Under the pieces are notes generated by a model that was not told the origin of the DNA, did not search any database, and worked only from the letters and a program-made list of their open reading frames with translations. Shown here in pieces: positions 1 to 64,000 of a DNA stretch of 64,000 nt. A program made the translations under genes and the position numbers. Every line of letters begins with the position of its first letter. Positions within the stretch are counted from its first letter, which is position 1. This DNA is from Natronococcus sp. CG52 (GTDB lineage: Archaea > Halobacteriota > Halobacteria > Halobacteriales > Natrialbaceae): assembly GCF_023913515.1 (NCBI RefSeq), contig NZ_CP099391.1, positions 1,984,001 to 2,048,000 on the forward strand, read 5' to 3'.

Positions 1-1
1 C

Positions 2-364
2 GCAACCGGGACGCTGTTCGCGGCCGGGTTCATGGTTCCGCAAGCCTACGAGATTTCCACGCAGTTCGGTGACCTTCACTTCCGACGAACCGTCCACTTT
101 CTGATCGGACTGTCCGTCGTCCTCGCGATCCCGATCCTCGCGTTTACCGACTTCACACCGGTCAGACTCGCGCTTCTGATGCCCGCCGTCAACGGCGTCG
201 TCGGGCTGCCGATCACCGCACTTGCGCTGTACGCGGCAGTCAATCGCTACTTCGAGCCGACCCTCTCGGAACAGGCGCTCTTTCTCACGGCGGTCGTCCT
301 GATGTTCCTCACGTCGATCGTGACCGGGCAATCGCTCGTACACTCGATCCTCGAGTTGATATAA
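2..364 (+). CDS. Nramp-like transporter, C-terminal part (5' end outside window)
   Basis: The reading frame is open from base 2, before the first ATG at 32, so this is the 3' end of a gene that starts upstream. The visible ~120 residues form about four hydrophobic segments, with a central stretch (MPAVNGVVGLPITALAL) that resembles the late helices of haloarchaeal Nramp-like divalent-metal transporters. The family call rests on this fragment only. The next gene begins 115 bases downstream on the same strand. A second, complete Nramp-like gene lies at 12538-13890. Confidence 0.5.
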   Translation, partial: ATGTLFAAGFMVPQAYEISTQFGDLHFRRTVHFLIGLSVVLAIPILAFTDFTPVRLALLMPAVNGVVGLPITALALYAAVNRYFEPTLSEQALFLTAVVLMFLTSIVTGQSLVHSILELI

Positions 365-479
365 CCAATGACCGACAGCGGACGACCACGGTCGTGGACG
401 ACTCGACCGCTCTCGAGCGACAAACAACAGCGTTAGGGGTTCCGAAACGCACATCCGGATCACGCAGGTACCAAATCAG

Positions 480-1259
480 ATGCTGAATATCCCCTTCGGG
501 CCCTCGCTCGCACTGTTACTCGTCTGCATCGCCTTCTTCTCCGGCGTCGGAATCACGACGATCGGACCCGGCGGCATCTTCGTGACGATCGCTCTCTACT
601 CGCTCACGACGCTGCCCTCGAGTCAGGTCGCCGGAACGGCTCACGCGACGTTCATCGCCACGGGGCTCGTCGGCAGCGTCGCGTACCTCTACTCGGGGGA
701 GATGCGGACCGGCGAGGGCCGTGCGATCGCGATCGTTCTCAGCCTCTCGAGCATCGCCGGCGCGCTCGCCGGCGCCTACCTGAACACGTACGTCCCGCGT
801 GCGGTCTTCGGAGCGCTCCTCGGCGGCGTCTCGATGGCCGTCGGCGGGATCATCCTCTACCGGGAGCGACGCGGGTTCACGCCGCTCGCCGATCTCGAGG
901 CGCTGACGCGATCCGGACAGTTCGCGCTCGCCGGCCTCGGGTTCGTCCTCGGCGTCTGCAGCGGCCTGCTGGGAATCGGCGGCCCCGTTCTCGCGGTCCC
1001 GGCGCTCGTGCTCGTCGGCGTCCCGATGTTGCTCGCCGTCGCGGTCGCCCAGGTACAGTCGATCTTCATCGCGACGTTCGCGACGGCCGGATACGCCCTC
1101 CAGGGAAACGTCCTGCTTCCGGTCGCGATCGTCGTCGGCGCGCCGTTGCTGCTCGGCGTCGTCGCCGGCTGGAAGATCGCACACGTCGTCGATCCCGCGC
1201 GACTGAAGGTCACGCTCGGGGTCGTCCTTCTGGGCGTCGGACCGTACCTCGCGCTGTGA
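480..1259 (+). CDS. TSUP family permease (sulfite exporter TauE/SafE type)
   Basis: The 259-residue protein is almost entirely hydrophobic, with about eight membrane segments. It has two glycine-rich half-repeats, around residues 10-40 and 150-175 (GLLGIGGPVLAVPALVL), which is the hallmark of the TauE/SafE/TSUP fold. Known members move sulfite, sulfoacetate or other small organic sulfur anions across the membrane. The substrate cannot be read from sequence. Length is normal for the family. It stands alone, between an Nramp-like gene and a universal stress protein. Confidence 0.85.
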   Translation: MLNIPFGPSLALLLVCIAFFSGVGITTIGPGGIFVTIALYSLTTLPSSQVAGTAHATFIATGLVGSVAYLYSGEMRTGEGRAIAIVLSLSSIAGALAGAYLNTYVPRAVFGALLGGVSMAVGGIILYRERRGFTPLADLEALTRSGQFALAGLGFVLGVCSGLLGIGGPVLAVPALVLVGVPMLLAVAVAQVQSIFIATFATAGYALQGNVLLPVAIVVGAPLLLGVVAGWKIAHVVDPARLKVTLGVVLLGVGPYLAL

Positions 1260-1350
1260 GTGGGAACGAGTCGGGCGACGATCCCTTCGACTGCCCCGCG
1301 TTGCCGTTCAGGTACCAGACTGAAGGAGGGGTGGACCGTTACGGTCAGTT

Positions 1351-1776
1351 ATGACACGGCGCATCCTCGTCCCGTTCGACGGCTCGGACCCCGCTCGGGA
1401 GGCGCTCGAGTACGCGCTCGAACTGTTTCCCGACGACGAGTTCCTCGCGCTGACCGTCGTCGACACCTCCGCCGCGCCGTTTATCCCGAACACCGCCTCG
1501 CCCGAGACCAACGACGAGTTGCAAGCGATGTTACGGGAGGCCGACGAGGAACTGACCGAAGCGCGGCGGATCGCCGACGACGCCGACGTGGACCTCGAAT
1601 CGCTGACGCGGGTCGGTTCACCCGCCCAAGAGATCGTCGACTGCACCGAGAGCGAGTCGATCGACCACGTCGTCATGGGCAGTCGCGGCCGCTCGGGCGT
1701 CACGCGGATCCTGCTCGGTAGCGTCGCGGAGGTCGTCGTCAGGCACTCGTCGGCGCCCGTGACCGTCGTTCGGTGA
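1351..1776 (+). CDS. Universal stress protein, UspA family
   Basis: The 141-residue single-domain protein starts with the typical beta-strand RRILVPFDGSDPAREALEYA. It ends with the nucleotide-binding signature: GSRGRSG, followed by LLGSVAEVVVRHSSAPVTVVR. This matches the ATP-binding G-2x-G-9x-G(S/T) class. Usp proteins are soluble stress or energy-status factors and the exact role is unknown. A second one is at 24621-25043. Confidence 0.9.
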   Translation: MTRRILVPFDGSDPAREALEYALELFPDDEFLALTVVDTSAAPFIPNTASPETNDELQAMLREADEELTEARRIADDADVDLESLTRVGSPAQEIVDCTESESIDHVVMGSRGRSGVTRILLGSVAEVVVRHSSAPVTVVR

Positions 1777-1998
1777 CGTCGACTCGAGATCCCAGGCTCC
1801 TCGGAGGAACGTCCTCGAGCCGTCGTCCGGAACCGGTGCGCGGAGGCCGACGCTCGAGCGACGGCGACGTACGATCGAACGGGGCAGTGATCGGCCGCTC
1901 CGCCGACCCGCCCGTCGGTCGCCGTCGTTTCACTCGTCGAGAAAGTGGATATTGCCGGCCCAATTCACTTCCACCCGCGTTCCGCTAGTAGGATCCGA

Positions 1999-3246
1999 AT
2001 GCTACCGTTCGTGGCTCTCATCGTCGGAGTTCTCGCCGTCGTGATCGTCCTCGAGGTCGCCTCCTACACCTCTCTCAAACGGATCCCGTCGGTCGCGACG
2101 GAGGAGTTCCCGGAGATCGACCGCGAACTCCTCGACAAGTTCAGCAGTTACGACGCCGAACTGGGCTGGTGTCCCCAGCCGAACCGCGAGAAGCAGAAGG
2201 ACACCGGCGATCACCTCCCCGGCGAGGAGGTTCGCAGCGTCGTGACGTACTCGACCGACGAGTACGCCAGCCGCGTCTGTCCCGCGAAGGAACGGGACGA
2301 AAACGCCGACGTGACGGTCTCGACGTACGGCGACTCCTACTGCTTCTGCCGGGAGGTCGACAACGACGAGACCTTCCAGCACTACCTCGCCCAGGAACTC
2401 GACACGCACGTCGGCAACTACGGCGGCGGCAACTACGGCCTCGATCAGGCGCTCATGCGCCTCGAGCGCAAGTACCCCGAGGACCGGACCGACTACGTCT
2501 TCATGGTCGTCACCGCCTCCTCGATCGCGCGGATCCTCTCGGTGTGGAAACACTACCAGGAGTTCGGCAACATCCTCGCGGTCAAACCCCGATACACGCT
2601 CGAGAACGGCGCGCTCGAGCGCATCGAGAGTCCGGTCGACGAGAAGGAGGACCTGCTCGACCTCGAGTCGAAGGCGGACTTCCTGCGCACGCACGATTTC
2701 CACTACGATCACTGGTTCAAACCACACCATGCAACGTTCCCGTACGCGTCCGACTTCCTCGACGACGCCGAGAAGATCCGGTACGCGCTGTACGAGGCCG
2801 GAATCGAGTTCGAGAAACGAACCGGTAAACCGATTCCCGGAATCGACTTCGACCAGGCGCAGACCCGGTCGGCGCTGCGGATGGAGCAGCCGCGGGTGCG
2901 GTACCACGAGCGGCTGTTCGACACCCACGAACCCCTGTTCGACGCTCTGATCGAGGAGTTCGTCGACTACGGCGACGAACAGGAGTTCACGCCGGTGTTC
3001 GTGATGGTTCAGCAGCTTCGGTACGCGAAGTACGAGTCCGAACACGGCCCCATCTACGGTGACCTGATGGACCGCCTCGACGACCGGTACGACGACCTCG
3101 AGACGATCGACATGGCTCGCCACCTCGATCCCGACGACGGCGTCGAGTCGCTGTACGTCGAGCGCGGCGAGGGCGGCCACTACAGCCCGGAGACGAACCG
3201 GGAAATCGCGAACGTGCTGGCCGAGGTCGTCGACGAGGACCGATAG
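1999..3246 (+). CDS. Membrane-anchored SGNH/GDSL-hydrolase-like protein
   Basis: From the ATG at 1999 the protein has 415 residues; an upstream in-frame start at 1945 would add a non-hydrophobic stretch ahead of the anchor. Residues 1-22 form one membrane helix and the rest is acidic and soluble. Block I of SGNH enzymes is visible as STYGDSYCFC (serine in GDS). A glycine/asparagine block follows (NYGGGNYGLDQ), and there is a late histidine in GGHYSPETNREIA, as in AlgX-like or acyl-ester-modifying SGNH proteins. An extracytoplasmic acyl-esterase or transferase acting on glycans or lipids is my inference. It has no operon partner. Confidence 0.6.
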   Translation: MLPFVALIVGVLAVVIVLEVASYTSLKRIPSVATEEFPEIDRELLDKFSSYDAELGWCPQPNREKQKDTGDHLPGEEVRSVVTYSTDEYASRVCPAKERDENADVTVSTYGDSYCFCREVDNDETFQHYLAQELDTHVGNYGGGNYGLDQALMRLERKYPEDRTDYVFMVVTASSIARILSVWKHYQEFGNILAVKPRYTLENGALERIESPVDEKEDLLDLESKADFLRTHDFHYDHWFKPHHATFPYASDFLDDAEKIRYALYEAGIEFEKRTGKPIPGIDFDQAQTRSALRMEQPRVRYHERLFDTHEPLFDALIEEFVDYGDEQEFTPVFVMVQQLRYAKYESEHGPIYGDLMDRLDDRYDDLETIDMARHLDPDDGVESLYVERGEGGHYSPETNREIANVLAEVVDEDR

Positions 3247-3303
3247 CACTTCTCGGAAGCCGTCTCCACCGTGGTCCTGGTCGATTCTCGCAGAGATTCC
3301 GAT

Positions 3304-4785
3304 TTAGTCGTCTCCCAGGCCGCTTTCCTCCAGAACCCGCCGTCCGGAGCGGCCGAGTCGATCCCGCTGCTGTCGTGCGGGTTCGTTGTACAACTCGCCC
3401 TTCCGCTTGACGACGCGACCGTCGACGAGCACCGTGTCGACGTTGGCGACGCCCGACTGGAAGACGATCGTTTCGATCGGGTCGTGGACCGGCGTCGTGT
3501 TGATATCGTCCGTCCGAATCAGCGTGATGTCGGCCCGCTTCCCCGGGGTCAGAGAGCCGATTTCGTCCTCCAGGCCGATGGCTCGAGCGCCCTCGATCGT
3601 CGCGAACTCGAGGGCCTGGTGCGCGGTGAGTGACAGTTCCCCCACCTGCTCGCCCGCCTCGACAGTCGACTGGTTGTCGAGCGCGCGCTGGACCTGCAGC
3701 GCCGTGCGGGTCTGAGTGAACATGTCACCGCTGACGTTCGAGACGATGTCAACGCCGATCGACGGAACGCCGCCCGCGTCCAGGGTTTCCCGAAGCGGCG
3801 GCATCCCCATTCCCATCTGCATCTCCACCTCCGGGGTTATCGACACCGACGCGCCGGCGTCGCCGATCAGCTTGAACTCGTCCTCGGCGAGTCGGTTGCC
3901 GTGGACGAAGTTGAGGTCGTCGCCCATCAACCCGAGTTCCTCGAGCGTCTCGACGCCGCCCGGGCCGAGCGAGCCGATGTGCATGGACGCGGGAACGTCG
4001 AGTTCGCGGGCCAGTTCGATGTCGTGGGCCACGACTTCGTCGGTCGAGTAGTCGGGGCCGCGGATCCCCATCGCGAGGGTGAGGAGTCCGTCGTTCGCGG
4101 GGAACCGCTCGTCGTGGAGCCGCCGGATATCGTCGGGATGCGGTTCCGTGCTCTCCTCCCACCAGGTGTCGCCGTCGTCGCCCGGCGGACCGTGGGCGAA
4201 CACCGCCCGAACGCCGGCGTCCTCGAGGCCGTCGATCGCCCGGTTCGTGTGTCCCGGCGAGTTCGCGATGTGAAACCAGTCGAGGACGGTCGTCGTCCCG
4301 GCGTTCAACTGCTCGAGCGCGCCGAACAGGTTGCCGATGTAGGCGTCGTCGGGAGTATAATGACTGCTGATCTCGCCGAGCATCGTGTCGAGGTACTCGA
4401 GGAACGACCAGTCCCCGGCGATCCCGCGAACGCCCGCCTGCCAGGTGTGCAGATGAGCGTTGACGAAGCCGGGACACACGATCGCGTCGCTCGCGTCGAT
4501 CGTTTCCACGCCGCCGGCGTCGATATCGCGTTCGACCCGCTCGATCCGCCCGTTCTCGACGAGCACGTCGGCGTCCCGGAGGACCCCGAGTTCCGGATCG
4601 ACGGTCACGACCGTCCCGTTGCGGATCAGTACGCAGTCGGACGCTTCGCTCTCGTCGTCGTCCGCCGATCGCTCGGCGGCCGCGCCGGTGGACGCGAACG
4701 CCACTGCTGCCAGGGCAGATCCGCCGGCTCCCAGATAGTTTCGTCTCGATACGCCGGATCCGTCGCCGCTATCGTCGGTTCGCAT
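3304..4785 (-). CDS. Tat-exported amidohydrolase (TrzN/SsnA-like deaminase family)
   Basis: The start is set at the ATG at 4785 (493 residues), because the twin-arginine signal SRRNYLGAGGSALAAVAFAS begins there at residue 13; the open frame upstream is Arg-rich shadow sequence. The HxH metal motif is at residues 111-113 (FVNAHLHTW). Further metal-site features follow: GTTTVLDWFH, MHIGS, NFVHGNR and the GVDIVS aspartate. The family hydrolyses chlorinated or aminated heterocycles, purines or related compounds. The C-terminal FQSGVANVDTVLVDGRVV is typical. Export to the cell surface is unusual for this group. A Bat-type regulator lies immediately upstream on the same strand. Confidence 0.85.
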   Translation of the reverse strand: MRTDDSGDGSGVSRRNYLGAGGSALAAVAFASTGAAAERSADDDESEASDCVLIRNGTVVTVDPELGVLRDADVLVENGRIERVERDIDAGGVETIDASDAIVCPGFVNAHLHTWQAGVRGIAGDWSFLEYLDTMLGEISSHYTPDDAYIGNLFGALEQLNAGTTTVLDWFHIANSPGHTNRAIDGLEDAGVRAVFAHGPPGDDGDTWWEESTEPHPDDIRRLHDERFPANDGLLTLAMGIRGPDYSTDEVVAHDIELARELDVPASMHIGSLGPGGVETLEELGLMGDDLNFVHGNRLAEDEFKLIGDAGASVSITPEVEMQMGMGMPPLRETLDAGGVPSIGVDIVSNVSGDMFTQTRTALQVQRALDNQSTVEAGEQVGELSLTAHQALEFATIEGARAIGLEDEIGSLTPGKRADITLIRTDDINTTPVHDPIETIVFQSGVANVDTVLVDGRVVKRKGELYNEPARQQRDRLGRSGRRVLEESGLGDD

Positions 4786-4868
4786 GATCGATCTCCGGAT
4801 CGTCGTAGCGGCCGCTCCCGGGTGGAATCTCGTTTGGAATATACCAACCGGCAGCCGGACGGGCTCCG

Positions 4869-5636
4869 CTAATCGTCGTCTCCGGTCGGCACCGGTCCCG
4901 TCGTCGGTGTTCTCTTCGTGTTCGAGAGGAAACTCCTGGCAAGCCACGCTTCGGCCCGGGTCAGTCGGTACTGGAGGGTCGACGTCGGGATGCCCTCCGC
5001 GTCGGCAATCTCCTGGAGGGACAGCCGCCGCGGCGCGTCGTAGTAGCCGTGTTCGACGGCGAGTTCGAGCGCCTCGCGTTGCTCGTAGGGGAGATCGGAA
5101 CCCGTTACGCGATCGGCGTCCCACTCGACCGGCCGACTGATGCGCTCGAACGCGAGCTCGAGTCCGTCGCGAAGATTCCGCTCGAGTTCGTCGTAGATCG
5201 CGCTCATCGCCGTGTCGTCCTCGGCGAGGAGTCGCCACCGGTACTCACTCCCGTGCTGTTCGGCCCTGCACAGCACGCCGTCACCGAGGTGTTTCGCCGC
5301 GAGATACGGGATCGACCGACAGCCGTCGCCTTCCGACTGGCGCGAGTAGATGAGTCGGCTCGTCGGGCGTTTCGCGAGCGTTTCGCACGTCCAGTCGACG
5401 TGACAGCCCCCCATCCCTCGAATACTCGAGCAGCGCTCGATCCCGTCGAGTCGCTCGTCGTACGCCTCGAGCGCGTCTCGGGGCCCGGTTACCTCGTCCA
5501 CCCGCCACATCGTGTCTTCGCTCGCGTGACAGGAGACCGTCTGGGCGTACAGTCTCGGATGCTCGATGAAGACGTCCATCAGGTGGTCCGCGCCGCGCTC
5601 GTAGACGACCGTGAACGCAAACTCGCGCATACGCAT
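4869..5636 (-). CDS. Bat-type HTH_10 transcriptional regulator
   Basis: The protein has 255 residues, or 253 from the second ATG at 5630. The N-terminal half is a variable sensor-like domain with several cysteines and histidines (CSSIRGMGGCHVDWTC near residue 70). The C-terminal ~60 residues are a bacterio-opsin-activator HTH: LPYEQREALELAVEHGYYD, then RLSLQEIADAEGIPTSTLQYRL. It is on the same strand as the exported amidohydrolase, which starts 83 bases downstream. It may control that gene; this is inferred from position only. Confidence 0.88.
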   Translation of the reverse strand: MRMREFAFTVVYERGADHLMDVFIEHPRLYAQTVSCHASEDTMWRVDEVTGPRDALEAYDERLDGIERCSSIRGMGGCHVDWTCETLAKRPTSRLIYSRQSEGDGCRSIPYLAAKHLGDGVLCRAEQHGSEYRWRLLAEDDTAMSAIYDELERNLRDGLELAFERISRPVEWDADRVTGSDLPYEQREALELAVEHGYYDAPRRLSLQEIADAEGIPTSTLQYRLTRAEAWLARSFLSNTKRTPTTGPVPTGDDD

Positions 5637-5762
5637 CGACTCGCGAACGAATTACATGAACGTACCGTCGCGGTCCGTCGACGGTCGGTTCGCGGATCGA
5701 CCGAAAATCCCACGCAGTGACCGGGGTATCGTTGACGGGGCTGGGACGCGTACCACGAGAAA

Positions 5763-6812
5763 ATGCGACCGCTGTATCTCGCGATCGGGATCGTCGTGCT
5801 GGTGGCCGTGATCGTCGACATCATCTGGACGACCCTCTGGGTCGACGGGGGGTCCGGGCCGCTCTCGGGTCGATTGACGACGGGAATCTGGCGCGGGCTC
5901 CGAATCGTGAGCGGCGACCATCCGAAAGCGCTGAGCGTCGCCGGTCCGCTCATTCTCGCGCTCACGCTCGCGATGTGGATCGCGCTGCTCTGGATCGGCT
6001 GGACCTCCCTCTTCGCCGGCGACGAAACGGCCCTCATCAGCACGCAGACCGGGGAGGCCGCCGACTGGTCGGGCCGGTTCTACTACGTCGCCTACACGAT
6101 GTTCACGAACGGGAACGGCGATTACACGCCGGTGGGGAGCGTCTGGGAGATCGTGAGTTCGTTCACGACCGCCACCGGAATGGCGTTCATCACGCTTGGG
6201 GTCTCCTACGTGCTTACGGTTCTCGGCGCCGTCTCGGACAAGCGAGCGTTCGCGAACAGCGTCACCGGCCTCGGCGAGCGAAGCGAAGCGTTCGTCCGGG
6301 CCGGCTGGACCGACGAGGAGTTTCGCGGCCTCGACCTGCCCGTGGAATCGCTCGCCTCGGACCTCTCTCACCTCGCGGATCAACACAAAGCCTACCCGAT
6401 CCTCCACTACTATCACAGCGAACGCGCCAAACGCGCCTCGGCGATGGCCGTCCCGATCTTCGACGAAGCCCTGACGCTCTTTCGCTACGGCGTCGAGGAA
6501 GACGCCCAGCTCAATCCAGCGCTGGTCGAGAACGCCCGGTCGAGCACGGACAGCTACCTCGACACGCTCGAAACCGCGTTCATCGATCCGTCCGACGAGG
6601 TGCCGCCGCCGCCGGATCTCGACCGGCTCCGCGAGGAGGAGATTCCGACCGTCGACGACGACGAGTTCGAGGACGCACTCGAGGATCTGACGAAGCGCCG
6701 GAAGAACCTCTTGGGCGTCGTTCGCGCCGACGCCTGGCACTGGCCGTCGATCGAGGGTCGGGAGTCCGTTCCGAGACCGGAGGACGCTGACGAGGAGAAC
6801 GACCCGCAGTAG
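5763..6812 (+). CDS. Two-helix ion channel-like protein with atypical pore
   Basis: The 349-residue protein has an N-terminal helix (residues 5-25), a second helix (around 62-80), a re-entrant pore region (YYVAYTMFTNGNGDYTP, about residues 101-117) and a pore-following helix (about 122-150). This is potassium-channel (Ion_trans_2) architecture. The selectivity filter would be TNGNGDY instead of the canonical TVGYGD. A cytoplasmic acidic domain of ~190 residues follows. It could be a weakly selective or non-potassium channel. It is convergent with nothing and precedes the top6 operon by 57 bases. Confidence 0.7.
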   Translation: MRPLYLAIGIVVLVAVIVDIIWTTLWVDGGSGPLSGRLTTGIWRGLRIVSGDHPKALSVAGPLILALTLAMWIALLWIGWTSLFAGDETALISTQTGEAADWSGRFYYVAYTMFTNGNGDYTPVGSVWEIVSSFTTATGMAFITLGVSYVLTVLGAVSDKRAFANSVTGLGERSEAFVRAGWTDEEFRGLDLPVESLASDLSHLADQHKAYPILHYYHSERAKRASAMAVPIFDEALTLFRYGVEEDAQLNPALVENARSSTDSYLDTLETAFIDPSDEVPPPPDLDRLREEEIPTVDDDEFEDALEDLTKRRKNLLGVVRADAWHWPSIEGRESVPRPEDADEENDPQ

Positions 6813-6839
6813 TTTACTTTCACTGCGGTAGCACACACC

Positions 6840-6844
6840 TTTTA
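6840..6844 (+). promoter_or_regulatory. Putative TATA box of the top6BA operon
   Basis: The run TTTTA lies 25 bases before the ATG at 6870, the usual distance for a leaderless haloarchaeal transcript. No Shine-Dalgarno sequence is visible. Confidence 0.4.
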
Positions 6845-6869
6845 CCCCCGCCGTTAGTATGGGGAAACG

Positions 6870-9323
6870 ATGACGTCGTTCCAGTCGACACTCGGTGAGG
6901 AGTCGGAGATCGCCGAGGAGCTGGCGGAGAGCCAGCAAGCGATCTCCATCGCCGAGTTCTTCGAGAAGAACAAGCACATGCTCGGCTTCGACAGCGGTGC
7001 CCGGGGCCTCGTCACGGCCGTCAAGGAGGCCGTCGACAACGCGCTGGACGCCGCCGAGGAGTCGGGCATTCTCCCGGATATCTACGTCGAGATTCAGGAG
7101 TCGGGCGACTACTACCGCCTGATCGTCGAGGACAACGGTCCGGGACTCACGAAAGAATCGCTCCCGAAGGTCTTCGGGAAACTCCTCTACGGTTCGCGCT
7201 TTCACGCCCGCGAGCAGTCCCGCGGACAGCAGGGGATCGGTATCTCTGCGGCCGTCCTCTACTCCCAGCTGACCAGCGGGAAACCTGCAAAGATCACCAG
7301 TCGAACCCAGGGCTCGAGCGAAGCCGAGTACTTCGAACTCATCGTCGACACCGACGAGAACGAGCCCGAGATCAGCGTCGAGGAGACCACGAACTGGGAC
7401 CGTCCGCACGGGACCCGCATCGAACTCGAGATGGAGGGGAACATGCGCGCCCGCCAGCAGCTCCACGACTACATCAAGCACACGGCGGTCGTCAACCCCC
7501 ACGCGCGACTCGAGTTGCGCGAGCCGAGCGCCCACTTCAAGTTCGAGCGGGCGACCGACCAGCTTCCGGAGGAGACCGAGGAGATTCGTCCCCATCCCCA
7601 CGGGGTCGAACTCGGGACCGTGATCAAGATGCTGGCGGCGACGGACTCCCAGACCGTCTCCGGCTTCCTGCAGGAGGAGTTCACCCGCGTCGGGAAGAAG
7701 ACCGCCGACTCGGTCATCGACGCCTTCCGCGACCGCCACTACGGCCGCGAGATGCGCTGGCAGCCGCCCGCGGCCGCGGAGAACATCGATCTGCAGGCCG
7801 CGGTATCTGACGCGACCGCGAACAAAGGTGCCGAGGCGACGGCTTCGTTCGCCGACGCTATCGCCGATTCCGTCGACGATCACGACCGGATCGCTCACCA
7901 CGAACTGGTCGACATCGTCGAGACCGCCGCCGACCGCGCCGAGGACGAGCACGGGACCGCGTTCGGCGAGACGGTTCAGGAACACGCCGTCGACGCCGTC
8001 TGGAGCGCGCTGATCGACGCACCCGAAGACGCGGCCGAACCGGACGAGAGCGCGGTCGAGGAGTCGCGGCTCGTGACCGACTGCTACGAACTCGCGGACG
8101 CGGCGACGAGCACCCGGAAGGACGACGAGGTGATCCACGCCTTCGCCGGCCGGCTGGCGGCCAAGTTCGAGGACGAGGAGGACGACCGGCACCGACTCAC
8201 CCGACGGCGACTCCGCGAGCACGTCGACCGGGCCGCGGACCTCACCGAGGAGTACGACGACGTCTCCTTCGGCGATACCGCCCGCGAAAACGTGACGAAC
8301 GCCGTCTGGGACGTCATGACGACCGTTCCCGACGACCCGCCGCTCGTCCGGGAACTCGAGGGGGACCGCGACGCCACGAGCGACCTCGTCGACGGAATGC
8401 GTGCGACGGACATCATGGCGCCGCCGACCCGGTGTCTCTCCCCGATCACCGACGATCTCATCCGGGCCGGCCTCGAGAAGGAGTTCGACGCGGACTTCTA
8501 CGCCGCGGCGACCCGCGACGCGGAGGTCCACTCCGGCGATCCGTTCATCGTCGAGGCCGGCATCGCCTACGGCGGCGAGATCGGAGCGGAAGGCAGTGCG
8601 GACGTCCTTCGGTTCGCGAACCGCGTCCCCCTGGTCTACCAGCGCGGCGCGTGTGCCACGACCGACGTGGTCAAGTCGATCGGCTGGCGCAACTACGGAC
8701 TCGACCAGCCCGGCGGCTCCGGCCTGCCGAACGGCCCCGCCGTGATCATGGTCCACGTCGCCTCGACGAACGTCCCCTTCACGAGCGAGTCCAAGGACGC
8801 CGTCGCGAACGTTCCCGAGATCGAAGACGAGATCGAACTCGCGATCCGCGAGGCCGCACGCGAACTGAAGGGCTACCTCAACAAGCGCCGCTCGATGGAG
8901 AAGCGCCGGAAGAAACAGAACGTCCTCGGGACGATCCTCCCGGAGATGGCCGAGAAGGTCGCCGAAGTGACGGGCCGGGACGAACCCGACATCGACGACG
9001 CGATCGCTCGCATCATGAACAACGTGCTCGTCGAGCGCCAGACGGAGGCGAACGGCGACGGCCAGGGCGTCTCGCTCGTCGTCGAGAACCACTCGAGCAC
9101 GAACGAATCCCTCGAGGTCACCGACATCGTGACCTCTGAGCCACGAAACCTCTCCGACGGCGCGACCGCCGTCGAGATGGACGGCGAGTGGTTCGTCAAG
9201 TGGGAACCCGAGGTCTCGAGCGAGGACGAGGCCGTCCTCGAGTACGAGGTCGACGACGACGCGTCGTTCGATCTCGACGTAAAGGGCGTCGAAAGCGCGA
9301 AACTCACCGTAACAGATCAATGA
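6870..9323 (+). CDS. top6B: DNA topoisomerase VI subunit B
   Basis: This is the GHKL ATPase subunit of the type IIB topoisomerase that decatenates and relaxes DNA. At 817 residues it is much longer than crenarchaeal homologues (about 530). The Bergerat ATP site is clear: [12 protein letters not shown] (N-box), [42 protein letters not shown]. An H2TH-like segment is at about residues 265-310. The transducer domain begins around 512 with [20 protein letters not shown]. Between H2TH and transducer lies a haloarchaeal insertion of ~180 residues that contains an internal duplication (see findings). The stop overlaps the start of top6A by four bases. Confidence 0.97.
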
Positions 9324-10411
9324 GTGCAGACAACGACCAGCAGGCGAAAGAACAGCTGCTCGATCTCGCAGCGCAGTTCTACGACCAGTTCGAACTGGGC
9401 GAGATTCCCCACATGTCCGTGCCGACGCGGACGAAGAACAACATCGAGTACGACGAGGAGATGGACGTCTGGGTGTACGGCGATCGGAAGTCGACCCGCT
9501 CGGCGAACTCCGTCCGCGGCGCCCGGAAGCTCCTGAAGGCCGTCTACACGATCGAGTTTCTGGCGAATCAGCTCGAGGAGGACCGCTCGTCGACGCTGCG
9601 TGAACTCTACTACCTCTCGGAGAGCTGGGACAACGAGGAGGCCCAGTTCAACGACCAGGACGAATCCAACGGCCTGATCGAGGACCTGGAGATCGTCTCC
9701 GAGGTCACCCGCGAGGACTTCCACATGCGCCCGGAGGAGTCGGGGGCGACGATCATGGGACCGCTCCGCCTCCGCGAACAGACCCGCCGCGGCGAGCGCG
9801 AGATCCACTGCCAGAAGGACGTCGGCGAGGGCGGCTACCAGATCCCGAACAACCCGGACACGATCGAGTTCCTCGACAACGACGCCGACTTTATCCTCGC
9901 CGTGGAGACCGGCGGTATGCGGGATCGCCTCGTCGAGAACGGCTTCGACGAGGAGTACAACGCCCTGATCGTCCACCTCAAGGGACAGCCCGCACGGGCG
10001 ACCCGGCGGATCACCAAGCGCCTCCACGACGAACTCGATCTTCCGGTCACGGTCTTCGCCGACGGTGACCCGTGGTCGTACCGCATCTACGGCTCGATCG
10101 CCTACGGCTCGATCAAGTCGGCTCACCTCTCGGAGTACCTCGCAACGCCCGAAGCGCAGTATATCGGCATCCAGCCCGCCGACATCGTCGAGTACGAACT
10201 GCCGACCGACCCGCTCTCGGATTCGGACATCAACGCCCTCGAGAGCGAACTCGAGGACCCGCGTTTCCAGACGGACTACTGGGAGGAACAGATCGAACTG
10301 CAACTCGAGATCGAAAAGAAATCCGAACAGCAGTCGCTGGCCGCCCGCGGGCTCGACTTCGTGACGGATACGTATCTTCCGGAGCGCCTGGACGAGATGG
10401 GTGTCCTGTAA
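9320..10411 (+). CDS. top6A: DNA topoisomerase VI subunit A (Spo11 homologue)
   Basis: The start at 9320 overlaps the top6B stop (ATGA), so the two subunits are translationally coupled; the longer open frame to 9188 lies inside top6B. The product has 363 residues. The WHD/CAP catalytic tyrosine lies in [11 protein letters not shown] (about residue 95). The Toprim acidic residues are in [14 protein letters not shown] (about 195) and [20 protein letters not shown] (about 250). It cleaves both DNA strands with a 5'-phosphotyrosyl link. Confidence 0.97.
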
Positions 10412-10494
10412 AGCCGTTCCGAACCGAGGTTCTGGAAGCTGACGCCGGAGTACCCGAACGAGAAGGTCTCGTTTACGCACCTGTTCTTCCGCGA

Positions 10495-11418
10495 TTACTC
10501 GCGAGACCCTGACAACTGGTCGGGATCGACCGTACGCCCGACGAACGGGAGCCACGACTGCAGTCGTACGACGACCGGCCGATCGTTGAGCCGCTCCCCG
10601 GCAGCCGGTACCAGCACGACGAATCCCACGATCGCCGCGTAGCCGAGCACGTCGCCGATCCAGTGGACGTCCCAGCCCGCGGTCAGCACCCGGAGCGCCG
10701 CCAGCGCCGGCAGGCAGACCGCCCCGAGAACGAGCAGCGACGCCCCGCTGGGAGCCCACCGACGGCGACCGGCGTACTGCCAGGCGAGAGTCGCGCCGAT
10801 CGCGGCGCCGGTCGTCAGCGTCGTGTAGTGGGTCGACCCGAACGCGAAGGAGGCGATCGCGATCGCGCCGGCGAGGAGAAACAGGGGCCCGGGCTCGGGA
10901 TCGAGGTAATAGACGAGCACCACGATTCCGAGGCCGAGGGCGACGCCCGCGAGGACGTCGCCGAGAAAGTGCGCCCCGATGACGACTCGCGAGAGCGCGA
11001 CGAGCGCGATGATCGTCCCCGTGACGGCGTACCGGAAGCCTCGAGCGCCGATTCGTCCGTAGACCGCGACCGCGCCGTACACCGCCGCGGAACCGAGCGC
11101 GTGACCGCTCGGGAAACTGTAGGGACTGTACGCCGCGTGGGCGAACGAGACCTCGGGACGAGCGGCGTCGATGCTCCCCTTGAGTCCGGCCGAGACCGCC
11201 AGGGCGACGAGCGCGATCGCCAGGACGAGCCCGCGCGTTCGCTGTCTTCTCGGCGAGCCGAACCAGTACACGAGGGCGACGACGAGCAGTAGCGCTGCGC
11301 CGTCTCCGAGGTGCGTGACCAGTTCGAAGAACCGGATCGCAGGATCCGGAAGCGACGCCCGGACCGCCTCGTTCGTCGCCTCGTCGAAGAGGGCGTTCTC
11401 GAGGGTTCCGCTGCCCAT
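10495..11418 (-). CDS. PAP2-superfamily membrane phosphatase
   Basis: The 307-residue polytopic protein carries the three PAP2 motifs: KGSIDAARP (about residue 85), SFPSGHA (about 105) and SRVVIGAHFLGDV (about 145). About eight membrane segments surround them. Members dephosphorylate phosphatidate, isoprenoid diphosphates or related lipids. In Archaea, recycling of polyprenyl phosphate for glycosylation is a plausible role, but the substrate cannot be told. It is convergent with top6A, with 83 bases between. Confidence 0.88.
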   Translation of the reverse strand: MGSGTLENALFDEATNEAVRASLPDPAIRFFELVTHLGDGAALLLVVALVYWFGSPRRQRTRGLVLAIALVALAVSAGLKGSIDAARPEVSFAHAAYSPYSFPSGHALGSAAVYGAVAVYGRIGARGFRYAVTGTIIALVALSRVVIGAHFLGDVLAGVALGLGIVVLVYYLDPEPGPLFLLAGAIAIASFAFGSTHYTTLTTGAAIGATLAWQYAGRRRWAPSGASLLVLGAVCLPALAALRVLTAGWDVHWIGDVLGYAAIVGFVVLVPAAGERLNDRPVVVRLQSWLPFVGRTVDPDQLSGSRE

Positions 11419-11519
11419 ACCCGTCGGTTCGTCGTCGAGCGAGAAAGAAACCGTATTCGGGAAAAACGCACTGTCCTCGAACGGGAGACACTCGCGACCG
11501 ACGGAAGATAGCGAGATCG

Positions 11520-12449
11520 TTAGCGACCGGGTTCAGCTCCTCGCTCTATCGAAACCGGATCTTCGTCGACCGACTCCGATCTGTCGGTCGTCCGGTTCGT
11601 TGCCGTTGATCGCGTCGTCTCGGCGTTCGCACACCGCCGGCAGTAGTAGTTGCGTCCCTCAGAGATCGTCAGCGGAATCCCGAGGACGCAAAGCGCCTTC
11701 CGGTAGGTTCGTTCGAGGCCGCGACCGACGGGATCGGCGCAGGCCGCACACGGCCGGTCGTACGCGACGACCGAGCGCTCGTCGACCGAGCGCGTGTACC
11801 CGTTCGCCGTCACCGACCGGCGCGCACCGAGGCGTCGCCGAACCGACGGAAGCGCGCCGATTCCGACGGTGGCGAACCCGACTGCGAGTGCGACGAGAAC
11901 TGGTGCGACCGCGGCGGCCGAGTAGACGACCGCCAGCCCCGCGAGGGCGAGCGCCGTCGCCAGGCAGCCGACGGCACCGAGTCGGCTCACCGTATCCCAC
12001 CGCGACCTCGATGTCTTCGGTTCGTCGCTGACCCGGTCGCCCCGCAACACCAGGCGCTCGGCGTCGCCGACGTACCGGTAGAGGCCGTAGAACGCGTTGC
12101 CGAAGCCCATCGTCCACCAGATCGTCAGCGCCGCGACGACGAGGTGGTCGTTGACGCCGCCGACCGTCCGTCGAACCATGACCACGTGGTCGCCGAAGTC
12201 GTGCTCGAGTTCCCAGCCGTCTCCCATCGCGGTCGCGACGCGGCGCTCGAGTGCCGGTCGAGTCCCCGCCGTGCCGGCGCTCGGACCCGAGACCCCGATG
12301 CCGGTCGCTCTCGAATTCGATGACTCGCCACCGCTCGGACGACCGCACGACGGACAGTAGTTCATCGACGGCTCGAGCGACTCGCCGCAGTGCGAGCAGT
12401 ACAGGACCCCCTGACCGCGGTCGCGGCCCCCGCGACGATCACTGCGCAT
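11520..12449 (-). CDS. Zinc-ribbon membrane protein of unknown function
   Basis: The start is placed at the ATG at 12449 (309 residues), because a treble-clef zinc ribbon follows at once: LYCSHCGESLEPSMNYCPSCG. An acidic/Ser-rich linker follows, then a domain with MGDGWELEHDFGDHVVMVRR and a membrane helix (TIWWTMGFGNAFYGLYRY). Near residues 175-215 are two more helices. A second cysteine set (CAACADPVG, then YYCRRCA) lies near the C-terminus. It is conserved in style with haloarchaeal zinc-ribbon membrane proteins, but I cannot assign a function. Confidence 0.75.
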   Translation of the reverse strand: MRSDRRGGRDRGQGVLYCSHCGESLEPSMNYCPSCGRPSGGESSNSRATGIGVSGPSAGTAGTRPALERRVATAMGDGWELEHDFGDHVVMVRRTVGGVNDHLVVAALTIWWTMGFGNAFYGLYRYVGDAERLVLRGDRVSDEPKTSRSRWDTVSRLGAVGCLATALALAGLAVVYSAAAVAPVLVALAVGFATVGIGALPSVRRRLGARRSVTANGYTRSVDERSVVAYDRPCAACADPVGRGLERTYRKALCVLGIPLTISEGRNYYCRRCANAETTRSTATNRTTDRSESVDEDPVSIERGAEPGR

Positions 12450-12537
12450 ACTCGAGCCCAAGACGGCAGCGACAGTAACGCTTTGGAGCTGTCGGAACGC
12501 CAACTCGGTCGACGATTAGGTCCGAAAAACGGGCCGG

Positions 12538-13890
12538 TCAGATGAACCCGAGGCGGACCGCCGCTCCCATGACCCCGAAGATGGCCACGAAGACGAGACT
12601 GACCGCGTAGTAGGCGTGCCACCGCCGGGACGGCCGGAACGGTTCGGGGAGTTCGTTCTCGACGATGTACCAGTTGGCGGGATAGAAGAAAATCTCCGTC
12701 ACCGCGAGAATCGCGGCGACGAACAGCACGAGGGTCACCGGGACGTTCCCGAGCGAAAGGACCGTGACGCTGCTCACGAGGACGACCCCGACCACGACGG
12801 CCTTCCGGATCGGCTCGCCGTCCATCTCCTCGTTCTCGAGGGCCATCGGCAGGATGTCGGCAGTCGCTCGCGACGCGCCGTCGAGCAGCGTAATCACCGT
12901 CGAGTACAGCGCGGCGAAGCCGCCGATCAGCATCGCGTAGAAGGACCACTCGCCGAACGAGTCGCCCAGGATGTCACCGATCGCGAGCGCGAAGTTAGCG
13001 TCTTCCGGCGGGTTCGGGTAGAGCACGTTCGACGCGAGGACGACCATAGCGGCGATCAGCACGAAGCTGAACGCGTAGCCGATGTTGAAGTCCCGTCGCC
13101 CGGTCGCGATCCACGCCCGAATGTAGTCGTGGTAGGCTGGATCTCGCGGATCCAGCCCCTTCTCGCGGAGTTCGTTCGCCCCGTCACCCTTGGCCGTACT
13201 CCAACTCCCGACGAGAACCGTGGTGCTGAACCCGGACGGCGCGAAGCCGGCCGCCGCGGCGAACAGGCCGACGAACACCGGTCCCGTGAGATCCGGAACG
13301 GTAAACGCCATCGCGGTCGCCGTCCCCGGCTCCGGCGGGCCGACGACGACGCCGAGGAACAACAACACGCCGAGCACGACGGTGAAGCCGATCAGCACCT
13401 TCTCGAGCAGACTGTACTGGGAAAACATCACGAGAGCGCCGGCGAGTCCGATGAGCAGGACGAACGCGATCGGCGTCTCGAGACCGGTGAGTGCGGCGAC
13501 GAGCGCCGCCGTACTCATACCTGCGGCGGCCGTGATCGCGGTGTACATCACGGTAAAGACCAGTACCGACAGCCACAGCGCCCAGTTTTTCGGCCCTGGG
13601 AGATCGCGGTAGCCCTGAACCGGGTTCTTACCCGTCCCGTAGTTGTATCTGATTCCCAGCTCCCAGGCGCCGTACTTGGCGAGGTAGATCAACCCGAACA
13701 CCCAGATGGCGAACAGGCCGAACGTCGCGCCCAGCGTCGGAGCGAGCACGATGTGACTGACGCCGATGCCGATGAGCGCCCAGAGCATCGACGGCCCGAA
13801 GTGCTCTCGAAAGAAGCCGCGCCAGTCCGCGGCCGGATACGTGAGTTCTTCCGCGGCCGACTCCTCCTCGAGGGCGGTCTTTCCTGCCAT
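12538..13890 (-). CDS. Divergent Nramp-like transporter
   Basis: The ATG at 13890 gives 450 residues; an alternative start at 13920 would add ten. There are about eleven to twelve membrane helices in an LeuT-like layout, and the overall sequence resembles Nramp-family proteins. The metal-binding motifs of true Nramps are not present. The helix-1 DPGN is replaced by GIGVSHIVLAPTLGA, and the helix-6 MPH by GFAPSGFSTT. Mn/Fe transport therefore should not be assumed. It may carry another cation or solute. Confidence 0.7.
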   Translation of the reverse strand: MAGKTALEEESAAEELTYPAADWRGFFREHFGPSMLWALIGIGVSHIVLAPTLGATFGLFAIWVFGLIYLAKYGAWELGIRYNYGTGKNPVQGYRDLPGPKNWALWLSVLVFTVMYTAITAAAGMSTAALVAALTGLETPIAFVLLIGLAGALVMFSQYSLLEKVLIGFTVVLGVLLFLGVVVGPPEPGTATAMAFTVPDLTGPVFVGLFAAAAGFAPSGFSTTVLVGSWSTAKGDGANELREKGLDPRDPAYHDYIRAWIATGRRDFNIGYAFSFVLIAAMVVLASNVLYPNPPEDANFALAIGDILGDSFGEWSFYAMLIGGFAALYSTVITLLDGASRATADILPMALENEEMDGEPIRKAVVVGVVLVSSVTVLSLGNVPVTLVLFVAAILAVTEIFFYPANWYIVENELPEPFRPSRRWHAYYAVSLVFVAIFGVMGAAVRLGFI

Positions 13891-14075
13891 CTCACACACC
13901 TGCGAAGCGAGAGCCGTCACCGGTCGACGAGACGTCGGCCGGCGCTTCGATCCAGCCGACGCGTATATGATATCGAATGTGTACCACGGTCGTCGTCAGA
14001 AAATACGCGAGATGACGTATATACTCGTGGAAATCCTCGAACTCAGGTCAGTGAAAAAATGTATAGTGGGGGGAA

Positions 14076-14777
14076 TTAATTGTCGTCGAGGACGACCGGC
14101 ACGCCCCGCGTCGCGACGTCGACGACGAACGCCTCCGCGTCGGTCTCGAGCGCCTCGAACGTGTCGTAGTGGATCGGCAATACGAGCCCGGGATCCGTCG
14201 CCTCGGCGAGCGCCGCCGCGTCGCGGCGATCCATCGTGAACGCGCCGCCGATCGGCGGGAGGAAGACGTCGACTGCCAAGTCCTCGTGGAACGGGAAGGC
14301 GTCCGTGTCGCCGGGCCAGAACGCGGTGACGCCGTCGATAGTGACGCCGAACCCGCAGCCCTCGCCCTCGAGGTGGTAGGGCGTCCCGTCCTCGTCGGTG
14401 TACGGCCCGTCGGGTTCGTTGTACGCCGGCGTCGTGAACAGGTCGAGCGGTCCGAGGACGAACGACTCGTCCGCGCGGACGCGTTCGACCTCGTAGGGGA
14501 GGTCCTCGGGCTGTTCGTCGACCCGATCGATCTCGTCGGCGTCGATCGACTCGTGGACGACGACGATCGCGTCCTCGCCGGCGACCCGACGGATACCCTC
14601 CGGGTCGTAGTGGTCGTCGTGACTCACCAGGACCAGATCACCGTCGCGGGCGTCGTAGTCGTCGAGAACCCCGTACCGGCCGGGGTCCACATAAACGACC
14701 GCGCCCGTCTCGCCCTCGAGGCGGACGGTCGCGTAGCCGAGCCAGTCGACGCTTACGGCACCGTACTGAACGGTCAT
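14076..14777 (-). CDS. MBL-fold metallo-hydrolase (UlaG-like)
   Basis: The start at the ATG at 14777 (233 residues) is chosen because AAGGAG lies five bases upstream; a GTG at 14783 overlaps that site. The fold is recognisable from WLGYATVRLE, VYVDPGRY, LVLVSHDDHYDPEGI, a mid-chain GDTDAFPFHEDLAVDVFLPPIGG and the C-terminal LPIHYDTF. The HxHxDH metal motif reads SHDDHYDP, so one expected histidine is an aspartate (see findings). Cytoplasmic lactonase or nuclease-like activity is possible and the substrate is unknown. Confidence 0.85.
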   Translation of the reverse strand: MTVQYGAVSVDWLGYATVRLEGETGAVVYVDPGRYGVLDDYDARDGDLVLVSHDDHYDPEGIRRVAGEDAIVVVHESIDADEIDRVDEQPEDLPYEVERVRADESFVLGPLDLFTTPAYNEPDGPYTDEDGTPYHLEGEGCGFGVTIDGVTAFWPGDTDAFPFHEDLAVDVFLPPIGGAFTMDRRDAAALAEATDPGLVLPIHYDTFEALETDAEAFVVDVATRGVPVVLDDN

Positions 14778-14828
14778 AGACACTCCTTGGATGACGAGGT
14801 CGAAAAGCGTTGATATTGTTCGCGCCGG

Positions 14829-15566
14829 TCAGGGAAGTCTGATCGAGTGCTCGAGCGTGCCGACGCCCTCGACCTCGATCTCGACGGTGTCGTCGTCCTC
14901 GAGGGGACCCACGCCCTCCGGCGTCCCGGTCGCGATCACGTCGCCGGGCTCGAGGGTGAGGTAGGTCGTGATCTCGGCGATCAGTTCCGGGATCGAGAAG
15001 ATGAGCTGGTCGAGCGAGCCGTCCTGTTTCGTCTCGCCGTTGACGCGCGACTGGACGGCCGCGTCGTCCGGGACCTCGTCGGGCGTCGCGAGCACGGGAC
15101 CGATCGGCGCCGCACCGTCGAACGCCTTCCCGCGGATCCAGTTCTGCTCCTGACGCTGGTCGTCGCGGTTCGAAATGTCGTTGACGCACGTAAAGCCCTC
15201 CACGACGTCCATCGCGTCCGCCTCCGGAACGTGGCGGCACTGTTCGCCGACGACGACGCCGAGTTCGGCCTCGTAGTCGATGCGCTCCTTGCCGGCCGGG
15301 GCCGTGACGGTGTCGCCGTGGGCCGCGAGCGCGTTCGGCGGCTTCAGAAAGAGCAGCGGCCGGTCCGGAACGTCCGACCCCATCTCGTCGGCGTGGTCCG
15401 CGTAGTTGCGGCCGATACAGACGATCTTCGAGGGCTCGCAGGGCGGGAGAACGTCGATCTTCTCGTCCTCGAGCGCGTAACTCTCGTTCGCGAAGTGGAC
15501 GTGGCCGCTCTCGAACTCGCCGCGACGGACGGCACCCGCGGGGTCGCGGAACCTGACGGATTTCAT
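14829..15566 (-). CDS. Fumarylacetoacetate hydrolase family protein
   Basis: The start is set at the ATG at 15566, giving 245 residues with a family-typical N-terminus (MKSVRFRDPAG). Signatures include KIVCIGRNYADHADEMG, a substrate/metal segment PLLFLKPPNAL, the acidic metal ligands in IDYEAELGVVVG, and GFTCVNDISNRDDQ and GDVIATGTPEGVG near the C-terminus. Such enzymes act on 2-oxo acids such as acylpyruvates or 2-keto-3-deoxy sugar acids. The neighbouring decayed sugar-phosphate isomerase and alcohol dehydrogenase suggest an old sugar-acid catabolic island. Confidence 0.92.
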   Translation of the reverse strand: MKSVRFRDPAGAVRRGEFESGHVHFANESYALEDEKIDVLPPCEPSKIVCIGRNYADHADEMGSDVPDRPLLFLKPPNALAAHGDTVTAPAGKERIDYEAELGVVVGEQCRHVPEADAMDVVEGFTCVNDISNRDDQRQEQNWIRGKAFDGAAPIGPVLATPDEVPDDAAVQSRVNGETKQDGSLDQLIFSIPELIAEITTYLTLEPGDVIATGTPEGVGPLEDDDTVEIEVEGVGTLEHSIRLP

Positions 15567-15632
15567 AGCCGATGGCTCGCATTCCGGGGGCAAAAGGATT
15601 GAGGTGGCGGCGGGATTCACGTCCGACGACGA

Positions 15633-15935
15633 TCAGATGTAGGTCTCGAGTGCCTCGTCGGCCTTCCGAGCCGCGCGGTCGGGTTCGTCGGAGGCGTACA
15701 GTTCGAGCGCCGCGAAGCCGTCGTACCCGATCCCGTCGAGCGCGTCGAAGATCGTCCCGACGTCGAGGTCGCCCTCGCCCGGAATCCGATGGGAGTGCTT
15801 CCCGCCGACCGCCGACGGTGTCCTCCGGGTGGATCCCGGTGATCGAACCAGCGCTCCGACGGATGCTGTCGACGACGTCTTCGCCGTAGACCGCGGCGTG
15901 GCCGACGTCCAGACGACGAAAGCGGCGTCGACCTC
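15633..15935 (-). pseudogene. Remnant of a xylose-isomerase-like TIM-barrel sugar-phosphate isomerase/epimerase
   Basis: Two reading frames on this strand together give a family C-terminus. One reads LDVGHAAVYGEDVVDSIRR, then SAGSITGIHPEDTVGG. A shift near 15805 then leads to KHSHRIPGEGDLDVG, followed by IFDALDGIGYDGFAALELY to the stop at 15633. Upstream of about 15935 no further homologous frame stays open. The gene is frameshifted and truncated at its 5' end. A sequencing error could explain one shift, but not the missing N-terminal two thirds. Confidence 0.75.
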
Positions 15936-16024
15936 TCGCGGACGGCGACGTTCGCCACGGCCGACCACCAGATCGCGAACGTCTACGCCGACGAGGTGTT
16001 GACAGGCGTCGGCGACACTCTCAG

Positions 16025-16275
16025 TGCGGTCGGGGGGTCGACGCCGTGCTCGAGGAGTCCGGCGAGGCGGGCCGCGGAATCGATCTCGACGCGACGAAGG
16101 TCTGTGGCTCTCACGGGCGCGTCGACGGGTCGGCGTTCGGCTACTACGGCCTCGCGGTCCGGCCGCACCCGTCCTCGAGCGTTCGGATCCGATCGACGCG
16201 ACGGACGTCACTCCGGTGATTACGGACCCGTTCGGACTCGAGGACGGATTCTCGAGGCTCGAGAGCGACGAATAG
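16025..16275 (+). pseudogene. Remnant of a zinc-type alcohol dehydrogenase C-terminus
   Basis: One frame reads GVDAVLEESGEAGRGIDLDA from about 16040. A second frame then reads DPIDATDVTPVITDPFGLED, followed by GFSRLESDE, to the stop at 16273. Both halves resemble the cofactor-domain end of medium-chain dehydrogenases (VLEESG; DVTPVITDRFGLED). At least one frameshift, near 16150-16180, separates them and the catalytic domain is missing. It is convergent with the isomerase remnant. Confidence 0.55.
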
Positions 16276-16350
16276 CGGTGTAGATCGACTAGTATCGATC
16301 GTGACTGGTCAGTGCGTCAGAGCGTGTCACTACGGCCGTGGAACGGAACG

Positions 16351-16360
16351 TTTTTTACTA
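16351..16360 (+). promoter_or_regulatory. Putative TATA box of the tRNA-Glu gene
   Basis: TTTTTTACTA ends 27 bases before the mature tRNA 5' end, the expected place for an archaeal TATA element. Confidence 0.5.
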
Positions 16361-16387
16361 GGCCTCGGCAAGCAGAGAATGCGTTCC

Positions 16388-16462
16388 GCTCCGTTGGTGT
16401 AGTCCGGCCAATCATTTCGGCCTTTCGAGCCGATGACCTGGGTTCAAATCCCAGACGGAGCA
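16388..16462 (+). tRNA. tRNA-Glu (anticodon UUC)
   Basis: The 75-base cloverleaf has acceptor arms GCTCCGT (16388-16394) and ACGGAGC (16455-16461) with discriminator A. The anticodon loop CTTTCGA contains TTC. The T arm has GGTTCAAATC. No intron is seen and CCA is not encoded. A T-run (TTTT, 16463-16466) follows directly and may terminate transcription. Confidence 0.95.
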
Positions 16463-16705
16463 TTTTACTGCGAACGAGTTTTGCGAGTGAGCGAAGCGCG
16501 CACGGAAGGGATTTGAAGTAGAGAAGTCGCAGCCTGCGCAGCGAATGAAATGAGCGAGCAGGACCGTCTTCGCGTGGTTCAAATCCCAGACGGTGTATTT
16601 TACTGCGAACGAACGACTCGAGACAGCAATTGCGATCCTGGATTTGAAGGCGGTATCACAACCTGTGCAGTGGACATCGTGAGCGAGCAGGAACTGTGGA
16701 AGACG
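16441..16705 (+). repeat. Two tandem ~135-bp units starting with the tRNA-Glu 3' end
   Basis: The first 37 bases of each unit (16441-16477 and 16576-16612) differ at two positions only and include the T-arm/acceptor 3' half of the tRNA. The rest of the unit has diverged but stays alignable (GGATTTGAAG at 16509 and 16640; GAGCGAGCAGGA near 16552 and 16681). The remainder to 16901 shows nothing that I can recognise. The open minus-strand frame through both units is probably not a gene. Confidence 0.85.
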
Positions 16706-16901
16706 CTCCGAACCGTCCGTCGAAGTAAGGGTCCTCGAGACCGTTTGACTGGCGACCGATAGCCTCGACTGACGAGTGAGTACCGTAGAACTCGTCCAAT
16801 CGGGTTTCGATCGGCGATTCGCCGCTCGAGTCAGAATATTCTCCGCGGTTTGGCGGGTCCTGCGTCGGCGAACGCGCCGAAGCGGACGGCGGTATCGACC
16901 G

Positions 16902-18821
16902 TTATCGATCACGCGACGGCGAAAGCGTAAACGAGAACGTCGAGCCCTCGCCCGGTTCGGAGTCGACCCGGATCTCGCCGCCGTGGCGCTCGACGATCCG
17001 CCGGCTGAGTGCGAGGCCGATGCCCGTTCCCTGATGGTCGGTACGGGTGTGGAGTCGCTGGAAGACCTCGAAAACGTGATCTTGATCTTCGGGATCGATT
17101 CCGAGACCCTCGTCGCGAACCGAGATGACCCATTTTTCGCCGTTTCGTTCGGCCGAAATGTAAACGCGAGGCGGCTCGTCACCGCTGTACGCGATCGCGT
17201 TACTCAGCAGGTTCTGGAAGACCTGCCGCAACTGGCTGACGTCACCCCGTACGCGGGGCAGTTCCTCGGTCGTGATTCTGGCGTTCGTCTCCTCGATCTG
17301 GAGGTGTAAGTCTTCGAGGACGTCTTCGAGGACGTCCTCGAGATCGACCGGTTCGAACGGATCGCCCTGCGTTTCCACGCGGGAGTACTGGAGGAGTCCG
17401 TCGATCATGTCGCGCATTCGATCCGCGCCGTCGATGGCGAACTCGAGGAACTCCTCGCCGTCCTCGTCGAGCGCGTCCGCGTAGCGGCTCTCGATGAGTT
17501 TGAGGTAGCTGGAGACCATTCGGAGCGGCTCCTGCAGGTCGTGGGAGGCCGCGTACGCGAACTGTTCGAGTCGCTCGTTCGACTCCTCCAGATCCCGTTC
17601 GCGCCGCTGTCGCTCGGTAATATCGCGAGCGATTGCGATCATATACTCCTGATTCAGTTCGACGTGAGCGACGTTGACCTCCGCGGGGTAGGTCGATCCG
17701 TCCTTTCGTTCGTGTTCGCCGATGATCGTCACTGCGCCCTCCGTTTCCACGTCCTCGACGTGGGATCGCCACTCCGCGATGTCGGCAAACCGCCGCTCGA
17801 TGTCGAGGACCGATAACTCGAGCAGTTCGTCCCGGTCGTATCCGAGCCGACGGCAGGCCGTCTCGTTGGCGTCCAGGACCCCTCCCGTATCCGATTCGAT
17901 TACCAGTACGCTGTCGTTGGAGTGGTCGAGGAGGGTCCGAAACAGTTCGAGTTCTCGTTCGCGCTCCTTTCGGTCGGTGACGTCCTGGAAGTACACCGAG
18001 AGTCCCGTCGTCGAGGGATAGGCCCGCACCTCGAACCAGCTGTCGAGCGGCTCCGGATAGTACTCCTCGAACGAGAGGGACTCCTGTTCGTACATCGCTC
18101 GCTCGTACTTCGGTCTGAAATCCTGGGTGACCGCTTCGGGAAACTCGTCCCAGACCGTCTTTCCGACCAGTTCCCGGTTCCCCGGATTGATCAACTCGTG
18201 TGCACGCTCGTTGAGATACGTGAACTCCCAGTCCTCGTTGAGTGCGAGGAAGGCGTCCGAGATGCGGCCGTAGATCTCTTCGAGGTCGCGCTGTGCCTGT
18301 TCGTTCTCGATCGCCGCCGCGAGGATGTTCGCAACGCTCTGTACGAAGTTGGCGTCGTGCTCCGTGAACTCGCATCGCTCCGTCGTGTAGGTTTCCAGGA
18401 GCCCCCACGGATCTTCGACCGAGCCGATAAGCACGGTGATACCGCTGATGACCCCGTGTTCGGCGAGCAACTCGCAGTCGGAGAATCGCTCTTCGGTCCG
18501 CAGATCGTCGACGATAATCGGGTGTTCGGTGAGCAGCGCGGTGCCCGCTTGGGAGTCCTGATCCACAACCACCGTTTCCGATCCGATCAGTTCGTCGTCC
18601 CATCCGACCCCCTGTCTGAGAACGGCTTCGTCACCGTCGGGAAGCAACTCGAGAACCGTCGCGTACTCGGCGTCTACCGTCTCGGCGACGGCAGCCGAGG
18701 CGTCGTGCAGCAACTGATCGAGGTTGTCGGTCTCGAGCGCTTGCTTTCCGAGTTCAGCAACGACCTCCTGTTGGCGAACTCGGGTGTGGAGTTCCCTGTG
18801 TGAGTCGGAGGTCGAAGTCAT
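16902..18821 (-). CDS. GAF/PAS sensor histidine kinase
   Basis: The 639-residue soluble kinase has these domains in order: a short coiled segment, GAF (about 30-175), PAS (about 182-285), PAS (about 295-405), HisKA with the phospho-acceptor His427 (FAYAASHDLQEPLR), and HATPase_c. The ATPase has its N box at 537-541 (NLLSN), G1 as DEGLGI and G2 as GTGIGLAL. The H-box form is that of the phytochrome-like/haloarchaeal kinases. No membrane helix is present, so it senses an intracellular cue. No response regulator lies nearby. Confidence 0.95.
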   Translation of the reverse strand: MTSTSDSHRELHTRVRQQEVVAELGKQALETDNLDQLLHDASAAVAETVDAEYATVLELLPDGDEAVLRQGVGWDDELIGSETVVVDQDSQAGTALLTEHPIIVDDLRTEERFSDCELLAEHGVISGITVLIGSVEDPWGLLETYTTERCEFTEHDANFVQSVANILAAAIENEQAQRDLEEIYGRISDAFLALNEDWEFTYLNERAHELINPGNRELVGKTVWDEFPEAVTQDFRPKYERAMYEQESLSFEEYYPEPLDSWFEVRAYPSTTGLSVYFQDVTDRKERERELELFRTLLDHSNDSVLVIESDTGGVLDANETACRRLGYDRDELLELSVLDIERRFADIAEWRSHVEDVETEGAVTIIGEHERKDGSTYPAEVNVAHVELNQEYMIAIARDITERQRRERDLEESNERLEQFAYAASHDLQEPLRMVSSYLKLIESRYADALDEDGEEFLEFAIDGADRMRDMIDGLLQYSRVETQGDPFEPVDLEDVLEDVLEDLHLQIEETNARITTEELPRVRGDVSQLRQVFQNLLSNAIAYSGDEPPRVYISAERNGEKWVISVRDEGLGIDPEDQDHVFEVFQRLHTRTDHQGTGIGLALSRRIVERHGGEIRVDSEPGEGSTFSFTLSPSRDR

Positions 18822-18987
18822 GGGTAGAAGGTAACCGAAGATGACGGGTAAAGTCTTCTATCTCCTTTCTCGTGTGAATTCCTTGTTATTCGACGATGAG
18901 GACCGCGTGCACTTCTCAGTGCAGAGTGCGTCAGAATTTACGCGCTACCAACCGTTCGAAAACCGGGAGAGCGTCGTCCGATCACGC

Positions 18988-19164
18988 TCAGTAGTAGTAT
19001 AGTTCGAGTTCGTGGCCGCAGTTCCGGCAACTGGCTTCCTTCCCGCGGAGGTGGTTGAGCTTGCGCTCGCCGTCGATCCCGGGGCCGTGGGGAACTGATG
19101 CGTTCACGGTGCCATTACACTCCGGGCAACCGATATGCACATCTGGGTGGTTGGATTGCGACAT
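18988..19164 (-). CDS. Small zinc-finger protein (58 aa)
   Basis: From the ATG at 19164 the product has 58 residues and two CxxC knuckles: IGCPECNG (about residue 13) and ASCRNCGHELELYYY at the C-terminus. A TATA-like element (TATAACTA on the minus strand, 19191-19200) lies 26 bases upstream, which supports this start and a leaderless message. Haloarchaea encode many such one-domain zinc-finger proteins of unknown role. Confidence 0.75.
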   Translation of the reverse strand: MSQSNHPDVHIGCPECNGTVNASVPHGPGIDGERKLNHLRGKEASCRNCGHELELYYY

Positions 19165-19190
19165 AGTTCCGAGTAGCCGATTCACCCAAA

Positions 19191-19200
19191 TAGTTATACT
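19191..19200 (-). promoter_or_regulatory. Putative TATA box for the 58-aa zinc-finger gene
   Basis: On the minus strand this reads AGTATAACTA, 26 bases before the ATG at 19164, which is TATA-box distance for a leaderless start. Confidence 0.45.
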
Positions 19201-19446
19201 AGTCGTAAGCGATTCGTCGGAGTGGACCGTCCGGCGTTTCCGCGCCCAGCCCGGCGTTATTTCGCGTAAACAGTGGGCGTGGACTTTTCGATTCGAACTG
19301 ACACAGCTTCCTAGCCCGTGTGTCAAGTTAACACCCCAGATACGTCTGAGGAGTTGAACGACACGTGCCGCGGACGATTACGCGGGTGTTAGGAACTACC
19401 AATCCTCTCGGATATCGGACGATCTCGCCGCTAACGCCCCGCTAAA

Positions 19447-20544
19447 TCAGCCGATGGTGAACGTTACGTCCTCGAATTCGAAGAACGCGGTCTCGTACCC
19501 GTCGTGGCGGGAGACCTGCGGTGGGGCGTCGACCGCGACCGTCACCTCGTCGCTCGCCTCGAGCGGATCGATCGCGGTTCCGTAGTGGTGGCCGAATTCG
19601 TGATCGAGCGTCTCGGAAAGCGGCTCCTCGCGCGCCGTCGATCCGTCGCGGTCGATCGTCGCCGTCAGCGACGTCAACGGGAGAACGACGTCGTTGTACG
19701 GCGTCCGCGGGAAGACGGCCAGATACGAGTCGTCGCCGAACCGCTCGAGGTCCGCTTCCACGGCGGAAATCTTTGCGTCGGCGCTGCGTTCGGTCCCGAG
19801 CAGATCACCGGGAAGGTCGTCGACGGGCGGTCCCCGCGAGGTGGGCGGCGGGCTACCGTTGCCGTCACCGTGGCCGTGTCCCGCTTCGTGATCCATCAAC
19901 GGTAGCGCGTCGCGCTCGCCGCGTCGGTCCTCGTCGACGAGCGTGAACTCGAGGTCGTGGATGTCCGAGCGATCGAACGCGAACGCGACCTCGAGGGTCA
20001 CCGGTTCGTTCAGGCGGCCCTCGAACGCACCGGTTCGGACCGCGTCGACGGGGCCGACGCGAGCGCTGAGCGTGTACTCACCCTCGCCGGGCAGCCGAAC
20101 GTTGTCGCCGTAATGAAACCCCATCCGCTGAGAGAGCATCGGCCAGGGCGAACCGCCGACGCCGTCGATCTGCTCGCCCTCCTGCCGGAGCTCGAGGGTT
20201 ACGTCTACCGGCAAGACGGTTCCGGTTTCGACGTCCCAGACCGTCAGCATGAGGTGTATGCTGTCGTCGGCGTCGACCTCGACCCGACTACCGCCCTGGC
20301 CGGGTACCCAGAACCGGTGGGGGAACGTGTACGACAGTTCGAGGGCGACATCGCCCTCGCTCGTCGTTCCGTAGACGCCCATCTCCTCGGCGCTGGCGGG
20401 CAGGTAGACGGCGTTCGGTCGATCCTCCACGAGCGGCGGGTTCGCCCAGGCGGACTCCTCCTCGAAACCGAGGCGCTCGAGACAGCCGGCGGCGCCGAGC
20501 GTACAGGCGGCCGCCGTGCCACGGAGGATGTCCCGACGGTCCAT
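19447..20544 (-). CDS. Tat lipoprotein, possible iron-transport-associated protein (DUF7350-like)
   Basis: The 365-residue protein has a twin-arginine start (MDRRDILRG) and a lipobox ending in Cys21 (LGAAGC). The mature part is a beta-rich, acidic domain with conserved aromatic/His segments (FPHRFWVPGQGG, MGFHYGDNVRLPG, FGHHYGTAIDP) and a short His/Gly linker (HEAGHGHGDGNG). The pattern recalls P19/Tp34-type periplasmic iron-binding proteins and haloarchaeal DUF7350, from memory only. A 12-helix membrane protein lies 73 bases upstream in the same direction. Confidence 0.6.
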   Translation of the reverse strand: MDRRDILRGTAAACTLGAAGCLERLGFEEESAWANPPLVEDRPNAVYLPASAEEMGVYGTTSEGDVALELSYTFPHRFWVPGQGGSRVEVDADDSIHLMLTVWDVETGTVLPVDVTLELRQEGEQIDGVGGSPWPMLSQRMGFHYGDNVRLPGEGEYTLSARVGPVDAVRTGAFEGRLNEPVTLEVAFAFDRSDIHDLEFTLVDEDRRGERDALPLMDHEAGHGHGDGNGSPPPTSRGPPVDDLPGDLLGTERSADAKISAVEADLERFGDDSYLAVFPRTPYNDVVLPLTSLTATIDRDGSTAREEPLSETLDHEFGHHYGTAIDPLEASDEVTVAVDAPPQVSRHDGYETAFFEFEDVTFTIG

Positions 20545-20617
20545 GGCCGAAGGGTTCGGCGCCGGCGAAAAAACGAGTATCGGTTATCGATTCGCGTCGC
20601 AAGTCGATCCGCGAGAC

Positions 20618-22135
20618 TCAGCCGGCGACGTACGGCGGCTGCGTCGTCGGCATCGTCAGCAGCCACAGGCTCACGGCGGTGTACGCCACCATCAGGGCGA
20701 CGAACGGGTACTGGCTGCGGACCGCCTGTAGCCGGCCGGGAAAGACGTCGTAGGCGACCGCGTGAGCGGCCCAGATCGCGAGCAGGTGGCCCAGCAGGAG
20801 CGTTCCGATCTCGAGGGCGCCCATCCACCCCGGCAGGGCGAGCGTCGTCGGATTCACCGGCGGCGAGAGCGGATTCGCCGCGGCGTCGAGCGTTGCGGGC
20901 GCGAGTGAGACCGCGAACCCGACGTAGTGGGCCAGGTGGTAGCCCGCGGCGATCGCGAGCAGCGGCGGCGCGAACCGTCGGGCGAGGACGCGCTCGGCGA
21001 GGTACGTCGGTGCGAGCCGACGCGACGCGTGGGTCGCGAGGCCGTACAGCCCGAGCGCCAGCGCGTAGCCGCCGGCCAGCCCCAGCAGGTACGCCGCGGG
21101 TGCGGGAAGACCGCCCCCGACGAGCGCCTCGACGGTGCGAGCGCCCGGTGGCGTGACGATGAAACCGTTGAACGTGAGCTCCCAGACGAGCAGGAGAACG
21201 AACGCGACCCCGCTCGCGTCCGCGACCACGTCTCCGTCCCGGAGTCGCGAACCGGGGACCGCGAGGCGAAACTCGCCGTCTCGGCGCTGGATCGGCGCGA
21301 CGGCGCCGTAGAGGCGGAACAGGGTTGCCAGCGGATCCGCGTGCCGAATCCAGGCTGCGGGCGAGAAGAGAACGGAGCCGACGACGACGGAGCCGGCGTA
21401 GCCGAGCGCGAGCAGCGCGAGCAGACGCGGCTCCGTCGTCACCGGAAGCACCAACTCGAGCCAGACGAGCGCGGCCAGTCCGATCACGGCCGGCCAGGAC
21501 GCGAGCCGGGACGGATACTCGAACAGACCGGTCGCCGCCGGGTTTCGACGGCCCTCCGTAGACGACCGTGAGCCGCGGACGCGAGCCAGGATCCCGCTCG
21601 CGCCGTTCGCGAGCGTTCGAAACGGATCGAGCGTCGGCCAGGGATCGACGACGAGGAACGCGACCATCGGCAGCACCGCGCGGAGACCGACGAACGAGAG
21701 CAGGACCGCGAGGTTAGCGGTTCCCATCGCGGGGCCCTCGAGCCCGACGAACACGACGGCGCCGAGCGCCAGCAGCCCGAGTACCGAGCCGAGCGCGCTC
21801 CCGGCGACGAGCCATCGCGGAGGCGTCGGAACCGCCGTCGACTGCTCGGCGTCGGCTCCCTGCTGCGAGCGCCCGAGGACGAGCGACAGCTCCCAGTCGT
21901 GGAGGGCGTCGATAAACCGCCGGTCGGTGACGAGCGCGGCGAGCAGCGCGGACGCGCCGACGGCGGCACCACCGGTGAGGAGCGTGAGCCAGGTCGGGAC
22001 CGTTACGGTTCGTTCGTCGCTGAGACCGGCGGCGACGTTCGATGCCGCGGCCGTGTCGGTCGCGACGGCAGCGGCGATCGCGGCCGCTCCGACGCTGACG
22101 GCGAACGCACTCCGGCGTGCGATCGGCGACGACAT
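20618..22135 (-). CDS. Polytopic membrane protein, partner of the adjacent lipoprotein
   Basis: The ATG at 22135 is preferred over a TTG at 22150; it gives 505 residues. About twelve hydrophobic helices alternate with short loops, after an N-terminal helix that could be a signal (AFAVSVGAAAIAAAVATD). Notable polar features within helices are AIAAGYHLAHYVGFAVS and LLGHLLAIWAAHAVAYD near the C-terminus, with histidines that could bind haem or metal. I recognise no family. Its placement directly upstream of the lipoprotein gene suggests a shared surface metal-handling job. Confidence 0.65.
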   Translation of the reverse strand: MSSPIARRSAFAVSVGAAAIAAAVATDTAAASNVAAGLSDERTVTVPTWLTLLTGGAAVGASALLAALVTDRRFIDALHDWELSLVLGRSQQGADAEQSTAVPTPPRWLVAGSALGSVLGLLALGAVVFVGLEGPAMGTANLAVLLSFVGLRAVLPMVAFLVVDPWPTLDPFRTLANGASGILARVRGSRSSTEGRRNPAATGLFEYPSRLASWPAVIGLAALVWLELVLPVTTEPRLLALLALGYAGSVVVGSVLFSPAAWIRHADPLATLFRLYGAVAPIQRRDGEFRLAVPGSRLRDGDVVADASGVAFVLLLVWELTFNGFIVTPPGARTVEALVGGGLPAPAAYLLGLAGGYALALGLYGLATHASRRLAPTYLAERVLARRFAPPLLAIAAGYHLAHYVGFAVSLAPATLDAAANPLSPPVNPTTLALPGWMGALEIGTLLLGHLLAIWAAHAVAYDVFPGRLQAVRSQYPFVALMVAYTAVSLWLLTMPTTQPPYVAG

Positions 22136-22174
22136 TGACGGAGCGGACAACGGTGTGCCACATACATGTATCTA

Positions 22175-22297
22175 TAGTAGCCGCTGACAGCCACTGCACA
22201 CCCGATCGCACGACGGGAGCGCGGTTCGGAGCGAGCGAAGCAAGCGAGAACCGCGAACAGTGCGATCGGTGTGGAAACCGTTTCAGTTGGTACGATA
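22175..22297 (+). mobile_element. MITE-like palindromic element, long variant
   Basis: Outer ends are TAGTAGCCGCTGAC (left) and GTTTCAGTTGGTACGATA (right, imperfect inverse). Inside them lie inverted arms CACACCCGATCGCAC and GTGCGATCGGTGTG. A GC-rich hairpin (GCGGTTC...GAACCGC) fills the centre. A shorter relative is at 59058-59136. This element fills much of the 315-base divergent promoter region between the genes at 22135 and 22451. No coding capacity. Confidence 0.7.
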
Positions 22298-22450
22298 CGT
22301 GTCGGCTCCGGTCGACGAACGCGTTCCGTGTGGTCATAGATCTCCTCCGAGATGGAGATGACCCGCGGAAGAACCCGCTCAACGGCGGCGTTTTTCCCTT
22401 TCAGAAATCGAACCAACGAACATTTGCCTCCCCACTCCTACGATTCGGGT

Positions 22451-23305
22451 ATGAAACGACGCGCGTATCTGGGAACGCTGGGCGCGGCCGGCGCAGTCGG
22501 ACTGTCGGGATGTCTCGGCGATCTCCCCGTCGTCGGGGACGGCGAGACGGCCCTCGACCCGCCGGACCGCTCCCGCGGGGAGCCGAGTCATCCGGTCCAC
22601 GGGGACGAGTTCCCGACGTTTACGCTTCCGGATCCGCACGAGGGGACCGACGTCTCACTCGCCGACTTCGAGGGCGAGCGTTCGTACCTGCTGACGTTCA
22701 TCTACACCTCCTGCACCGAAGACTGCGGCGCCCTGACCAGCCTCCTGCAACTCGTCCAGGAGGACGCCGCTGAACAGGGGTACGACGACGACGTCGCACT
22801 GCTGGCGATGACGTTCGATCCGGAGACAGACGACGCCGAGGCGCTTCGCGAGTACGGCGAACAGTACGGTGTCAACATCGAGGCGGACAACTGGCACTTC
22901 CTCCGGCCGGAAACCAACGAGGAGGCCATGAGCCTGCTCAACGACGAGATCGGCGTTCCCGCACAGATCGGCGGTCACGACCACGGCGAGGACGATCACG
23001 ACCACGAAGACGACGAGCAGGGACACGAGGACCACGACGGTCACGAGGACAGCGACCAGGAGGACGGTGAGCAGGACCACGGTGACGACGACCACGGTCA
23101 CGAGGACGATGCCCACGGCGACGAAGAGACAGACGATTCCGAGGACGACGGGGACGCGGACGACCCCGAGGACGTCCACTACTACATCGCGTTCCTCGTC
23201 AACGAGCAGGGGATCGTCGAGCGATCGTACCCGAACGCGACGGACGGACGCGACGAGACGCGGCCGCGGGCGATCATCGACGACGTTCGAACGGTGGTCG
23301 AGTAA
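22451..23305 (+). CDS. SCO1/SenC-family copper chaperone lipoprotein with His-rich loop
   Basis: The start at 22451 is set by the signal MKRRAYLGTLG and lipobox LSGC (Cys21); 284 residues. The thioredoxin fold has the SCO copper ligands CxxxC in YTSCTEDCG (about residue 88) and the later histidine in DVHYYIAFLVNEQG. Just before that histidine is an insertion of about 65 residues, almost only His, Asp and Glu. SCO1 delivers copper to the CuA site of haem-copper oxidases. It is the first gene of a SCO1-TlpA-CcdA operon: the next start is two bases after this stop. Confidence 0.92.
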   Translation: MKRRAYLGTLGAAGAVGLSGCLGDLPVVGDGETALDPPDRSRGEPSHPVHGDEFPTFTLPDPHEGTDVSLADFEGERSYLLTFIYTSCTEDCGALTSLLQLVQEDAAEQGYDDDVALLAMTFDPETDDAEALREYGEQYGVNIEADNWHFLRPETNEEAMSLLNDEIGVPAQIGGHDHGEDDHDHEDDEQGHEDHDGHEDSDQEDGEQDHGDDDHGHEDDAHGDEETDDSEDDGDADDPEDVHYYIAFLVNEQGIVERSYPNATDGRDETRPRAIIDDVRTVVE

Positions 23306-23307
23306 GT

Positions 23308-23853
23308 ATGCGACGGCGTAACGTTCTCGCGGGCGTCGCGAGCGCCGGAACGCTCGCGGGCGCCGGTGCGCTCGCCGTCTACGGACTCCCCTCGAGTGGC
23401 CTCGATGACGGCGGCGAGGAGCCCCACCACGATCCGGTCGAGATCGAGACGGTCGAGGCGACCGGCAGCGAGGACGGAACGCAGCGCGTTCCCGCCGAGG
23501 GGGAGGTGACGTTCGTCGACCTGTTCGCGACGACCTGTAGTGTGTGTACGAAGCAGATGCCCGAACTCGGCGAGGCTTACGACCGAGTTGGCGACGACGT
23601 GACGTTCATCTCGGTCACGAACGAGGGGGAGGATCAGGTCTCCGATGACGAACTGGCCGACTGGTGGGACGAGTACGACGGCCGCTGGCAGGTCGGCCGC
23701 GACGCGAGTTCGGAACTGATCGTCCACTACGGGACGGCGACGCCGATCGGGATCCTCTTCGACGCCGACGGTAACGTTCGGTGGGACGAGGCCGGTCGCA
23801 AGACCAGCGACGAGGTCGTCTCACGAATCGAGGACGCGCTCGAGGACGAGTGA
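23308..23853 (+). CDS. TlpA-like thioredoxin, surface-anchored
   Basis: The 181-residue protein has an Arg-rich N-terminal signal or anchor (MRRRNVLAGVASAGTLAGAG), without a lipobox cysteine. The thioredoxin motif is FATTCSVCTKQMPE (CxxC at about residues 77-80), followed by the cis-Pro segment GTATPIGILFDADG. It likely reduces disulfides of apo-cytochromes or of SCO1 outside the membrane, with electrons from the CcdA encoded next. The gene follows SCO1 by two bases. Confidence 0.9.
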   Translation: MRRRNVLAGVASAGTLAGAGALAVYGLPSSGLDDGGEEPHHDPVEIETVEATGSEDGTQRVPAEGEVTFVDLFATTCSVCTKQMPELGEAYDRVGDDVTFISVTNEGEDQVSDDELADWWDEYDGRWQVGRDASSELIVHYGTATPIGILFDADGNVRWDEAGRKTSDEVVSRIEDALEDE

Positions 23854-23859
23854 TCAGTA

Positions 23860-24534
23860 ATGCTCGACGCGACCCTGCTGTCGACGCTCGCGTTCGCGCT
23901 GACGGCGGGCGTCTTTACCTTCTTTTCGCCGTGTGCGTACCCGCTATTGCCCGGCTACGTCGGCTTCTACGTGAGCCAGACCGAGGCCGAGGAGTCCTCG
24001 CTGGCGAGTGCTCTCGGACGGGGATTGATCGCCGGTGCCGGCGTTCTCGCGACGTTCGGGCTTTTGCTCGGCGTCGCGTTCTGGATCGGTCACTCGGTGC
24101 TGTCGAACGTCGTCGTCTTCGAACCGCTCGTCGGGGCCGTACTGGTCGTCGTTGGCGTTCTCATCCTGATCGACCGGGCACCGTCACTGTCGGTCGCTCT
24201 GCCGAAGCGCCGATCCGGGGCGCTCGGGTTCGGAATCTTCGGCGCGGGGTATGCGCTAGCCGCGGCCGGCTGCGTCGCACCGGTGTTCCTCGGCGTGATC
24301 GCCAGCGCACTCGCACTCCCGACCTCGTCGGCAGTGCTGGTGATCGGGACCTACGTGGGGAGCGTCTTCCTGCTCATGGTCTCGCTGACCGTGGCGACGG
24401 GAATGGGCCTCGCGGCCGGAGCCGGGCGATTGGCGGCGTACGGCGGAACCCTTCGGCGACTCGCCGGAGCGATCATGATCGTCGCCGGGATCGGCCAGCT
24501 GTACCTCGCGATCGTCGTTCTCGAGGCGATCTGA
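23860..24534 (+). CDS. ccdA: CcdA/DsbD-type thiol-disulfide transmembrane transporter
   Basis: The 224-residue protein has six membrane helices. The redox cysteines and prolines are in FFSPCAYPLLPGYVGFY (helix 1) and AAAGCVAPVFLGV (helix 4), the paired pattern of CcdA. It moves reducing equivalents across the membrane. It starts six bases after the TlpA stop, so the three genes form one unit for extracytoplasmic thiol and copper handling. Confidence 0.93.
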   Translation: MLDATLLSTLAFALTAGVFTFFSPCAYPLLPGYVGFYVSQTEAEESSLASALGRGLIAGAGVLATFGLLLGVAFWIGHSVLSNVVVFEPLVGAVLVVVGVLILIDRAPSLSVALPKRRSGALGFGIFGAGYALAAAGCVAPVFLGVIASALALPTSSAVLVIGTYVGSVFLLMVSLTVATGMGLAAGAGRLAAYGGTLRRLAGAIMIVAGIGQLYLAIVVLEAI

Positions 24535-24620
24535 TCGACGCCATCGAGACTGTGTCGCACAGTTCCTGGCAACTGCAGGTAGGAAACGTATCAGCCGGTT
24601 CGACGAACTAGAAGACGAGG

Positions 24621-25043
24621 ATGTATCAAGAGCTTCTGCTCGCGACGGACGGGAGTGACGGCGCTCGCCAGGCAACCGACCACGCGATCGAGCTCGCGAG
24701 CCGACTCGACGCGACGCTGCACATCGTTTCGGTCTCCGAGGACGGACCGCACGGCTCGAAGAAGCGTGACCAGATGCGAGCCGACCTCGAAGACCAGGCC
24801 GCGGAGGCGCTCGAACGGGCCGAAACGGAGGCAACCGGCCGGGGTATCGATGTTGCGACGACGATCCGTCACGGCGTTCCCCAGGAGGAGATCGTCGACG
24901 TCGCGGAGCAACACGGGGCCGACATGATCGTCGTGGGAACGGTCGGCCGAACGGGGCTCGACCATCTGATCGTCGGCAGCGTCGCCGAGGAAGTCGTCCG
25001 GAACGCGCCGGTACCCGTCGTCACGGTTCGCGAGGAAACGTAG
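24621..25043 (+). CDS. Universal stress protein, UspA family
   Basis: The 140-residue Usp domain starts with YQELLLATDGSDGARQATDH and carries the nucleotide-binding signature VGTVGRTGLDHLIVGSVAEE and PVVTVRE at its end. It stands 86 bases after ccdA on the same strand. A purine-rich stretch (GAAGACGAGG) precedes the ATG and may help initiation. Confidence 0.9.
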   Translation: MYQELLLATDGSDGARQATDHAIELASRLDATLHIVSVSEDGPHGSKKRDQMRADLEDQAAEALERAETEATGRGIDVATTIRHGVPQEEIVDVAEQHGADMIVVGTVGRTGLDHLIVGSVAEEVVRNAPVPVVTVREET

Positions 25044-25257
25044 CGGCCGGAGCCGTCCGGTCGCCGTTCCACGGATTTTCGCTTCGCCAGCCGATCTCGT
25101 AATGGAACGCTACCCGTGGATACGGGATCGATAATTAACTCCGCTCGTCGGAAACGGGACGCTATCGTGGCAGATCGTCGGTTTTCGTCCGTCCGAACGC
25201 TCGATCCTGCGGTCGTCACCCGGTGGAGCCCGTCGTCTCTCGAGCGAGGGGGTCGGA

Positions 25258-28200
25258 ATGCTGAATGAGTCGACCGCCGTCGTCGATCCCCCCCTCCGGG
25301 TGCTGGTCGTCGGCGATTCGCGTCGGATCGACGCGGTGATGGACGCACTCGCCACGCAGTTCGACTCCGTTTCGGTGTTTCGGGAACGAACGCCCTCGAG
25401 CGCGCTCGCGCGCCTCGAAGCGGTCGACGTTCACTGTGCCGTCTGCGCGTTCGACGAAAGCGACGGCGAGTCGACCGTCGGTCGCGTTCGCAGTCGGGCG
25501 GAATCGCTGCCGGTCGTCGCCGTCGTCGACGAGCACGCGGCGGAGGGTGCACTCGAGTCGGGTGCGACCGACGTCGTCACTCCCGACGATCCGGCCTCGG
25601 TCGTCGCCGCTCGCGTCAGAACCGCCGCCGAACGGGAACGCTACCGGCTCGCGGCGGAGAGCTCCGTATCGAAATACCGGTCGATACTCGAGGGGTCGAA
25701 CGCGCCGGTCTGGGTGGTCGACGCCGAGGGCGAGATCACGTACGCGAGCCCCGCCGTCGAATCCAGGCTGGGCGTGACGACCGACGAACTCGAGCGACGG
25801 GGGACGACGCGACTCGTCCACCCCGACGACCGCGACGATGCGCAGGACGTGCTCGAGACGGTCTCGAGCGGCCCCTTCGGCGCGTCGGAACGCGTCACGA
25901 TTCGGCTACGCCGCGCCGACGAAACCTGGCGCGTGACCGACCTGCACGCGGTCAACCGGCTCGAGGATCCGCAGGTTGCGGGCGTCGTCGTGACCGTCAC
26001 GTCGACCGTCCCGGATCGGTCGCCGGCCGACGACGTTCGCGAGTCGCTCGATCGGCTCGAGGAGCCGCTGTTCGCGCTGGGCCCGCGGTGGGAGCTTCGG
26101 TACGCCAACGACGCGGCGACTGAACTGTTCGACGGCGAGCCGAGGCCGGGGACCGTCGTCTGGGACGTCTTGCCCGAGACAGTTCGCTCTACGTTCGCAG
26201 AACGGCTCCGAGAGACGCGGACGACCGATTCTCCCGTCGTGTTCGAGACGGCGCATCCGAAACCGGAACGACCGCTTCGAGTTCGTGCCATTCCTTCGGA
26301 GCGCGGAATCATCGTCCACGCGCGCGAATCGGTGGAATCGGACGGGCCAGGAGAGACGGGCGCAACGGCCGATCGGGACCGCCTCGCGCTCCTCGAGTCG
26401 GTCGTCGACGCGCTCGAGGACGGGATCCTCGTGCTCGAGGACTCGACCGTTACGCTGGCGAACGCGACGTCGTTCGAACTGACCGGAGCCGACGCGCTCG
26501 TCGGACGGGGGGTCGATGAACTGTTCGACGACGAACTGGCGGCGGCGATCCGCGAACGCGGTCAGTCGTCGGTCGTCAGGTGGATGGATCCGATTCCGGG
26601 TAATCTCGTCCTCGGCGAGCGACGTCCGGTCGACGTCTTTGTCGCCCCGATCCCGGGCGACGGTCGGACGCTCTGTGTCGTTCGCGACAGGCGTCGCTCG
26701 CCCGCCGGTGCGCTGTCGGAACTCGAGGAGGCAGTCGCGTCGATCCGCGACGCCGACTCGCGATCGAACGTCCGACAGACCGTCGCCGACACGGCGCTCG
26801 AGCTTACCGGCGCCGAATTCGCGGGATTCTACCTCGTCGACGAGGCGGCGCTCAGACCGGCAGCAGTCGCGACGCGAGACCCGTCGTCGACCGACCTCCC
26901 GTCCGTCGACCGGTCGATCGTTCCGCTTGAGTCGATCCGCGACGACGGTGCGTCGATCCACGACCGTCGGCCGCTCGAGTCCTTTCTCTCCCGATCCGGC
27001 GTCCGCGCGGAGCAGATCGTGACCGTCCCCGTCGGGGCCAACGTTCTGTTCGCGACCAGCACCGAACCGCTGGCGTTCGACCCGATCGATCTCGGGCCGC
27101 TCGAGACGCTCGCCGGGATCGCCGCCGTTGCCCTCGACGAGCTCGAGTACGCCTCGCTGGAGAGGGAGCGACGACGGGAGTGCGCATCGCTCGAGGCCGC
27201 CCTGGATCGGCTCCGACAGCTTCGGTCGACCGAACGCGAACTGCTTCGGGCGACCACTCGGGAGGGGATCGACCGGCGGCTCTGCGAGGGGGTCGCGTCG
27301 CTCGAACTCGACGGCGGCTCGGTCGAGCTGGCCTGGATAGGCGACGCCGCGAGCGGCGGCGAGACGATCCGCTCGCGGGAAGCGGTCGGGCGTGGCGAGG
27401 CGTACCTGGAGTCGGTCTCGATCTCGCGGGATCCGTCGGCCGGCGATCCGGCGGGCCGGACGTCGGCGACCCTGGAGACGACGGTCGTCGAGGCGATAGC
27501 CCGCGGGACGGACGAACCGTGGCGCGAGCGCGCGCTCGAGCAGGGGTTTCGGTCGGCCCTGAGCGTCCCGCTCGTCCTCGACGACTTTCTCTACGGAACG
27601 CTCACGGTCTACGCGGACGAGCCGAACGCGTTCGACGAACGCACCCGCCGCGCGATCGAACACCTCGCGGCGGTCGGTGCGTCCGCCATCGGCGCGATCG
27701 AAACCAGGACCGCGCTGCTCTCCGACGACGTCACCGAACTCGAACTCGTGCTCCGGGACGAAACCGAGCCGCTGTCGTCGGTCGCGGCCCGACTGGACCG
27801 GACGCTCGAGGTGCGATCCGTCGTTCCACGGTCCTCGGGTGGATCGGTCGTCTTCGCGACCGTCACGGCGGACGATCCGGAGACGATCGCCGACGCGCTC
27901 TCCGGACTCGAGGTCGTCGAGTCGGTTCGACCCGTCGGAGAGCGAGCGGACGACGCGCTCGTCGAACTCGTCCTCGCCGAGTCGTCGATCGCCGCGGCCG
28001 TCGCCGATCACGGCGGCGTCGTCCGATCGCTGACCCCGACCGACGATCGGGTCCGACTCGTCGCGGAACTCTCCGGCACGGTCGACGTCCGCTCGTTCGT
28101 TCGAATGCTCGAACGGCGGTATCCGAGCACCGAACTCGTCGCTCGCCGCGAGCGCGAGCGATCGCCCGACGACGAGCACACGTTCGGCGCGGCGCTCCGG

Positions 28201-28398
28201 GAGCGGCTCTCCGAGCGACAGCGTCGGACGCTCGAGGCCGCCTACTACGGCGGCTTCTTCGAGTGGCCCCGCGAGAGTACCGGCGAGGAGATCGCCGACT
28301 CGCTCGACGTCTCGCAGCCGACCTTCAGCCGCCACGTGCGGATCGCCCAGGGGAAGCTCTTCTCGCTGCTGTTCGAGGAGTTCGACGGACTCGAGTGA
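25258..28398 (+). CDS. Large Bat-type regulator with receiver-like, PAS and GAF domains
   Basis: The 1046-residue protein has an N-terminal receiver-like domain (about 13-125; LRVLVVGDS start), a PAS domain (about 140-260), two further PAS-like domains (about 270-360 and 385-480), two GAF domains (about 490-640 and 660-830), a bacterio-opsin-activator sensory segment (about 840-980) and a C-terminal HTH_10 (984 on; LSERQRRTLEAAYYGGFFEW, then GEEIADSLDVSQPTFSRHVR). It is a one-component regulator that integrates several signals before binding DNA. Boundaries are estimates by eye. A smaller Bat-type gene follows. Confidence 0.9.
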   Translation: MLNESTAVVDPPLRVLVVGDSRRIDAVMDALATQFDSVSVFRERTPSSALARLEAVDVHCAVCAFDESDGESTVGRVRSRAESLPVVAVVDEHAAEGALESGATDVVTPDDPASVVAARVRTAAERERYRLAAESSVSKYRSILEGSNAPVWVVDAEGEITYASPAVESRLGVTTDELERRGTTRLVHPDDRDDAQDVLETVSSGPFGASERVTIRLRRADETWRVTDLHAVNRLEDPQVAGVVVTVTSTVPDRSPADDVRESLDRLEEPLFALGPRWELRYANDAATELFDGEPRPGTVVWDVLPETVRSTFAERLRETRTTDSPVVFETAHPKPERPLRVRAIPSERGIIVHARESVESDGPGETGATADRDRLALLESVVDALEDGILVLEDSTVTLANATSFELTGADALVGRGVDELFDDELAAAIRERGQSSVVRWMDPIPGNLVLGERRPVDVFVAPIPGDGRTLCVVRDRRRSPAGALSELEEAVASIRDADSRSNVRQTVADTALELTGAEFAGFYLVDEAALRPAAVATRDPSSTDLPSVDRSIVPLESIRDDGASIHDRRPLESFLSRSGVRAEQIVTVPVGANVLFATSTEPLAFDPIDLGPLETLAGIAAVALDELEYASLERERRRECASLEAALDRLRQLRSTERELLRATTREGIDRRLCEGVASLELDGGSVELAWIGDAASGGETIRSREAVGRGEAYLESVSISRDPSAGDPAGRTSATLETTVVEAIARGTDEPWRERALEQGFRSALSVPLVLDDFLYGTLTVYADEPNAFDERTRRAIEHLAAVGASAIGAIETRTALLSDDVTELELVLRDETEPLSSVAARLDRTLEVRSVVPRSSGGSVVFATVTADDPETIADALSGLEVVESVRPVGERADDALVELVLAESSIAAAVADHGGVVRSLTPTDDRVRLVAELSGTVDVRSFVRMLERRYPSTELVARRERERSPDDEHTFGAALRERLSERQRRTLEAAYYGGFFEWPRESTGEEIADSLDVSQPTFSRHVRIAQGKLFSLLFEEFDGLE

Positions 28399-28624
28399 GC
28401 CCGATTCGGACCAGTACACAGATATTACCGGCCAGTATCGCCCGACTACGCCTCGCACGTTCGTCCGGCAGTGACACTCCGATCGAATGATGGCTGAATA
28501 GCTATAGCCATCGTCCGGGGGCCGGTGTTGCTGTCTAGCCGCTACCACCATTTGCTTACGCTCGAATCAGCCATTCGATGAGCACGGACCCGGTAATATC
28601 GTCTTATCGCTGTCATCTCCCCGG

Positions 28625-29347
28625 ATGGCGGATCGACTCGTGAGCCTCGACCTCGCCGCTGGCGTCGATTGCGACGTCGATCGCGCCGGCGTCCGTTCGC
28701 AGGCGGAGGGAGGCATCGTCGCACAGCTCTGTCTTCAGCACCCGGATCTCGTTCTCCGGCCGTCGCTTCGCCGCGCACCCGCGATCACCGTCGAGCCCGA
28801 CTACTGGACCGCAGGCGACGCCGGACGGACGTTCCTGTTTTTCACGGCTTACGGCCCGGAGTTCGACGGGTTCGAGACGGCCCTCGAAATCGATCCGACC
28901 GTCTCAGATCCGGTTCTCGTGGACCGCTATTCCGACCGACAGATCTACCGCGTCGCACTCACCGATCGAGCGATTACGCTCGTCGAGGCGACCGCCGCCG
29001 TCGGCGGCCGGTTACGCGACTGCTCGAGTTCTCGAGACGGCTGGCAGTTCCAGCTTCGGTTCCCCAACCGGGACGCGCTCGTCGCGTTCAACGGGCGCTG
29101 TCGCGAACTCGACGTCTCGGTGACCGTCGAACACCTCCGAATCGCCGACGAGGAGCGCGAGAGCGTCGTCTCCCTGACGGAAAAACAACAGGAGCTGCTG
29201 GCCGTCGCCTACGAGGAAGGCTACTTCGACGTGCCGCGGCGGATCTCCCAGAACGAACTCGCCGACCGGCTCGACGTCTCGAAGTCGGCGATCTCTCAGC
29301 GGTTGCGGCGGGCGATCGACGAACTCTGTGCCTCGGCCTTTTCCTGA
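28625..29347 (+). CDS. Bat-type HTH_10 transcriptional regulator
   Basis: The 240-residue protein has an N-terminal half with a ligand-type or dimer fold, then HTH_10 at about 182-240 (LTEKQQELLAVAYEEGYFDV, then ISQNELADRLDVSKSAISQR). It follows the larger regulator by 226 bases on the same strand, so it is probably transcribed separately. Targets cannot be inferred. Confidence 0.9.
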   Translation: MADRLVSLDLAAGVDCDVDRAGVRSQAEGGIVAQLCLQHPDLVLRPSLRRAPAITVEPDYWTAGDAGRTFLFFTAYGPEFDGFETALEIDPTVSDPVLVDRYSDRQIYRVALTDRAITLVEATAAVGGRLRDCSSSRDGWQFQLRFPNRDALVAFNGRCRELDVSVTVEHLRIADEERESVVSLTEKQQELLAVAYEEGYFDVPRRISQNELADRLDVSKSAISQRLRRAIDELCASAFS

Positions 29348-29500
29348 GGACGAGTCGGCGATCCGCCGAGCCGCTATCGGCGTGCGGTACTGATCGTGAC
29401 ACCGCTCGGTGTCTTCGACGGCGTTCGAATCGACTCGAGTAACAGCGACCGCAGGAACGACCGGTCGTTCGTGTTTCCCTCCCGTCGGCGCGAGTTCGAA

Positions 29501-29683
29501 TTAGTCCTCGGACTCCTCGTCCTTCATCGAACCCAGCTGCGAGACCAGCTGGTCGGTCGAGACGTCGGACTCGAAGGAGAGCTGTCCGTCGTGGTCGTTC
29601 TCGTGGACGTTGACGGCGTCAACGTCGTCGTCGTTCGACTGCTGTTGTTGCTGCTCGGATTCGTCGTAGCTACCGAAACCCAT
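29501..29683 (-). CDS. Small acidic protein, DUF5786-like
   Basis: The 60-residue product from the ATG at 29683 starts MGFGSYDESEQQQQQ, which I recall as the opening of a conserved haloarchaeal family (DUF5786). A middle segment VNVHENDHDGQLSF and an end segment STDQLVSQLGSMKDEE follow. It is cytoplasmic and very acidic; no function is known to me. Confidence 0.75.
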   Translation of the reverse strand: MGFGSYDESEQQQQQSNDDDVDAVNVHENDHDGQLSFESDVSTDQLVSQLGSMKDEESED

Positions 29684-30045
29684 AGCAGAAACTGGGATCG
29701 TCTCCCCAAAAGGGGTGGCGATTCGGTTCGTCACTGGGTGGCTCTCTCACTCAGTTCTCGGCTCAGGAACGTGTTTCCACACGGCAGTCGTCGATATTAC
29801 ACTGGCGTATAACCAGTGCCAGTCCACTCGAGTACGAGTAGACCGGTCATTCGGTCCACCGCAGACTCGTGCTGCTCACGAACGTCCCGGGTTGGTCGTC
29901 GACGTAGTCGCCTCGTATCGACCAGTTATCGTGTATCAACTGCGTTGGATCTGACTACCGAAAATTATCCTCGGGTAAAATAAGTTGAACTTGAGATACG
30001 TAGCACATAACAATCCATCGATTCAGGCTGCGGTTTCGATGTCAA
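29684..30045. other. Intergenic region upstream of the deacetylase-like gene
   Basis: This 362-base divergent stretch holds no credible reading frame. I see only an AT-rich 3' part (29955-30015) that includes the ATAACAAT element described separately. Confidence 0.5.
30007..30014 (+). promoter_or_regulatory. ATAACAAT element before deacetylase-like gene
   Basis: This one-base variant of the ATAACAAAG element ends 31 bases before the ATG at 30046, at TATA-box distance. See finding on the shared motif. Confidence 0.4.
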
Positions 30046-31311
30046 ATGGATCGACGAACCTATCTTGCGACGGGGGCAGCGATCGCCCTCTCCGGTTGTA
30101 CGGAACTCGGTGGTCCTGGCGAATCGGATACGGACGGCGAACCTTCCGACGACAGCACGGAGTCGTCCGACGATTCCGACGGCTCCGACTCGGACGACTA
30201 TCCGGAGCTGGTTGGAACGTTCGACGACTTCGAGGACCTCGACGAGTGGTGGGAGTGGCAGGATATCGGGTTCCTCGAGGCGGACGCGAGTCGCTCGTTC
30301 GACGGATCGCAGTCGGCGCTCCTCACGTCGTCGACGGAGTCGGACGGCCAGGTTCGAGTTCGCCGCGAACTAGACGAGCCTATCGACGTCAGAGACGTCG
30401 CACCCGGGCTCGCGACGGCTACCGACACGGACCAGGGAGTGGTACGTATCCAACTCCAGGACGAGGACGCTCACTACCTCGAGTACAGCCAGCAGATTAT
30501 GGGCGACATGCCGCTCACACCCAATAATTTCGGAGTCACTCGCATTCGAGGGGAACCCGACATGAGCGAGGTCGTGGTCCTCCAAGTCATTCGCTGGTTC
30601 GGCGGCGACGCCGAGGGGCGCCAGTGGATCGACGACTTCCACTTCGTCCCCAAGGCCAGTTCGGGCAAGGTGATGCTCCAGTTCCACGGCGGATACGAGA
30701 CGCACTACACCGAAGGGCTGTCGCGCGTCTCGAAGTACGAGTTCCCGGCGACCGCATTCGTCCCGACCGACCGCGTTCGCGAGGACGATCGAGGCGAACG
30801 TCACCACCTTACGACTGATCAGCTCGAAGAACTCGCCGACGCCGGCTGGACGATCGGCGCACAGCCGGCTACCGGGCAGCAACTCGACAGCGTCGACTCG
30901 AGTCGGCTGGAAGACGTCATCGCCGACCCGATCGAGTGGCTCAACGACGAGGGGTACGAAGACGGTGCTCGGTTCTTTGCGTATCCCAACTCGCAGTACA
31001 CCGAAGAATCGTACGAACTCGTACGGGAGAACTACGATCTCGCGTTCGCAGGGCAGTCGGAAGCGCAAGGATACGCGGGCAACCCGCACCTCTGTTCGGT
31101 CGTCGCCAATCCCGGTGTCGAGGAGGCGGCGGAGGCACTCGAGCGCACCGTCGAGTGGGACGGGATCACGAACTTCGCGTTCTACCAACTCGAGAACGAA
31201 AACGTGCGTGCGGGCCTCGAGGAAGTGTTAGCCCGACTCGACGAGTACGTCGCGGCGGGCGAGCTGGACGTGATTACGCCCGACGAGATGGCCGACGAGT
31301 ACGTCTATTGA
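30046..31311 (+). CDS. Polysaccharide-deacetylase-like Tat lipoprotein
   Basis: The 421-residue protein starts MDRRTYLATG with lipobox cysteine at residue 18 (ALSGC). A Ser/Asp-rich linker (about 25-55) leads to a beta-sandwich-like domain (about 58-205; FDDFEDLDEWWEWQD) that resembles a carbohydrate-binding module. A NodB-like barrel (about 210-421) follows. The NodB catalytic motif (usually TFDDGY) reads LQFHGGYETHYTEGL, so both aspartates are missing. It probably binds rather than deacetylates surface polysaccharide, or uses another mechanism. Confidence 0.75.
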   Translation: MDRRTYLATGAAIALSGCTELGGPGESDTDGEPSDDSTESSDDSDGSDSDDYPELVGTFDDFEDLDEWWEWQDIGFLEADASRSFDGSQSALLTSSTESDGQVRVRRELDEPIDVRDVAPGLATATDTDQGVVRIQLQDEDAHYLEYSQQIMGDMPLTPNNFGVTRIRGEPDMSEVVVLQVIRWFGGDAEGRQWIDDFHFVPKASSGKVMLQFHGGYETHYTEGLSRVSKYEFPATAFVPTDRVREDDRGERHHLTTDQLEELADAGWTIGAQPATGQQLDSVDSSRLEDVIADPIEWLNDEGYEDGARFFAYPNSQYTEESYELVRENYDLAFAGQSEAQGYAGNPHLCSVVANPGVEEAAEALERTVEWDGITNFAFYQLENENVRAGLEEVLARLDEYVAAGELDVITPDEMADEYVY

Positions 31312-31387
31312 GGGAGACGCGACCTCGGTGTTCCGCGCTAGGTGCACACCCGATGTCACAAAGCCCGCTCACACCCTTCGCTCGTTT

Positions 31388-31648
31388 CGGGTGCAGCACT
31401 CGCGACTGAATCGCAATACTTCCTTCACCTGTACGTAACACGGTCTCCTCTCGAGCTGATTCACGTCGAAAACTCCGCTCCGTTACGTAGGGATGCGGAA
31501 GTACCTTTTTCTCGTCGGGTTCGCTCGCGTTGCTCGCTCGCCTCTCCTCCAAAAATCTACGCTAAAAAGGCCGCTCGCTCCCGCCGATCGCTCGCGGGTG
31601 CAGCACCCGCGCTCGACCGCAGCGGTAACGCCTTCACCCGTACGTAAC
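31388..31648 (+). repeat. Diverged pair of ~52-base direct repeats in the intergenic region
   Basis: Segments 31388-31439 and 31595-31648 both run from CGGGTGCAGCAC to CCTTCACC(T/C)GTACGTAAC, with a diverged middle. They lie in the 430-base gap between the deacetylase-like gene and the antiporter gene, which converge. No gene is seen in the gap. Confidence 0.6.
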
Positions 31649-31741
31649 GGAACGTTCACGGAGAATTCCGAGTACGGAACGCGCTCCGATCTACTGCTAC
31701 CGACGAGCGGACGGGACCGGACTCTCGAGAACCGACGCCCG

Positions 31742-33811
31742 CTACTTGAGCCGCAGGTACTGCCGGTCGTACTCCGGTTCGCCCTGGCGCGGGTGGATCG
31801 TGATGAACGACTCCGGCGGCATGTCGGCGAGCCGAGCGGGGAGGTCCTCGAGTTCGTTGTGCCAGCCCACGTCTCCCCGACGCGGCGAGATGGCGACGAT
31901 CAGGTCGTCGTCGTCGGTTTCCTCCTCGAGCCTCGGAAGCAGCCGCCCCCAGTCGTCGATCGAATCGAACTCGGCGGTGACGTCCTCCTCGACGAGGCTG
32001 AACAGCTGTTCGAACTGGTGACCGGAGCCCTCGACGACGAGGACGTTCAGTTCGGCGCCGAGATTCGCGGCGATTCGCTTGACGAAGTGGACGGCCTCGT
32101 AGAACCCCTCGTGGTGGTCGGCGCCGATCGGAACGACCACGAAGATCCGCCGGGTCGTGTTGATCGGATGACCCAGCCGGGAGATGAGAACCGGTAACGT
32201 AGTTCGCTCGAGCACCTGGTCGATGATACTCCCGAAGATCCGGTGGCTGAAGCTCTGGCCCGCGTCCCAGCCCATGATGATCTGGTCGGCCTGGACCTCG
32301 ACCGCTCCCTGGACGATGCCGGAGGCGACGTTGTGGTTGACGCGGGCTTCGGTCTGGATGGGTACTTCGGCGGCGCTCCCCTCGGCCGCGAGTTCGTCGA
32401 GGTCGGTCTGGATCTTCGCGATCTGCCGTTCGGCTGGCTGGCTCGTGTCGGGCTGCACGACGGTCATTACGTGAACCGGGTTGGTGCCGGCGTCGCCCTT
32501 GATCACGAACGACAGTTCGAGCAGGCGCTGCTGGAGTTCCGCGTTGTGCGACAGCGGCAACAGGATGTTCGGATCCTTCGCCCCGTCGTCCTCGCCTTCG
32601 ACTTCGCGTTCGAGCGCGAGTCGGTTCGCGGCTCGCTCGGTCATCCACGGGCTCACGAGTGCGGTAACGAGCAACATGAGGACGACGGCGTTGAGGATCG
32701 CCGACCCGAACAGTCCGGCCTCGAACCCGATGAGCGTGATCGCGAGCGCGGCGGCGGCCTGCCCGGTCGAGAGTCCGAAGATGACGTCGCGTTCGTGTTT
32801 GGTGTAATCCTGGACCTCTGCGACGACCCACGCCGCGGCGCCCTTCGTCGCGATCATAACCACGATGACGAGCGCGGCGACCTGGAGAGTTTCCGGCCCG
32901 TCGAAGATGACCCCGAGGTCGACGAGCATGCCGACGTGCAACAGGAAAAACGGGATGAAGAAGGCGTTTCCGACGAACTCGACGCGGTTCATCAGCGTTC
33001 CGCCCTGGGGAATGAGCTGGTTGAGCGCCAGTCCGGCGACGAACGCGCCGAGGATGGGCGCGAGGTCGAGGACTTCGGCGAGGCTGGCGGCGGCGAAGAT
33101 CGCGACCATCACGAACAGGAACTCGAAGTAACTCTCCTCGCTGAAGTTCTGGAAGAACCACCGCGAGACCGGGGGGAGGAGGAACCAGGCACCGCCGAAC
33201 AGGACGGCGAGCGAGAACGCGATCTGACCGAACAGCAGGACGGAGAGCCCGTCCTGTACGGCGCCGGTGACGACCGCGAGCACGACCAGCGCGAGCGTGT
33301 CGGTAAAGAGAATTCCGCCGAAAACGGCGGTGACGGCCCGGTTTTTCGTGACGCCGAACCGGTTGACGATGGGATACGCGAGCAAGGTGTGCGACGCGAA
33401 CACCGACGAGAGCAACAGTGCCGCCCACATATCGAGGCCGAGAATCGCGTAGGTGGCGACGGTCCCGACGGTAAACGGCAGGAAGAAACTCGCCAGGCCG
33501 AACAGCGCAGCGTTCTCGGGGGCTTCCTTGAATCCCTGGAGATCGAGTTCGAGTCCGACCGTGAACAGCAGATAGATCAGTCCGACCTCCCCGAGCAGTT
33601 CGATCGCGTCGGAGTGTTCGACGATTCCGGTCGCGCCGGGTCCGATGATCGCGCCGAAGACGACGATTCCGACGATCCCCGGCTGTCCCAGTCGCTTGAC
33701 GAGCAGCGGTCCGACCAGGAAGATCAGCATTGCGAGCGTAAAGATCAGCACGGGCTGCTCGAGTGGAAGTCCCACACCGTCGGCGACGAACGAGATAACT
33801 GGCGTGATCAT
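31742..33811 (-). CDS. CPA2 cation/proton antiporter with C-terminal Usp domains
   Basis: The ATG at 33811 is chosen because the membrane domain begins there; the open frame further upstream is polar and unlike the family. The protein has 689 residues. About twelve to thirteen helices (residues 10-400) include the CPA2 segments GLIYLLFTVGLELDL, LAPILGAFVAGLAL and GLSTGQAAAALAITL. Two Usp-like domains follow (about 430-560 and 565-689; IIMGWDAGQSF). It exchanges Na+ or K+ for H+, and the Usp tail may bind nucleotide to regulate it. The gene is monocistronic. Confidence 0.92.
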   Translation of the reverse strand: MITPVISFVADGVGLPLEQPVLIFTLAMLIFLVGPLLVKRLGQPGIVGIVVFGAIIGPGATGIVEHSDAIELLGEVGLIYLLFTVGLELDLQGFKEAPENAALFGLASFFLPFTVGTVATYAILGLDMWAALLLSSVFASHTLLAYPIVNRFGVTKNRAVTAVFGGILFTDTLALVVLAVVTGAVQDGLSVLLFGQIAFSLAVLFGGAWFLLPPVSRWFFQNFSEESYFEFLFVMVAIFAAASLAEVLDLAPILGAFVAGLALNQLIPQGGTLMNRVEFVGNAFFIPFFLLHVGMLVDLGVIFDGPETLQVAALVIVVMIATKGAAAWVVAEVQDYTKHERDVIFGLSTGQAAAALAITLIGFEAGLFGSAILNAVVLMLLVTALVSPWMTERAANRLALEREVEGEDDGAKDPNILLPLSHNAELQQRLLELSFVIKGDAGTNPVHVMTVVQPDTSQPAERQIAKIQTDLDELAAEGSAAEVPIQTEARVNHNVASGIVQGAVEVQADQIIMGWDAGQSFSHRIFGSIIDQVLERTTLPVLISRLGHPINTTRRIFVVVPIGADHHEGFYEAVHFVKRIAANLGAELNVLVVEGSGHQFEQLFSLVEEDVTAEFDSIDDWGRLLPRLEEETDDDDLIVAISPRRGDVGWHNELEDLPARLADMPPESFITIHPRQGEPEYDRQYLRLK

Positions 33812-34619
33812 CGTCAGTACGGCTGGCTGTCGGCGGCTTCCGGGTTCGTTCGCACGTGTCGTGACATCGATGGTGGCAGGGAATACGGATATCGGGGCCG
33901 GTCTGGCTCCGCGTAGAGTAGTCGTGAGCGGGAGATAGTGTGGACAGGTAATAAAATGTCGGATATCGGACTTTGATGGGGAGAGGAGTGACGAGTTCGA
34001 CTCAACCGGGAAAAAAGGAAGAAGGAAGGGCGTGACTTCGGACATTCAGTAGACGAACTTTCACTTTCAGTCGCGTACCTCGTCGAGTCTCGGACGTTTG
34101 TTCTTCGCGAGCGCGTTATCCGGCAGTTCCGTCCCCGATCGTTCGCTCGGCATACCCGCAGTTCATCGACCGGTACTGGCCGTTTTCCCCGCCATACTGC
34201 TGATCGATCAGTGCGTTCGGTTGACATACCGACGTCTCTCGAGGGATTCGATCGCCGTCTTCGAACGCGCTACTTCGGAATCAAACGCTCGTCCAGACAG
34301 GCGTGGAAGGATGGGCCACACAGCTACCGGGGAACAAAATCGGAGCCGAAACGTCACGAACGAAGTATTCGACCGCTACAGGGGTCGGTAGTCCGTCTAT
34401 AGTAATGGGTTCAGGAGGTTTTAGCGTGTCTCATGTCCGTGTCTCGTTCGCTCTTTCGAACAACCATCACGGACGAACGACTAACTATGACACGAGCACG
34501 ACTGATACGGGGGAGCATTCGACGGACTGTACGCGCACGCCGAGGACCGAAGCCGACAATCGATGCGGCAGCAGGTGGAGACCGCCACGCCGGGCGGTCC
34601 GGAGGGCGGTGATTCACTG
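33812..34619. other. Long divergent intergenic region, antiporter/glmS
   Basis: These 808 bases contain no reading frame with recognisable homology or halophilic amino-acid bias. AT-rich spots at 33946-33958 (TAATAAAATG region) and 34397-34408 (TCTATAGTAATG) could be promoters for the antiporter and glmS. I see nothing else I can support. Confidence 0.45.
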
Positions 34620-36434
34620 ATGTGCGGAATCATCGGCCGCGTCGGCGACGGCAACGCGCTCGAGACGCTCCTCTCCGGTCTCGAGAATCTCGAGTACCGA
34701 GGCTACGACTCGGCGGGCGTCGCCATCCAGAACGGCTCCGGCATCGACGTTCAGAAGCGCTCGGGAAAGGTCGAGACGCTGATCGAATCGATCGAAGACG
34801 AACCGCTCGAGGGCGCCGTCGGAATCGGCCACACCCGCTGGAGCACGCACGGACCGCCGACCGACGAGAACGCCCATCCGCACACGGATAGCGCCGAAGA
34901 CGTCGCCGTCGTCCACAACGGGATCATCGAGAACTACGCGGAACTCAGGGCCCGACTGCGGGACAACGGCTGCGAGTTCACGAGCGACACCGACACCGAG
35001 GTCGTTCCCCATCTCATCCAGTACTATCTCGACGAGGGGCTCGAGAACGAGGCGGCCTTCCGGCGAGCGATCGAGGAACTGGAGGGAAGCTACGCGATTA
35101 CGGCGATGTTCTCCGGCGAACACGTCCTCTACGCCGCCCGACAGGGGTCGCCGCTCGTCGTCGGCATCGAGGACGGCGAGTACTTCCTCGCGAGCGACGT
35201 TCCCGCCTTCCTCGAGTACACCGACAGCGTGGTCTACCTCGAGGACGGCGACGTCGTCATCGTCGACGGGGACGGCGTCGAGTTTACGGACCTCGAGGGG
35301 AACCCGGTCGCTCGCAAACCCGAGACGGTTGAGTGGGACCCCGAAGAGGCCGGGAAGGGAACGTACGACCACTTCATGCTCAAGGAAATCCACGAGCAGC
35401 CGACGTCGCTCGCCCAGGCGATCGAGGGGCGGATCGACCCCGAAAACGGGCGGATCGCGCTGGCCGACTTCGGTCCGGGTACGTTCGCCGACGTCTCGAG
35501 CGTCCAGTTCGTCGCCTGTGGGACGTCGTATCACGCCGCGCTGTACGGCTCGCTCTCGCTCAACCAGGCCGGCGTGCACTCGACCGCGCTGCTCGCCAAC
35601 GAGTACAGCGTCGCCGCGCCGCCGGTCGACGACGAGACGCTTGTGATCGCCGTCACCCAGAGCGGCGAGACCGCGGATACCCTGAACGCGCTTCGCCGGG
35701 CCAAGGCGAACGGCGCGTCCACGGTGACGGTCACGAACGTCGTCGGGTCGACCGCCGCACGCGAGGCCGACGACGCGCTGTTCATCCGTGCGGGACCGGA
35801 GATCGGCGTCGCCGCGACCAAGACGTTCTCCTCGCAGGCCGTGATGCTCACGCTGCTCGGCCAGCGGATCGCCGCCGATCGGCGGGGCGAACCGCCGGCA
35901 AACCTCGAGTCGCTCCTGCCGGATCTCGCGGCGATGCCCGACGAGATCAATCGGATGCTCGAGTCGTCTGACCCCGCGTCGATCGCCGAACGCTACCGGG
36001 ACAGCCAGTCGTACTTCTTCATCGGCCGCGGTCTCGGCTACCCGGTCGCACTCGAGGGCGCGCTCAAGTTCAAGGAGATTACCTACGAGCACGCCGAGGG
36101 GTTCGCTTCCGGCGAACTCAAACACGGTCCGCTCGCGCTGGTGACGCCGGAGACGCCGGTGTTCGCCGTCTTCACCGGCGACGAGGACGAGAAGACGCTG
36201 AAAAACGCCGAGGAGGCCCAGACCCGCGGTGCACCCCTCGTCGCGGTCTGTCCCGCCGACCACCCGGCCGTCGAGATCGCGGACGCCCACCTCGAGATTC
36301 CGGACACCGACACGGCGCTCGCGGGACTGCTCGCGAACGTCCAGTTGCAACTGGTCTCCTACTACGCCGCGGATCTGCTGGACCGGCCGATCGACAAGCC
36401 GCGAAACCTCGCCAAGAGCGTGACCGTCGAGTAA
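34620..36434 (+). CDS. glmS: Glutamine-fructose-6-phosphate transaminase (isomerizing)
   Basis: The start at 34620 places the catalytic cysteine at residue 2 (MCGIIGRVG), as the N-terminal-nucleophile glutaminase needs; the upstream start at 34563 would bury it. The protein has 604 residues. The glutaminase domain is at about 1-220 (LENLEYRGYDSAGVA, HTRWSTHG), SIS 1 at about 285-420 (ACGTSYHAALYG, TQSGETADTLNAL), SIS 2 at about 455-590, and the C-terminus is PRNLAKSVTVE. It makes glucosamine-6-phosphate, the first step toward UDP-GlcNAc, the precursor needed by the glycan operon at 50-54 kb. Confidence 0.97.
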   Translation: MCGIIGRVGDGNALETLLSGLENLEYRGYDSAGVAIQNGSGIDVQKRSGKVETLIESIEDEPLEGAVGIGHTRWSTHGPPTDENAHPHTDSAEDVAVVHNGIIENYAELRARLRDNGCEFTSDTDTEVVPHLIQYYLDEGLENEAAFRRAIEELEGSYAITAMFSGEHVLYAARQGSPLVVGIEDGEYFLASDVPAFLEYTDSVVYLEDGDVVIVDGDGVEFTDLEGNPVARKPETVEWDPEEAGKGTYDHFMLKEIHEQPTSLAQAIEGRIDPENGRIALADFGPGTFADVSSVQFVACGTSYHAALYGSLSLNQAGVHSTALLANEYSVAAPPVDDETLVIAVTQSGETADTLNALRRAKANGASTVTVTNVVGSTAAREADDALFIRAGPEIGVAATKTFSSQAVMLTLLGQRIAADRRGEPPANLESLLPDLAAMPDEINRMLESSDPASIAERYRDSQSYFFIGRGLGYPVALEGALKFKEITYEHAEGFASGELKHGPLALVTPETPVFAVFTGDEDEKTLKNAEEAQTRGAPLVAVCPADHPAVEIADAHLEIPDTDTALAGLLANVQLQLVSYYAADLLDRPIDKPRNLAKSVTVE

Positions 36435-36517
36435 CACTCGGCGATCACGATTCACGGTTCACACAGAATTTCTCGTTGACAGTTCGTCGTTCAGATAAAG
36501 CGTCGTCTGAAACAGCT

Positions 36518-36603
36518 GTTACGTAGAGATGCGAACCTAACACAATTACTGTCATTAGATAATAGATATGTTGAGGGAGCCACGCTGAATACATAGCGCG
36601 AAT
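36518..36603 (+). repeat. Dispersed repeat, copy A
   Basis: The copy is bounded by GTTACGTAGAGATGCGAA at 36518 and GCTGAATACA at 36594. The same two anchors, 67 rather than 76 bases apart, recur at 44472 and 44539. The first anchor alone recurs at 31482. The segment lies between glmS and the truncated EamA gene. Confidence 0.55.
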
Positions 36604-36634
36604 GTGACGCAAGCCGGAGATCGGTCAACGCGGA

Positions 36635-37399
36635 GTGGTGGTCTCTCAAGAGACATCTAGTTCGGTATGTTCAAGCAAGGGTGCGGATAACACCCGGTTC
36701 GTGAACCGATATCGGAACGGAGGCTTGTTTTTCACCCTCTGTGTCATTTGGGGAACGACGTTCGTCGCGATCAGCGCTGGTCTGTTGCACTTTCCGCCGG
36801 TGCTTTTCGCCGCGTTTCGGTACGATCTCGCCGCGATACTGCTCCTCGCATACGTCTATCACGCGGAGGATGTGTGGCGTCCACGGGGGCGAAACGAGTG
36901 GTCTGAGGTCGCCGTCGGTGCGGTGTTTCTCATCGCCGCGTATCACGCGTTCCTCTTCACCGGCCAACAACACACGACCGCCGCGACGGCCGCAATCATC
37001 GTGAGTCTTACCCCGATACTCGCGGCCGGCTTCTCGCGGGTCTTCGTCCCAGAATATTCGCTGACCCCGATCGGCGTCGTTGGCCTCCTGTGCGGTGTGG
37101 CCGGCGTGGTTGTCATCGCACGTCCCGATCCAGCGAATTTGCTGTCGTCGGACGTGGTCGCTACGGGCCTCATCTTCTGTGCCGCTTCAGCGATGGCACT
37201 CGGAAGCGTCCTCTCGCGCCGAATCGAGTCGTCGCTTCCCACGCTCACGATGCAGGCGTGGGCGATGCTCGGCGGGGCGATTCTCATGCACGCGGTGAGC
37301 GCTTCGATGGGAGAACCGATCGACATCGGTGCCTGGACGCACCCGGAAGCGATCGGCTCGCTGGCGTTTCTCGTGAGTCGTCTGCGCGGCACCTCGTAG
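36635..37399 (+). pseudogene. EamA/DMT-family transporter, 3' end deleted
   Basis: The frame (254 codons, GTG start, N-terminus uncertain) gives the first seven or so helices of an EamA transporter. These include LCVIWGTTFVAISAGLLHF, TAAIIVSLTPILAA and GVAGVVVIARPDP, the typical first repeat. Near residue 246 homology stops in the middle of a helix (GSLAFL) and eight unrelated residues follow, encoded by the antisense of the next gene. Helices 8-10 are lost. The same junction truncates the opposite gene. Confidence 0.75.
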
Positions 37400-37821
37400 T
37401 AGCCGAGTTCCCGGGCGACCACGAGAGCGTCACGCTGGTCGGGCGTCAGTTGGGCAGCCGTCTGACGAGGAGAATCCGGCTCGGTCAGGTCGCGGAGTTC
37501 GAACCTCATCCCCCGTTCGGTGAGGGAGTTCCGGAACGCGTCGAACTGGTCGCGCGAGACGAATCGGATTCGCACTTGCCACTCGTCGGCGTCGGCCTCG
37601 GTGTCCAGGACAGACCCTCGCTGATCGACGTAGGTGTCGATACGTTCGTCGACCTCGTCGGCGGTCTCGAATTCGGCGTTGGTGGCCCAGAGATAGGGCA
37701 TCACCCACGCTCTGCTGTGGGCCGCGATGCGCTCGGCTTCGACCTTCAGTTCGAGAAGCTCCTGGAAGGTCTGTCCGAGAGCGAGCGCGTCGTGAGGGAG
37801 CGAAAAGGTCGCGACGATCAC
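37376..37821 (-). pseudogene. Bat-type HTH_10 regulator, 3' end deleted
   Basis: The frame starts at 37821 (MIVATFSLPHDALALG) and shows the usual sensor half. It then begins the HTH_10 (LTPDQRDALVVARELGYYEV, PRR) and breaks off before the recognition helix. The reading frame continues to 36943 only as antisense of the EamA gene. The first odd codon after the break is a rare AGA (37381-37383). Without the helix-turn-helix it cannot bind DNA in the normal way. Confidence 0.75.
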
Positions 37822-37944
37822 ACTCTCAGTATGCTCTCGGAAAAGAAAACGTGCCGGGGCGGATCGGAACGCGTAGCCGACAGTACTGTCGGAAAACCGT
37901 ACTCTCGGTCGGCGGGACCGTAGCGTCCGTGGCCCGCTATCGGC

Positions 37945-38331
37945 TCAGTCACCTTCGTCGTCCGACTCGTCGATATCGACGTTGATCGGCTGGACGGCCT
38001 CGTCATCGCGTTGGTTCTCGCCGCTGCCCGAGCCGACCGGGATCTTCGTGCGAAGGTCGGCGGCGAACGACTGCACCTGATCGACCAGCGTCTGGACTTC
38101 CTCTTCGAACTCCTCGACGGATCGCTCGACGTAGTGGACCCGTTTCGAGGGAATCCGGCGGACGATGTCGTGTCCCTCCTCGTCCTCGTTGGTCTTGATG
38201 ATCCAGTGATCCTGAAAGTAGGCGATGTGTTCGTTGGGGACCGTCTTCTCGACGGTTCCTTCGTCCGGTTCGTCGTAGACGATCGTCGCTTCACCGACGT
38301 CTCGCTCGAGTTCGAGATCCTCGTCGACCAT
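37945..38331 (-). CDS. Conserved haloarchaeal protein of unknown function
   Basis: The 128-residue acidic soluble protein starts MVDEDLELERDVGEATIVYD. It has a beta-rich segment (HIAYFQDHWIIKTNEDEEG, VRRIPSKRVHYVERS), then a coiled-coil helix (VEEFEEEVQTLVDQVQSFAA) and a disordered acidic tail. The compact beta part followed by a helix is well formed, so I consider it a real gene. No family recognised. It lies 120 bases downstream of the phosphodiesterase gene on the same strand. Confidence 0.7.
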   Translation of the reverse strand: MVDEDLELERDVGEATIVYDEPDEGTVEKTVPNEHIAYFQDHWIIKTNEDEEGHDIVRRIPSKRVHYVERSVEEFEEEVQTLVDQVQSFAADLRTKIPVGSGSGENQRDDEAVQPINVDIDESDDEGD

Positions 38332-38451
38332 GCGAGACGATCCGACCCGACGGCTGGTAGTCGCTTTGCTTGCATGGCTCGGCGATACCGGCAAACTGAC
38401 GGGAGAAGCAGCGTAATTGCTCGACCGCGGCCGTTCGGCGTCGGAAACACC

Positions 38452-40047
38452 CTACTCCATGTAGCCGAGACCCTTCAACCGGTCCTCGACGTCGGTGAAG
38501 TCCTCGTCGACCTCCTCTCCCTCGCTTCCCGCTGCCGACACGGCGGTGCGCCGGACCTTCGTGGTCGAGGGCGTCGCGGTCTCGGCGAACGCGTCGAAGA
38601 GGACGCGGCCGTCGGCGTTCTCCGGGATCGGTTCGCCGATTCCGTGGAGAAGCGTCGGTGCGACGTCGACGACGCGGGCGCCGCGCAGGATCGCTCCCTC
38701 GTCGATCGAGGGGCCGCGACAGAGCATAATCCCCTTGCTGCGATGGCTCGCCGTCGTCGGGCCCGTGTCGCCGAACGGTTCGTTCGTGATCGAGTTCCGC
38801 GACTCGTAGCCGTTCCGACCGTTGACGACCAGATCCGGTGATCCCTTGTCGGTCGGGAACAGTTCGTCACCGTCGAACACTCGGAGAATCGACGCCCCGT
38901 CCTCGTCCGTCACCGACTCGAAGATGTCGACCAGTTCGTCCTTGATGGTGGGGATATCACTCGGCTCGACGACGCCGTTCTCGAAGCGCTCGGTGTCGTT
39001 GATGTAACAGTTCCCTGCGCCGTGAACGAACGCGACGGTTCGCTCGTAATCGACGTCGTAAAGGGCGTGATCGCCGGGAATCTGCTCGGCGACGGAGTCG
39101 ACCAGCCGACGGGGGAGCGTCGAGACGAGCATCTCTTCGGAGATACCGACGCGGTTGAGCGTGCTCGTGATCTTGTCCCGGGAGATACCGAGGCTCGCGA
39201 GGGCGCCGCGGGCCCCCTCGTCTTCCTGCTGGAACAGGTACCCCTCCCGCTCGAGGAAGTGATTGACGTAGACCAACTGGTCGATGGGGCCGAAGCCGTG
39301 GTCGGAGACGACGTATAGGTCGGCGTCGTGCTCGTCGGTGTACTCCATTACCTCGCCGAGAACGTCGTCGAGGCGCTTGTAGTGCTCGAGCAGGAGGTCC
39401 ATATCCCAGACGAGGTGCTGGAACCGGTCCGGCGCGGTGTAGACGAAAAAGAACAGCTGCCAGTCGTCACTCGCCTCCTCCATCTGGATGCGCATCAGTT
39501 CGCGTCGCTTCGAGAGAATGTCGTCGACGGCATCCGGGAACTCGTCGATCCGGTTGGCGTAATCCGGATAGTCGAGGCTGATCTCGTAGTCGGGAATGCG
39601 CCGATCGATCTCCGACTGCAATTCGGGCGGATGCGTGAACTCCCGCTCGGTCGACGGGGTCATCATCCCGGTCACCATCGTCCCGTCGATGTCGCGAGCC
39701 GGATACGTCATCGGCACGTTGCCGACGTGAGCCGGGGATAGCTGCTCCCAGAGCGCCGGCTGTTTGCGATCGTAGCTCGTGTACATCTCCTGGGAGTACT
39801 TCGACGAGAGGTTTTGGAATCCGTAGATCCCGTGTTTGTCCGGCCAGACGCCGGTCGCGATCGACGGCCAGGCGAGCGGCGTCGTCGGCGGACACGTGCT
39901 CTCGAGGATACCGGAGGCACCCTCCTCGCGCATTCGGGCGAAGTTCGGGAGTTCGCCCTCGTCGGTCCATTGTTCGATAAGTCTCCACGGCACACCGTCG
40001 AGTCCGAGCACGAACGCTCGCTCGGAGGCTGGGGAAGATCCGCTCAT
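38452..40047 (-). CDS. Alkaline-phosphatase-superfamily phosphodiesterase
   Basis: The 531-residue soluble protein matches the type I phosphodiesterase/nucleotide pyrophosphatase fold. The metal aspartate is in FVLGLDGVPWRLIEQW, the nucleophile threonine in CPPTTPLAWPSIATG, and the metal-binding DHGF in YVVSDHGFGPIDQLVY, with DRFQHLVWDMD before it and the late histidine in TASHRSKGIM. In archaeal glycan loci such enzymes are thought to transfer or hydrolyse phospho- or sulfo-groups on nucleotide sugars or glycolipids. It opens the surface-glycan locus and has an ATAACAAAG element upstream. Confidence 0.9.
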   Translation of the reverse strand: MSGSSPASERAFVLGLDGVPWRLIEQWTDEGELPNFARMREEGASGILESTCPPTTPLAWPSIATGVWPDKHGIYGFQNLSSKYSQEMYTSYDRKQPALWEQLSPAHVGNVPMTYPARDIDGTMVTGMMTPSTEREFTHPPELQSEIDRRIPDYEISLDYPDYANRIDEFPDAVDDILSKRRELMRIQMEEASDDWQLFFFVYTAPDRFQHLVWDMDLLLEHYKRLDDVLGEVMEYTDEHDADLYVVSDHGFGPIDQLVYVNHFLEREGYLFQQEDEGARGALASLGISRDKITSTLNRVGISEEMLVSTLPRRLVDSVAEQIPGDHALYDVDYERTVAFVHGAGNCYINDTERFENGVVEPSDIPTIKDELVDIFESVTDEDGASILRVFDGDELFPTDKGSPDLVVNGRNGYESRNSITNEPFGDTGPTTASHRSKGIMLCRGPSIDEGAILRGARVVDVAPTLLHGIGEPIPENADGRVLFDAFAETATPSTTKVRRTAVSAAGSEGEEVDEDFTDVEDRLKGLGYME

Positions 40048-40103
40048 AGTTTATTAATGAGACGTCGGAGACGTCTACTGTGCTGGAGGTATCCCGACGA
40101 CTG

Positions 40104-40112
40104 CTTTGTTAT
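40104..40112 (-). promoter_or_regulatory. ATAACAAAG element before the phosphodiesterase gene
   Basis: Exact nonamer on the minus strand, 56 bases upstream of the ATG at 40047. It lies in the 235-base divergent region that also holds a plus-strand copy at 40252. Confidence 0.5.
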
Positions 40113-40251
40113 AGAGAGACTTCGGCGACCGTCAGACCGGCTGCCGCCGAGTTCGCTCCGCTTAACCGGATCACCTCCACAATTCACGTTCGTAGCGTAT
40201 CTCTCGGCCTACTGTGAGGGACTGCCCCGAACCACCCCCGGAATGTGACCC

Positions 40252-40260
40252 ATAACAAAA
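40252..40260 (+). promoter_or_regulatory. ATAACAAAA element before the NodB-like gene
   Basis: One mismatch to the nonamer ATAACAAAG. It ends 22 bases before a GTG start (40283) and 55 before the ATG at 40316. Confidence 0.45.
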
Positions 40261-40282
40261 CAGTCCAGTCGATTACCGACTC

Positions 40283-41269
40283 GTGTATGAGACGGATCCA
40301 ACGGTGGTGGGAACTATGGGCAGCATTGTGATTTCGCTGGATGCCGAAATCGGCTGGGGGTTTCACGATCTCGAGTCGCCGCCCACCGATCGCGTCGAGT
40401 CCGGTCGTCGCGGCTGGTCGGTCATGCTCGAACTGTGTGCCGAGTACGATATTCCGGCGACGTGGGCCGTCGTCGGCCACCTCATGCTCGAGTCCTGCGA
40501 CGGAACGCACGCCGACCACCCGGCGCCGGAGGGATGGTTCGCCCGGGAACGAAACGACTGGTGGGATCGCGATGACCTCCGCTTCGGACCCGACCTCGTA
40601 CGCGGAATCCTCGACTCCGACGTCGACCACGAGTTCGCTAGCCACTCGTTCTCTCACGTGCTCTTCGGCCGGTCCGAGACGGAGCGAGAGCTCGCCGTCG
40701 CCGAACTCGAGCGAAGCATCGAACTGGCCACGGAGTGGGACCAGACGATCGACTCGTTCGTGTACCCGCGAAACGACGTCGGTCACCGCGACGTCCTCGC
40801 CGAATCCGGAATCAGCGCCTACCGGGGACGGTCGCCAACTCGTGACGGAATCCGCGGCGTCTTCGATTCGACGCTCCGCGACCGATCGATGGTCGTCGAG
40901 CCGACTGTCGACGAGCACGGGCTGGTGAACGTGCCGGCGTCGCTGTTTCTCTTCGGATTCGAGGGGCCCGCCCGAACGGTCGCCGAATCGGTCTGGGACG
41001 ACCCGATGGTCGTTCTGGCCCGGCGCGGGATCGACGAGGCCGCCGCGTCCGACGGCATCTTCCACGTGTGGCTCCATCCGAACAATCTCACACACGAGCG
41101 CGACGACCGCCGGATGAAGGCGATCCTCGCGTACATCGATCGGTGCCGGTCCGAGACCGATCTCACCGTCGAGACGATGGCGGATGTCGCTCGACGGACC
41201 GATCTCCCCGACGGGATCGACGGTCCCGCGAAGGGTGTCGACGGACAGGCACCGGCGAGACAGTACTGA
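40283..41269 (+). CDS. NodB-like polysaccharide deacetylase
   Basis: The GTG at 40283 gives 328 residues; the ATG at 40316 (MGSIVISLDAEIGWG) is an equally good start, 317 residues. The first-strand aspartate lies in ISLDAEIGW. The metal-binding His pair is in FASHSFSHVLFG, with the family layout FVYPRNDVGH and a late HVWLHPNNL. The enzyme would remove acetyl groups from, or otherwise edit, an N-acetylated glycan or its lipid-linked precursor. It is cytoplasmic, with no signal peptide. It diverges from the phosphodiesterase gene. Confidence 0.85.
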   Translation: MYETDPTVVGTMGSIVISLDAEIGWGFHDLESPPTDRVESGRRGWSVMLELCAEYDIPATWAVVGHLMLESCDGTHADHPAPEGWFARERNDWWDRDDLRFGPDLVRGILDSDVDHEFASHSFSHVLFGRSETERELAVAELERSIELATEWDQTIDSFVYPRNDVGHRDVLAESGISAYRGRSPTRDGIRGVFDSTLRDRSMVVEPTVDEHGLVNVPASLFLFGFEGPARTVAESVWDDPMVVLARRGIDEAAASDGIFHVWLHPNNLTHERDDRRMKAILAYIDRCRSETDLTVETMADVARRTDLPDGIDGPAKGVDGQAPARQY

Positions 41270-41373
41270 CTGCGGCCGCGGATAGCCGCTGACTCTTTCT
41301 TTCGATCGCGTTTATCCTCCGAGTTCGCACGGAATGGGCGGGCTACTCGCCTACCCGTGGTGGTACGGCGATG

Positions 41374-41382
41374 ATAACAAAG
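41374..41382 (+). promoter_or_regulatory. ATAACAAAG element before Gfo/Idh-DUF362-epimerase operon
   Basis: Exact nonamer that ends 26 bases before the ATG at 41409. This distance supports both the start choice and a TATA-like role. Confidence 0.55.
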
Positions 41383-41408
41383 CCCGCAGCCACCCCGTTC
41401 TCGGGCAG

Positions 41409-42512
41409 ATGCTCTCACAGTTTCGCAGTCGGTGGACCACCTCGAGTACGCTCTCGATTGGCGTACTCGGCGTTGGAAACATCGGCATGGTGCACCTCAA
41501 ATCGGCGCTCGCGATGCCCGGCGTCGAGGTCCTCGCGGCCGCTGACGCGGTTCCCGAGAACCGCGACCGGGCCGAACGAGCGGGGGTTCCACGAACGTAC
41601 GACGACTACGCGACGCTGCTCGCGTCGGAGGACATCGACGTCGCGGTCGTGGCTCTGCCGCCGTTTCTCCACGCGGAGGCCGTCGAGCGGGCCGCCGAGT
41701 ACGGGATCGACGTCTTCGTCGAGAAGCCGCTAGCCCGCTCGACCGAGGAAGCCGACCGGATGCTCGAGACCGCAGAACGGGCGGGGATCGCCGTCGGCGT
41801 CGATCACACCCTCCGCTACCAGCCCGACATGGTCGGTGTAAAGGAGGCCTACGACGAGGGTGGCGTCGGCCACGTCCCCTACGCCTCGATCACGCGGCTC
41901 AACGACGGCCCGCTCGGACGGCCGCCCGCGGACACCGCACCACCCTCCTGGCCGCTCGACCCTGACGCCGTCGGCGGCGGTTCGCTGCTCGAACTCGGCG
42001 TTCACTGTTTCGACGTGCTCGAGTGGCTGTTCGGCGACCTCGAGATTCGCGACGCGACGATGGGCCGGACGCTCGATATCCCCGTCGAAGACGCCGCGAC
42101 GGTGCTCCTCCGGGCACCGGAGACGGAGACGACGATCACGCTCCACTGTGGCTCCTACCAGTGGGAGGAGCTTCCGGAGGTGAACACGCGACTGCGCCTC
42201 GAGGGGATCACGGGCACGATCAGCAACCGGAACCACCTGCCCGAGAACTTCTACGCGAGCGCGGCCCGCGAAGCGCTCTCGAACGTCGCCAGCCGGTTCC
42301 GGGACGACGAGCCGACGGTCTTCGGACCGACGTTCTACCTGCAGGCACACTACGACGCGCTGGCGGACTTCTGTGACGCGATCCGCGAGAACGAGACGCC
42401 GCCGATCAGTGGGCTCGACGGGCGGCGCTCGCTCGCGCTGGCAGAAACCGCGTACGATCTGGCGGCCGAGACCGACGCCGACGAACTTGAGGCGCCGGAG
42501 GTGATGTCGTGA
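41409..42512 (+). CDS. Gfo/Idh/MocA-family oxidoreductase
   Basis: The start at 41409 (367 residues) is favoured over 41334, because the upstream codons lie across the promoter element. The Rossmann motif is GVLGVGNIGMVHLKSAL near residue 20, the family EKP motif is in VFVEKPLARSTEEADRM, and the catalytic-domain histidine region is GGGSLLELGVHCFDVLEW. It oxidises or reduces a nucleotide sugar or sugar at one position with NAD(P). The stop overlaps the next start by four bases. Confidence 0.92.
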   Translation: MLSQFRSRWTTSSTLSIGVLGVGNIGMVHLKSALAMPGVEVLAAADAVPENRDRAERAGVPRTYDDYATLLASEDIDVAVVALPPFLHAEAVERAAEYGIDVFVEKPLARSTEEADRMLETAERAGIAVGVDHTLRYQPDMVGVKEAYDEGGVGHVPYASITRLNDGPLGRPPADTAPPSWPLDPDAVGGGSLLELGVHCFDVLEWLFGDLEIRDATMGRTLDIPVEDAATVLLRAPETETTITLHCGSYQWEELPEVNTRLRLEGITGTISNRNHLPENFYASAAREALSNVASRFRDDEPTVFGPTFYLQAHYDALADFCDAIRENETPPISGLDGRRSLALAETAYDLAAETDADELEAPEVMS

Positions 42513-43444
42513 ACGCCGTTCGTCTCGCCGCGGTCGACGTCGTGGATCGTCGCGACGGCTGGCGGCCCGGAATCGACACTCGAATGGCGACCCTCGAGTC
42601 GCCCGTCGCGTCGCTTCTCGATCAGCAACGGGAGTCGATCGTGGCCGCCGACCGCGTGACCGTCGCACCCGACGTTCACTACCCGTTCCACCCGTCGACC
42701 GGGATGGTGACCGACCCCGCCGTGGTCGGCGCGATCGCCGCCTGGTTCGATCGAGAAACCGACACCGACCTCGCCGTCGTCGGACGGAGCGACGATCGGA
42801 TCGCGTTCGGCCGGACGGCGTCGTACCTCGGCTACGAGCGCGTCCTCGAGCGGTTCGACGCCGACCTCGTCGACGCGGCCGACGAAGCGGTTCCGCAGCG
42901 AAACGAGTACCGGGAAGCCGACGGCCGGTCGGTCGCGCTGTCGGTGCCGGAGCCGCTGCTCGACGGAACCGTGATCGTCGTCCCGACGCTCCGGCCGAGC
43001 GCCGACGGACCCGTCGCGGGTGCGATGCGGACGCTCGCCTCGCTCGTGAACTGTACCGCCGACCCGGCTCGAGCGGCGGTCGCTGCGACTCGAGCGATCG
43101 ATCCCGAACTCGCCGTCCTCGACGGGACGATCGCGTACGGTAGCGACCCGGTCGCGGCGAACGTCCTCCTCTCCGGATCGGTAGCAGCCGTCGACGCGGT
43201 CGAAACGTCACTGCTCGGCCGCGAGACGGACGAAGACGAGGCGCTCTCGACGCTCCTGAAAGATAGCGAGACGCCGGTCACCGTCGAGAACCCGGGGGTG
43301 GCGGATCTCGCGTCGATTCGAGAGCGACTCTCCGGCGGACGGCTGCCGCCGACGGACGACACCCACCCGGCAGTTTCGACCGCCTACCGGCTCTACGCGG
43401 CCGCGAGCGGCGACGCGGTACCGCCACAGCTCGAGGGACGATGA
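42509..43444 (+). CDS. DUF362-family protein
   Basis: The 311-residue protein from the GTG at 42509, overlapping the preceding stop, has the DUF362 layout. It begins with RVTVAPDVHYPFHPSTGMVT, then DTDLAVVGRSDDRIAF, VIVVPTLRPSADG, and the C-terminal LAVLDGTIAYGSDPVAANVLLSG. No ferredoxin cysteines are present. DUF362 proteins have no settled function. Its translational coupling to a sugar oxidoreductase and an epimerase suggests a step in the same sugar pathway. Its stop overlaps the next start by four bases. Confidence 0.8.
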   Translation: MNAVRLAAVDVVDRRDGWRPGIDTRMATLESPVASLLDQQRESIVAADRVTVAPDVHYPFHPSTGMVTDPAVVGAIAAWFDRETDTDLAVVGRSDDRIAFGRTASYLGYERVLERFDADLVDAADEAVPQRNEYREADGRSVALSVPEPLLDGTVIVVPTLRPSADGPVAGAMRTLASLVNCTADPARAAVAATRAIDPELAVLDGTIAYGSDPVAANVLLSGSVAAVDAVETSLLGRETDEDEALSTLLKDSETPVTVENPGVADLASIRERLSGGRLPPTDDTHPAVSTAYRLYAAASGDAVPPQLEGR

Positions 43445-44412
43445 CGGGGGAACGAACGGCAGCCGTCACCGGTGCGACCGGCTTCCTCGGATCGCACCTC
43501 TGTGAACGCCTGCTCGAGGAGGGCTGGGAGGTCCGCGGACTCAGTCGACCGACCTCGGATCGGAACGGACTCGACGCCGTCGACTGGTACGTCGGCGACC
43601 TCTTCGACGACGAGACGCTCGAGTCGCTCGTCGACGGCGCCGACGTCGTCTTTCACCTCGCCGGGATCGGCCTCTGGAGCGCCGGTCCCGACACCGTTCA
43701 CCGGGTCAACCACGAGGGAACCAGGAACGTTCTCGAGATCTGTGAGGAGTGCGACGCCGGTCGGCTGGTGTTTACGAGCACGTCGGGAACGCGACGATCC
43801 GACGGGACCGAACCGGTCGCCGACGAGACGGATGTCGCCGAACCGATCGGGGCCTACCAGTCCTCGAAAGCCCGGGCGGAGCGCCTCGTCGATCGGTACG
43901 CCGAGGCGGGCGGCGACGCCCTGACGGTTCACCCGACCTCGATCTTCGGCCCCGGCGACGGGAACTTCACGGCCCAGCTGATCGCGATGGGGGCCGAACC
44001 GACGATGCCCGCCTACCTCCCCGGCGGACTGAGCATCGTCGGCGTCGACGACGTCGTCGACGGCCTGCTCGCGGCCTACGAGCGCGGCGAGTCCGGCGAG
44101 CACTACATCCTCGGCGGCGAGAACCTCACCTACGACCGGGCGGTCTCGCGGATCGCCGACCACGTCGACGGCTCCCCGGCCCGGATCCCGGTTCCGGCCG
44201 TCGCGATCCACGCCGCCGGACCGGTGGCCGAAGCCGTCGGCACCGTTACCGACCGGCGCGTGTTCCCCTTCGATCGCCAGATGGCCCAGCTGGCAACCCG
44301 GCGGCTGTTCTACAGTTCGCGCAAGGCCCACGAGGAGCTGGGGTACACCTATCGGCCGCTCGAGGCACACCTCCCCGAGACGATGGACTGGTACCGGACG
44401 GAAGTGCAGTAG
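43441..44412 (+). CDS. NAD-dependent epimerase/dehydratase (extended SDR)
   Basis: The 323-residue protein has the Rossmann motif TGATGFLGSHLCERLLEEGW at its start, the LVFTSTSGT strand with catalytic serine, the YxxxK active site in GAYQSSKARAERLV and the substrate loop HPTSIFGPGDGNF. It is last in the coupled operon 41409-44412. The YxxxK motif reads YQSSK, as in SDRs acting on nucleotide sugars or hopanoid- and isoprenoid-linked substrates (HpnA-like). Exact substrate unknown. Confidence 0.92.
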   Translation: MTGERTAAVTGATGFLGSHLCERLLEEGWEVRGLSRPTSDRNGLDAVDWYVGDLFDDETLESLVDGADVVFHLAGIGLWSAGPDTVHRVNHEGTRNVLEICEECDAGRLVFTSTSGTRRSDGTEPVADETDVAEPIGAYQSSKARAERLVDRYAEAGGDALTVHPTSIFGPGDGNFTAQLIAMGAEPTMPAYLPGGLSIVGVDDVVDGLLAAYERGESGEHYILGGENLTYDRAVSRIADHVDGSPARIPVPAVAIHAAGPVAEAVGTVTDRRVFPFDRQMAQLATRRLFYSSRKAHEELGYTYRPLEAHLPETMDWYRTEVQ

Positions 44413-44471
44413 CTCTCACATCGATCGTCTCGGAATTAGAACGTCGAGATAGCGCTTCGACTGAACCTGCT

Positions 44472-44548
44472 GTTACGTGCAGATGCGAACTGAGATCCAG
44501 AACTTCTGTCGGGTGCAGACGATGTTCGTTCAGCCGGTGCTGAATACA
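44472..44548 (+). repeat. Dispersed repeat, copy B
   Basis: The copy shows anchors GTTACGTGCAGATGCGAAC at 44472 and GCTGAATACA at 44539, as in copy A at 36518. It lies in the 199-base gap between convergent genes, so it is at 3' ends, not at a promoter. Confidence 0.55.
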
Positions 44549-44611
44549 GGGTAGTTCTCACGCAGATGAACGGCTATTACTGGGAAGTGAGATAGCACGT
44601 CCATCGATCCA

Positions 44612-45307
44612 CTACACTCGAATATCTCTCGGGATGTCCAGATCGCTTTTCATATCGGTGACGTCGATGATCGCACCGACGAAGGGGATGGGCTCCTTCT
44701 CGTCGAAGAGTCCAACACCGATTTCATTGACCCATTTTTCCGCGTTTTCAGCCGTCTGGATCCGGTACAGGAGAGAGAACGGTTCTTCGTTTCGAACTGA
44801 TTCACGGACTGTTTCGGACACTCTTTCACGGTCGTCCGGATCGATAAGATCGAAGCCAAAATTGACACCGCCAACGACGAACGCGTTCGGATCGTACCCC
44901 GTTAGCTCGCGGCAGTTTCCGCTAATGAACTCGATCGGCCATCCCGGCTCGTTGCGTGATTGATACACCGTACAGGGCAAGTTGTCGAAAAATCGCTGGA
45001 GCCGCAGCCGCTCGGGATGGGTGGAGAGGGCAGTCTGTTCGGAGTCCGCCAGATGCGGTTGGTTCCCATTCTGGGACTCGGTACCATCGATAAAGACCTC
45101 CCCGGCAGCCGTAACTGTGACCTCGTGAGCCGGTACCTGAAACGTGAGTTTGCAGGTCACGTCTCTCGACACGAGCGTCTCTATCATTCCCGGATCGATA
45201 TACTCCGCAAGCGTGTACTCTAATTCCTCCGGAGTTACGCCGTCTGCCTCGGCCAGCGCAGATACGACCTCGTGGATAATCTCGTTACTGCGTTTCATAC
45301 GTTTCAA
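44612..45307 (-). CDS. HalOD1-PAS protein
   Basis: The 231-residue protein has a haloarchaeal output domain HalOD1 at about 8-75 (IIHEVVSALAEADGVTPEEL, LAEYIDPGMIETLV, VTVTAAGEVFIDG). A PAS domain follows at about 100-220 (YQSRNEPGWPIEFISGNCRE, LIDPDDRERV, YRIQTAENAEKWVNEIGVG). It would be a sensor coupling small-molecule or redox cues to an unknown output. It lies at the centre of the glycan locus. Confidence 0.85.
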   Translation of the reverse strand: MKRMKRSNEIIHEVVSALAEADGVTPEELEYTLAEYIDPGMIETLVSRDVTCKLTFQVPAHEVTVTAAGEVFIDGTESQNGNQPHLADSEQTALSTHPERLRLQRFFDNLPCTVYQSRNEPGWPIEFISGNCRELTGYDPNAFVVGGVNFGFDLIDPDDRERVSETVRESVRNEEPFSLLYRIQTAENAEKWVNEIGVGLFDEKEPIPFVGAIIDVTDMKSDLDIPRDIRV

Positions 45308-45367
45308 CGATGCCTCCCTGCGTCAAGGATTCTGGAAGCTGGTCTGCCGAAGCGATCAGGGCCTGCA

Positions 45368-45664
45368 TCACTGCCGCGGAACCTCAAAATGAGGTCCGCG
45401 CTGGACACAGAACGGGTCCTGCTCCCACCGGACGTAGCCGGCGCTGGCTAACGTCGGGAGATGGTGATGTTTCAATTCGGTCGCGAATCGCTCGGAATTG
45501 ACCGAACTCGTCGACGGGAGTGCAGCCTCGGGGAGTAAGAGTCGTCGCTCCTCGGAAACGTCCAGTAGTGAAACAATGATCTGCCGGCGCGGCTGGGCCG
45601 ATAACTGATACAGGAGTCGGTCCCATTGGTCGCAAACGCCTCCGCCCCCCTCTGTCTCCATCAT
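45368..45664 (-). CDS. DUF7344-like winged-helix protein
   Basis: From the ATG at 45664 (98 residues) the fold is a single wHTH: WDRLLYQLSAQPRRQIIVSL, then a helix pair (SVNSERFATELKHHHLPTLA) and a wing (GYVRWEQDPFCVQRGPHFEV). An AAAATTTA box on the minus strand, 26 bases upstream (45691-45699), supports this start. It follows the pattern of haloarchaeal DUF7344 domains, which occur beside HalOD1 proteins. It lies just upstream of, and co-directional with, the HalOD1-PAS gene. Confidence 0.75.
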   Translation of the reverse strand: MMETEGGGGVCDQWDRLLYQLSAQPRRQIIVSLLDVSEERRLLLPEAALPSTSSVNSERFATELKHHHLPTLASAGYVRWEQDPFCVQRGPHFEVPRQ

Positions 45665-45690
45665 ACCACGCGAGACCCACCACTCGATAG

Positions 45691-45699
45691 TAAATTTTG
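45691..45699 (-). promoter_or_regulatory. Putative TATA box for the DUF7344-like gene
   Basis: GCAAAATTTA on the minus strand ends 26 bases before the start codon at 45664, at TATA-box distance. Confidence 0.4.
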
Positions 45700-45953
45700 C
45701 TCCGCGTTCATTTCTACGACAAGCTATCGCGGCTAAAATAATCCTCTCGGTCAGTTCGCGCATTTCCTCGGTAGTTGTTTCAGCACAAACTTCCTAAATA
45801 AAATAAAGCCGTTACGACGGAGTAATCCCTTTTATTCAGCGCACCGTTTGTGACCGGTTCCGAGCGGACTGTGATTCGTAGCGTTCTGTTGTTCACCTGT
45901 ACGCAATGCGACTCTTCGTCACTCATCAACAACGAAGGACCTCAACAGCGTCT

Positions 45954-46916
45954 TTACTCCGGAGAGACGGCCGCCGGTTCGCGCTTCGACACCGTCGTTC
46001 CGACCGCACGCTCGTAGACCTCGAGCATCCGATCCGCGGTTCGTTCGATACTCACCTCGCGGGCGGCCTCCCGGCCGTTGGATCGCTCGCCGCGCTCGAG
46101 AATCTCGATCAGTCCGTCGATCAGCTCCTCGTCGCTCGTCGCGACGAACGAGGGATCGACGCCGGCCAGTCGCTCCGCGACGTCGCCGACGTCGAGCGAG
46201 ACGACGGGGACGTTGCAGGCCAGCGCCTCCTTCACCGAGTTCGGCGATCCTTCGCTCTTCGAGGTCAGCAACAGCGCGTCGGCAGCGTTCATGTACGTCG
46301 AGACGGTGCCGTGGTCGACTCCGGAGACGGTCTGTAGTCGAACCGGTCGATCGACCAGCCCGCTCACGGCGTTGACGACGCGCCGAGCCCGCGGGTAGTT
46401 TTTCACTCCGCGCGCGGGAGAGTAGGGAAAGAGCACGTGATACTCGTCGTCGGGCCAGCCGACGGACGCTCGAGCCCGCGACTTCGATTTCGGCTGGAAC
46501 CGCTCGAGGTCGACGCCGTCGGGGATCACTTCGCAGTCGTGGCCGAGCACCGAGCGCATCTCCTCGGACATGACGACGACTTCGTCGCAGAGCGGCGCGC
46601 AGGCCTTGCTTACGGGTGCGATCGGACCGTGAACGTCGGACCCCCACAGCGAGAGGACGACCGGCTTTCGTAACTGAACGAGCGCCATCGGCGCCGTCGA
46701 CCCGTAGTGGGCGTGAACCAGGTCGTAGCCGTTGTCCGCCTCCCGGATCACCCGCGGAACGGTCCGCAGGTAGTCGAGCGGACTGCGATCGACGTCGGCG
46801 CTGACCTCCCCGGCGACCGGCAGCGTGGAAAACGAGACGCCGCGCTCCTCGAGCGCGGCCACCTGCTGGGTCATAAACGGCGCGTCGGCGTTCGCCGTCA
46901 GGATCAGGACGTGCAT
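45954..46916 (-). CDS. GT4-family glycosyltransferase
   Basis: The 320-residue GT-B enzyme starts MHVLILTANADAPFMTQQVA. The acceptor domain includes YDLVHAHYGSTAPMAL and LSLWGSDVHG. The donor domain has CEVIPDGVDLERFQP, LLLTSKSEGSPNSVKEALAC and PVVSLDVGDVAE, the E-x7-E region of retaining GT4 enzymes. It would add a sugar to a lipid-linked glycan on the cytoplasmic face. An ATAACAAA element lies 27 bases upstream. Confidence 0.93.
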   Translation of the reverse strand: MHVLILTANADAPFMTQQVAALEERGVSFSTLPVAGEVSADVDRSPLDYLRTVPRVIREADNGYDLVHAHYGSTAPMALVQLRKPVVLSLWGSDVHGPIAPVSKACAPLCDEVVVMSEEMRSVLGHDCEVIPDGVDLERFQPKSKSRARASVGWPDDEYHVLFPYSPARGVKNYPRARRVVNAVSGLVDRPVRLQTVSGVDHGTVSTYMNAADALLLTSKSEGSPNSVKEALACNVPVVSLDVGDVAERLAGVDPSFVATSDEELIDGLIEILERGERSNGREAAREVSIERTADRMLEVYERAVGTTVSKREPAAVSPE

Positions 46917-46943
46917 TGCCGGTTACGGACCGTCTCCCGACGG

Positions 46944-46951
46944 TTTGTTAT
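46944..46951 (-). promoter_or_regulatory. ATAACAAA element before the GT4 gene
   Basis: Eight of nine bases of the nonamer (followed by C rather than G). Spacing to the ATG at 46916 is 27 bases. Confidence 0.5.
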
Positions 46952-47143
46952 TCGCGCGAAAATTCCGACCCTACGATGTTTACGGGGAGAGTACACCCCG
47001 TTACGGGGTCGAAACTTTCGAATCGAGGCGACTCGAGCGTTCTCGCAGAATCCTTCCGAACCGCGAGACGGCGCCCCGTTCCGGCGCGTCCGCCATCGGT
47101 AGCTGTACTATTACAAAGGGTCACCGCCGGATACGAAGAACCG

Positions 47144-48244
47144 ATGCGGATTCTCGTCTTCGCGAATACGCCTGCCCACGTCCACCTGTACCGCCACGCC
47201 GTCGACAGGCTCGAGGGAGCCGGTCACGACGTCCTCGTCCTGACCCGCGAGTACGCCTGTACGACGGACCTACTCGACTTCTTCGAGATGCCGTACCGGG
47301 TGTACGGCGATCACGGAACCGACGCGTACTCGAAGCTCCGGTTCGCCCGCGAACTCGGCGGCCAGCTCGGAACGATCGTCCGGGAATCGATCCGGTTCCG
47401 GCCGGACGTCGTCTTCGGTCGCGGTCCGTACGCCGCCCTCGCGGGAACGATCACGCGGACGCCGGTCGTGCTCGTCTTAGACGACGAGCCCGGCGACTTT
47501 AACCACACCGTCTCCCGGCCGTTCGCCGACTGCATCCTCTCGCCGGAGGTCACGCGCCGGGATCTCGGCGACGATCACTACACGTTCGAGGGGTTCAAGG
47601 AGTGCGCGTATCTCCACCCCGACGTGTTCGAATCCGACGAGGACGTCGGCGAGTACCTCGGCGTCGGTCCCGACGAGCCGTACGTCCTCGTCCGGTTCAA
47701 CGCCCTTGACGCGCTCCACGACACCGACCTCGAAGGATTCACGCGGGAGCAGCGCCGGGATCTGATCGAGCGACTGAGCGAGCGGGCGACCGTCTTCGTC
47801 TCCGACGAAGGCGGAGACATGGACCTGCGCGACTACCCGGCCCGCCCGTACGACCTCCACCCCGCGCTGATCCACGACGCGATGGCCGGGGCCTCGCTTC
47901 TGGTCGCCGACACGGGAACGATGGCCACCGAGGCCGCGCTGCTCGGTACGCCGACGTTCCGGTACCGGGGCAACGACCGACACGAGTACGGCGAGTTCGA
48001 GGAACTCGAGCGGGCCGGGCTCGTCGAGGAGTTCGACGACTACGAACCGATCCGCGACCGCACGCTCGAGATCCTCGACGACGACGGGGCCTCGGAACGC
48101 TGGCAGGAGCGCCGCCGGGAGTACGCCGCCGATCTGGTGAACCTGACGGACCTGCTCGTCGAGGTCGCGACTTCCCGCGGCGCGGTCGATCGACTCAGCA
48201 CCTCGACCAGACAGTCGATCCAGCCGCGATCGCAGTCGATGTGA
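47144..48244 (+). CDS. DUF354-family (UDP-GlcNAc 2-epimerase-like) glycosyltransferase
   Basis: The start is the ATG at 47144 (366 residues), where the GT-B fold begins (MRILVFANTPAHVHLYRHAV). Family features are VLVLTREYACTTDLLDFF, VVFGRGPYAALAG, LDDEPGDFNHTVSRPFAD and a C-terminal YDLHPALIHDAMAGASLLVA, then DTGTMATEAALLG. It resembles archaeal DUF354 proteins found in glycan loci. It diverges from the GT4 gene, with 227 bases between. Confidence 0.88.
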   Translation: MRILVFANTPAHVHLYRHAVDRLEGAGHDVLVLTREYACTTDLLDFFEMPYRVYGDHGTDAYSKLRFARELGGQLGTIVRESIRFRPDVVFGRGPYAALAGTITRTPVVLVLDDEPGDFNHTVSRPFADCILSPEVTRRDLGDDHYTFEGFKECAYLHPDVFESDEDVGEYLGVGPDEPYVLVRFNALDALHDTDLEGFTREQRRDLIERLSERATVFVSDEGGDMDLRDYPARPYDLHPALIHDAMAGASLLVADTGTMATEAALLGTPTFRYRGNDRHEYGEFEELERAGLVEEFDDYEPIRDRTLEILDDDGASERWQERRREYAADLVNLTDLLVEVATSRGAVDRLSTSTRQSIQPRSQSM

Positions 48245-48332
48245 GCCGTTTCGGCGCGGGCGATCGGGGATCAGCCGTAACGCAACGGTGAACCGTCTCG
48301 AGCGACCCGACGCCGCGTCGGAACGGCGATCC

Positions 48333-48824
48333 TCAACACGCGATAGCCTGGTACGTCTCTACCGCGTAGGTAACGCCCTCGAACTTCACGTATCCCGTCG
48401 ATCCGCCGAATTCGTCGTACAGTTCCCCCTGGTCCTTGCCATCCGCGAGCCAGACGTGCTCGTCGTTTCCCTCCATCTCCTCGGAGTGCGTGATACTGGC
48501 TTCGGAGAGCACCGACTCGACGGCGCCGATCTCCGTGAGTCCCGCCGCTGCAGCGTCGACGACCGCGGCGTCGTCCGGCACCGCGGGCGGAAGACTAACG
48601 GTGACGTCGAACTCGGGGTCGGTACAGCCTTCCGCTTCGTCGGCCGGTACTACTTCGTCCACCCGATCCTCGTTCGGCGGACGCTCACCCTCGCCCTCGT
48701 GTTTCGACGAGTGACCGTCTTCGTCACTCGCCGGAGACTGTTCGTCCTCGTCGTCGCCGAGACACCCCGCGAGAGCGAGCGCCCCGATACCGCCGAACGA
48801 GCGGAGGAGCGGCTGTCGTTTCAT
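48333..48824 (-). CDS. Small secreted lipoprotein of unknown function
   Basis: The ATG at 48824 gives 163 residues with a lipobox at Cys21 (ALALAGC). A disordered acidic and His-containing linker (about 22-62) follows, then a compact domain (CTDPEFDVTVSLPPAVPDD, VDAAAAGLTEIGAVESVL, YAVETYQAIAC). The domain holds two cysteines, one near its start and one at the very C-terminus, which could pair outside the cell. I recognise no family. Confidence 0.65.
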   Translation of the reverse strand: MKRQPLLRSFGGIGALALAGCLGDDEDEQSPASDEDGHSSKHEGEGERPPNEDRVDEVVPADEAEGCTDPEFDVTVSLPPAVPDDAAVVDAAAAGLTEIGAVESVLSEASITHSEEMEGNDEHVWLADGKDQGELYDEFGGSTGYVKFEGVTYAVETYQAIAC

Positions 48825-48970
48825 TAAACGAGTGGACGCAGAGAACGGACGAGTAAATCCTTTCTGTATGGCCTGTGTCGAAATCCCGGTTTGTGCGGTG
48901 GAACTGTTGCTCGATCGTGCGAAAAAAGTCCGAACTTGCACCGACGGAACGCGGCGGCACGATGACGGCG

Positions 48971-50056
48971 CTAATCGGCGGACTGGGGAGCAGCCTCTCC
49001 CAGCTGGCCGGCGGGCCGCTCGGTCGTCCGTTCGTCCGCCGCGTCCTCCTCGTACGGGCTCACCTCGAGATGGCTGCTCTCCTCGGCGTCGAGCCAGATC
49101 GCGATCCCGAGCGCCACCGCTCCGACCAGGAACGCGACGAACGACGCGACGCCGGCGGTGAAGCTCTCGGCTCCGCGCACGCGGCGAGCGAGCGAGGCGA
49201 TCAGTCCGACGGTTCCGCCGGCCAGCCCGGTCGCCCCGGCTCCGTAGAAGACCACGACGGGGTGGAACCTCCGGACGACGTAGCTGGTTTTCAGCCGCCA
49301 GAGGAAGCTCCGGAGCAACAGCAGCGAGACGAACTGGACGAACGACGAGTAGCCGATACTGCTCTCCTCGTCGCCGTAGACCGCCGTCATCGGGACGTCG
49401 GCGACTCGAAACTCGTTGACGTTGAGGTGGGTCAGAACGTGGTTGAGAAAGCCGTAGTTGTCCGTAACTGACTCGAGGTCAAGTTTCTCGATCGCCTCGC
49501 TTGAGATGGCGGTGTACCCGTTCTGGGGATCGGAGATCGTCCAGTAGCCGGAGGCGAACTTCGAGAGTCCGGTGAGCATGGCGTTCCCGACGAACCGGAA
49601 CGTCGACATCGACGCGCGATGCTCGGGTGTCAGGAGCCGATTCCCCTTCGCGTAGTCCGCCTCGTCGGTGACGACCGGTTCGATAATTCGATCGAGGATC
49701 GCCGGATCCATCTGGCCGTCGCCGTTCATCACGGCGACCACGTCGATCCCGTCGGCGACGGCGCGTTCGTACCCCGTTTTGACCGCGGCGCCGTAGCCGC
49801 GGTTCTCGTCGTGGCGGATCGGCACGACCTGCCGGCCGTCTCCGCCGTCGGCCACGGCTCGTTCCGGTTCGGCGGATTCGCTCTCGTTGATTCGGGTGGC
49901 GACGTCCCGGATGACGTTCCAGCAGTCGTCCGGGGAGGCGTCATCGACGACGTAGATGCGGTCGACGAACGACGGGATCGTCTCGATGACCCGGCCGACG
50001 AACGCGTCCTCGTTGTAGGCGGTGACGACAACGCCGACGGATTTCCCCTTATACAT
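48971..50056 (-). CDS. GT2-family glycosyltransferase with C-terminal membrane helices
   Basis: The start at 50056 (MYKGKSVGVVVTAYNEDAFV) gives 361 residues. The GT-A fold has the nucleotide-binding IYVVDDASPDDCW, the DXD-like MNGDGQMDP and an acceptor loop YWTISDPQNGYTAIS. Two to three helices near residues 265-345 anchor it, as in dolichyl-phosphate sugar synthases. It would charge the polyprenol carrier or extend the glycan. It is last in the operon that starts at 54278. Its start overlaps the dehydrogenase stop by eight bases. Confidence 0.93.
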   Translation of the reverse strand: MYKGKSVGVVVTAYNEDAFVGRVIETIPSFVDRIYVVDDASPDDCWNVIRDVATRINESESAEPERAVADGGDGRQVVPIRHDENRGYGAAVKTGYERAVADGIDVVAVMNGDGQMDPAILDRIIEPVVTDEADYAKGNRLLTPEHRASMSTFRFVGNAMLTGLSKFASGYWTISDPQNGYTAISSEAIEKLDLESVTDNYGFLNHVLTHLNVNEFRVADVPMTAVYGDEESSIGYSSFVQFVSLLLLRSFLWRLKTSYVVRRFHPVVVFYGAGATGLAGGTVGLIASLARRVRGAESFTAGVASFVAFLVGAVALGIAIWLDAEESSHLEVSPYEEDAADERTTERPAGQLGEAAPQSAD

Positions 50057-51533
50057 CGGTTCCTCCGTCCGTTCTGCCGGGTTCCGGTTTATCCGTGTCG
50101 CTTCGCGCCGGGGTCGATTCTTCGTCCGGGTCGCCGCCGACCAGGTCGCCGCGTCGGGCATCAGAGAGCGGGGCGGAACCGTCGTGTGACCCCGCGAACG
50201 TGTACTGTCGGTGGGCCGTCCCGGAGAGATCGAGCGCGTCGCGGCCGTCGACGACGATCATCGGCTCGAGTTGCCCCCACGGAATCCCGTCGAACTCCTG
50301 GTGGGGCGTGACGACGATCGCACCGTCGAACGATTCGTCCGGTAGCTCCTCGAGGGAGACAGGCCGGGCGCCGTACTCCGCCGGATCGACCAGCGGATCG
50401 ACGGCGGCGACGTCCGCGCCGGCGGCCGAAAGCGCATCGATGACGCCGAGCGCCGGCGACGCGCGGGTCTCCTCGACGCCGGGGCGGTACGTGACGCCGA
50501 GGACGACGACCGACGCGTCCGCGAGGTCGGTGCCAACCGCCTCGAGCTCGTCGGCGAGCCTGTCGACGACGACCGACGGCATCCGATCGTTGAGGTCGCG
50601 GGACGTCTGCATCACCGGCATCGGTTCGTCGAGTCGGGACAGCAGGAAGTGCGGGTAGTACGGGATGCAGTGGCCGCCGACGCCGGGGCCGGGTTCGTGT
50701 AGCTGACACACCGACAGCCCGTTCGCGGTGTCGATGGCCTCCCGAACGGAGATCCCGAGTTCGTCCGCGAGCCGACCCAGTTCGTTCGCCAGCGCGATGT
50801 TGACGTCTCGGTAGACGCCCTCGAACACCTTCACGGCCTCCGCGGTCGTCGCGTCCGAGACGGTGTGGATCTCGTTGCTCGAGAGTTCGTCGTAGACGAT
50901 CCCGACCGCGCGAGTGCTCTCCGCGTCGACGCCGCCGACGACCTTCGGATACTGGCCGCGGATGTCCCGGAGCGCCTTCCCGGACTTGGTCCGCTCCGGA
51001 CAGAACGCGAGTCCGAACTCGCCGCGCTCGAGGCCGCTCTCTTGGCACAAATGGGGAAGCAGGACGTCCCGACAGGATCCCGGCGGCAGCGTCGACTCGG
51101 CGACGACCAGATCGCCCGGTGAGAGTCCCGCGGCGATGTCCTCGACCACGGACTCGACCGTCGTGAGGTCGGGTTCGTGATCCTCGGACAGCAGCGTCGG
51201 CACGATGATGACGTGGATCCGGGCGTCCTCGGCGGCCGCCGATCCGTCGGTCGTCGCCTCGAACCGTCCCCGTTCGACCTGCTCGGCGACGAGGTCTCCC
51301 AGGCCGGGTTCGCCGACGACGTGGCTCTCGCCGTCGTTGACCGCCTCGACGACGGTCGGATCGATGTCGACTCCGGTTACGTTGCCGGTCGTTTCGGCGT
51401 AGACGCCCGCCAGCGGCAGGCCCATCTTCCCGAGGCCGTAGACGGCGACCGGAATCTCGCCGCCGGTCAACTGCGCTCTGAGTCGGTCCTCGGAGCGCGT
51501 CGAGCCGTACAGTTCGGGTGACTGTGTGCTCAT
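50049..51533 (-). CDS. Nucleotide-sugar 6-dehydrogenase (WecC/WbpA type)
   Basis: The ATG at 51533 gives 494 residues. The NAD motif is VYGLGKMGLPLAGVYAETTG, the middle helix contains SDATTAEAVKVFEG and the catalytic cysteine is in GVGGHCIPYYPHFLLSR. The UDP-binding domain is at about 330-440 (VLGVTYRPGVEETRASP). The enzyme oxidises C6 of UDP-GlcNAc or UDP-ManNAc to the uronate with two NAD+. Gene order and neighbours point to UDP-GlcNAc as substrate. A disordered acidic tail of ~45 residues is present. Confidence 0.93.
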   Translation of the reverse strand: MSTQSPELYGSTRSEDRLRAQLTGGEIPVAVYGLGKMGLPLAGVYAETTGNVTGVDIDPTVVEAVNDGESHVVGEPGLGDLVAEQVERGRFEATTDGSAAAEDARIHVIIVPTLLSEDHEPDLTTVESVVEDIAAGLSPGDLVVAESTLPPGSCRDVLLPHLCQESGLERGEFGLAFCPERTKSGKALRDIRGQYPKVVGGVDAESTRAVGIVYDELSSNEIHTVSDATTAEAVKVFEGVYRDVNIALANELGRLADELGISVREAIDTANGLSVCQLHEPGPGVGGHCIPYYPHFLLSRLDEPMPVMQTSRDLNDRMPSVVVDRLADELEAVGTDLADASVVVLGVTYRPGVEETRASPALGVIDALSAAGADVAAVDPLVDPAEYGARPVSLEELPDESFDGAIVVTPHQEFDGIPWGQLEPMIVVDGRDALDLSGTAHRQYTFAGSHDGSAPLSDARRGDLVGGDPDEESTPARSDTDKPEPGRTDGGTDV

Positions 51534-52510
51534 CGGACGTTCACCTCCTGTTCCCGCGGCGTCGTCTCGATCCGCGAGTCGATCGTCTGGACCGTCTCGA
51601 GCGCCTCGATTCCGTCCTCGGCGGTCACTTCCGGCTCGGCGCCGGTCCGGACCGCTTCGACGAATGACTCGAGTTCGCACCGCAGCGGTTCGCTGGCGGA
51701 GATTCGCGGTCGTTCAACGACGCTCTCGTGACGGTAGCGGTTCTGTCCGTCGTCCGTGAGATACTCGGGGTACGAGTCGCGGTAGATCAACACGGACTGC
51801 TCGAGGTAGTCGACCTCGACGAGACACTCGCGGGCGGTCACGGTGAGCTTTCGAACCTTCTTCTGGGTCACTCGACTCGCGGTCAGCGTCGCCACCACGT
51901 CGTCGTACTCCATCGTCGCCGTCGCGTACCGGCCGTCGGCCGTACCGATCGCGGAGATCGACGTCGGGCGTTCGTCGAGCAGCGAGCCGACGATGTCGAC
52001 GTCGTGGATCATCAGATCGAAGACGACGCTGCCCGGCGCCGTTCGATTGACCGGCGGCCCGAGTCGCTCCGCCTCGATGCTGATGACGTCGAGATCGTCG
52101 ATCAGGTCGTGTACCATTCCGACTGCAGGGTTGAACCGCTCGATGTGGCCGACCTGCAGGACGAGGTCGGACTCGTGCGCCTGTTCGGCGAGCGCACGTC
52201 CTTCCTCGACGGATTCCGTGATCGGTTTCTCGACCAGAACGTGAACGCCGGCCGCGAGACACGTCGAGACGACGTCGACGTGTGCGTGCGTCGGGACCGC
52301 GACGGTAACGACGTCACACCGCTCGAGGAGTCGCTCGAGGGTGAGGGCCTCGGTGCCGAACTCGCCGGCGACCCGGCGTTCGATCTCGCGGTCGCGATCG
52401 GTGACCCCGACGAGCTCGACGTTTTGCAGTTCACTGTACACCCGCGCGTGGTTCTCGCCCATCGAACCGGCGCCGATGACGCCGGCTCTGACGGTGGATT
52501 GGTCTGTCAT
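51530..52510 (-). CDS. Gfo/Idh/MocA oxidoreductase (WbpB/WlbA-like)
   Basis: The 326-residue protein has the Rossmann motif GVIGAGSMGENHARVYSEL, the EKP motif in HVLVEKPITESVEEGRAL and a catalytic-domain segment VVFDLMIHDVDIVGSLL. In the known WbpB step the enzyme oxidises C3 of UDP-GlcNAc-uronate to the 3-keto sugar. The start overlaps the aminotransferase stop and the stop overlaps the dehydrogenase start, so translation is coupled on both sides. Confidence 0.9.
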   Translation of the reverse strand: MTDQSTVRAGVIGAGSMGENHARVYSELQNVELVGVTDRDREIERRVAGEFGTEALTLERLLERCDVVTVAVPTHAHVDVVSTCLAAGVHVLVEKPITESVEEGRALAEQAHESDLVLQVGHIERFNPAVGMVHDLIDDLDVISIEAERLGPPVNRTAPGSVVFDLMIHDVDIVGSLLDERPTSISAIGTADGRYATATMEYDDVVATLTASRVTQKKVRKLTVTARECLVEVDYLEQSVLIYRDSYPEYLTDDGQNRYRHESVVERPRISASEPLRCELESFVEAVRTGAEPEVTAEDGIEALETVQTIDSRIETTPREQEVNVR

Positions 52511-53703
52511 TGGTCGTAGTGGTTCCGCACCGCCTCGATGACGGTCCGCCGGTCGTCCGCCGAGACGTTCGGGTGGACGGGGATCGAGAGCACGCGGTCG
52601 GCGGCTCGTTCCGCTTCCGGGAGCGTCGCCGCGGCCGCGCTGATGGTCTCGTAGGCCGGTTGGCGGTGGATCGGCGTCTCGTAGTAGATTCCCGTTCCGA
52701 CGTTTTGCTCCTCGAGCGACGCCGCCAGCGCGTCTCGGTTCGCGGTCCGGATCGTATACTGGTGGTAAACGTGGCGATACTGCGACGGCTCCGTCGGCGT
52801 CTCGAGGGGCAACTCGGTGAACGCCTCGTCGTAGGCGGCCGCGTGTTCTCGGCGCGCCTCGTTGAACGTCGAGAGCCGCTCGAGTTGCGCGCGGCCGATG
52901 GCGGCTTCGACGCTCGTCATCCGGTGATTGTGCCCGAGTTCGACGTGCTCGTAGCTGCCAGTTCCGGTTTCGCCCCGGCCGTGGTTGACGTACTGCAACG
53001 CCCGCTCGGCGACGTCGTCGCGGTCGGTCGTGACGACGCCGCCCTCGCCCGTGGTCATGTTCTTCGTCGGGTAGAACGAGAAGCAAGCGGCGTCGCCGAA
53101 CGAACCGGCTCGTTTTCCGTTACACTTCGCTCCGTGGGCCTGGCAGGCGTCCTCGAGGACGAACAGGTCGTGTGTGTCCGCGAGGTCACACAGCGCCGGC
53201 ATATCGGCGGGGAGGCCGTAGAGGTGGACCGGCAACAGGCCGACGATGTCGTCTCGCTCTCGGACGACACGCTCGACGTCCGCGGGATCGAGCGTGTACG
53301 TCCCCGTATCGATGTCGGCGAAGACCGGCGTCCCGCCGGCGAGTCGGATCGCGTTCGCGCTCGCGACGAACGAGAACGGGGAGGTGACGACGGCGTCGTC
53401 CTCCTCGAGACCGAGCGCCTCGAGTGCGGTCACCAGTGCCGTCGTCCCGTTGGAAGTACCGACGGCGTGTCTGGTGCCACAGAAGGTGGCGAACTCGCGC
53501 TCGAACGCCCGGACTTCGGGGCCGTCGGCGAGGACGCCGCTTTCGAGCACCGACCGGACGCGCCGGACGGCGTCCGCACTGAGATCGGGGTCGGCGATCG
53601 GAACGCGATCGTCGCCGTCGCTCGTGTCGGTCGCCCCGACGTCGGTTTCCGCTTCGATACCGGTCTCGGCGTTGATCTTCGAGTTCGTTTCGGCGTCGGT
53701 CAT
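52507..53703 (-). CDS. DegT/DnrJ/EryC1/StrS aminotransferase (WbpE-like)
   Basis: The 398-residue PLP enzyme has the cofactor lysine at residue 214 (SFYPTKNMTTGEGG). Family anchors are HAVGTSNGTTALVTALEALG, TSPFSFVASANAIRLAGGTP, VLEDACQAHGA and GHNHRMTSVEAAIGRAQLER. It would transaminate the 3-keto group to make a 3-amino-3-deoxy sugar. A polar N-terminal extension of ~30 residues is present. It is coupled by overlapping codons to the acetyltransferase and oxidoreductase. Confidence 0.93.
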   Translation of the reverse strand: MTDAETNSKINAETGIEAETDVGATDTSDGDDRVPIADPDLSADAVRRVRSVLESGVLADGPEVRAFEREFATFCGTRHAVGTSNGTTALVTALEALGLEEDDAVVTSPFSFVASANAIRLAGGTPVFADIDTGTYTLDPADVERVVRERDDIVGLLPVHLYGLPADMPALCDLADTHDLFVLEDACQAHGAKCNGKRAGSFGDAACFSFYPTKNMTTGEGGVVTTDRDDVAERALQYVNHGRGETGTGSYEHVELGHNHRMTSVEAAIGRAQLERLSTFNEARREHAAAYDEAFTELPLETPTEPSQYRHVYHQYTIRTANRDALAASLEEQNVGTGIYYETPIHRQPAYETISAAAATLPEAERAADRVLSIPVHPNVSADDRRTVIEAVRNHYDQ

Positions 53704-54278
53704 GCGAGCTGGTTCGGTCCCTCGAGGGGGGCGGGTAGCGTCTGTACTTTAGCCGGCGCTCCGACGGCGAGGCTGTCAGCCGGTACGTCCTCCGTAACGA
53801 CGGCGCCGGCGGCGACGAACGCGTTTTCGCCGATCGTCACGCCCGGGAGCACCGTCGCGTTCGCGCCGATAGATGCTCCGTCCTCGATCGTCGGCCCCTC
53901 GAGACCGTCGTCGGTCCGAACGGGGTACTCGTCGTTCGTCAGGACGGCGCCGGGACCGACGAAGACGTTGCTCCCGATCGTCGTCTCGGTCGGAACGTAG
54001 ACGTTCGTCTGGAGACTAACGTGTGAGCCGATCGTCGTTTGGCCGTCGATAACCGTCTTCGTCCCGACGAGCACGTCGTCGCCGATCGTCGTCCCCTCGC
54101 GGATCAGGACGTCGTGGCCGGTCGTGAACTCGTTGCCGACGGTTACGTCGCCGTAGACGATCGAACCGGCCCTGATCGTCGCGTCGGCGCCGATTCTGGT
54201 CGGTTCGTCGAACTCGCCGTAGTCGACCGTCGCGTCGTCGTCGATCGTACAGCCGTCGTCGGAAACGAATCGACTCAC
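53700..54278 (-). CDS. Hexapeptide-repeat acetyltransferase (WbpD/WlbB-like)
   Basis: The GTG at 54278 gives 192 residues that fit a left-handed beta-helix (repeats such as IGDDVLVGTKTVI, TIGENAFVAAGAVVTEDVPA). The mid-chain histidine TTGHDVLIRE and loop TNDEYPVRTDDG match sugar N-acetyltransferases of the WbpD type. It would acetylate the 3-amino group to give UDP-2,3-diacetamido-2,3-dideoxyglucuronate. It is the first gene of the five-gene operon. An ATAACAAAG element lies 128 bases upstream. Confidence 0.9.
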   Translation of the reverse strand: MSRFVSDDGCTIDDDATVDYGEFDEPTRIGADATIRAGSIVYGDVTVGNEFTTGHDVLIREGTTIGDDVLVGTKTVIDGQTTIGSHVSLQTNVYVPTETTIGSNVFVGPGAVLTNDEYPVRTDDGLEGPTIEDGASIGANATVLPGVTIGENAFVAAGAVVTEDVPADSLAVGAPAKVQTLPAPLEGPNQLA

Positions 54279-54695
54279 GAGCGCGCACCTCCGTCCGGGG
54301 AATCGGTCGTGAGACGTCCCAGAACTCGTCCGCTGTGTCCGTGTTGGTCTATCATAGATACTCGATACCCGTGTGGGCAATCATCCGAATACAGCCGGTA
54401 ACGAGGCTTTGTTATCCCCGGCCTGACGGGTCCGTAGTCCCGAACTACACCGACACCGAGTGACGCGACGCGGTCCGATATCGATCGGACCTCTCGGAGT
54501 CGAACACTGCCTGCAGACCCGGTCAGCTCCCCGAAACCGTTGAGAGGGACGTCAGTCACGAGTCCCAACCGGTACAAATCGGTTTCGGGAGGGTAGACGC
54601 GAGATAGTAAAGGGTCACAGCGTGGCACTCGATATTGTGAGTTATCCGACTACACCCGGTTCACGGGCACGGGACTCCGGACCACGAGGGCAGCC
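54279..54695. other. Divergent promoter region, glycan operon/HTH gene
   Basis: These 417 bases hold no supported gene. The ATAACAAAG element (54407-54415, minus) and the AT-rich stretch around 54604-54652 are the only candidate signals. Confidence 0.45.
54407..54415 (-). promoter_or_regulatory. ATAACAAAG element before the five-gene glycan operon
   Basis: Exact nonamer, 128 bases upstream of the GTG at 54278. The long spacing implies a leader of ~100 bases, if the element works as in the other cases. Confidence 0.5.
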
Positions 54696-55232
54696 ATGAG
54701 TGAACGAGAACTCAGTCAGGCCGAACTGTTCGACGTCTTCAGCAACGCGCGGCGACGCCAGGCAGTCAGGTACCTGAAACGGCAGGGCGGCGAGTGCGAC
54801 CTCGCGCCGCTCGTCGAACAGGTTGCCGCCTGGGAGAACGATATCGGAGCCGACGAGGTAACGCGCACACAGCGACGCCGGGTCTATATTTCGTTGTACC
54901 AGACCCACCTGCCGATGCTCGAGGATCACGGTATCGTCGACTGGGATCCGGACGCGCACGCGATCGAGCTCATCCCGAGCAACGAGGTGTTCGAGCCGTA
55001 CCTCGACCGCCGGCTGGATCACCAGCGTCCCTGGCATCAGCTTTACGCGGCGGTCACGGCGCTCGGCGTAATCGGACTCGTCGTCTCGTGGCTCTCCGTC
55101 GGACCGGTGACGACCGCCGTCGCACCGCTCGTCGCACTGGCGCTCTGTCTCGCCATCCTCGCGGTGTCCGTCGCGCAACACGTCTCGAGGCGACCCGACC
55201 TGCGCCTGCCGTTTGGATCCGCGAGCCGGTAA
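54696..55232 (+). CDS. DUF7344-like wHTH protein with two membrane helices
   Basis: The 178-residue protein has an N-terminal wHTH (LFDVFSNARRRQAVRYLKRQ, VYISLYQTHLPMLEDHGIVD) and two C-terminal membrane helices (about 112-160). It would be a membrane-tethered DNA-binding protein. It diverges from the glycan operon and could regulate it, which is inferred from position. The paralogue at 58415-58918 has the same layout. Confidence 0.85.
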   Translation: MSERELSQAELFDVFSNARRRQAVRYLKRQGGECDLAPLVEQVAAWENDIGADEVTRTQRRRVYISLYQTHLPMLEDHGIVDWDPDAHAIELIPSNEVFEPYLDRRLDHQRPWHQLYAAVTALGVIGLVVSWLSVGPVTTAVAPLVALALCLAILAVSVAQHVSRRPDLRLPFGSASR

Positions 55233-55419
55233 CCTGCCCCTCGAAGCGATTTGGTCGACGGATTCGTCAGGCGGATCCGTTCTTCTCCCGTTGATTACGG
55301 TCGAGCGTGACCGCTATTTGAACGAATTTTTATCGGTAGCAACGGGGCTGACAGTGGTCGGCGTCTCTGGTTCTGGTTGTCCCACCCGAACGGATGCGAA
55401 AAGAGCCGATTCGCTCGTG

Positions 55420-56424
55420 TTACCCGTCCGATTCCGGATCGTCGGTGACGGTCACCCAGAAGTAGGTGTCCTCCTCGGCGTTCTCGTTCGTCGGCTCCGT
55501 CGGTGGTTCGCCCTCGAAGAGCAGCACGCTGATCCGAACGGTCTCCCCGCTCTCTGCGGCTGGCGTGATCGTCTGGTCACCGGTCCCGGTGGATCCGGCC
55601 GAGATGCTCGCCTCGACCTGTCCCAGCTCCGTGCGCTCGACGATCTCTCCGTTCTCGATGACCTGCTCCTGGACGACGATCGTGTACTCTCGGTCGTCGT
55701 CGCCGCCGTTCTCGACCGCGATCGTTACGGGAACCGACTCTCCCGGTGCGATCTCGTCGGGCAGTTCACCGGCGACGAGTTCTCCGTTCTCGTCTTCGGT
55801 GTAGAGCGATAGCTGATCGTATCCGCCGGTCGACGCCGGCATCAGAAAGGCGAACAGCAGGGCACCGACCGCCAGTACGATCGCCAGCGTAAGGACGATC
55901 GACGACACCATCGCGGCACGACTCTCGGTCCCGCGCAGTCGCTCGAGCGGCGATCGCAACGAGACGGAGAACCGTTCCCGTTCGGGCGTCTGCAGCCGTC
56001 GGATGACGCCGAGTTGCGCCAGGACGACGGTGACGACCGCGAGGCCGCCCGCGATCGCGGCTGGATCGAGTCCCCAGCCGGCGAACGGAAGTGCGATCAC
56101 GACGGCCGGACCGATCGCGAGCGAGAGCGCGAACGCGAGACCAACCCGTTCCGTCCCGTCGATACCACCCGGTCGGCGGTCGGTCGCCACCGGAGCCGTC
56201 TGCCGGGCGGTCCGTTCACCGGCCGGAAACAGCACCGACACGAGGGCGTACCCCGGCAAAAACAGCGCGAACGGGAACATCACGAGCAGGCGGGGGAGCG
56301 TTCCCGCATCGAACGAAACGACGACGAGGTACGAGAGGATCGCGGCAAGCGAGACGACGGCGAGGTCGAACGGATATCGACGGATGAACCCGAACCGAGT
56401 CTCCGTGTTGGTTGGGTGGCTCAT
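55420..56424 (-). CDS. DUF1616 membrane protein
   Basis: The start at 56424 (MSHPTNTETRFGFIRRYPFD) gives 334 residues. Four N-terminal helices (about 15-45, 50-75, 90-125, 130-155) and one at about 180-205 surround the family segment LLVMFPFALFLPGYALVSVLFP. An extracytoplasmic beta-rich domain follows (VPVTIAVENGGDDDREYTIV, VRISVLLFEGEPP). DUF1616 proteins are frequent in archaeal surface-glycan loci, with no biochemical role known to me. An ATAACAAAG element lies 95 bases upstream. Confidence 0.9.
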   Translation of the reverse strand: MSHPTNTETRFGFIRRYPFDLAVVSLAAILSYLVVVSFDAGTLPRLLVMFPFALFLPGYALVSVLFPAGERTARQTAPVATDRRPGGIDGTERVGLAFALSLAIGPAVVIALPFAGWGLDPAAIAGGLAVVTVVLAQLGVIRRLQTPERERFSVSLRSPLERLRGTESRAAMVSSIVLTLAIVLAVGALLFAFLMPASTGGYDQLSLYTEDENGELVAGELPDEIAPGESVPVTIAVENGGDDDREYTIVVQEQVIENGEIVERTELGQVEASISAGSTGTGDQTITPAAESGETVRISVLLFEGEPPTEPTNENAEEDTYFWVTVTDDPESDG

Positions 56425-56519
56425 TGTCGACACACCACGGTTGACTGAGCGCGACTCGAATCGACGGCGGAGGATACCAAGACCATTCTCGAATCGTTGG
56501 TTCAATACGTCCTCTGTTG

Positions 56520-56528
56520 CTTTGTTAT
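56520..56528 (-). promoter_or_regulatory. ATAACAAAG element before DUF1616 gene
   Basis: Exact nonamer on the minus strand; 95 bases to the ATG at 56424. Confidence 0.5.
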
Positions 56529-56682
56529 GCCCGTATTACCGGATTCCGGTGGATGCTCTTTGTCGTCAAAAAGGAGCGGACGAGCCGCGGATCTCGAACC
56601 GGCGTCGATTCGCGGCGTTCGGGTCGACTGAGCGCGGATGCTGTACAAGCGGGATCGATCTGAGGCACCGTCCGAGCAGGGG

Positions 56683-56958
56683 TCAGAACTCGACGTACTG
56701 TTCTTCCCACTCGCGCCGATCGTCGATCTGCTGTCGGCCGGCATCCGTGATCGCGTAGTAGTTCGTTCTCCTGTCCAGTTGCCCCTTCTCAACGAGTTCC
56801 TTGTTGACGAGCGTATCGAGGTTCGGGTACAGCCGACCGTGATTGATCTCGGAGCTGTAGTACTTCTCGACCTCGTCCTTGACGGTTTGCCCGGACGGCT
56901 GGTCGGCACCTGCGATAACGTACAGGAGGTCACGCTGGAAGCCGGTCAGATCGTGCAT
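56683..56958 (-). CDS. PadR-family transcriptional regulator
   Basis: The 91-residue single wHTH starts MHDLTGFQRDLLYVIAGADQ and includes INHGRLYPNLDTLVNKELVE with wing RRTNYYAITDAGRQQI, the PadR pattern. The C-terminal dimer helix is minimal. In haloarchaea such short PadR proteins are common repressors. It lies beside the glycan locus and has an ATAACAAA element 35 bases upstream, so autoregulation with the locus is possible. Confidence 0.92.
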   Translation of the reverse strand: MHDLTGFQRDLLYVIAGADQPSGQTVKDEVEKYYSSEINHGRLYPNLDTLVNKELVEKGQLDRRTNYYAITDAGRQQIDDRREWEEQYVEF

Positions 56959-56993
56959 TGCTCAATCACAGTGACCGTTCCATTGAGTAGATA

Positions 56994-57001
56994 TTTGTTA
57001 T
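56994..57001 (-). promoter_or_regulatory. ATAACAAA element before padR-like gene
   Basis: Eight of nine bases of the nonamer, 35 bases before the ATG at 56958. Confidence 0.4.
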
Positions 57002-57163
57002 CCGTATCATACAGCTGTGTTAGTACTCCTTTCAAGTTTGTTGTCCCGAATTAAAATGATTGTTTTCGTGAACGCCACCGGTTCGAGGACGTCACCACCA
57101 CCAGCCGTCGAGCGGACGACTCACCGGAGTGAACCGACCGGGACAGCCGATCGATTCGGTCCG

Positions 57164-57496
57164 TTAGCCGTCAACCTGGGAGATCGAAACGTCGATCCCG
57201 TTCGCGTCGATCTGCACGCACAGTTTCTCTACCGTCGCTTCGTAGGCAGTCGTATGAGAGCCGTCCTCCTCGAACCGCACGCACTCCGCGAGGAGGTCGC
57301 TCTCGAGAAGGTTGTTGATCCGCCGATAGACGGTCGCCGAGGAGCTGTCGGTCTGTTTCGTCAGCTCCTTCGCCGTTTTCGGTCCGTCGCTCGTCGCGAC
57401 GAGGATCATGCGGGCGCAGTCGTCGCCGAGGACGTCGAGTTGCGCCGAAGGGTCGGGAGTCGATTCCGATCGTGTATTGCTCGCTTGTGTTGACAT
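57164..57496 (-). CDS. Small winged-helix regulator
   Basis: The ATG at 57496 gives 110 residues. A disordered N-terminus leads to a wHTH: LDVLGDDCARMILVATSDGP, TAKELTKQTDSSSATVYRRI, NNLLESDLLAECVRFEEDG. This is the ArsR-like layout of haloarchaeal HTH proteins. The C-terminal ~30 residues form a beta-rich tail ending ISQVDG. A minus-strand TTATAAAAT stretch near 57632-57641 may be its promoter. Target unknown. Confidence 0.8.
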   Translation of the reverse strand: MSTQASNTRSESTPDPSAQLDVLGDDCARMILVATSDGPKTAKELTKQTDSSSATVYRRINNLLESDLLAECVRFEEDGSHTTAYEATVEKLCVQIDANGIDVSISQVDG

Positions 57497-58023
57497 AGTC
57501 GTGTTCACCCATCTTTGCCGGGTCGTGTGCGGTCGCCGACGAGGGGGACGATCCCGGCAGGTTGACCCGTGGCGTGCTGCCGTCGCGGGAATCTCCGCCA
57601 CGTTCTAGCGAGACGATCAGTAAGCGATAACGGTATTTTATAACGATGGACCTTACACTGAGTTGCAAAATCTGTCTTCGAGGAAATTTCTGGTTTCGAT
57701 TGAGAAACGGGTGATTTCGACAACCACGAAACGCGATAGCTCACGACGATCGGTGGAGAATGCAAGCCAATACGATTGAATTCACGTTGAGGCTGACACT
57801 GTTCCGTATCGTAGAATCGGCGACTCACGCGCCCTAAGACCGATATTCGCCGGGAAACAACGGATTTCCAGGATTTTAGACCCGAATCCGGGGTGAACAG
57901 TCAACGTCCTTTATTCGCATCTACCCCCCTGGATCAAAGTGAGGCCGGACGAGCGGCGTGGCGATGGACGCGACTGTGGTCATACCGCTACCCGTCCGCG
58001 TACATACATCCCCTTTCAAATCC
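57497..58023. other. Divergent intergenic region
   Basis: These 527 bases hold no supported gene. I see only the AT-rich spot at 57632-57641 (TTTTATAACG), a likely TATA box for the regulator on the minus strand, and a TTTATTCG at 57910 as a candidate for the zinc-finger gene. Confidence 0.45.
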
Positions 58024-58215
58024 ATGAAATCCACACAGCACGACTGGAAACCGATGGAATCGTCGACAGCAGGTGCCCGCTGTCGAAACTGTGGGACACA
58101 CGTGACTCAGCAGTTTGCTCGTGTGTTTGGAGACAATGGTGACGTCGTCCACGGTTGTCCCGCCTGCACGACATATCGAGAGATGCAATCAGGTGGTCAC
58201 CTTCCGGGCGACTGA
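58024..58215 (+). CDS. Small zinc-finger protein (63 aa, DUF7563-like)
   Basis: The start at 58024 (MKSTQHDWKPMESS) gives 63 residues. Two CxxC knuckles, ARCRNCGTHVTQQF and HGCPACTTYREM, form one zinc site. The ARVFGDNGDVVHGCP spacing is that of a conserved haloarchaeal small-protein family (DUF7563, from memory). Role unknown. Confidence 0.8.
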   Translation: MKSTQHDWKPMESSTAGARCRNCGTHVTQQFARVFGDNGDVVHGCPACTTYREMQSGGHLPGD

Positions 58216-58414
58216 GTAGTTACCGGCGCGTTGTTTCGTCCGCTCCGATAATTCATTTCTGCATCTGTACTGTTCGATGGAAGACAATATTTCCGACCTT
58301 ATTCACCAGAAATTAATACCGCAGGTTAAAGTTAGTGGTCAGCGAAAAGGCACGTATATGTTCGAGGGTGGTGGAACGGTTGACGAGAGCACGCTTCCGG
58401 ATTCTGCTTGATCA

Positions 58415-58918
58415 ATGTCCGTCCAGACGAACCGAACTGAGTCGCTCGAGGAAAGCGAGGTGTTTCACATCCTCGGCAACGACCGACGCCGGTCGATCGT
58501 CCAACTGCTCGCCGAGGAGTCCGGCCAGGTCGACGTCTCCGACGTCGCGACCGAGATCGCGGCGACCGAATCGGACTCGACGCCCGTTCCGAACAACCTC
58601 TACAAGAGCGTCTACGTCTCCCTGCAGCAGACGCATCTGCCACAGTTACAGGAAGACGCGGTCATCGAGTACGACTCGGACGCAAAGACGATCCGACCCG
58701 GTCCGAACTTCGACGACGTTCTTACGTACGTCGACGGGAACACGACCGATCACTCGTCCGTCCTGCAACGTCATCTCGGACTCTGCCTGTTCGGACTGTT
58801 CCTGATCGCCCTCGCCGGGGTCGACGCCCTGCCGCTCTCGAGTCTGGATCCGGTTCTCTCGAGCGTGCTCGTCTTGCTCGCCGTCGCCGCGAGCAGCCTC
58901 TACCGGCTGCTGAGCTGA
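58415..58918 (+). CDS. DUF7344-like wHTH protein with membrane helices
   Basis: The 167-residue protein has a wHTH (VFHILGNDRRRSIVQLLAEE, NLYKSVYVSLQQTHLPQLQE, DAVIEYDSDAKTI) followed by two C-terminal membrane helices (about 121-138 and 143-163). This layout matches the paralogue at 54696-55232. It is a membrane-tethered regulator candidate. It converges with the secreted repeat protein. Confidence 0.85.
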   Translation: MSVQTNRTESLEESEVFHILGNDRRRSIVQLLAEESGQVDVSDVATEIAATESDSTPVPNNLYKSVYVSLQQTHLPQLQEDAVIEYDSDAKTIRPGPNFDDVLTYVDGNTTDHSSVLQRHLGLCLFGLFLIALAGVDALPLSSLDPVLSSVLVLLAVAASSLYRLLS

Positions 58919-59057
58919 GCGTCGACACGGCGAATCGAGGAGACGAGAGGACACCGTCGAATTCCGGATTACTCTCGAATCGCGTCCACGACCCGTCGTT
59001 GAACTCGTTCTTCCGTAGTGTCGCGCAAAAATCGTATCGGTCGTCGAACGATCCGCG

Positions 59058-59136
59058 TAGTAACAATTGAAACGGGTCACACCCGATCGCACGACGGCTG
59101 TGCGATCGGGTGTGCACTGACTGTCAGTGGTTACTA
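59058..59136 (+). mobile_element. MITE-like palindromic element, short variant
   Basis: The 79-base element has imperfect terminal inverted repeats beginning TAGTAAC and ending GTTACTA. Long inner arms, CACACCCGATCGCAC and GTGCGATCGGGTGTG, are separated by six bases. A longer relative lies at 22175-22297. The terminal CTA (59134-59136) is the stop codon, read TAG on the minus strand, of the secreted repeat protein. It has no coding capacity. Confidence 0.8.
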
Positions 59137-61284
59137 GAGACCGACGGATCCGATCGCAGTCTCTGCATCGTCTTCGTCCTCAGCTGGCGCATCGTCTGCG
59201 CCCTCCTCGTCAGTCGGTCCGTCTTCGACGGTTAACGTCGCAGTTTGCTCCCCGTCTTCGGTGAACACGCCGTGAGTGTACTCCCCGGACTCGAGTGCCG
59301 TCGTGTCGATCTCCTCGAAGGTGATCGTCTCGCTGTCACCCGGACCGAGCGTTACGTCCTCGTTCGCGAGCGCCTCACCGTCGACGCGGAACTCGACTGT
59401 CTGCGTAAGCTCTTCGTCCCCGGTGTTCGTGATCGTCGCAGAGACCTCGATGACGTCGCCCTGGGTCACGGTTACGTCCGTGGGCTCGAGATCATCGACC
59501 TCGAAGACGGCCGCTTCCGGCTCGTCCGCTGCAGTCTCGTTGTCAACCGGTTCTTCTTCAGCCGGTTCTTCTTCAGCCGGTTCTTCGACTGGCTCTTCCG
59601 GTTCTTCCTCAACAGGTTCTTCCTCAACAGGTTCTTCCTCAACAGGTTCTTCCTCAACAGGTTCTTCCTCGGGCTCCTCCGTAACCGGGACCTCGTCGAC
59701 GAAGACGAAGATGGTCGCCTGTTCGATGGTCACTTCGAGGCGCTGGTCAGCAGTGTCATCCTCGAGTTCGTCGTCCTCAGCCGTCTCGTTGTCCTCAGCC
59801 GTCTCGTTGTCCTCAGCCGTCTCGTCGTCCTCTTCGGCCTCATCCTCTTCCTCGAGTTCGTCGTTCTCGACCGTCTCGTTGTCCTCGGCCATCTCGTCGT
59901 CGGCGTCGTAGTCGTCATCAGCCGCATCGTCTTCAACGCCGTTCTCCTCGATCTCATCGTCCTCGACCATCTCACCGTTCATCTCGTCGTCGTTCAAGAC
60001 GACGAAGACGGTCGCCTGTTCGATGGTGATCTGTCGTTCGTCCGCCGCATCCGCGTCGTCCTCATCAAGTTCGTCCGTATCGGCCTCCGATTCGGTATCG
60101 TTAGCGGGTTCGTCGTCGACCGTTTCGTCAGCCGGCTGAACGTCTTCGGCGACGACGAAGATCGTCGCGCGTTCGATCGTGATATCCTCACCACCGTCGT
60201 CGTCCATCTCGTCGTCCGTCGGCATCTCCCCGTGCTCGTGGACGACGATGAAGACGGTCGCCTGTCCGATCGAAACGTCATCCATCAACTCCTCCGCTGA
60301 CGCGTCGTCGGTGGCGTCGCCGATCGGCGTAATCGTTGGCTGTTCGATGGTAACTTCGATCTGGTGATCAGCAGAAGGCGCTTCTTGGTTCTCGTCGTCG
60401 GTCACGTTCTCGTCGTCGGTCACGTTCTCGTCGTCCGCCTCGAGTTCGGTGTCCTCGGCGGCGTCGTGATGAGGCATCTCGCCGACGAACGCGTGAACGT
60501 CCGCCTGCTCGATGACGACGGTGATAGCATCCTCATCAACGGCTTCCGGTTCGTCGTCTACGGGTTCGTCGTCAACCGGTTCTTCTTCGACCGGTTCTTC
60601 TTCAACTGGCTCTTCTTCAACTGGCTCTTCTTCAACTGGCTCTTCCTCGTTTAGTTCGTCAGCGGGATCCGTTTCAGATTCTTCCTCGAGGGAGACGACT
60701 GCCTCGTCGATGACCGGTTCATCGTCGGCCGTGAGGTACGGGCCGTCCTCCTCGCCTTCAGTCTCGACGAAGTCGTACTCCTGGTTGTCGTTCGTGTCGC
60801 GATGTGGCATCGCGATCAGGGTTTCCTCTTCTTCGAGCGGTTCGTCGAGCGTGACCTCCACGTCTTCGTGGCTGCCTTCCTCGAGGTACTCCGAAACGCC
60901 GACGACGCTTCCGAGCGCGTCGCCCTCGAGCAGGGTGCTATCGTGGATCGTCACGAAGCCGCCGGCTGCCATCGAGACCTCGTCGACGACGACGGTCTCA
61001 CCGTCGCTTTCCTGATCCTCGAAGGTTACGTACGCGGACTGCTGTTCGTCGGGTTCATCGTCCGGCACCCCGTCTTCATCCTCAGCGTCGTCCGTGTCGT
61101 CTTCGGCTGTTTCGTTCTGTTCCGCATCCGGATCCTCGTCCGGAACATCTGTCTCATTCTCACCGGCGTCAGTGTCGTGCTCGTCGACGGTCGTCGCGGC
61201 TGTCGCGCCGACGACCATCGCCCCACTCGAGCACACCAACATCAGTACGGTGAGTAGTACGAGTAACTGATTGCGTGCGTTCAT
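59134..61284 (-). CDS. Large acidic secreted repeat protein (DUF7282-like and CARDB-like domains)
   Basis: The ATG at 61284 gives 716 residues with a Sec-type signal (LLVLLTVLMLVCSSGAMVVG). After an acidic linker comes a DUF7282-like domain (about 85-205; VVVDEVSMAAGGFVTIHDST, LIAMPHRDTNDNQEYDF). Next come two EEEPV-type repeat tracts and six copies of a short beta motif of the form ITIEQATVFVV, spaced by Asp/Glu-rich linkers (about 250-560). A CARDB-like domain closes the protein (about 605-690; VIEVSATITNTGDEELTQTV). No C-terminal membrane anchor is seen. It is probably an extracellular or surface-associated protein. Confidence 0.85.
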   Translation of the reverse strand: MNARNQLLVLLTVLMLVCSSGAMVVGATAATTVDEHDTDAGENETDVPDEDPDAEQNETAEDDTDDAEDEDGVPDDEPDEQQSAYVTFEDQESDGETVVVDEVSMAAGGFVTIHDSTLLEGDALGSVVGVSEYLEEGSHEDVEVTLDEPLEEEETLIAMPHRDTNDNQEYDFVETEGEEDGPYLTADDEPVIDEAVVSLEEESETDPADELNEEEPVEEEPVEEEPVEEEPVEEEPVDDEPVDDEPEAVDEDAITVVIEQADVHAFVGEMPHHDAAEDTELEADDENVTDDENVTDDENQEAPSADHQIEVTIEQPTITPIGDATDDASAEELMDDVSIGQATVFIVVHEHGEMPTDDEMDDDGGEDITIERATIFVVAEDVQPADETVDDEPANDTESEADTDELDEDDADAADERQITIEQATVFVVLNDDEMNGEMVEDDEIEENGVEDDAADDDYDADDEMAEDNETVENDELEEEDEAEEDDETAEDNETAEDNETAEDDELEDDTADQRLEVTIEQATIFVFVDEVPVTEEPEEEPVEEEPVEEEPVEEEPVEEEPEEPVEEPAEEEPAEEEPVDNETAADEPEAAVFEVDDLEPTDVTVTQGDVIEVSATITNTGDEELTQTVEFRVDGEALANEDVTLGPGDSETITFEEIDTTALESGEYTHGVFTEDGEQTATLTVEDGPTDEEGADDAPAEDEDDAETAIGSVGL
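59600..59670 (-). repeat. 15-bp tandem repeat encoding EEEPV
   Basis: The unit GGTTCTTCCTCAACA is repeated exactly about 4.7 times within the secreted-protein gene, with identical codons. This points to recent slippage expansion. Confidence 0.9.
59776..59829 (-). repeat. 18-bp tandem repeat encoding DNETAE
   Basis: About three nearly exact copies of CAGCCGTCTCGTTGTCCT lie in an acidic linker of the secreted protein. Confidence 0.75.
60573..60650 (-). repeat. Second 15-bp tandem repeat encoding EEEPV
   Basis: About five copies of a unit such as ACTGGCTCTTCTTCA lie in the same gene. It encodes the same peptide as the tract at 59600 but with other codons, so the two tracts expanded independently. 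Confidence 0.85.
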
Positions 61285-61430
61285 GTTATGCCATACTGGC
61301 AACCGATAGTCGCCAGTCGAGCGGATAAAGAGAGATAACCGTCTCGTCTGGAAACTAGACACTGCGTCGAGCTGACGCTGTATAGTGTCGCCTCTCTACC
61401 GGGAAAACCACGATTGCAGATAGAAGCGTT

Positions 61431-61922
61431 CTACTCGTTTTTCGGCTGCTCGGGAGACTTCGACGCCGTCGGTTCGTGGCCCGGTAAACAGACCAAATTC
61501 TCCCGCCCGAGACGTAGCTTCGTGATCTGTTCGTCGTCCTCGAGTTCCGCGAGGAGGCGACTAACTTTCGCTTTCGACCAGTCGACCGAGTCGACGATCT
61601 TCGATTGTTTCATTCGTCCGCCGTTTTCATTGAGCAGTTGACGGACCTTCTCCCGATCCGTCATGAAATCCTCGTGTCGCTGTGGTTTCGAATCGTTCGT
61701 GATGGAACTGTTCTCCAGAAGCCGATTTCGAGCGGCGAGGGCCCCACCGAGTACTAGCAGTCCGACGATACCGACGACGGCTGCGAAGTGTGGATTCCAG
61801 GACAGTTGGAGAAGTGTCGAGAGAACGGTGCCGTCGGAAACGGACACGGATACCGGGGTGGTTGATCCATTGATCGGCGGTACGTGCGCGAGGGAAACAG
61901 GTTCAGGGAGGTGGTTGCTCAT
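61431..61922 (-). CDS. Membrane-anchored winged-helix regulator
   Basis: The 163-residue protein has an N-terminal ~40 residues outside the membrane, one helix (about 45-66; FAAVVGIVGLLVLGGALAAR) and a cytoplasmic wHTH (about 88-150; REKVRQLLNENGGRMKQSKI, VDSVDWSKAKVSRLLAELED). The layout matches haloarchaeal one-helix DNA-binding membrane proteins (DUF7343/DUF7345-like). It is just upstream of the secreted repeat protein on the same strand, with 146 bases between, and could sense the cell surface to control it. Confidence 0.85.
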   Translation of the reverse strand: MSNHLPEPVSLAHVPPINGSTTPVSVSVSDGTVLSTLLQLSWNPHFAAVVGIVGLLVLGGALAARNRLLENSSITNDSKPQRHEDFMTDREKVRQLLNENGGRMKQSKIVDSVDWSKAKVSRLLAELEDDEQITKLRLGRENLVCLPGHEPTASKSPEQPKNE

Positions 61923-62342
61923 GGTGGCTGGTGAGATCGTTCGGTGTTCACTGTCTGCCGCGCAGTGACCGTCTTACGGAGAACCGTCGACAGCACCGCA
62001 CAAAGTATTTTTTATAATTCATATATTGTTATTGTTTCATCGTTATGTCATAGGAAACGTAGTCTCAGTCGATCCAACCGAACATGAGTGAAGACTGAAA
62101 CGAAATGCAACCGTTTCTGATCGAAGTTCCTTCGATGGAGCGGACCACCGTCTCTAGGACCTGTGAGTTGGAGTCAGAATTTGACGTAAAACGTTCGCCG
62201 TACGTTCACTTTCGCCGTTCGTTTCGGCGTTTTTACGAGAGGAACGATTACGCATCCGTAGCGAAGGGAGACGAACTCCGCCGCTCGAACGCGACTCGTG
62301 GCGCTTCGACAGCGCCGGAGGAAGGAGACGTGATCCGTCGAG
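61923..62342. other. Intergenic region with AT-rich promoter patch
   Basis: These 420 bases hold no supported gene. The AT-rich patch 62005-62040 contains a minus-strand TTATAAAAAATAC (62006-62018), a likely TATA box for the regulator gene that starts at 61922. Confidence 0.5.
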
Positions 62343-62741
62343 TTAGACGCCCGGCACGCCGGCGGCCTCGAACCCGGTCACGCCGAGGAACGCGAGCACG
62401 TAGAGGACGATCAACACGGATAGCCAGGCGACGATCGTAATCGCAGCGGCGTCCACCCAGCCGCCGGGGTAGCGGGCGTTGATGACCGCGAGGTACGCGA
62501 TGAACACCAGGAGCGGGCCCAGGAGCGGGATCCAGCCGAAGAAAAGTCCGACGAGGGCCCAGACGATCGCACCGATGAGAGCGGTCACCAGTGCGTACGT
62601 GTAGTCTTCGGTGTCGACGACGACCTTCGCGCCGAGGAAGATTCCGAACGCGCCGATCAGGAGGCTCACGATGAATACGATAATGTTCTCGATCCCGAAC
62701 GCGCCGATCTGGAGAATGAATACGATACTGTTCTCGATCAT
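62343..62741 (-). CDS. Small polytopic membrane protein of unknown function
   Basis: The 132-residue protein has four hydrophobic helices (about 5-36, 46-62, 66-88, 98-122) with few charges. I see no catalytic motif. The codon use and hydrophobic pattern are those of a real gene and such proteins are widespread in haloarchaea. Function unknown. Confidence 0.75.
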   Translation of the reverse strand: MIENSIVFILQIGAFGIENIIVFIVSLLIGAFGIFLGAKVVVDTEDYTYALVTALIGAIVWALVGLFFGWIPLLGPLLVFIAYLAVINARYPGGWVDAAAITIVAWLSVLIVLYVLAFLGVTGFEAAGVPGV

Positions 62742-63031
62742 GAGCAGACGAAGGGCATCGGAACCGTTAGTTATCTCTCACCTACACGAATGTGAATCGG
62801 CGTTGAACCGCTTTCCATCCGCCGATTCCCGGCGACCTCGATTGCCGCTGAGAACAATCACCTGATACCCTCGTAAAGTAGCTCTTACAGACACGACGCG
62901 CAGATAGTCGGTGGAGCGAATAAATCGATCAGACGAGAGACGTCGATCGCCCGGAAACGGTCAATTCGGGGAATCAACATCTCACGCGGTAAGTGAGAAA
63001 CCGTCGCCGGTGTGATGAGCGCTTCGGTCGA

Positions 63032-63970
63032 TTACTCCGGTTCGGCAACGGGGTTGTCGCCGACAAGCGATCGAATGCCCGACTCGAGGTCGACGCGTGC
63101 CTCGTATCCGAGCGTTCGGTTCGCCTTTCCGGTGTCGGCACCGCTGTGTCTGATATCGCCGGGGCGGGGATCGCGGTGGACGATCGGCGACGACGAGTCC
63201 GTCGCATCTCGGATCGTCTCCGCGAGCTCCCGGATCGAGATTCGGTCACCCGTTCCGACGTTGTACGCTTCACCGGTCTCCTCGGTCGTCGCCGCTAGCA
63301 GGTTTGCCCGAACGACGTCGCCCACGTGAACGAAGTCTCGCGTCTGCTCTCCGTCGCCCTCGATCGTGATCGGATCGCCGGCGCGCGCTTGCTCGAGAAA
63401 CGTCGAGATGACGCCGCTGTAGGGACCCCGCTGGCGCGGCCCGTAGACGTTGAAGTACCGCAGCGCGACGGTCGGCAGGTCGTACAGCTCCGCGTATCGG
63501 CGAGTGTACTGGTCGAGCGTGAGCTTCTGGATACCGTACGGCGAGGTCGGATCCGTCGCTGCCGTTTCGGGTACCGGAAGCTCCGCGGGATGACCGTACA
63601 CCGCAGCGCTCGAGGCCGTGACGACCCTGGCGTCCTCCTGGCGGGCCTGCTCGAGTACGAGGAGACTCGCATCGACGTTCGTCCGGTTGCTCTGGCGGGG
63701 AGCGTCGATGCTCTGCGAGACGCTGACGATCGCAGCGTGGTGGAAGATCACGTCGACGCCGCGAGCGGCCTGCTGGAGCGCGATCGGGTCGCGAACGTCG
63801 CCCTCGACCACCGTCACGTTCTCGGGCAGGTACGCCCGGTCCCCCGTGGAGAAGTCGTCGAGCACCCGAACCTCGGTGTGGGGTGCCAGAGCCTCGACGA
63901 GATGACTGCCGATGAACCCCGCACCGCCGGTCACGAGCACGGTTTTGTCACCGATCGCTGACGAATCCAT
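63032..63970 (-). CDS. UDP-glucose 4-epimerase-like NAD-dependent epimerase
   Basis: The 312-residue SDR protein has the Rossmann motif TVLVTGGAGFIGSHLVEALA, the serine and YxxxK site (TASSAAVYG; PTSPYGIQKLTLDQY) and typical later segments: ALRYFNVYGPRQRGPYSGVI, GDGEQTRDFVHVGDVV and AYNVGTGDRISI. It interconverts UDP-sugars such as UDP-Glc/UDP-Gal or the N-acetyl forms. It lies 30 bases from the window end, so upstream partners cannot be seen. Confidence 0.93.
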   Translation of the reverse strand: MDSSAIGDKTVLVTGGAGFIGSHLVEALAPHTEVRVLDDFSTGDRAYLPENVTVVEGDVRDPIALQQAARGVDVIFHHAAIVSVSQSIDAPRQSNRTNVDASLLVLEQARQEDARVVTASSAAVYGHPAELPVPETAATDPTSPYGIQKLTLDQYTRRYAELYDLPTVALRYFNVYGPRQRGPYSGVISTFLEQARAGDPITIEGDGEQTRDFVHVGDVVRANLLAATTEETGEAYNVGTGDRISIRELAETIRDATDSSSPIVHRDPRPGDIRHSGADTGKANRTLGYEARVDLESGIRSLVGDNPVAEPE

Positions 63971-64000
63971 CTATCCGGTCGACGCACTACGGACCGTTTA

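Follow-up and report, generated by a model that had tools for sequence, protein, structure and literature searches.

Introduction

In the functional amyloid FapC of Pseudomonas, the linkers between the repeats differ widely in length, from about 30 to 260 residues (PMC12392863). Among archaea, the sheath protein SH of Methanospirillum is extracellular and forms six-stranded β-sheets with an amyloid-like assembly (PMC10593813), and Haloferax volcanii biofilms are stained by amyloid dyes in a study that did not establish the protein (PMC4180959). Two domains are also relevant here, DUF7282, present in haloarchaeal surface proteins and sometimes in tandem, and the CARDB / PF1109 domain. A literature search on DUF7282 and on the H. 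turkmenica locus tags did not find any paper in the collection covered.

The protein of 716 residues considered here is encoded in a stretch of 64,000 nucleotides from Natronococcus sp. CG52 (the window). Like FapC, it is predicted to be secreted and contains a small, near-fixed number of imperfect β repeats with variable linkers; its motif array thus shows the FapC/CsgA trait of conserved imperfect β repeats separated by variable linkers, as a functional analogy only. The FapC repeats are of 35-40 residues with conserved Asn/Gln, whereas single strands of about 14 residues are found here, and the protein differs further by its acidic linkers, its additional DUF7282 and Ig domains and the lack of fap-like genes noted nearby. 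FapC is a functional amyloid, while the present family is known from sequence and models and its fibres are putative. No curated amyloid family (FapC/CsgA) was present among the Pfam matches of the protein and the relatives tested. The resemblance to SH lies in the archaeal origin, the predicted extracellular location and the six putative strands, but the domain plan is different and the described assembly of SH is a cell sheath.

Results

Domain architecture and predicted export

The ATG start of the CDS is kept in the relatives, the closest of which belongs to Natronococcus pandeyae (L009/L061). The product is composed of 39% D+E, contains 6 K+R and has a calculated pI of 4.05; no family was assigned to it by an NCBIfam search. 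AlphaFold modelled two domains with confidence, namely DUF7282 and, at about residues 587-689, a domain of Ig-like fold; the six motifs lie between them (Table 1). DUF7282 passed the Pfam gathering threshold (148.7 bits for a cut-off of 27) and the Ig domain matched the CARDB structure 3idu_B over 98 residues (Z 12.3, rmsd 3.1). In the protein itself, CARDB (PF07705) gave no Pfam row at E 0.001, whereas the domains of two relatives, L104 (34.4 bits) and L038 (27.3 bits), were above the cut-off of 22.7. DUF7282, shared with other haloarchaeal surface proteins, is only one part of this protein, and the example of the tandem type that was read (L070) is devoid of a strand array. Neither folded domain had been mentioned in the earlier note on this DNA.

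Table 1. Features of the gene, its product and its two neighbours in the window.
Feature	Position	Strand	Basis
CDS, 716 aa, acidic, predicted exported	59134..61284	-	ORF and relatives
Signal-peptide-like N-terminus, residues 1-30	61195..61284	-	MNARNQLLVxLTALMxVCSSGAMVAGA conserved among relatives, no lipobox
DUF7282 (PF23951), residues 84-197	60694..61035	-	Pfam E 8.8e-44; pLDDT mostly 81-95
First (E/D)3PV array, residues 213-246	60547..60648	-	TRF, repeat comparison
Motif 1 TVVIEQADVHAFVG, residues 255-268	60481..60522	-	motif matrix, AlphaFold strand
18-bp repeat x2.7, VTDDEN-type linker with NVT sequons	60388..60435	-	TRF
Motif 2 EVTIEQPTITPIGD, distinct type, residues 310-323	60316..60357	-	motif matrix, position analysis
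Motif 3 DVSIGQATVFIVVH, residues 336-349	60238..60279	-	motif matrix, AlphaFold strand
Motif 4 DITIERATIFVVAE, residues 367-380	60145..60186	-	motif matrix, AlphaFold strand
Motif 5 QITIEQATVFVVLN, residues 418-431	59992..60033	-	motif matrix, AlphaFold strand
18-bp array x7.4, AEDNET-type linker with NET sequons	59768..59901	-	TRF
Motif 6 EVTIEQATIFVFVD, residues 517-530	59695..59736	-	motif matrix, AlphaFold strand
Second EEEPV array, residues 536-580	59545..59679	-	TRF, repeat comparison
CARDB-like Ig domain, residues 587-689	59218..59526	-	fold match, AlphaFold pLDDT 91-96
Short hydrophobic C-terminal tail ETAIGSVGL	59137..59169	-	form xIGxxA recurs across many relatives
DUF7343 winged-helix protein, one apparent transmembrane segment	61431..61922	-	Pfam, synteny
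DUF7344 protein, convergent downstream neighbour	58415..58918	+	Pfam, synteny

The conserved hydrophobic N-terminus and the presence of nine N-glycosylation sequons for 2.1 expected make export, which the earlier note had assumed, very probable. Anchoring as a haloarchaeal lipoprotein was rejected, as no lipobox precedes Cys18 and this residue is absent from relatives such as L009 and L094. Anchoring as a PGF-CTERM archaeosortase substrate was also discarded, the C-terminus reading DEDDAETAIGSVGL. Past residue 40, the highest 19-residue hydropathy is 1.09 and is located in motif 6.

Identification of the six motifs

The motifs are of 14 residues each and correspond to the consensus V-T-I-E-Q-A-T-I-F-V-V-V (IxIEQATxFVxV type). 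At 12 bits, the 67 relatives yielded 196 sites matching a motif matrix, where shuffled sequences gave 0.06; the 716-residue protein yielded 6, and its shuffles a mean of 0.003. Since the proteins scored had also served to train this matrix, an independent degenerate DNA pattern encoding (I/V)EQAT(I/V)(F/Y)V is the better control; diverged motifs are missed by it, so that the genome counts are lower bounds. The pattern is present in at least 34 of 125 Natrialbaceae genomes, in which the same pattern read backwards had no match. In a class-wide draw, at least 27 of 391 genomes carried it, all of them Natrialbaceae, and the exact pattern was absent from the 290 genomes of other families. The motif is conserved across genera, several of its positions holding about 3 bits of information, whereas the linkers diverge.

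The six sites proposed in the earlier note are thus present, but they are not six copies of one motif: the second (EQPTITPIG) belongs to a distinct type, conserved among relatives, whose end reads TxIG, TxxPI or similar in the majority of proteins with six or three motifs. The proposal that the motifs are short β-strands agrees with both AlphaFold models, of the full protein and of the isolated region, in which all six were predicted as strands with a low confidence (pLDDT about 50-78; pTM 0.40 for the isolated region). In our reading, the first half of the motif is amphipathic and the second is hydrophobic on both faces, which would fit a buried or stacked strand. No PDB match to the strand array was found by Foldseek at E 0.001, by VIA at Z 2 or by hmmsearch, and since the query model was of low confidence this does not demonstrate a new fold. 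A pentapeptide-type β-helix was considered because one-motif relatives read VENPTIENLNVENVTVYV; the fold search gave no match.

Number and order of the motifs

In nearly all of the 67 relatives, the number of motifs is 6, 3 or 1. Some class assignments were made by eye: L044 and L058, with a matrix count of 2, were judged to hold three motifs, one of them sub-threshold; the Natrialba proteins L084, L085 and L097, with matrix counts of 4-5, were judged to hold six when weak ones are included; and L090 and L100 were judged to contain two copies of a one-motif unit. The Natrialba asiatica copy (L063:6001-7218) ends with XRSEMCIRDR, which resembles a sequencing-adapter artefact in the assembly, and its two motifs should therefore not be read as a true count. 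On the DUF7282 tree, which has few columns and many unresolved forks, 11 changes of motif number were counted, where shuffled labels gave 31; L063 was entered in this count as "one", as was the collapsed L072, and both add changes.

The order of the motifs is conserved as well. Individual motifs were assigned to their correct position in 54 of 120 cases for the six-motif proteins (at most 37 when the order was shuffled 500 times) and in 34 of 45 for the three-motif ones (31 in order shuffles). This conservation beyond the shuffles is due mainly to motif 2, motifs 1 and 3-6 being often confused with one another. From one motif start to the next, the spacing ranges from 22 to 224 residues.

One clear case of recent change in motif number was observed. 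The orthologue of genome G008 (L072:6403-7263, - strand; assembly of two contigs) is reduced to 287 aa and one motif. Its DNA aligns to positions 1-782, then 1260-1361 and then from 2109 on of the Natronococcus sp. CG52 CDS. Adjacent segments overlap by about 12 bases at each join; one join, the first, falls within motifs 1 and 5, and the other within a short EDDA repeat common to a linker and the tail. This collapse from six motifs to one fits two deletions between short repeats.

Linkers and micro-repeats

Besides the arrays of Table 1, TRF delineated a 15-bp unit repeated 4.7 times with 100% identity at 59600-59670 and another 15-bp repeat at about 60546-60649. The two EEEPV arrays use different codons, GAG-GAA-GAA-CCT-GTT (x4) and GAA-GAA-GAG-CCA-GTT (x3). 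Among relatives, the linkers of sister species can already be unlike in repeat unit, number of copies and length: EQPEQP is repeated 16.5 times in a linker of L083 and absent from L080, EDDGLDDEDDLD is repeated 3.8 times in L093 and absent from L087, and DEPEE occurs 22 times in L098 and 19 times in L091, these comparisons being between species and not between alleles of one species' strains. Sequons are in excess in the whole family (1029 for 229 expected, 4.5-fold), a value inflated by the repeat units bearing NET or NVT, and their accumulation in the linkers suggests that these are glycosylated.

These results are in agreement with the earlier description of acidic linkers between the motifs, of 15-bp and 18-bp units including the two differently encoded EEEPV arrays, and of linker growth by slippage. 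On the other hand, the strands had been taken for a single array of variable length, and this was not borne out: apart from the collapsed relative, their order is conserved and their number is 6, 3 or 1, so that length varies via the linkers and not the strands. An open-ended motif repeat was rejected for the same clustering of counts. The data separate two layers of evolution, in which number, order and type of the strands would be under selection whereas the linkers are free to slip, and the distinction between the two is a clean one.

Genomic locus

The DUF7343 gene was found directly upstream on the same strand in 41/41 loci examined with flanks, DUF7344 was convergent downstream in 36/41 and an epimerase gene was present at 39/41, indicating a single orthologous locus. 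It adjoins nucleotide-sugar and polysaccharide genes, and in some species is carried by large plasmids. Sequence matches at E 1e-25 were obtained in 101/125 Natrialbaceae genomes, some of them being other DUF7282 proteins. The DUF7343 protein is a likely regulator of the surface-protein gene, possibly anchored in the membrane. With one syntenic locus in many species, the evolution of strands and linkers should be easy to trace.

Discussion

Our tentative preference, on which we are ourselves almost evenly divided, is for a surface or matrix protein, secreted and probably bearing N-linked glycans, in which the DUF7282 and CARDB-like Ig domains flank six β-strands stacked as a sheet core. The short strands would lie side by side within one chain and/or between chains, and the acidic linkers would loop out, hold the chain soluble in salt and bear sugars. 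Selection would fix number, order and type of the strands; the linkers, needing only acidity and disorder, would expand and contract by slippage, and the membrane-anchored DUF7343 neighbour would probably control expression. Against this reading stand the low confidence of the strand models, the lack of a PDB match to the array, the share of the sequon excess that the repeat units themselves could explain, and a position signal due mostly to motif 2. Of the fibre or adhesive protein imagined in the earlier note, the predicted strands, the slipping acidic linkers and the predicted export were retained and the open-ended repetition of strands was not; a fibre or adhesive function is a hypothesis.

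The strands could also fold within a single chain, giving a compact soluble β-domain with the linkers as long loops and no polymer; the three- and one-motif versions would then complete the sheet by oligomerising or adopt a smaller fold. The fixed count and order and the one distinct strand type (motif 2) argue for such a fold, which we nevertheless consider doubtful, as inter-strand spacings of up to 224 residues are unusual for a compact domain and the predicted pTM is only 0.40. That the strands are docking segments joining the sheets of another surface protein, the S-layer or a glycan assembly, the protein being an envelope linker, appears decidedly unlikely: isolated strands in a disordered chain and the conserved site beside nucleotide-sugar and polysaccharide genes are consistent with it, but no partner gene was identified and motif-only paralogues are located elsewhere, one of them adjoining a phosphoenolpyruvate carboxykinase-like ORF.

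Acidic repeats are common among haloarchaeal secreted proteins, and the region might be ordinary halophilic low-complexity sequence in which the hydrophobic motifs serve for spacing only. We hold this to be highly improbable, in view of a 14-residue motif conserved across genera with several positions at about 3 bits while the linkers diverge, and of a reversed DNA pattern without matches.

The preferred reading of a stacked sheet core can be extended, speculatively and with little confidence, to a functional-amyloid-like matrix family of haloarchaea, in which each chain would supply the whole, the half or the sixth of a six-strand layer, hence 6, 3 or 1 motifs, the shorter proteins would oligomerise to fill the layer and the glycosylated acidic linkers would vary freely. 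If true, the family would be a Natrialbaceae counterpart of the protein behind the amyloid-dye staining of haloarchaeal biofilms, and a concrete haloarchaeal candidate for an amyloid-like biofilm protein. Not having been found outside the Natrialbaceae, it should not be the dye-binding protein of Haloferax itself.

Related proteins with other domain plans

A second six-motif protein, of 634 aa, is encoded in the same genome at about G000:C1:1442645-1444549 (L008:1363-3267, + strand) and contains neither DUF7282 nor CARDB; the array can therefore occur without these domains. In other genera, most members of this paralogue family contain 5 or 6 motifs, and one of these is often a motif-2-like strand. 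A C-terminal cysteine (C or CxC) is present in 14 of the 20 members with a complete C-terminus, cysteine being otherwise rare in these proteins. A permuted order was observed in L104, L102, L107 and L108, where the motif array is followed by the CARDB-like domain and then by a C-terminal DUF7282. Finally, the relative L059:178-2145 (- strand) has two Ig-like domains, one of them inserted after DUF7282; the inserted domain is closely similar to the CARDB-like domain of the 716-residue protein, suggesting domain shuffling.
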